DNA from: a virus
Direction: 5' to 3' (one strand)
Length of the DNA stretch: 22,208 bases
IMG/VR virus record: IMGVR_UViG_3300013118_000123
Coordinates: 1 to 22,208 of that record
Shown: piece by piece, positions 1 to 22,208 of the stretch
Numbering within the stretch: position 1 is the stretch's first letter
Layout of the letters: every line of letters starts with the position of its first letter
Program-made: the position numbers and the translations under genes
Notes under the pieces: model-generated
Seen by the model: only the letters and a program-made list of their open reading frames with translations
What the model was told of the DNA's origin: nothing
The model's database searches: none

Positions 1-2
1 CA

Positions 3-242
3 ACTTACGAACAAGGTTCATATATAGAATCTCTATTACTTACTTCTTCAGTAGATGAAAAGACACAAAATGGCATTTACCAACAACTTTCAAATGGTTC
101 ATTTACTCAAAAAAGGGCTGCGGAATGTATAGAGTATTTAAAGCAAAATCAACTAGATCAAATAGAAAGCGGAAACGGAAACTATACGCAGGGTGATATT
201 CAGAAAAAGCTAACTGAAATAAATGCAGACCCTAAAAAATGA
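3..242 (+). CDS. C-terminal end of an unidentified phage protein (5' end outside window)
   Basis: The frame is open from the window edge and ends at TGA 240-242, giving 79 visible residues that are polar and rich in Gln, Asn and Lys (ending INADPKK). I recognise no domain. Its place upstream of SSB and the replication genes suggests an early or DNA-metabolism gene, but that is context only. After the TGA the same frame stays open for 15 more codons (FTQKNIDKFIDKHRA) and ends at a TGA (288-290) that forms an ATGA overlap with the next gene. This is how neighbouring genes here are joined, so the original gene may have ended at 290. Confidence 0.7.
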   Translation, partial: TYEQGSYIESLLLTSSVDEKTQNGIYQQLSNGSFTQKRAAECIEYLKQNQLDQIESGNGNYTQGDIQKKLTEINADPKK

Positions 243-286
243 TTTACGCAAAAGAACATAGATAAATTTATTGATAAGCATAGAGC

Positions 287-619
287 ATGAAACCACAAAA
301 ACCACTAGAAAAAGTATTAAAAAAGATATCTGATTTAATAGATACTTACGAAAGCGGTACATGGCAATCAGTAGATACTCTTAGAGTAATGCAAAGAGAG
401 TTAAGTGCTTACAATTACTTTTTAACTAAACACAATATAGAAGCGCATCAAGATCATAACGCTGTTCAATACAAACATAAAGGTAGTGTTGCCGCAGGAA
501 AGATTTTAGCAGATGAGCAAGTGCCAGAGTTAAGAATGACCCGTAAAATCATGGAAGCAGTAGAAAATGTTATTTGGTCAATGAGAAGCGAGATAAGCAT
601 TATTAAAACAGAATCTTAA
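287..619 (+). CDS. Hypothetical early phage protein, 110 aa
   Basis: A 110-residue, probably mostly helical, soluble protein with charged N- and C-terminal segments. The central stretch (about residues 45-85, containing HNAVQYKHKG and ELRMTRKIM) looks conserved in style, but I cannot name a family. There is no signal peptide or membrane segment. The start ATG at 287 overlaps an upstream in-frame TGA at 288-290, a typical coupling junction if the preceding gene is read through or originally extended that far. Its position before the HNH and ssb genes suggests an early accessory role in DNA metabolism. Confidence 0.75.
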   Translation: MKPQKPLEKVLKKISDLIDTYESGTWQSVDTLRVMQRELSAYNYFLTKHNIEAHQDHNAVQYKHKGSVAAGKILADEQVPELRMTRKIMEAVENVIWSMRSEISIIKTES

Positions 620-668
620 TAAAGTATAATAATTATAGAAACTCTAAAAAAGTAAACCTAAGATTTTA

Positions 669-956
669 ATGAATAAACCCACTTACAAAGATAGTAACGG
701 CAATCGTTACACAACGGAGCAAATAAATAGAAAGAGTGACAATGCAGCAAAGGAATTACTCCAGGAGCAGTTTGAAGAATTCAGATACAACTTCTGTACT
801 AAGTGCAAACGTAATGATTGCCAACCTATCGACGTAAGCCATAATATCAGCAGAAAGAAAGCTAAGGAACTCGGAAAAGTGGAATTAATTTGGGATAAAA
901 ACAACATGGAGATTTTAGGGCGTAAGTGCCATAAAAAAAAGGATAAACTATGTTAA
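669..956 (+). CDS. HNH-like zinc-binding protein, 95 aa
   Basis: The C-terminal half has the outline of a treble-clef HNH domain: Cys43-x2-Cys46, then His58 in DVSHNISRKKAKELGKVEL, Asn79 in DKNNMEIL and Cys87-His88. In HNH nucleases the first His and the Asn lie in the active centre and four Cys bind structural zinc. Here the third expected Cys (position 84, in the usual LCxxCH) is Gly, so zinc binding may be incomplete or use another ligand. It may be a small phage HNH nuclease or a recombination accessory protein. It overlaps the next small gene by 7 bp. Confidence 0.7.
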   Translation: MNKPTYKDSNGNRYTTEQINRKSDNAAKELLQEQFEEFRYNFCTKCKRNDCQPIDVSHNISRKKAKELGKVELIWDKNNMEILGRKCHKKKDKLC

Positions 957-1087
957 TACAACAGAAAGGACGTAAAACGATTATAACAATCGAAGATAAA
1001 ACAAAAGAATTTAAAACAGCATTTCTAAACAAATTAAGCTTTAAAGATGCTATAAACTATATAAATGACAGATTATCTAACAAATAA
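950..1087 (+). CDS. Small hypothetical protein, 45 aa
   Basis: A 45-codon ORF starts at ATG 950 inside the end of the HNH-like gene (7 bp overlap) and ends 5 bp before ssb. The product begins MLIQQKGRKTIITIEDK and ends INYINDRLSNK, mixing a beta-like start with a helical, basic end. No family is recognised. It fills what would otherwise be the only gap between two tightly packed genes, which is the main reason to accept it. Confidence 0.6.
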   Translation: MLIQQKGRKTIITIEDKTKEFKTAFLNKLSFKDAINYINDRLSNK

Positions 1088-1092
1088 AAACA

Positions 1093-1503
1093 ATGAGCGG
1101 AACATTAAATAAAGTACAACTTATAGGACACTTAGGCGACGACATTAAAATGCATTATTTCGAAGGCGGAGGATGTATAGGAAGAGTATCTATAGCAACA
1201 ACTAATTCCTATACAAACAAGCAAACAAACGAACGTGTTGTTGAAGCAGAGTGGCACAATATTGTTGTACGCAATAAAGTAGCAGAAATATGTGAAAAGT
1301 ATTTAAGTAAAGGAGATAAAATTTACTTAGAAGGACGATTAAAGTACAGACAATACGAAAAAGATGGTCAAACACGATACACAACAGAAATAGATGCTTC
1401 TACAGTTACATTTTTAAGCACTAAAAAACTAAGTAATACAGAGGTTAATGATCCTCAGACAGTACCAAGTCAACAGGAAGAGGGCGACAACCTTCCGTTT
1501 TAA
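1093..1503 (+). CDS. ssb: Single-stranded DNA-binding protein
   Basis: A 136-residue SSB. The N-terminal OB-fold spans about residues 1-108, with the family hallmarks LNKVQLIGHLGDD, AEWHNIVV, the KYLSKGDKIYLEGRL segment and a following RYTTEI strand. A short disordered linker rich in Thr, Gln and Pro follows. The protein ends in the acidic tip GDNLPF, which matches the DDIPF-type tail that recruits replication and repair partners in bacterial SSBs. It should coat single-stranded DNA during phage replication and recombination. The length is a little shorter than bacterial SSB (about 150-180 aa), as is usual for phages. It lies in the early operon, ahead of the replication initiator and ATPase. 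Confidence 0.95.
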   Translation: MSGTLNKVQLIGHLGDDIKMHYFEGGGCIGRVSIATTNSYTNKQTNERVVEAEWHNIVVRNKVAEICEKYLSKGDKIYLEGRLKYRQYEKDGQTRYTTEIDASTVTFLSTKKLSNTEVNDPQTVPSQQEEGDNLPF

Positions 1504-1519
1504 CCAAAAAAATATTAGA

Positions 1520-2026
1520 ATGAAAATCTGTTTTAAATGTAAAGAAGAAAAAGAAGTAAATGACTTTTACAAACATAAAGGAATGAAAGACGGGCTTCTT
1601 AACAAATGTAAATTATGCACAAAACAAGATTCTATAAACAATTACAATGAAAAAACTAAAAATGAAGAATTTGTATTAAAAGAAAGAAAGAGAAGTAGAG
1701 AGAAATACCATAGACTAAACTACAAAGAAAAGATGAAAAAGCACGATCAAAAAAGACCTTGGGTTTTGACATCTACTTATAAAAATTTATCAAGAAAATA
1801 CAAAGCTCCTAAAGGAGTTGAAAGACATCATTGGAATTACAATAAATCATTCTTAGAAGACTTCTTTTTTCTAAATAGAAAAGATCACAAATCAGTACAT
1901 AGATTTATAAAACTTTGTCACATTAAGAGGGTTTACATTGTAAAGAAAACAAATGAAATATTAGACACAAGATTAAAGCATTTGAAATTTATGTTTTCAA
2001 TAGGAGTAAGACCAGTAAAGATTTAA
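1520..2026 (+). CDS. Zinc-finger/HNH-type endonuclease-like protein, 168 aa
   Basis: From ATG 1520 the product begins MKICFKCKEEKEVNDFYKHK with Cys4, Cys7, Cys30 and Cys33, a four-Cys zinc ribbon often found at the N-terminus of phage HNH proteins. A very basic linker follows (residues 35-98). The motif ERHHWNY (His103-His104) and then LNRKDHKSVHRF (Asp122-His123, His127) resemble an HNH/homing-type catalytic core. An in-frame start at 1448 exists but would overlap ssb by 56 bp, so 1520, 17 bp after the ssb stop, is preferred. It may be a recombination or packaging-associated nuclease, or a free-standing endonuclease that moved in next to ssb. Activity is inferred. Confidence 0.75.
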   Translation: MKICFKCKEEKEVNDFYKHKGMKDGLLNKCKLCTKQDSINNYNEKTKNEEFVLKERKRSREKYHRLNYKEKMKKHDQKRPWVLTSTYKNLSRKYKAPKGVERHHWNYNKSFLEDFFFLNRKDHKSVHRFIKLCHIKRVYIVKKTNEILDTRLKHLKFMFSIGVRPVKI

Positions 2027-2036
2027 TATTTGAGTT

Positions 2037-2294
2037 ATGAATATAGTATCAAGTTTAAATTTTCCGAACACTTACTACATTTTTAGAGAAAACAATGTAG
2101 AAGTAAGAGTATTTGTAAATGGTAGTAAAATATTCAGTAACAAAACTCTTAGAAAGCATGAGCGTGAGTATATAAATAACAATTATATAAAAGGAAGAAA
2201 AACACCTTATGCTATAAGAAAGATCAACACTTTAAATGAAGATCAATTAAAAATAGTTGAGCAACAAATAAGAAAAATAATAAAAGAAAACTAA
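2037..2294 (+). CDS. Hypothetical basic protein, 85 aa
   Basis: An 85-residue basic protein. A beta-rich first half (TYYIFRENNVEVRVFVNGSK) is followed by a helical second half with many Lys, Arg and Asn (NTLNEDQLKIVEQQIRKII). There is no recognised domain and no membrane segment. The layout of a short beta hairpin plus basic helix is compatible with nucleic-acid binding, but that is inference. Its stop TAA overlaps the ATG of the DUF4373 gene by one base, so the two are probably translationally coupled. It may act with the replication initiator. Confidence 0.75.
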   Translation: MNIVSSLNFPNTYYIFRENNVEVRVFVNGSKIFSNKTLRKHEREYINNNYIKGRKTPYAIRKINTLNEDQLKIVEQQIRKIIKEN

Positions 2295-3037
2295 TGGCTA
2301 GACCAATAAAAGATGGATTAAACTACTTTCCTTTAGATGTTGATATTTTCGACGATCCTAAGTTATTATTTATACAGGAGCGTTTCGGTGTCAAAGGCGA
2401 GATAGTAACAATCAAATTACTTTGTTGGATATATAGAAGCGGCTACAAATGTGAATGGAACGATGAACACGCCTTGATATTTGCGAAGAAAAACTTTTCA
2501 TCTATTAAGTCAACACTATGCATCGAGATTGTCAATGAATTGCTTAAACGCGGATTTCTTAACGAGTCCCTTTTTAAGTCGTTCGGAATATTGACAAGTA
2601 GGGCTATTCAACAAAGATGGCTAAACGCTATAACAAAAGCGAAGCGGAAAAGCCAAATAATTCCCGAATTGAATCTATTACTTACGGAAGAAACTACACT
2701 AAAACAGGAATTAACTATTCCAAAACAGGAAGAAAGTACACGAAGTAAAGAGAAGAGAATAGAAATAAACAACATCAAAGATGTTTATGATGGTTTTGTT
2801 AAACAACTTTCAGGTTTAGAGTTCGCTTTGTTCAGAGATACTTTTTACTTAAAACACAAACTTAAAGAAGGGGCTTTGTCTAAAATGCTTCATGAGTTTA
2901 ATAATCACTTAATCCTAATTGAAAAAGAGTATGACGACCTAAAAGACTATAAAAAACATTTTCTGAATTGGGTTAATAGACTAGAATCATTAGGAAATCT
3001 AAAAAAATATAAAAAGAAATCAAAAGGCGCATTATGA
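2294..3037 (+). CDS. DUF4373 (Lin1244/Lin1753-type) replication protein, DnaD/replisome-organiser-like
   Basis: The first about 95 residues match the Lin1244/Lin1753 (DUF4373) N-terminal domain: ARPIKDGLNYFPLDVDIFDD, then KLLFIQERFGVKGEI, then a helical LLCWIYRSGY segment and the EIVNELLKRGFLNESLF helix. In this family the region is a winged-helix-like domain of phage replication proteins. The middle (about 125-155) is charged and probably disordered. A C-terminal helical domain (160-247) ends in a Lys-rich tail. The likely role is origin recognition or primosome loading in phage DNA replication, a DnaD-like function inferred from family and from the downstream ATPase. It overlaps the next gene by 4 bp (ATGA). 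Confidence 0.85.
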   Translation: MARPIKDGLNYFPLDVDIFDDPKLLFIQERFGVKGEIVTIKLLCWIYRSGYKCEWNDEHALIFAKKNFSSIKSTLCIEIVNELLKRGFLNESLFKSFGILTSRAIQQRWLNAITKAKRKSQIIPELNLLLTEETTLKQELTIPKQEESTRSKEKRIEINNIKDVYDGFVKQLSGLEFALFRDTFYLKHKLKEGALSKMLHEFNNHLILIEKEYDDLKDYKKHFLNWVNRLESLGNLKKYKKKSKGAL

Positions 3038-3531
3038 AAGTAGACGAAGCAATTCAGCGCATAATATGGCGCACAGACAAAGGAGGGTGGAAGGCTAACG
3101 AGAACGACGAGGAAGCTATTAATTCAATAATTGATTTTGTAAATGAATCTAGGAAATCTTTAGTAATACAGAATGATTGTTTTGCTAGATTATTTGTAGA
3201 AGTAATGCGAAGAACTGTAAAGGTTCAAGGCGTAAAAGTTACTGATAAAAACGCTACAAGATGGATAGCTGAAGCAATGGAGATTCCATTTAATCAGCAT
3301 GTTGAGCTATTCACTAAAGAGCTTAATGAACAATCTTTATTTGAAAAATTAGAAAAGAAAGGTGTAGAGTTTAAGCACCCGATATTTAAAACAGATGTTC
3401 AAAAAAGAACTGAGGTTGAAAGTGTTTATGAAAACTATGTAGAAGTTTTAAAAGATGAATGGGATTTTAAAACAGTAGAGTATTTCTTAACTAGTGCTAT
3501 AACCCACATACTAACAAAATTCAATGATTAA
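3034..3531 (+). CDS. Hypothetical protein between replication genes, 165 aa
   Basis: A 165-residue helical protein with no motif I can name. Notable segments are GGWKANENDEEAINSIIDF, ARLFVEVMRRTVKVQGVKVT and a Trp/Phe-containing C-terminal helix. No Walker A, zinc site or membrane segment is present, so it is unlikely to be an ATPase such as DnaC. It starts inside the DUF4373 gene (ATGA) and overlaps the ATPase gene by 8 bp, so the three are probably produced together. A partner of the helicase or initiator is the most economical guess, but nothing in the sequence proves it. Confidence 0.75.
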   Translation: MKVDEAIQRIIWRTDKGGWKANENDEEAINSIIDFVNESRKSLVIQNDCFARLFVEVMRRTVKVQGVKVTDKNATRWIAEAMEIPFNQHVELFTKELNEQSLFEKLEKKGVEFKHPIFKTDVQKRTEVESVYENYVEVLKDEWDFKTVEYFLTSAITHILTKFND

Positions 3532-4357
3532 TAACGTAAAAATAAAAAAGAAGACTGATAAAGATTTTGAAGTAGATTTTCAAAAAATCCATGACAAGAG
3601 ATTAGTTAGTCTTGAAGAAGTCATAGAACGTGAGCCTGTAGCGCTAAGTATTGGAACTTATCAATACAAAGGTAAAACATATCCTATACCTTTCGGCACT
3701 TATGGAAATTTTAGTTGTCTTGTTGGTGCTTCAAAATCTATGAAAACTTTTTTAAAATCCGCATTAGTTGCTGGATACATTGGAGGTCAAGCGCAACAAT
3801 ATTTTCCAAACATGAGAGGACACGACATAAAAGATAAATATATACTAGATATTGATACAGAGCAAAGTCTTTTCCATACACAAAAAGTAGCTAGAAGATC
3901 ATGTGAAATGGTAGGTGCGAACTATGATTTATACAAACCTTTTTCATTAAGAGAAGAAGACCCAATAATACGATTTCAATTTATAGAATGGCTATTTATG
4001 GAAAGTGAATACAGGAATAATATCGGGTTAGCGGCAGTAGATGGAGCAGCGGATATTTTGAGTAGTGTAAACGATTTGGATTTATCTAATAAAATAGTAC
4101 AAGGCATGATGAAGTGGACTTCAAAATCAGGAGGGCATTTATGTACAGTATTGCATAGGAATCATGGAAGTGACAAGCCTACAGGACACTTAGGAAGTGC
4201 AATTTTAAAGAAGGCTGAAACAGTAGCGTTTGTAACTAAAGAAGATGAAAACGTAGTTGTAACACCTGAATACACAAGAGGTTATCCTTTTCAGGAATTT
4301 AAATTTACACTAGATGAAAACTTTTTACCAAAAGAAGTTAATGAATACAGTTTCTAA
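3524..4357 (+). CDS. RepA/AAA_25-type RecA-fold ATPase, probable replicative helicase or loader
   Basis: A 277-residue RecA-like ATPase. The Walker A is the variant GASKSMKT (residues 68-75) in CLVGASKSMKTFLKSAL. A strand with ILDIDTEQS (108-115) matches the DTEQ segment typical of RepA-like hexameric helicases. The Walker B strand is IGLAAVDGAADIL (167-179, Asp173). The later HLCTVLHRNHG (205-215) fits the sensor strand, and FVTKEDENVVVTPEYTRG resembles the end of the RecA core. Residues 1-60 form a small N-terminal extension. It probably hydrolyses ATP to unwind DNA, or loads the host helicase, at the phage origin together with the DUF4373 protein. The Gly usually before Lys in Walker A is Met here, as in several RepA relatives. 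Confidence 0.85.
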   Translation: MINNVKIKKKTDKDFEVDFQKIHDKRLVSLEEVIEREPVALSIGTYQYKGKTYPIPFGTYGNFSCLVGASKSMKTFLKSALVAGYIGGQAQQYFPNMRGHDIKDKYILDIDTEQSLFHTQKVARRSCEMVGANYDLYKPFSLREEDPIIRFQFIEWLFMESEYRNNIGLAAVDGAADILSSVNDLDLSNKIVQGMMKWTSKSGGHLCTVLHRNHGSDKPTGHLGSAILKKAETVAFVTKEDENVVVTPEYTRGYPFQEFKFTLDENFLPKEVNEYSF

Positions 4358-4397
4358 CAAACAACATCAAAAAACAAATAACTAAAACATACTAATT

Positions 4398-4532
4398 ATG
4401 ATACTAAAAATAAGAAGTAAAGTAGAACCAACAATAAGAAGAACAGATGTACACAATCATCAAGAGTTCATAAAAGCTAAGCTAAAAGAAATGCGCTTAG
4501 GGATAACCAATAAGAATATAACAACTAATTAA
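4398..4532 (+). CDS. Small basic hypothetical protein, 44 aa
   Basis: A 44-codon ORF (MILKIRSKVEPTIRRTDVH to LGITNKNITTN) lies between the ATPase gene and a 68-aa ORF, 12 bp before the latter. It is basic and probably helical in the middle. The upstream context (actaattATG) is very like that of neighbouring genes (gtaattATG at 4757), which supports a true start. No family is recognised. Confidence 0.5.
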   Translation: MILKIRSKVEPTIRRTDVHNHQEFIKAKLKEMRLGITNKNITTN

Positions 4533-4544
4533 ACAGTAGAATCA

Positions 4545-4751
4545 ATGATACGAATTGAAATTATATCGAACGGCTTACTTGTAAATTTTCCCGAAGGAAA
4601 ACCAACTTATTATAAGACTATGAAGGATTTGATTGATTGTGTCACAGAAGAAGCAATCGGGAAAATTCATGAAATAACAACACATCATGATTCGGTTGGA
4701 GAAGTCTACAATATGCAATTTGAATTAAAGAAACATAACTCATTAAAATAG
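4545..4751 (+). CDS. Hypothetical protein, 68 aa
   Basis: A 68-residue protein beginning MIRIEIISNGLLVNFPEGKP, a beta-hairpin-like start, with a helical centre (KTMKDLIDCVTEEAIGKI) and a His-rich turn (TTHHDS). No domain is recognised and there is no membrane segment. It lies 5 bp before the methyltransferase gene and is probably co-translated with it. Neighbouring small early phage proteins are often host-takeover factors, but nothing specific can be read here. Confidence 0.65.
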   Translation: MIRIEIISNGLLVNFPEGKPTYYKTMKDLIDCVTEEAIGKIHEITTHHDSVGEVYNMQFELKKHNSLK

Positions 4752-4756
4752 TAATT

Positions 4757-5380
4757 ATGAAGATACTAATAGGTTGCGCAGGATTAGGCGGTGAGTCTGA
4801 AAAATGGAACGACATAGAGAATGAAATTACTCATGTTGAGATTGATCCTAAAATAGCTGCTGTTTTACAAAAACGAAAACCGAATCGAAAAGTAGTTGTT
4901 GGTGATGCTTATAATTTCCTGTTAGAAAATTTTCAAGATTATGATTTTATTTGGTTTTCTCCAATATGCCAACCAAATAGTAAAATGATCCGAGGAGGAA
5001 GAAACAGAAAGCCAAGGTTTCCAGACTTAACGCTTTATGAAGTTAAAATATTCCTTGATTTCAATTATAACGGTAAGTATTGTATTGAAAATGTAGTGCC
5101 GTATTATGAAACGCCTATACCTCCAACTGCTAAAATAGGGAGGCATCTATTTTGGGCAAACTTTAAAATTGAAGATTTTCATATTGAGCAGCCTAAAAAC
5201 TTTATAAAAACAGGGACTGTATCAGGTTCTGAAGAATTGAAAAAATGGCTTGGAATATACTATCCTGGTAATCTGTATTACAACGGAAATCATGATCCAT
5301 GTCAAGTACTTAGAAATTGTGTTCATCCTGATTTGGGATTACACATATTTAACAACTTAATAAAATCAATTAAACAGTAA
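4757..5380 (+). CDS. Miniature C5-cytosine DNA methyltransferase
   Basis: A 207-residue protein with the ordered motifs of C5-cytosine methyltransferases: motif I CAGLGG (residues 7-12, SAM binding), motif II VEIDP (27-31), motif III GDA (49-51), motif IV SPICQ with the probable catalytic Cys71, motif VI ENV (111-113), and a C-terminal QVLRNCVHPDLGLHIFNNLI that fits motifs IX-X. The GRNRKPRF segment after motif IV may supply motif VIII-like basic contacts. It would transfer a methyl group from SAM to cytosine C5, possibly to protect phage DNA from host restriction. It is far shorter than typical members (over 320 aa), leaving little room for a target-recognition domain, and the Pro normally just before the catalytic Cys is Ile. 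No cognate endonuclease is adjacent. Confidence 0.88.
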   Translation: MKILIGCAGLGGESEKWNDIENEITHVEIDPKIAAVLQKRKPNRKVVVGDAYNFLLENFQDYDFIWFSPICQPNSKMIRGGRNRKPRFPDLTLYEVKIFLDFNYNGKYCIENVVPYYETPIPPTAKIGRHLFWANFKIEDFHIEQPKNFIKTGTVSGSEELKKWLGIYYPGNLYYNGNHDPCQVLRNCVHPDLGLHIFNNLIKSIKQ

Positions 5381-5396
5381 TTAAAACAACAACAAT

Positions 5397-5621
5397 ATGC
5401 CAACAATTAGAATACGCGCAAAAGAATATGTCATTTACGATCAAGAAGTAGAAGTGACAGCCGAGGAACTAAAAATATTGAATAATCGTCCTTTCAATGA
5501 TGTCAATGAGTTACAGCATCAAGAAGAATATTTCTTATTAGAAAAACTAATAAATAGAACTGAGATTCTTGATACTGGTGATGAATTTGAGATAACAGAA
5601 ATAGAAGAAATAACAAAATAA
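5397..5621 (+). CDS. Acidic hypothetical protein, 74 aa
   Basis: A 74-residue acidic protein, PTIRIRAKEYVIYDQEVEVTAEEL at the start and DTGDEFEITEIEEITK at the end, with predicted beta strands flanking a helix. No domain is recognised. Its Glu-rich surface could mimic DNA, as many small phage inhibitors do, but this is speculation. It is the last gene of the early block and a terminator follows within 25 bp. Confidence 0.65.
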   Translation: MPTIRIRAKEYVIYDQEVEVTAEELKILNNRPFNDVNELQHQEEYFLLEKLINRTEILDTGDEFEITEIEEITK

Positions 5622-5640
5622 TTGTAGTTAAATAAACGCT

Positions 5641-5692
5641 AAAAACACTATAGATATTTGGATAATATTTTGTATATTTATAGTGTCTTTTT
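5641..5692 (+). terminator. Probable intrinsic terminator closing the early block
   Basis: ACACTATA (5645-5652) and TATAGTGT (5679-5686) form an 8-bp stem with a 26-nt AT-rich loop, preceded by AAAA and followed by CTTTTT (5687-5692). The A and T tracts extend the pairing. It sits 20 bp after the last early stop codon, where a terminator would be expected. The long loop and AT-rich stem make it weaker than a textbook example. The A tract before the stem may let it act in both directions. Confidence 0.6.
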
Positions 5693-5993
5693 CTGTTATG
5701 ATTACGAAAGGTAATTATTAACATAAGAAGACTTTTGTTTTTTCTGAACGTATCACATCTACGATGCAAAAGTAAAACAGAATCTTCTCGAAATTTAAAA
5801 CATAATGATAAAAGATCGGTATTATCAGATTTAAACACTCAACACATAGAGAGTATAACACAACGTAGTTAGATTATTGAAGGGAAAAGGTTGTATTCTC
5901 TTTTGTGTTGTTTTAAAATATAGATTATTAATGAAATTAAAATATTAATAATAACGGCTAAATGTAAAAAGCGTTTTATTAACGTGTAGAGAT
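5693..5993 (+). promoter_or_regulatory. Gene-free, inverted-repeat-rich early/late junction; candidate structured leader or ncRNA
   Basis: No convincing gene is seen on either strand. After the terminator come four further inverted-repeat blocks: (a) 5726-5788, with AGAAG/CTTCT outside, ACTTTTG/CAAAAGT (5731-5737/5767-5773) inside and CGTA/TACG at the tip; (b) TGATAA/TTATCA (5806-5811/5822-5827); (c) 5848-5909, where two stems interleave (5848-5856 with 5893-5901; AACACAA 5857-5863 with TTGTGTT 5903-5909, then GTTTT); (d) a perfect 9-bp inverted repeat ATTATTAAT/ATTAATAAT (5924-5932/5944-5952). This is where late transcription should begin. I could not find a convincing Bacteroidetes TAnnTTTG promoter element, so any promoter here is inferred from position. 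Confidence 0.5.
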
Positions 5994-6020
5994 ATGAATA
6001 GTAAAAATTACGACCTATGA
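5994..6020 (+). CDS. Possible 8-aa leader peptide coupled to the next gene
   Basis: ATG 5994 opens an eight-codon ORF (MNSKNYDL) whose TGA stop (6018-6020) overlaps the ATG (6017) of the next gene in the ATGA arrangement seen at many junctions here. It follows directly after the structured intergenic region. A translated leader could couple ribosome entry to the first late gene. An ORF this short can easily occur by chance. Confidence 0.3.
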   Translation: MNSKNYDL

Positions 6021-6235
6021 AACCATTAAAAGTATTAACAGAAGGCGAAATGATAGATTACCAAACTGTTATAGAAGAAACTATAGGAGATTGGATAAGC
6101 GGCTTAAAATGCTATGATGCTAATTTTGAAAGAAAAAGCCAAATAAATGGTGAAGATATTGAAAGGGATAGAGCATACTTTGTGCCTGATGCAGATTATG
6201 AACTTATCATTAGAAAAAAGCGAAAACGTAAGTAA
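6017..6235 (+). CDS. Hypothetical protein, 72 aa, first gene of the late block
   Basis: A 72-residue protein: MKPLKVLTEGEMIDYQTVIE, then a Trp-containing segment (ETIGDWISGLKCYD), an acidic middle and a strongly basic tail (IIRKKRKRK). No domain is recognised. The ATG forms an ATGA overlap with the short upstream leader ORF. The basic tail may contact nucleic acid. As the first gene after the intergenic region it could be regulatory, but this is position-based inference. Confidence 0.6.
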   Translation: MKPLKVLTEGEMIDYQTVIEETIGDWISGLKCYDANFERKSQINGEDIERDRAYFVPDADYELIIRKKRKRK

Positions 6236-6281
6236 TTTTTATTATTTATATTTCACGTTGTGCGCTTTTAAAATTACGATT

Positions 6282-6398
6282 ATGAAAGTACAAGCAGAAG
6301 ACGAAAAGAAAGCAATTAAAGCAGCAGAAAGCTTCTTATATAAAGTAGTACAAGGATTAATGATAGTAGTAGCTAATTTACAGATTTACAGAGAATGA
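6282..6398 (+). CDS. Small hypothetical protein, 38 aa
   Basis: From ATG 6282 the product is a 38-residue peptide, MKVQAEDEKKAIKAAESF followed by LYKVVQGLMIVVANLQIYRE, i.e. a charged amphipathic helix then a hydrophobic segment. The frame is open back to 6147, but that would run through the preceding gene, so 6282 is the sensible start. The hydrophobic stretch (about 14 residues) is too short for a confident transmembrane call. No family is recognised. Confidence 0.5.
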   Translation: MKVQAEDEKKAIKAAESFLYKVVQGLMIVVANLQIYRE

Positions 6399-6413
6399 AA
6401 ACAAGTATCATAA

Positions 6414-6635
6414 ATGAAGCAGTATTTTAAACATATATTAAGCCTTATAACATCACCTAAGATAAAATCATATAGACAATACCTATATGAAAACGGTGAC
6501 TATATACAAATGCTGTATTTTTATCATACAGCATCAGTACATACTTTAGAATTTATATCATTAAGAAGATATATAATATATTTAAAACTTATTAACTACA
6601 CATATGGGGAAAAACAAATACATAGAAACACCTGA
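6414..6635 (+). CDS. Hypothetical protein, 73 aa, rich in Tyr and Ile
   Basis: A 73-residue ORF with many aromatic residues (YRQYLYENGDYIQMLYFYH) and a basic start. No family is known. It begins 15 bp after the previous stop and overlaps the start of the small terminase gene by 32 bp. Such an overlap is longer than is usual here, so either the last part is fortuitous or the two genes are coupled. It could be real but is among the weaker calls. Confidence 0.4.
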   Translation: MKQYFKHILSLITSPKIKSYRQYLYENGDYIQMLYFYHTASVHTLEFISLRRYIIYLKLINYTYGEKQIHRNT

Positions 6636-7086
6636 AAAAATGTGGGAGCTATTCTGTAACTACAGAAAGGAGACAAAAGAAAATCCCATATACAAGGCGG
6701 AACAAAAAAGAGGAAGCACAATTCTACCAAAAGACCTTTCTAATGTTTCACAAGAAACGCTAAACCAGTCTTTAAACTCTATAGTGCAAATACCAACACC
6801 TAGACCCCTGACATTAGAAGGGTTTGAAAACTATGTAGCTGATCAAGAAGTTTGCCTTTCTGTAGATCAATATTTTAGTAACCAAGATGGCTTGTATGAT
6901 GAATATATGGGTATCTGTTCACGTATACGAAAAGTTATAAGACAAGATCAGATCGAGGGAGGAATGGCAGGAGTTTACAACCCAAGCATTACACAGCGTC
7001 TTAATGGATTAACAGACAAAAAAGAAACAACATTAAAAGGATCAATAAACGTTCCTAATTTACCAGACATAGGAGATCGAAAATAA
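6604..7086 (+). CDS. terS: Terminase small subunit
   Basis: A 160-residue protein with the features of small terminase/DNA-packaging proteins in this phage type: RPLTLEGFENYVADQEV, then SVDQYFSNQDGLYDEYMGICSRIRKVIRQDQIEGGMAGVYNPSITQRLNGL in sequence (about residues 64-139). Together these form the helical DNA-binding region and oligomerisation core. The C-terminal tail (DKKETTLKGS onward) probably contacts the large subunit. Its role is to recognise the packaging site and start headful or cohesive-end packaging with TerL, which follows directly. The TerL reading frame is already open inside the last codons of this gene. Confidence 0.85.
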   Translation: MGKNKYIETPEKMWELFCNYRKETKENPIYKAEQKRGSTILPKDLSNVSQETLNQSLNSIVQIPTPRPLTLEGFENYVADQEVCLSVDQYFSNQDGLYDEYMGICSRIRKVIRQDQIEGGMAGVYNPSITQRLNGLTDKKETTLKGSINVPNLPDIGDRK

Positions 7087-7123
7087 ATTTAAATACACAA
7101 AGGCGTATTTCAAGATTAAAGAC

Positions 7124-8299
7124 TTGATTATGAATAACCCAAATGAAAATGTGTTCATTGTAAAAGGGGGGCAAGGTGCGTCGAAAACTATTTCTATAAT
7201 TGAATTAATTATACAATCTTTACTTAGTTCTGAAAAAGAAGCTTCAATACTTTCTTCAGAGTTATCAAAAATGAAACGCACAGTAATTCGAGACTATAAA
7301 AAAGTTGCTAAAGATTGGGGAGTGATGCGAGATGAAAAAGACTTCAATCGATCAGAAAGTAAGCATGAGTATTCTAACGGAAGTTATTTAGATTTTCTTG
7401 GAGCAGATGTCACAGATTTAGGAAAAGGCTTTAGACGTGATATTTTATATATAAACGAAGCAGATAGGATGGATATTGATACTGCTGTGCAATTCATTTC
7501 AAGAGCAAAACTTACTATCATTGATTACAACCCTGATTCTTTATTTTGGGGTGATGACTACATAAATAAAAATAACACATTAACATTAACCTACTTAGAT
7601 AATGAATACTTAGATGAAAGCGAAAAAAGGTCTATACTTGATTACAAGGTGAAAGGTTTTTATAAATCAGATTTACCATTTAAATTATTATTTGATGAAA
7701 GCAATATTAAAAATTCATATTGGGCTAATAAGTGGCGAGTTTATGGATTAGGGCTTGTAGGTCAATTAGAAGGTGTTGTGTTTAGTAATTGGAAGATTGT
7801 AGACAATATACCAAACGACGCAAAAAAGATAGGTAGAGGCGGTGATTTTGGTTACACCAATGATCCGACAGCAATAACAGATATTTATAAATATAACAAC
7901 GTTAGAATATTAGATGAATTATGCTATCGAAAAGCAATGAGTAATAAGCAAATAGCTAAAGTTATTCCTGATAAATTACCAAGTTACTTTGATAGTGCAG
8001 AGCCTAAAAGTATTGACGAAATAAAAACTTATGGAGTGCGAGCTATTGGAGCAGAAAAAGGAAAAGATAGCATTGTTTACGGAATAGGAATAATGCAAGA
8101 GCAGGAGTATTGGATAACAAGAAGGTCAAAAAATGTTATAAATGAATTTAAAAAATATACTTGGAAAGTAGATAAAAGAACAAATCAAACGCTAAATGTG
8201 CCTATAGATGAATATAATCATGCAATAGATGGTGTAAGATATCATGAAATGGAAACATTGAAGCCTAAAAAACGTAGAAGTGTAAGAATAAGGGTCTAA
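7124..8299 (+). CDS. terL: Terminase large subunit (ATPase-nuclease)
   Basis: Numbering from TTG 7124, the ATPase part has Walker A GGQGASKT (15-22), Walker B ILYINEAD (107-114) and a coupling-type TIIDYNP (131-137). The nuclease part has acidic residues in GGDFGYTNDPTA (Asp241), YFDSAEP (Asp290) and NHAIDGVRY (His366, Asp369). It pumps DNA into the prohead and cuts it. At 391 aa it is slightly short, mainly at the N-terminus. The first ATG is 7130, yet the frame is open back to 7073 and the codons there spell a protein-like NKFKYTKAYFKIKDLI, a style seen at the start of related terminases. The true start may therefore lie upstream, perhaps at ATC 7076. It ends TAATG with the next gene. Confidence 0.93.
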   Translation: MIMNNPNENVFIVKGGQGASKTISIIELIIQSLLSSEKEASILSSELSKMKRTVIRDYKKVAKDWGVMRDEKDFNRSESKHEYSNGSYLDFLGADVTDLGKGFRRDILYINEADRMDIDTAVQFISRAKLTIIDYNPDSLFWGDDYINKNNTLTLTYLDNEYLDESEKRSILDYKVKGFYKSDLPFKLLFDESNIKNSYWANKWRVYGLGLVGQLEGVVFSNWKIVDNIPNDAKKIGRGGDFGYTNDPTAITDIYKYNNVRILDELCYRKAMSNKQIAKVIPDKLPSYFDSAEPKSIDEIKTYGVRAIGAEKGKDSIVYGIGIMQEQEYWITRRSKNVINEFKKYTWKVDKRTNQTLNVPIDEYNHAIDGVRYHEMETLKPKKRRSVRIRV

Positions 8300-8829
8300 T
8301 GAAAAACATAACAGTAAAACAATATTTAAAACTTAGAGACAAGTTAGATTACAACTTGTTATTAAGCGCTTTGAAACCTAAAGACAGTTTTCATTATGAA
8401 TTTAGCTTAGACAAACTTAGCTACAATGATGTGAGACGCTTGGAAATGATGTTGACAAATGTAAATACAATGGAAGATGTAAAAAATATATTCATGTTAG
8501 CATACAAGTGTGAGGAGTCACATTTTTGGCAACTATCAATAGTAGATTTCTTTCATACTAAGGGGTTTATCGCTGATTTTTTTGTAAATTTAAAAAGAAA
8601 AGAAGTTCAATTATTTCAAAGCTTCGATAAGGATTCCTTAAAATGGAATGCCGCGGCTGGAGATACTTTAAAACCTTATGAGTCTATAGCGATAATAGAT
8701 GCTTATTCAAAAGTATATGGCGGACATCCTGAAGTAAACGGGGAAATGAAATATAGTGTGATAATGTTTTATGCATCGTACAATGCGAAAATAAACATGA
8801 TTCAAAAAGAAGTTAAAAAAATGCGTTAA
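8299..8829 (+). CDS. Hypothetical late protein, 176 aa
   Basis: A 176-residue, probably helical protein starting one base inside the terL stop (TAATG), so coupled to terminase. Segments such as KWNAAAGDTLKPYESIAIID and AYSKVYGGHPEVNGEMKY stand out. The KVYGG-PEV-MKY pattern looks like a helical module found in tail-assembly or structural accessory proteins, but I cannot assign it. Aromatic content is high. There is no signal or membrane segment. It could be a head-tail or tail-chaperone component. Confidence 0.75.
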   Translation: MKNITVKQYLKLRDKLDYNLLLSALKPKDSFHYEFSLDKLSYNDVRRLEMMLTNVNTMEDVKNIFMLAYKCEESHFWQLSIVDFFHTKGFIADFFVNLKRKEVQLFQSFDKDSLKWNAAAGDTLKPYESIAIIDAYSKVYGGHPEVNGEMKYSVIMFYASYNAKINMIQKEVKKMR

Positions 8830-8839
8830 AATGCTGATT

Positions 8840-8902
8840 TTGTAGAAAATAAGCGAATATTAAAATTAATATTCCGATATTTACATAGCCAAAATTCTAC
8901 AA
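8840..8902 (+). repeat. Nested inverted repeat between late genes
   Basis: An outer stem TTGTAGAA (8840-8847) / TTCTACAA (8895-8902) encloses a second perfect stem GAATATTA (8855-8862) / TAATATTC (8867-8874) with a 4-nt loop. This fills most of the 94-bp gap before the gene at 8924. No T tract follows, so it is not an ordinary terminator. It may be an RNA processing or translation-control element, or an operator pair. The TTCTAC arm recurs in the hairpin at 17402-17417. Confidence 0.45.
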
Positions 8903-8923
8903 TGACGAAAATATAATATATAA

Positions 8924-9385
8924 ATGGCGAGAGATATAGTAGAAATATTTGAAGAGTATAGTGTTAGTAAGAATTATTTTTTTACTCACGGCACAAGGAA
9001 TGTTTTAAACCTTTTACAAGTAAGAGATGCTATAGAACCAAATAAGATTTATTTATTATCCGAAGATGTTAAAAGAGAATCTGAAATAGGTGATATGGGA
9101 TTATCAAGAAACGCGAAAATCTTCACAGGAAGATATTTAATTGCCTACCACGACGACAAATCAACTCATGTTTATAACGAGAATAATTCTGATGTCAATC
9201 AATCAAAATACAAAACTAAAATAAAACCTTTATTCGTAGAGTTTGATTCTTTGGAGAGTCAATTAATTTCGTGTGAGGGTTACGACATTTTAAGCCATAG
9301 TTTTGTTGAAGCTTATAATATATTCGATGGGAATTTAACAGGGCTTTTTTGCACTTATAAAATCAGAGCTTATGACAGAGGATAA
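8924..9385 (+). CDS. Probable neck/tail-completion protein, 153 aa
   Basis: A 153-residue protein. It is helical at the start (ARDIVEIFEEYSVSKNYFF), has a central loop region (EIGDMGLSRNAKIFTGRYLIAY), and ends with strands (NIFDGNLTGLFCTYKIRAYDRG) that resemble the closing strands of tail-terminator-like proteins. Size and position, next to an HK97 gp10-like gene, suit a tail terminator or head-completion protein. This is inference, as no specific motif is present. It overlaps the next gene by 14 bp. Confidence 0.6.
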   Translation: MARDIVEIFEEYSVSKNYFFTHGTRNVLNLLQVRDAIEPNKIYLLSEDVKRESEIGDMGLSRNAKIFTGRYLIAYHDDKSTHVYNENNSDVNQSKYKTKIKPLFVEFDSLESQLISCEGYDILSHSFVEAYNIFDGNLTGLFCTYKIRAYDRG

Positions 9386-9584
9386 ATGTAAAGTAAATGA
9401 AGGGTGTATATTCTTTAAGCATAAAGGAAGAAGTGTAACAGGTAACTTATCAGATGATTTAAAAAACGGAAATTTAGTTATTGTTTACGGTGATGGAAGT
9501 ATATTAAAAAGTGACGCTATAGGAAAAGAATATTTTAAAAATAATTTTGAATCAATTAATTTACCTAAAATAAATGACAAGTGA
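9372..9584 (+). CDS. Small hypothetical protein, 70 aa
   Basis: A 70-residue protein, MTEDKCKVNEGCIFFKHKGRS at the start, then turn-rich beta segments (GNLVIVYGDGSILKSDAIG). Two Cys at the N-terminus (6 and 12) are the only notable residues. It may be a small beta-barrel-like structural or assembly factor. It overlaps both neighbours by a few bases, consistent with a packed late operon. No family is recognised. Confidence 0.6.
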   Translation: MTEDKCKVNEGCIFFKHKGRSVTGNLSDDLKNGNLVIVYGDGSILKSDAIGKEYFKNNFESINLPKINDK

Positions 9585-9732
9585 AGATAAAATAAAGCAG
9601 TTTACTGAAGTGAATGAAAAAGCAGAACAGTACGCAACCAACGAAGCAGGACATGTAAATCTAATTCAAAAAAGAGCTTTTTTGGAAGGCTTTAATTTTG
9701 CTGAAAAATATTTCAAAATAAAATATGAGTAA
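9574..9732 (+). CDS. Small hypothetical protein, 52 aa
   Basis: A 52-codon ORF starting at ATG 9574 inside the previous gene (11 bp overlap). The product is an amphipathic helical protein (MTSEDKIKQFTEVNEKAEQY, then LIQKRAFLEGFNFAEKYFKI). Acidic and hydrophobic positions alternate regularly, which argues for real coding. It overlaps the next small gene by 8 bp. No family is recognised. Confidence 0.6.
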   Translation: MTSEDKIKQFTEVNEKAEQYATNEAGHVNLIQKRAFLEGFNFAEKYFKIKYE

Positions 9733-9895
9733 AAAGTGTAATATAACATACAAGGTTTTAGGAAGTAGTCAAAAAACTTTAAGATACAAAATAAAGGAAG
9801 CTGAAAAGAAAGAGGACTACGAAAAATGCGCAAGACTCCAACAGGAATTGCAGAGCGAAAAAATAAAAGATTTGTTGAGACAATGCAAACGTTAG
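9725..9895 (+). CDS. Small protein with UVR-like helix, 56 aa, overlapping the next gene
   Basis: A 56-codon ORF from ATG 9725. Residues 21-50 (YKIKEAEKKEDYEKCARLQQ, then ELQSEKIKDL) resemble the UVR motif, the short helical hairpin of UvrB/UvrC and many small bacterial proteins (pattern A-x-x-x-x-D/N-[FY]-E-x-[AC]-A-x-L). That would make it a protein-protein adaptor. It is encoded in a different frame from the gp10-like gene, overlapping it by 70 bp if that gene starts at 9826 or 13 bp if it starts at 9883. The likeness is by eye only. Confidence 0.5.
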   Translation: MSKKCNITYKVLGSSQKTLRYKIKEAEKKEDYEKCARLQQELQSEKIKDLLRQCKR

Positions 9896-10347
9896 TTAAA
9901 GAATTCGAATTATTAAAAACTGATCTCATTGCTGAGTATGACGCAAAAGGAATGCGTGCTAGTGGAAATTGGGCGAACTCTTTAGAAGTTGTACAAGAAA
10001 ACCCTTTCAATGTTAAAATAATTGGACTTGATTATTCTCAACAATTAGAAAGCGGTAGAAGTTCAGGAACTATGCCGCCCGTAAGTGTAATTGAACAATG
10101 GATAAAAGATAAAAACATATTTGAACAAGCGAGTAATGAACTAGCAGTATCTGCTTTAGCGTGGGCAATAGCAAAAAAAATACAGCGCGAGGGATGGGAT
10201 AGAGAAGGTTACGGCGGTGTTGATTTGATCAGCGATGTAGTAACACCGAAAAGAATACAAGATATAATTGATAAGGTAGGCGCAGAGTTAGCGGTAACTC
10301 ATTCAGAGTTGTTTATAGAGAATATTAAAGAAAGTTTTGCGGTATGA
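9826..10347 (+). CDS. HK97 gp10-like neck/tail-completion protein
   Basis: A 173-residue protein. The central motif IGLDYSQQLESGRSSGTMPP followed by VSVIEQWIKDKN, ALAWAIAKKIQREGW and a C-terminal amphipathic helix pair is characteristic of the HK97 gp10-like family, which joins head to tail or completes the tail end. ASGNWANSLEV (about 46-56) is the usual first strand region. The annotated start gives a 70-bp overlap with the previous gene. ATG 9883 (METMQTLV, residue 20) would leave only 13 bp and fits the family start better, so the true product may be 154 aa. Confidence 0.75.
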   Translation: MRKTPTGIAERKNKRFVETMQTLVKEFELLKTDLIAEYDAKGMRASGNWANSLEVVQENPFNVKIIGLDYSQQLESGRSSGTMPPVSVIEQWIKDKNIFEQASNELAVSALAWAIAKKIQREGWDREGYGGVDLISDVVTPKRIQDIIDKVGAELAVTHSELFIENIKESFAV

Positions 10348-10388
10348 TAAAGTATGAATACAACCCAATGTTTCAAGCAATGAAATAA
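10344..10388 (+). pseudogene. 14-codon ORF, possibly the 5' part of an interrupted small gene
   Basis: ATG 10344 forms an ATGA overlap with the stop of the gp10-like gene and opens MIKYEYNPMFQAMK, ending at TAA 10386. The same frame then runs on without interruption through IEV into the next ATG (10398) and the 31-codon ORF ending at 10493. Read together they would make one 49-aa protein interrupted by a single stop codon. Two tiny independent ORFs are also possible. Confidence 0.35.
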
Positions 10389-10397
10389 ATAGAAGTT

Positions 10398-10493
10398 ATG
10401 AGGGTTTCGTTAGATTTAGAAAGGAAATATTTTTATGAAGGAAACTATAAATTATTTGACAATGGCAAAGAAAAAATACAAGAAAAAGGATAG
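10398..10493 (+). CDS. Small hypothetical protein, 31 aa
   Basis: A 31-codon ORF (MRVSLDLERKYFYEGNYKLF, then DNGKEKIQEKG) in the same frame as the preceding 14-codon ORF. It is charged with several aromatic residues and has no known family. It may be a free gene or the 3' part of an interrupted 49-codon gene. Its end overlaps a lysine-rich ORF in another frame by 32 bp. Confidence 0.4.
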   Translation: MRVSLDLERKYFYEGNYKLFDNGKEKIQEKG

Positions 10494-10539
10494 TGACAGT
10501 AAGAGCAAATCTAAAGCCACCAAGAAGAAAAAAGCATAA
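10462..10539 (+). CDS. Lysine-rich basic peptide, 25 aa
   Basis: ATG 10462 opens a 25-codon ORF with 13 Lys (MAKKKYKKKDSDSKSKSKAT, then KKKKA). Peptides of this kind, starting MAKKKYKKK, occur in phages and Bacteroidetes as small DNA- or RNA-binding proteins. It could condense DNA or bind nucleic acid, but an A-rich genome makes Lys runs by chance easy. It overlaps the previous ORF by 32 bp. Confidence 0.35.
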   Translation: MAKKKYKKKDSDSKSKSKATKKKKA

Positions 10540-10578
10540 TTATACATAGAGCCAAAGAAGAAGATAAAATGATAAGTG

Positions 10579-11724
10579 ATGGCAATAACATTTACAACAC
10601 CAATTCCAACAGATAGATTTATATTATCTGAAGAAAACAGAGTAGTTACTTTTTCTACTGATTCAGGAGTTCAGTCCGTTTATTGTGATATAAACATCGG
10701 TACAGAAGCAAGCTTGCGAGTATACCCTTTACCCGATGGAACTTTTTGGGTTAACTTAGTAGAGTTTCTTTCTCCTTTGTTAAGAAATTATGATGATAAC
10801 ATAGATCCTACAACAATAGACCCAACAGACATTGATACATTTGTATTCGATTGGAGTCGTGTTTTTTTAAATTCTAGTATCGACTTTACGTTACGACTTA
10901 TAACAGATGTAGAGGAAACAGCATCTTTTACTCCTTATGTTCTACTAGGGTCAGAGCAAATAAAAGATTATAAAAAAGGTTTTACAGTATCAGGAAACTC
11001 TAGTTTTGTGTTGTCTCCATTAAAAAAAGATACTGCAAATACTTTTCATATGAGATATTGGGAAGGTTATCCATTCGATTTCTGTTTAAGTAGAAATATT
11101 CCAACCTTAACAAATCCTCAGCAGATAACAAACTTAACGAATGGCATTACTTCACCAGATATAGCTACACCTTATTCAGTAAATAGAATATTTATAAGTG
11201 ATGGAGATACTAACACAACGATAGAAGACTATCTTCCTTTAGCTAGCGGATACAATAAACTAAGTTTAAACAATAATATATTCATTGAATTATGGAAACA
11301 TGCTAGTGAGTGTGGAGTTTATTTTAAGTGGCTTAATGTTTTAGGTGGTGGGTGGAATTATTGGCTATTTAACAGTTATGAAAAAATTCAAAAAAACATA
11401 AGTAATAGAGGGGTTATTAATAATGACTTCTACAATATTGAAGACACAGTAAGTCAATTTAAATCTTTAGGTAAAACAGCGGTTGATACTTATACTGTTT
11501 TAGCGGACTTCATAACAAATGATGATGTAGATTTATTGAAAGGCATCTTAATTTCTCCAAAAGTTTATTTGTTCACAGGGACAAGGTTTTCAAGAAACAC
11601 TTTTAACGATTGGATAGAAATACAGATTAACAATAGGCAGCAAATAATTAAAAACGCAAAAGAAAAAAACAATGAGTTTTTAATCGAATTTACTATGCCA
11701 GAGGATTATACTATAACATTATGA
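10579..11724 (+). CDS. Probable tail structural protein, 381 aa
   Basis: A beta-rich 381-residue protein with no transmembrane or signal segments. It begins MAITFTTPIPTDRFILSEEN; a GTG two codons upstream (10576) is the alternative start. Distinct stretches include MRYWEGYPFDFCLSR (about 158-172) and GGGWNYWLFNSYEKIQKN, with a C-terminal part that resembles a receptor or distal-tail domain (SPKVYLFTGTRFSRNTFNDWIEIQI). I know proteins of this style in Bacteroidetes phage tail operons. A tail-tip or baseplate role is inferred from position upstream of the tape measure gene. It is coupled by ATGA to the membrane protein gene. Confidence 0.65.
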   Translation: MAITFTTPIPTDRFILSEENRVVTFSTDSGVQSVYCDINIGTEASLRVYPLPDGTFWVNLVEFLSPLLRNYDDNIDPTTIDPTDIDTFVFDWSRVFLNSSIDFTLRLITDVEETASFTPYVLLGSEQIKDYKKGFTVSGNSSFVLSPLKKDTANTFHMRYWEGYPFDFCLSRNIPTLTNPQQITNLTNGITSPDIATPYSVNRIFISDGDTNTTIEDYLPLASGYNKLSLNNNIFIELWKHASECGVYFKWLNVLGGGWNYWLFNSYEKIQKNISNRGVINNDFYNIEDTVSQFKSLGKTAVDTYTVLADFITNDDVDLLKGILISPKVYLFTGTRFSRNTFNDWIEIQINNRQQIIKNAKEKNNEFLIEFTMPEDYTITL

Positions 11725-11876
11725 ACATGATATATTTTATAACAGGTTGCTTAGTTGGATTTTTTGTAATAAATACTATTCAATGGAGTATTGCTACAAA
11801 AATAACCAGATTATTAAACAAGAAAAATTTAGAGGATAGTATAAAAGATGAAGTAAAAAAACATTCTGAAAATTGA
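11721..11876 (+). CDS. Small single-pass membrane protein, 51 aa
   Basis: A 51-codon ORF starting at ATG 11721 in an ATGA overlap with the previous gene. Residues 3-23 (MIYFITGCLVGFFVINTIQW) form one hydrophobic segment, followed by a charged, helical C-terminal tail (TRLLNKKNLEDSIKDEVKKH). Its TGA stop (11874-11876) overlaps the TTG start of the next gene (11873). Such single-pass proteins with basic tails in phages can be holin-like, spanin-like or tail-associated. No lysis gene is adjacent, so the function is open. Confidence 0.6.
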   Translation: MNMIYFITGCLVGFFVINTIQWSIATKITRLLNKKNLEDSIKDEVKKHSEN

Positions 11877-13999
11877 GACTATTTATAAATAACATAGAAT
11901 TAGATTTACCTATAAACTTCACGGTTGCAAGAACTAAGCAAGTTAATGATATCGGATCGTTAAACAACCGACAAGCAAACTTCACACAAAAAATAAAACT
12001 ACCAAAAACTAAAAAAAACAAAACTGCCTTTGATAATTTAGGAGAAGGTGTAAGCGTATCTCGTTTACCATACGAAAGGAATGGAGCTTTTCTTTATAAT
12101 GATACTGGACAATGTGAAATATTTAACGGTTGGGCAGTTATAACTAACACAGATAAGTACTATAATGTTGTTATTTATGATGGTTCTATTGATTTTTATA
12201 AAGCTATAGATAATAGAGTTTTAACAGAAGTAGGTGTAAGTGATCTTAACCATACTAAAAATACTGCTACAGTTTTAAGTAGTTGGAGTGATACTAGTCC
12301 GTATAGGTATATAGTAGCTGATTATAATGGAAAGATATTTTATAATGATGGAGTAAATGACGTTTTAAACATCGACTACTTAGTGCCGAGTGTAAAGGTA
12401 AAATGGTTATGGGATAAGGTTTTTAGTTTTTTTGGATTCACTTACTCAGGAAACACATTCCAAACAGAAGAGTTTACTAATTTATGGATGACCTTTCCAA
12501 AAGGTTTAAGCAACACAGAAATAGTACCAGAGTTGATTTACACAAACAACTCATTTACAGCAGTATCAGCCTATGCGGATGATACGCTGTATTTGGATCA
12601 TACATCGCCAGCACCAACTGAAGGACAATTTGTTTACAATGATGTAGGTTTTCAAGTTGCTGAAAGTGCTACTTATGTTTTTACATTTTCAGGCACAATA
12701 GAATTAGCAGTTGAAGATAATTATGGAAATGTTATAGATGGAATAGCAACACAAGTTTATTTAGCAATTAACCCTGTTAATTTAACAACAGATGAACCTA
12801 CTAATATAGTTTCACCAAACGGCGCTTATTCTTTACAAGAAGGGGATGTAGTAACATGGTATGCGGTCGCTAATCCAAGACAAAACAGAAATATTGTTAA
12901 TGTTGAGTTTAATAGTTTAGATATTACTATTAATAAATTAGAAGGGAATGTAATTGATTTTGAAAACGCACTTATTGATTTTAAAATAAAAGACTTCTTC
13001 AATGAAATATTATGGCGCTTTAATTTGACACCATTCAAAAATAAGTATACAAATCAAATAGAGTTTTTAACTCTTACGGAGAGATTACAGAATACTGATT
13101 ATTACGATTGGAGCGATCGTTTTGTAAATGAAGTTGATGAAACTTACATATATAAAAACTATGCGCAAGAAAACAATCTAAGATATAAGTATAATGACCA
13201 AGAAAGTGATTTTAATGACGGAATTATAAATATTAATAATGTAAACCTTAAAGACTCAGCTGATGTAATAAAGTCTAAAATATATTCCCCTAACTTAGAA
13301 CTTAATACTATTTACAATGATTTTTATAACGTCTATCCTTTATGGCAAAAAGAAGCAAACGAGAACGCAAGTAGTATAGATGTTAAATATAAATCATTAG
13401 ATAAAAGGTTTTATTTTTTAAGATCAGAAACAATTACACAATCAGGTTTTATAGGAAGTGAGTCTCTAAGTGAATCAGAAGTTTTAACAGCATACCCAAG
13501 AGAAAGATTTACAAGATTATCTTTTTCAGATATAGTGCAGGATTACTACGAACCAATGCAAGGTATTTTAAACGACACTAGAGTAAAAGACATAAATATC
13601 TATTTAGATAACAACCTAGTTCATAATATAGATTTTAAAAAGCTAATATTTATTAAGCAATTAGGAAATTATTACATGTTGAATATAATACCTAACTACA
13701 TTAATAAAGGAGTTTATAAAGTCGGAGTGGTAAGAGTTAAATACAGTAGTATTGCTCAATCGCAAAACACTTTTATAACAATTACAAATTATAACACAGC
13801 AACAAATAAACTGAGTTTTGTGGTCAATGACTACAACTTGAATACAGTTATTTTACAAACTAGCGCAGATAGTGGCGTAACTTGGTCAAGTGGCTCGGTA
13901 ACAACAGTAAGTCCTAAAACTTTAGGGTTAAATTCAGGTGATTTGGTAAGGTTTAAGCACAGCGCAGAGGATTTATATAGTAACACTTATGTAATATGA
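11873..13999 (+). CDS. Large tail/baseplate protein, 708 aa
   Basis: A 708-residue, beta-rich protein starting at TTG 11873 in a TTGA overlap with the previous stop, which makes the unusual start convincing. The opening MRLFINNIELDLPINFTVAR followed by GSLNNRQANFTQKIKLPKTK is typical of a large tail protein in Bacteroidetes phages. The middle carries VKWLWDKVFSFFGFTYSG and a 'KDFFNEILWRFNL' helix. The C-terminal about 75 residues (ITNYNTATNKLSFVVNDYNL, then TSADSGVTWSSGSVTTV) look like a small beta-sandwich and may bind a host surface or glycan. Baseplate-hub or tail-tip function is inferred. It couples by ATGA to the next gene. Confidence 0.75.
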   Translation: MRLFINNIELDLPINFTVARTKQVNDIGSLNNRQANFTQKIKLPKTKKNKTAFDNLGEGVSVSRLPYERNGAFLYNDTGQCEIFNGWAVITNTDKYYNVVIYDGSIDFYKAIDNRVLTEVGVSDLNHTKNTATVLSSWSDTSPYRYIVADYNGKIFYNDGVNDVLNIDYLVPSVKVKWLWDKVFSFFGFTYSGNTFQTEEFTNLWMTFPKGLSNTEIVPELIYTNNSFTAVSAYADDTLYLDHTSPAPTEGQFVYNDVGFQVAESATYVFTFSGTIELAVEDNYGNVIDGIATQVYLAINPVNLTTDEPTNIVSPNGAYSLQEGDVVTWYAVANPRQNRNIVNVEFNSLDITINKLEGNVIDFENALIDFKIKDFFNEILWRFNLTPFKNKYTNQIEFLTLTERLQNTDYYDWSDRFVNEVDETYIYKNYAQENNLRYKYNDQESDFNDGIININNVNLKDSADVIKSKIYSPNLELNTIYNDFYNVYPLWQKEANENASSIDVKYKSLDKRFYFLRSETITQSGFIGSESLSESEVLTAYPRERFTRLSFSDIVQDYYEPMQGILNDTRVKDINIYLDNNLVHNIDFKKLIFIKQLGNYYMLNIIPNYINKGVYKVGVVRVKYSSIAQSQNTFITITNYNTATNKLSFVVNDYNLNTVILQTSADSGVTWSSGSVTTVSPKTLGLNSGDLVRFKHSAEDLYSNTYVI

Positions 14000-14265
14000 T
14001 AATAGAGCAATTGACAAAACCACCGTTTATTCATTTTGGATTAATGAAACAAACACTAACAGTAAATGCTGGGGAAAATTTTAAGATATTTCAAAAGAAC
14101 TTGTATTTAGATATAAGCCAAGTTAAGATAAATGATGTAGTAGCTAAGTATGAAAATAATTATACTATAAATACTCCAGGAGTATATAATTATGAAACTA
14201 AGATTGATAACTCTATAGCTTTAAAGGAGATAATAGGAAACACAATAACAGTAACAGTTGTATAA
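13996..14265 (+). CDS. Small beta-rich protein upstream of the tape measure gene, 89 aa
   Basis: An 89-residue protein that starts at ATG 13996 (ATGA overlap) and ends one base into the tape measure ATG (TAATG). The sequence is beta-rich (QTLTVNAGENFKIFQKNLYL, then NNYTINTPGVYNYETKI), compatible with a small Ig-like or tail-tip accessory module. No family is recognised. Tight coupling on both sides suggests it is made in proportion to its neighbours and belongs to the tail. Confidence 0.65.
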   Translation: MIIEQLTKPPFIHFGLMKQTLTVNAGENFKIFQKNLYLDISQVKINDVVAKYENNYTINTPGVYNYETKIDNSIALKEIIGNTITVTVV

Positions 14266-16922
14266 TGGCGGCAGAGAGAATAGTTATAGCAGAACTAGAT
14301 ATTGATATAGGTACACTAATCAAAAACACTTCTGATGTAAAAAAAGATTTAGATAGTTTAGTAGAAGCTCAAAAAGAATTAAAAAAAGCTGGAGACACTT
14401 CAAGTAAGCAATTTGTTCAAAATGCAGCAGATATAAAAATATTATCAAAAGCGTACAACACTAACATTAAGGCGATAAATAAAAACACTCAAGCAGTAGC
14501 GGATTTGACAGCAAGAGAAGATTTATTAAATTCTGTTTTAGGTGAAGAGGTTGCAAGTATTGAAGAGGCTAGGGAACAAAATAAACTTTTAAATAAATTA
14601 AGAAACACAGCTACTACTACACTAGGTGAACAATCGGAAGAAGTAAAGAAGCTAAACGAACAGCTTAATAGAAACAATGAATTTATACAAGCAAATGCAG
14701 ACAATTACTTAAAACAAAAAATAAACATTGGAAACTACAAAGAATCTATAAAAGAAGCTTTCGACGAAATAAATATTTTTAACGGAGGTATTAGCGGATT
14801 CATGGAAAGGTCAAGGCAAGCAGGCGGAGCTGGAAAACTATTTACAAGTTCTTTAAAAGCCATGACTAAAGGAATGTACGGAATGATTAAAGCCTCATTA
14901 TCTTTTTTAGCCACACCAATTGGTGCAGTTATTGGAATTATTGGAGCAGCTTTTTTGTTGGTTAAAAATGCAATGGGAAGAAGCGAAGAAGCTACAAACA
15001 AAATAACTAGAGCTTTTAGTGGATTTACTGGAATGTTAAAAGGTGTTTTAAAAGCTTTAGAGCCTGTAGGGGAATTTCTAATAGACATTTTAGTTAAGTA
15101 CTTGGAGTTTGTAGAATCTTACATCTATGCGGTAATAGATGCTTTTGCGGCTATATTAAAATTTGTGGGGTTTGATGATTTAGCAGCAAGTGTTAGTGGT
15201 TTTAGTGAGTCAATGCGAGAAGCCTCGAAAGACGCAAAAGCGTTAGCTGATGCTGAAGCAGCACTAGAAAAGGCGCAAAGAAAAGCAAGGCTAACACAGT
15301 TAGAATATCAAAAGGACGCTGAGAAATTAAGACAAATTAGAGATGATGAAACAAAATCATTTCAAGAGCGTATAAAAGCAAATGAAGATTTAGGATTAGT
15401 GCTTCAAAAGCAATTACAAGACGAATTAAAAATAGCTCAAACAGCCCTAGAAGTAGCAAATCTAAGAATAAAAGCAGAGGGAGCTACAAAAGATGCATTA
15501 GACGCTCAAGCTGATGCACTTACTGAAATAGCTGATATTGAAGAAAGAATAACAGGACAACAATCTGAACAATTAACTAATAGAGTTTCATTAGAAAAAG
15601 AAGCGGCAGAGAAAGCAAAAGAAATACGTGAGAAAGCTATTAATGATGGCATAAAAAAGTTAGAAGAAGAGCTTCAACTTTATATTGCTCAACAAGGAGT
15701 TAAAGCCAAGACACTTGAAGAACAATTAAGAATCGAACAAAATATAGCTGCTAAGGAACTAGAAATTGAAAAGAAAAAACTAGAAGGAAAAAAACAGTCT
15801 CAAATAGAGTACGAAACCGAAGTAATTAATATAAAAAATAGACTTCTTGAAAAAGAATTAGAGTTAGTTCAGCAAAATTTAGATAGAGAATTACAACTAG
15901 TAATCGATAATAATCAACAAAAAATTGAAAAAGAAACGTTTTTTACTGAAGAACTTCTAAGATTAGAAAATGAAAGGATTCAAAGAATAGAAGAAGCGCA
16001 AAGAAACGCAGCAGCAAAAAGGTTACAGGAGGGTATTATAAACGAGCAGCAATATCAAGATGAAATAACAAAGATACAATTAGAAACACAAGCTGCTAGA
16101 GATGAAGCGAACGCATTAAGAGAAGAAGCAATTAAAGAGCAAAAAGCTGTAGATATTGCTAATCAAAGAGAGTTAGATTTATTAAATTTTGAAACAGATT
16201 TTGAGCGTCAAAAATATGAGCTAGAAGAAAGAAGAAGGGCGGAAGTAGAAGCTGCTGAAAAAGTGAATGCAGATGTTTCTTTAATTGATGAAAGATACGC
16301 AAAGTTAAGACAACAATTAGAAGAAGATGTTTCGAAACAAAAACAAGCAGTAAACCAACAAGCAGTAGGAGATTTAGCAAGTGCATTAGGTGAAGAGTCT
16401 GCGCTTGGTAAAGCAGCTGCGTTAGCTCAAGCAGCTATAAACATTCAGCAAGGTATAACTAAAGCTATTGCTTTGGGAGGTTTTGCAGGAATCGCAAAAG
16501 GAGTTGCAGTAGCAGCAGCAGGAGCTAAATCCATAGGTAAAATTACAAGTGTAAAAACAAAGTTTGCTCAAGGAGGAATTCAAGAAGTTGGAGGAAGTAG
16601 GCACGGACAAGGAGGGACTAAGTTTTACGGAGAAGATGGAAGTGTGTTTGAAGCAGAGAAAGGTGAAGGAATAGGAGTGTTAAGTAGAAACTCTTTTAGT
16701 GGATTCAAGTCTCTCAATAAAGAATTAAACAACCCTGTCTCTTTTGCTGGGATTGGTCAAACTTCTAATGTTTCTCAATTTGTAAATAAAAACAACGGTT
16801 TGTCAGCAGAGGATGTGCGATCTATTGTAAATAATATGCCGCCAATTTACACAGCTGTAACAGATATAAACAAAGGACAGGCAGACTATGCACAGGTGGT
16901 TGATGGAGCAAATTTAGGATAG
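14265..16922 (+). CDS. Tail tape measure protein
   Basis: An 885-residue protein with the classic tape-measure layout: a helical coiled-coil N-terminus (about 20-170), a hydrophobic segment with transmembrane character (LSFLATPIGAVIGIIGAAFL, about 212-231), a second hydrophobic region (about 270-305), a very long charged coiled coil (about 325-700), an Ala-rich hydrophobic C-terminal region and a Gly-rich end (FAQGGIQEVGGSRHGQGGTK). It fills the tail tube, sets its length and probably helps DNA enter the cell. Using about 0.15 nm per residue, the tail would be roughly 130 nm. It is the largest gene in the window, following the tail-tip genes rather than preceding them as in many phages. Confidence 0.92.
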   Translation: MAAERIVIAELDIDIGTLIKNTSDVKKDLDSLVEAQKELKKAGDTSSKQFVQNAADIKILSKAYNTNIKAINKNTQAVADLTAREDLLNSVLGEEVASIEEAREQNKLLNKLRNTATTTLGEQSEEVKKLNEQLNRNNEFIQANADNYLKQKINIGNYKESIKEAFDEINIFNGGISGFMERSRQAGGAGKLFTSSLKAMTKGMYGMIKASLSFLATPIGAVIGIIGAAFLLVKNAMGRSEEATNKITRAFSGFTGMLKGVLKALEPVGEFLIDILVKYLEFVESYIYAVIDAFAAILKFVGFDDLAASVSGFSESMREASKDAKALADAEAALEKAQRKARLTQLEYQKDAEKLRQIRDDETKSFQERIKANEDLGLVLQKQLQDELKIAQTALEVANLRIKAEGATKDALDAQADALTEIADIEERITGQQSEQLTNRVSLEKEAAEKAKEIREKAINDGIKKLEEELQLYIAQQGVKAKTLEEQLRIEQNIAAKELEIEKKKLEGKKQSQIEYETEVINIKNRLLEKELELVQQNLDRELQLVIDNNQQKIEKETFFTEELLRLENERIQRIEEAQRNAAAKRLQEGIINEQQYQDEITKIQLETQAARDEANALREEAIKEQKAVDIANQRELDLLNFETDFERQKYELEERRRAEVEAAEKVNADVSLIDERYAKLRQQLEEDVSKQKQAVNQQAVGDLASALGEESALGKAAALAQAAINIQQGITKAIALGGFAGIAKGVAVAAAGAKSIGKITSVKTKFAQGGIQEVGGSRHGQGGTKFYGEDGSVFEAEKGEGIGVLSRNSFSGFKSLNKELNNPVSFAGIGQTSNVSQFVNKNNGLSAEDVRSIVNNMPPIYTAVTDINKGQADYAQVVDGANLG

Positions 16923-16923
16923 T

Positions 16924-17178
16924 ATGATTAGTGATATTTTAAGCGGATGGGAAAATTTTTTAAATAAATCCGAAGTAACAGAAAAAATAGCAAAACAAAG
17001 AGCAAAAATTTGCTCAACATGTGAACATAATAAAAAAGGAATGTTGTTAGCTTTTATAAAAGATAAACTAACAGAAATACAAGGCAGGTATTGTAATGAT
17101 TGTAGTGGTTGCCCATTATCAGCGAAGGTAAGAACGAAGAAAGATATATGTGAGAAATGGCAAAAAGATATGAAATAA
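16924..17178 (+). CDS. Six-cysteine, probably zinc-binding protein, 84 aa
   Basis: An 84-residue protein with Cys30-x2-Cys33 (ICSTCEHNKK), Cys57-x2-Cys60-x2-Cys63 (RYCNDCSGCPLSAKVRTKK) and Cys76 in ICEKWQ. The spacing suggests one or two zinc-binding knuckles, a layout I recognise from small proteins close to tape-measure genes in Bacteroidetes phages, although their function is unknown to me. The start is 2 bp after the tape measure stop. It overlaps the next gene by 22 bp. Confidence 0.65.
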   Translation: MISDILSGWENFLNKSEVTEKIAKQRAKICSTCEHNKKGMLLAFIKDKLTEIQGRYCNDCSGCPLSAKVRTKKDICEKWQKDMK

Positions 17179-17405
17179 TACAAAGTTTAGGAAGAAATCT
17201 ACTTACACTTATACAGATTGGTGTTATTCCTATAACAATATTAGATAAAAAAACTATCTATGAAGACTATTTAGTTTATTTAAAGGATAACGATCCAGCA
17301 GAATCAAAAAAAATAATATCAGCTATACACGATATTAGATTGCGTGAAGCGCAGAGAATAGTCGCTTTTATGGAAGAAAACACAGGCGTCAAAAAAATGA
17401 CGTAG
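17157..17405 (+). CDS. Hypothetical protein, 82 aa
   Basis: An 82-residue protein: MAKRYEIIQSLGRNLLTLIQ, then VIPITILDKKTIYEDYLVYL and a helical end (HDIRLREAQRIVAFMEENTG). There is one moderately hydrophobic stretch but no clear membrane span. No family is recognised. It overlaps the preceding six-Cys gene by 22 bp and ends inside the hairpin that precedes the protease gene. It could be a tail assembly or maturation helper. Confidence 0.55.
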   Translation: MAKRYEIIQSLGRNLLTLIQIGVIPITILDKKTIYEDYLVYLKDNDPAESKKIISAIHDIRLREAQRIVAFMEENTGVKKMT

Positions 17406-17438
17406 AAATAATTCTACATCGCATACTTTTGAGTATGC
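17402..17438 (+). promoter_or_regulatory. Tandem hairpins, the second containing the protease start codon
   Basis: GTAGAA (17402-17407) and TTCTAC (17412-17417) form a perfect 6-bp stem with loop ATAA. Three bases later GCATACT (17421-17427) and AGTATGC (17432-17438) form a perfect 7-bp stem with a 4-nt TTTG loop. The ATG of the protease gene (17435-17437) is in the 3' arm of the second stem, and the first hairpin begins in the stop region of the previous gene. This suggests translation of the protease may be held back until ribosomes or another factor open the structure. Effect not shown. Confidence 0.55.
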
Positions 17439-18601
17439 AAGCAAATTTATACATCAATGACGTTATAGGCTCTACTTATGACTATAACGGAAATCTTACA
17501 GAGAAAGGCTTTGAATTGCTTGATCTAATTCAGCAAGTACAAAAGTATCCAGAAGCAGAAAGTTACAATCTTTTTATATGTACTCCAGGCGGAAGTGTAG
17601 AAGTAGGTTTTCAAATATATGATTACTTAAAATCATTAGGAAAACCTGTTCATACTATTGGTCATTCAATGGTAGCTTCTATAGGTACTGTTGTATTCAT
17701 GGCAGGAGAAAAAAGAACCTTAAACAAAGGTACAGACTTTTTTATTCACTTACCTAGTGGCGGCGTACATGGTACTTCGGAAGACATAAACGATTACGCT
17801 TCTATGATTTCTGAGATTCAAACAAAGATTTTAAAATTCTACAAAGAACATACAGGACTACAGGAGGAAGGGCTTTTGCCTTTGCTTAGAAACGAAACTA
17901 CACTAACGGTAGAACAAGCTTACGATTTAGGATTTGCAAACACTCAGCCAAAACAGGTTGAGCCAGTTGCATTTTATAAAAAATCAAGCACAAATATTAA
18001 CACAAATAAAACTATGAGTACAAAAGATGATGAAGTAACAGTAAAAAAAGACTGGTTGGAAACTCAGTTTGAAGCTATTACAAAGCTATTTACAACAAAG
18101 CCAAAAAATGTAACAGAAACTACTGCTGATGGGGAAACAATGATTGATTTTCCAAATGTAGAAGAAGGGCAGCCAATAGCAGTAGGAGAAGAAGCTACTA
18201 TTGATGGTTTACCAGCTGAAGGAGAATATGTAATGCCAAGCGGAATGACGTTTGTTTTTTCTGGTGGAATTTTAGAGGCTATCAACGAACCAGAAGTTGA
18301 AGAAGAGGGGATGACAGAAGATGAGATGAATAAAATTATCTCTGATTTAAAAGAGCAAATTTCTAAGTCAAATGAAGAAAAAGAATCCGCTTTAGCAAAC
18401 TCAAGCACTCTACAAGCAGAAAACGAACAGCTGAAAAAAGATGTTAAAAACATAAAAACTCAGTTTGAAACTTTCAAAACAGAACTCGAAACAAAGTTTG
18501 ATTTTAAAGCAGTAGTAAATATTAAAGAAGAAGAAGTAAAGGAGAATGAAAGTCAAGCAAAAAAGGCTTATAAAAACTTAATAAATAAAAGAAAAAAATA
18601 A
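17435..18601 (+). CDS. ClpP-type prohead protease with scaffold-like C-terminal region
   Basis: Counted from ATG 17435 (388 aa; TTG 17429 is an alternative, two codons upstream), residues 1-170 form an S14/ClpP-like protease. The oxyanion strand is CTPGGSVEVG. The nucleophile is Ser82 in GHSMVASIGTVVFMAG, His105 lies in FFIHLPSGG, and an acidic residue (Glu154) in RNETTLTVEQAYDLGFA occupies the third position, as in many phage forms. Residues about 240-285 form a Gly-rich acidic segment, and 295-388 form a Lys/Glu-rich coiled coil typical of scaffold. It cleaves capsid-assembly proteins during prohead maturation. Internal ATG 18014, preceded by an A-rich start-like tract, could produce a separate scaffold. 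Confidence 0.88.
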   Translation: MQANLYINDVIGSTYDYNGNLTEKGFELLDLIQQVQKYPEAESYNLFICTPGGSVEVGFQIYDYLKSLGKPVHTIGHSMVASIGTVVFMAGEKRTLNKGTDFFIHLPSGGVHGTSEDINDYASMISEIQTKILKFYKEHTGLQEEGLLPLLRNETTLTVEQAYDLGFANTQPKQVEPVAFYKKSSTNINTNKTMSTKDDEVTVKKDWLETQFEAITKLFTTKPKNVTETTADGETMIDFPNVEEGQPIAVGEEATIDGLPAEGEYVMPSGMTFVFSGGILEAINEPEVEEEGMTEDEMNKIISDLKEQISKSNEEKESALANSSTLQAENEQLKKDVKNIKTQFETFKTELETKFDFKAVVNIKEEEVKENESQAKKAYKNLINKRKK

Positions 18602-18607
18602 ATAGAT

Positions 18608-19684
18608 ATGGGAAGCGCGATTAATAACGGAGCATTTACATTTAATCAAACAGAGATTGATGATTGGTCATTGGTTATCAATGAACTTACTTTTGGTGAT
18701 CCAGAAATAAATAGAATACACGATATTCAGCAAGGTATTAAGCATAATGAGCAGATTGTTTTTGCTGGATTATTTGGCTTAATGGGTAAAAAGGTTAAAG
18801 CTAACTGTGTTAAAAATGAAATTGAAGGAGTAACACTAACTGAAAAGTCATGGACTCCAGTTTTTGAAGATTTCAGGCTAAAGCATTGTTCCTCAGATGT
18901 GAACGCACAGGATAAATTAGTTAATCAAATGGCTAGAATGAATCCAGACTATTATAATGTGGTAGAAGGTTCAAATTCAGTAGTCGGTAACTTTTTGGTT
19001 GGAAAGATCATTGAGCAATTTAACCCTACACTTTTAAGAAAAGCATGGTTCTCTGACATAGCAGCAGACACTATCGCAAATGGAGGAAAATTAACAAACG
19101 GAACAGATAAAGAATACTTCAACACTTTTGATGGAATATTTAAGCAAATGTTTACAGAAATCCCAAATACAGATCCTTTATATGTAAATATTCCTAAAAA
19201 CGGTGGAGCAGATTATGCTGGACAAGAATTAGCTGCGGATGAATCTATAGCTATTTTAAAAGCAATGTATAATAAAGCAGATAGCCGTTTATTAGAACAA
19301 CCTGATAAAAAGTTTTATGTAACTAGAACTCTTTGGGATGGTTATTTAAATGACTTGGAAAGCACTCAAAATCAAGGAGCTGGAAACACGCTTATTAATG
19401 AGAACGGTAAAGAGACTTTAACATATAGAGGCGTTGAAGTAGTTAAAATGCAAATTTGGGACAGGATCATTACGCAATACGAAGACAACGGCACAACATA
19501 TAATTTACCTCATAGAGCAGTATTGTCAACTCCTTTAAACTTGCCTATCGGTACTTTATCAGATGGGGATTGGGGAACTATTGACGCTTTCTATGATAAG
19601 GTTACTTCTCAAAATTATGTAGATGGCGTTTATAGTATTGATGCGAAATTCATGCAAAAATACTTAGCCGTGTTTGCATATTAA
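18608..19684 (+). CDS. Major capsid protein (HK97-fold type)
   Basis: A 358-residue protein that I recognise as a Bacteroidetes-type major capsid protein. The N-terminal MGSAINNGAFTFNQTEIDDW leads into conserved-looking helical stretches (LSNELTFG-like), with a central KIIEQFNPTLLRKAWFSDI and strand-rich C-terminal part (TYRGVEVVKMQIWDRII, then LPHRAVLSTPLNLPIG) as in HK97-fold capsids. It follows the protease-scaffold gene, which supports the call. It assembles into the icosahedral shell. It has no N-terminal delta domain of its own, in agreement with the scaffold being fused to the protease. Confidence 0.88.
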   Translation: MGSAINNGAFTFNQTEIDDWSLVINELTFGDPEINRIHDIQQGIKHNEQIVFAGLFGLMGKKVKANCVKNEIEGVTLTEKSWTPVFEDFRLKHCSSDVNAQDKLVNQMARMNPDYYNVVEGSNSVVGNFLVGKIIEQFNPTLLRKAWFSDIAADTIANGGKLTNGTDKEYFNTFDGIFKQMFTEIPNTDPLYVNIPKNGGADYAGQELAADESIAILKAMYNKADSRLLEQPDKKFYVTRTLWDGYLNDLESTQNQGAGNTLINENGKETLTYRGVEVVKMQIWDRIITQYEDNGTTYNLPHRAVLSTPLNLPIGTLSDGDWGTIDAFYDKVTSQNYVDGVYSIDAKFMQKYLAVFAY

Positions 19685-19707
19685 TAACTAAATAAAAAGA
19701 TACAGAT

Positions 19708-20295
19708 ATGATATGTGATGGTGGATTAATTAACGCAGATATGTTGTACGACTGTCTTAATGCTCCTATTGGAGGTATTGAGACGAATGTACTTCTATTT
19801 AATATAGATGATATTGACTATACAGCAATAACTAGGGACGCTTCTAACGAAGATATCGTAACAAACTTTGCTTTAAAAACTGGCAAAACAGGTTATTTAC
19901 TGCAAGGAGTAAAACAAGTAAATAACGGAGCTTCTGAATTAGTTAAAAAAGAATTCTCTAGCGATAAAAGAAAGCATTCTTTTAACGGGGTGGCTTTCAA
20001 TGTTAGTGCAGCTGTAAAAAACCAAATGAACCGAATGGCAAAAGGCGGAAAATTTGCTGTTATGGTAGAAAGAAAATGGAAGGGACTTAACAACACAGAA
20101 GCTTTCTTAATTTATGGTTTAGATTCTGGTTTAGAATTAGAAACAGAAGTACATAACACTAACGAAAACGATGGTGTGTTGCAATTTACTTTAGCTAGTG
20201 CAGATGGATACGAAGAAAGATATTTACCAAGCACAGTATTGGAAACAGATTACGCAACAACTAAAACAGCATTCGATGCAAAATTCGCAGCTTAA
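19708..20295 (+). CDS. Probable tail tube (major tail) protein, 195 aa
   Basis: A 195-residue beta-rich protein. Segments TGKTGYLLQGVKQVNNGASE, HSFNGVAFNVSAAVKNQMNR, GGKFAVMVERKWKG and TEAFLIYGLDSGLELETEVH, then GVLQFTLASADGYEERYLPS, are laid out as in tail-tube proteins, with a terminal extension (TVLETDYATTKTAF). I judge it a tail tube or related virion protein; a capsid-decoration protein is the alternative because it directly follows the capsid gene. It overlaps the next gene by 20 bp. Confidence 0.6.
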   Translation: MICDGGLINADMLYDCLNAPIGGIETNVLLFNIDDIDYTAITRDASNEDIVTNFALKTGKTGYLLQGVKQVNNGASELVKKEFSSDKRKHSFNGVAFNVSAAVKNQMNRMAKGGKFAVMVERKWKGLNNTEAFLIYGLDSGLELETEVHNTNENDGVLQFTLASADGYEERYLPSTVLETDYATTKTAFDAKFAA

Positions 20296-20725
20296 TTGGT
20301 TGGAACTAAATACAATTGACATCGTTAGCAAAGTAACAGCTGACGGTGTTAAGTATTTAGAATTATTTCTACAAGATTACAGTAAACTATTTAATAAAAA
20401 AGTAGTTCCAAGTTGTAATAATTGTATCAATGAATATTTAAAAGAATACAAAGAAAATTTTAAGGTTATGTCAAACGATTGCAAATATAAATTACACAAA
20501 AAAAGAGAAGGAATACAATTAGAATTCGGTAGTAATGTACATGTAACCAATGTAAATATTACAGATGAATATGCAGAAAAATTGATTGAACGATTTACGC
20601 CTTTTCATAAAGAAGGAACGTTAGATTTTCTTTTTGATAAATACCCCAAAAATACTACAAATTCCACTCAAAAAAACACAAGACAAAGACGTAATAGAAA
20701 GAAATCTACAGAAACTAAAGGATAG
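20276..20725 (+). CDS. Hypothetical structural-region protein, 149 aa
   Basis: The frame is open from 20198, but the ATG at 20276 gives a product (MQNSQLNWLELNTIDIVSKV) with a 20-bp overlap and a more sensible start. Features are a Cys-x2-Cys (SCNNCINEYLKEYKENF), a beta-helical core (QLEFGSNVHVTNVNITDEYAEKLIER with FTPFHKEGTLDFLFDK) and a very basic, disordered tail (RQRRNRKKSTETKG). The location between tube and portal suggests a virion or assembly component. Not recognised beyond that. Confidence 0.65.
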   Translation: MQNSQLNWLELNTIDIVSKVTADGVKYLELFLQDYSKLFNKKVVPSCNNCINEYLKEYKENFKVMSNDCKYKLHKKREGIQLEFGSNVHVTNVNITDEYAEKLIERFTPFHKEGTLDFLFDKYPKNTTNSTQKNTRQRRNRKKSTETKG

Positions 20726-21985
20726 ATGAAAAATAAAATGCAAACATATTTGTTTGACATTGCAAAGCGTTTGATCAAGTGGGATAAAAAATTAGAAATC
20801 TACAAAAACGGTTCAGACAATGCATATATAGAAAGAACTGATAGGTTAGTTAATAACTCGGTTACAGCTAAAATGTCAGTTGGTCTGATGGTTCAGTATT
20901 TACTAGGAAAGGGCTTTGGAGAGAATGACGACTTTATAATTAATACAGAAACAGGTCAAACATTAATTGAGTTTGCGGAAGAACTTTGTGATTCTATAGT
21001 GCTAAATAGAGGTGCTGCAATACATTTTAACTACAAAATTCAACCTAACGAAAAAGGGAATACTATTTACAAACCTGTTAACCCTTCGGTAGTTCCTTTT
21101 AATACAGCGAGACTAGGAAAAAAAGACAGCAGGAAATACAATGGAAAAATACTACTGTACGACAATTGGAGCGATGAAAAAATAAAAATAGAGCATGTTT
21201 CTGTATACGATGTTTTTAACGATAATAACGCAGTTGTTGAATCTCAGATAAAACAAGCAAAAGGAATACAGAAATACAAAGGGCAAATACTTTATATCAA
21301 TTATGATAAAAAATACTATTACCCTCTTTCAAGAATAGACTCTGTAATGAATGACTGCGATAGTGAAGCACAGGCGTCAGTCTATAAAAATCAATTGTTA
21401 AGAAATGGTTTTTTTGGGAAAACTATAGTTATTACTAGACCTCTTATAGATTCAGATATTGATGAATACATTCCTGATGAAAAAGGAGATTTAATTCCTA
21501 ACTCTGAATATAGAGAAGCTTTTACTGAAGCTGAAGAAACTAAAAAGACAATAGAAAGTTTTTTAGGAGCTGAAGAAGCTGGTGGAGCTATGCTTATGCA
21601 AATGGATAATGATGGAGATAAATTCGAAGACTCAATTTTAATAAAACAAATAGAGAGTAAAATAGATGATAAAATGTTTGAATTTACAGAAAATAGTGTG
21701 TCAAAAAATATACTAATGGCTTTCTGTAATATACCTGTGTCATTAGTTAAATCTCCAGATAGCGCATTACTTGGAAATAGTGGTGAAGCAATGAAAGAAG
21801 CAAAAAGAACTTATTGGGAAAACACAGAAAAAGAGCGCAGCAAGTTTTTAAAGATAATAAGATTTGTCTTGTCAACACTAGGTAGAAAAGATGAAGTAAA
21901 CATAACACCGTTACTTACGGAAATAACAACAGACTATGCTAGCAACAACACTACTAATAAATCGGCAACAACTACAGCAACATAA
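20726..21985 (+). CDS. Portal protein
   Basis: A 419-residue portal protein of a HK97/SPP1-like type. The N-terminal region (MKNKMQTYLFDIAKRLIKWD, then NNSVTAKMSVGLMVQYLLGKGF) and the central DRLVNN...YVSVYDVFN strands match portal layouts. A distinctive C-terminal part is SVSKNILMAFCNIPVSLVKS followed by GNSGEAMKEAKRTYWENTEK, the helical stem/crown region of portals. It forms the dodecameric DNA channel at the head vertex. It starts right after the previous stop (TAGATG) and overlaps the connector gene by 50 bp in another frame. Confidence 0.9.
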   Translation: MKNKMQTYLFDIAKRLIKWDKKLEIYKNGSDNAYIERTDRLVNNSVTAKMSVGLMVQYLLGKGFGENDDFIINTETGQTLIEFAEELCDSIVLNRGAAIHFNYKIQPNEKGNTIYKPVNPSVVPFNTARLGKKDSRKYNGKILLYDNWSDEKIKIEHVSVYDVFNDNNAVVESQIKQAKGIQKYKGQILYINYDKKYYYPLSRIDSVMNDCDSEAQASVYKNQLLRNGFFGKTIVITRPLIDSDIDEYIPDEKGDLIPNSEYREAFTEAEETKKTIESFLGAEEAGGAMLMQMDNDGDKFEDSILIKQIESKIDDKMFEFTENSVSKNILMAFCNIPVSLVKSPDSALLGNSGEAMKEAKRTYWENTEKERSKFLKIIRFVLSTLGRKDEVNITPLLTEITTDYASNNTTNKSATTTAT

Positions 21986-22208
21986 ACAATTTTCTAATAG
22001 CAACTATAACGAAAAGTTAGAGCAAATAATTTTAGAGACGCAGTTTAATCAGTTAAGACCCTTATTAGGGGAAAGATTCTACAATGATATTTTAATAAAA
22101 GTATCAGGAGAAAGCAACAAGTATGACGATTTGCTTAACGGAGGTGAATATACTTACGAAGGAACAACATTCATAAACTATGGTTTAAGGGCTGTATTAT
22201 CTAATTAC
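21936..22208 (+). CDS. DUF6712-like head-tail connector protein (3' end outside window)
   Basis: From ATG 21936 a frame runs to the window edge (91 codons visible), overlapping the portal gene by 50 bp in another frame. The product has MLATTLLINRQQLQQHKQFS, then YNEKLEQIILETQFNQLRPL and LGERFYNDIL, NKYDDLLNGGEYTYEG and FINYGLRAVLSNY, which closely follow the layout of DUF6712-like connectors next to portal genes. It would seal the portal and receive the tail. Because the first residues before QFSN are codon-poor in homology, ATG 21936 is the only in-frame ATG I can see there. Confidence 0.8.
   Translation, partial: MLATTLLINRQQLQQHKQFSNSNYNEKLEQIILETQFNQLRPLLGERFYNDILIKVSGESNKYDDLLNGGEYTYEGTTFINYGLRAVLSNY

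Follow-up and report, generated by a model that had tools for sequence, protein, structure and literature searches.

Gene order around the gap

The window, i.e. the whole stretch of 22,208 bases analysed here, comes from a virus record, and its main open reading frames (ORFs) all lie on the + strand. The genes on both sides of its largest gap are as follows:

2294-3037, + strand: replisome organizer (PHROGs match), upstream of the gap
3524-4357, + strand: gene upstream of the gap, an ATPase as judged by eye, for which no protein family was matched
4757-5380, + strand: methyltransferase-like gene, upstream of the gap
5397-5621, + strand: orphan ORF of 74 aa, the last ahead of the gap
6017-6235, + strand: orphan ORF of 72 aa, the first past the gap, followed by small ORFs and then TerS
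6604-7086, + strand: terminase small subunit, TerS (phrog_606, E = 1.4e-15)
7124-8299, + strand: terminase large subunit, TerL (phrog_5653, E = 2.7e-30)

The gap covers positions 5622-6016 (395 bp, measured between main ORFs) and is indeed, as an earlier note on this DNA had it, the only one over 300 bp in the window. That note had also placed the gap at the junction of early and late genes, and the replisome organizer and methyltransferase found upstream, together with TerS and TerL downstream, support this placement.

Relatives of TerL were found in 82 stretches of IMG/VR, 80 loci being kept, and the closest of them (L002) shows 84% identity. Relatives of the 3524-4357 gene are present at 30 loci, and the two ORFs flanking the gap (5397-5621 and 6017-6235) have no relatives in IMG/VR. 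The virus is most likely a tailed phage of Bacteroidota, because the best relatives of its TerL among named phages belong to Flavobacterium phages (36.5% identity).

Some smaller frames overlap the gap. The minus-strand ORF 5503-5838 was taken as a chance frame, and no claim was kept for the short ORFs at 5698 and 5806, considered as leader peptides, or for a 45-codon ORF at 5735-5869 (no Pfam match). Just past the gap, the window (6255-6283) and Tenacibaculum phage Gundel_1 (L135, 32947-33081) have in common GTTGT(G/A)CGCTTTTAAAATTACGA..TATG ahead of a small ORF; the comparison of window 5952-6283 with the same phage also brought out AAAATTACGACCTATG ahead of ORF 6017.

Folded elements and a promoter-like box in the gap

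Positions 5641-5952, taken together, are structured beyond chance. On the + strand, they have a minimum free energy (MFE) of -67.7, compared with -48.6 +/- 3.8 in shuffled sequences (z = -4.97; none of 100 shuffles as good), and a new estimate with 40 shuffles gave z = -3.7; the minus strand reaches z = -3.01. Among 142 segments of 312 nt, this is one of the three strongest-folding loci, the others lying at about 6397 and about 20125-20281, so that the region is outstanding in the window and not unique. Positions 6397-6708 and 20125-20592 fold about equally strongly relative to shuffles (z of about -4.1 to -4.8). We distinguished the following elements, each fold being compared with 200 shuffles:

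5641-5692, + strand: hairpin T1, pairing 5645-5685 (13 bp and an inner 4 bp), flanked by A5 on its 5' side and TCTTTTT on its 3' side
5658-5680, + strand: promoter-like sequence P, TTG-N12-TATATTTA, within the T1 hairpin, with its box TATATTTA at 5673-5680
5685-5732, + strand: hairpin T2, starting at the predicted +1 and followed by the T-run TTTTGTTTTTT at 5733-5743
5726-5788, + strand: three-tier stem H3 (5722-5794: MFE -17.7, z = -3.3, 1 of 200 shuffles as good)
5806-5811 and 5822-5827, + strand: TGATAA and TTATCA (5795-5832: z = -0.3, 70 of 200 shuffles as good)
5840-5911, + strand: long imperfect hairpin H5, with T4 after, to 5917 (5836-5920: MFE -22.3, z = -3.9, 0 of 200 shuffles as good)
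5924-5932 and 5944-5952, + strand: 9-bp inverted repeat ATTATTAAT and ATTAATAAT (5920-5956: z = -1.8, 13 of 200 shuffles as good)

The earlier note had described five blocks of inverted repeats here, and all of them are present. The comparison with shuffled sequences that it proposed comes out in favour of the region as a whole, though two of the blocks are weak: the repeat at 5924-5952 exceeds its shuffles only weakly, and the pair at 5806-5827 is chance-like and stands outside the mechanism proposed below. T2 had not been noticed.

T1 begins 24 nt past the stop of ORF 5397-5621. The repeats ACACTATA (5645-5652) and TATAGTGT (5679-5686) lie here, and the hairpin folds well (5639-5692: MFE -13.6, z = -4.2, 0 of 200 shuffles as good). 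T1 is likely the terminator of the upstream operon, and it is possibly bidirectional.

T2 is the strongest short element of the stretch (5685-5745: MFE -18.0 kcal/mol, z = -5.0, 0 of 200 shuffles as good). An outer stem of eight pairs, one interruption and an inner stem are directly followed by TTTTGTTTTTT, which is the layout of an intrinsic terminator, i.e. a stable hairpin with a T-run directly 3' of it. None of 600 shuffles of the site yielded an equally stable hairpin abutting the box. T2 is therefore a likely promoter-proximal intrinsic terminator, with a predicted product of about 58 nt; its strength is unsure because G-C pairs are few and the stem is interrupted, and a simple consensus terminator scan of 5300-6700 listed no terminator. 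The 5' arm of H3 consists of the 3' arm of T2 together with the T-run, so that the two structures are mutually exclusive, and H3 is likely the fold of a read-through RNA. Further on, H5 is read as a leader structure and is possibly a second, weak terminator. A loop complement, CUACG (about 5757) with CGUAG (about 5865), was considered and dropped, being likely due to chance by our estimate.

The box of P resembles a promoter element of Bacteroidota. PMC6847099 gives the -7 element of Flavobacterium johnsoniae as TAHHTTTG, where the T lies at -12 and the G, at -5, is nearly invariant. The box TATATTTA agrees with it at all positions but the last, with an A in place of the nearly invariant G, which is a serious weak point; the boxes of the two closest relatives (see below) deviate from TAHHTTTG as well. 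With the T of the box numbered -12, the predicted +1 falls on G5685, where the pairing of T2 begins. The TTTG of P sits at N12, not at about -33; according to PMC7366714, a -33 motif was not found in F. johnsoniae either. No further TAnnTTTG occurs in the non-coding + strand DNA from the gap to TerL, and a sigma-70 scan, of a kind not built for Bacteroidota, listed fewer sites than in its shuffles. P is a candidate promoter of the Bacteroidota type, the type that the host would use.

The same layout in relatives and the possible readings of the gap

DNA similar to the gap is scarce. A blastn search of 50,697 phage records at E = 1e-5 gave no homologue of the stretch. When E was relaxed to 10, short pieces appeared in 34 records, the best among the matches listed (20 of 34) being 37 nt at 5600-5636, upstream of the stretch (E = 8e-4). 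The records of 20 relatives contained short chance pieces only, as did the 80 terminase loci (TerL up to 84% identical) when searched with 5640-5952, and no homologue was found in 395 Bacteroidota genomes. Rfam gave no match above the gathering score in the window (one chance hit, E = 1.3). Elsewhere, at the start of TerS (6594-6671), the DNA is 82-92% identical over 39-73 nt to otherwise far more distant relatives, reflecting either coding constraint or a packaging-related site.

The layout itself recurs in the two loci that are closest by the 3524-4357 gene (L002, 87%, and L098, 81%). Both have TTG-N12-TATATT, a hairpin beginning 11-12 nt past the T of this box, and finally a T-run, these modules of promoter, hairpin and T-run lying at 3215-3310 (L002) and 7525-7620 (L098). 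In both, the module stands past the relative of the 3524-4357 gene and one more ORF, a junction equivalent to that of the window. In each, the hairpin forms a single long stem (-23 to -30 kcal/mol), alike in the two but different in sequence from that of the window, and unlike the window they have no T1 around the box. Compared by eye, the two stems differ by one pair changed on both sides and few one-sided changes; a pair of sequences does not allow a statistic. A search of IMG/VR for their hairpin pattern returned those two contigs only. L002 also has a 75-aa ORF (2974-3201; no family match) with a basic leader, GG and a Cys-rich C-terminal part, which looks by eye like the precursor of a peptide natural product, and L098 has a match to the DUF805b RNA (RF02914, 39.1 bits) at 6913-6948, just ahead of ORF 6970-7512.

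We then counted strict boxes (T[TC]GTATATT) in the window and in every fetched locus except L001 and L107, no sites being dropped for lying in ORFs. Four out of 106 distinct boxes have an abutting terminator, compared with 0.15 expected per shuffled pass: those of the window, L002, L098 and L083 (minus strand, 5665). The spacing seen most often puts TTG at N12 (9 of the 106, the next having 5). The loose box TAnnTT shows only a small excess (47 of 14,430 with an abutting terminator vs. 27 in one shuffle each), and the result therefore rests on the strict box. Another box scan excluded sites inside ORFs of at least 50 aa and thereby lost the box of the window to the minus-strand ORF 5503-5838. 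The box also stands ahead of terminase-side or later genes in L007, L013, L021, L027 and L099, which supports a role of the box of the window as a late promoter. In L007, L021, L027 and L099 it has no attenuator, so that attenuation is not universal. Two other features were seen in the relatives. In L056 (6990-7160), a box TTGTATATTTG precedes about 150 nt of structured sequence with T8 at its end, and there is no ORF for more than 400 nt; it looks like a small RNA gene and has no Rfam match. In L039 (205-409, 1375-1542 and 1894-2022), long imperfect palindromes with ATAACG..GTTAT ends lie between small ORFs (z = -5.7, -3.9 and -3.7, respectively); these resemble integron attC sites, here in a phage contig.

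The reading that we prefer, with about an even chance of being right, is that the gap combines an operon terminator, an attenuated late promoter and a structured leader at the junction between the replication genes and those for packaging and structure. T1 (5641-5692) would end the upstream operon, and the host-type promoter inside it (5658-5680) would start an RNA at about G5685. Starting at its very first base, the nascent RNA would form T2 (5685-5732) and then reach the T-run at 5733-5743, so that the default product would be a released RNA of about 58 nt only. The late genes (6017 onward) would be made once RNA polymerase passes T2, through an antiterminator, and the read-through RNA could refold, with H3 in place of T2, and would also carry H5. 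The hairpins beyond chance, the box, its spacing and the layout common to two relatives are computed from the sequence; use of the box, termination at T2, regulated read-through and the service of P to the late genes are what we infer from them. In favour of this reading, the gap has replication genes on one side and terminase genes on the other, and all of them run in the same direction. No antiterminator gene was recognised among the ORFs around the gap.

The nearest rival, ahead of a free-standing small RNA, is a plain pair of tandem terminators: T1 and T2 would both end the upstream operon, the box would be due to chance, and the late genes would be read from elsewhere or by read-through. 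T1 and T2 do fold well, the box is imperfect, and such boxes arise easily in a region of 24% G+C. However, the box lies exactly 12 nt ahead of the first pair of T2, an arrangement repeated in L002 and L098; abutting terminators exceed the shuffled expectation for the strict box as given above, and the late side has no other promoter-like box. We thus consider tandem terminators unlikely, if still worth weighing.

A small RNA gene is less probable again. Here, a stable RNA of 58 nt (or about 230 nt, to H5) would act in trans and the late genes would be independent of it. Pairing that starts at the very 5' end should make such an RNA stable. A promoter followed by an intrinsic terminator is also the usual anatomy of intergenic small RNAs, as described in PMC7366714. 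Against this, the sequence of the hairpin differs between the window and L002/L098, whereas a trans-acting RNA would suggest conservation, and the place ahead of the late block suits a leader.

A DNA element, either a packaging site (cos/pac) or a replication origin as the earlier note had also proposed, is very improbable. The gap is A+T-rich, has palindromes and lies 650-960 bp upstream of TerS, but it folds better on the strand that is transcribed. Similar DNA is missing from terminase relatives of up to 84% identity, in which the conserved block is that at the TerS start; no direct-repeat families (iterons) occur in 5600-6020; and the sequence is absent from L002, where the replication-block gene is 87% identical. 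The remaining proposal of that note, a regulatory or structured RNA, is the one favoured by the fold, by a box with its +1 at the first base of the terminator hairpin and by the layout of L002 and L098.

Putative leader RNAs of related phages and the late promoter of lambda

The attenuated late promoter proposed for the window can be compared with another element, which we found in related phages. It consists of a Bacteroidota-type box, a first hairpin at about +1 to +4, a terminator hairpin whose loop is complementary to that of the first, and then a gene (replication, Ant, HNH-like or hypothetical). Out of 1,318 strict boxes, 29 are followed by a loop pair of at least 7 nt, compared with 1.4 per shuffled pass; some of the 29 look false (e.g. 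L086, L020 and L135, minus strand, 21162). Members of this group of kissing-hairpin leaders are:

L108, 5099-5213
L064, 774-890 and 1883-1996
L036, 354-463
L045, 1000-1099
L083, 989-1100
L111, 2904-3030
L121, 4098-4218
L011, 8022-8120
L096, from 1548
L133, 4409-4520
Flavobacterium phage 11b (L138), 33621
Olleya phage Harreka_1 (L137), 30070
Tenacibaculum phage Gundel_1 (L135), 16777 and 33891
Flavobacterium phage elemoF 6-3D (L136), 9325-9207, minus strand

Twelve members were aligned without regard to structure, and the register of the loop helix was read off that alignment, in which one member (L064, 774) is shifted out of register and only about half of the members keep the first hairpin in register. 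Eight of the nine pairs of the loop helix show changes on both sides. The covariation score of the three helices together is reached by none of 500 shuffles, and it drops from 0.469 to 0.175 or less when the partner is shifted by 1-3 columns. We also built a covariance model of the two stems only, in which the choice of loop register plays no part, and searched it over 99 and 38 sources. The 32 matches at E up to 0.5 comprise 11 training sequences (one more, L013, was not recovered), 4 copies (L105, L113, L124 and L136) and 17 others. Among these 17, a loop complement of at least 6 nt is found in 14 (1.43 expected) and of at least 7 nt in 13 (0.53 expected); the three without a loop complement are L099, L129 and L137 16720.

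Rfam reported nothing on the members in L011, L045, L096, L036, L082, L083, L111, L116, L121-L128, L130 and L132 (those with a member), 11b, Harreka_1 and elemoF; the scan left out L064, L100, L108, L112, L133 and Gundel_1. The model of the kissing hairpins matched none of 296 Bacteroidota genomes, a search with stricter filters and no positive control, which shows little. Several leaders have a tRNA gene shortly upstream (L125 3538-3611, L111 2583-2657, L116 2257-2332, L128 3503-3580 and L136 9508-9581).

Like these leaders, the window has a box close to the Bacteroidota type, a first hairpin at about +1, a predicted intrinsic terminator and then a gene; unlike it, they have two hairpins with complementary loops. 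No complementary loop pair was found in window 5673-5743, and the hit of the two-stem model, although it spans exactly these positions, falls short of significance, at 15.3 bits and E = 1.4 (third among the 21 listed). The kissing-hairpin leader is probably more novel than the element of the window. Showing strong covariation and absent from Rfam where scanned, it would make up a new class of RNA, and its occurrence in isolated phages (11b, Harreka_1 and Gundel_1) makes the idea directly testable.

Taken together, the two forms suggest a broader scheme, which we put forward as a tentative possibility. Bacteroidota phages may control operons by leader RNAs whose folding begins at about +1 and which close with an intrinsic terminator ahead of the first gene. 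The late promoters of the window, L002 and L098 would have the form with one hairpin, and relatives the two-hairpin, kissing-loop form, placed ahead of replication, Ant and HNH-like genes. From one element to another, the loop pairs vary yet stay complementary, as though every element carried an address of its own. Such addresses, if real, could serve for instance in antitermination or in RNA-based immunity between related phages.

To our knowledge, the early-to-late switch has hardly been studied in Bacteroidota phages, and a search of a partial full-text collection by title and abstract start found no literature on late control or terminator leaders in these phages. In phage lambda, the late promoter pR' is followed by the terminator tR', which yields the 6S RNA, and Q acts as antiterminator. 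The window is not assigned to this system because it has no sequence link with it and no Q-like gene family among the ORFs around the gap, where an unknown protein could serve. The type of promoter is also different, and the predicted terminator hairpin starts at +1, whereas the distance in lambda is about 190 nt. The likeness lies in the arrangement: in the window, as at pR'-tR', a predicted promoter would stand at the early/late junction with a terminator before the first late gene, giving a short RNA by default and the late genes upon read-through. A promoter fused to a terminator at +1 would make this a concrete and testable switch.
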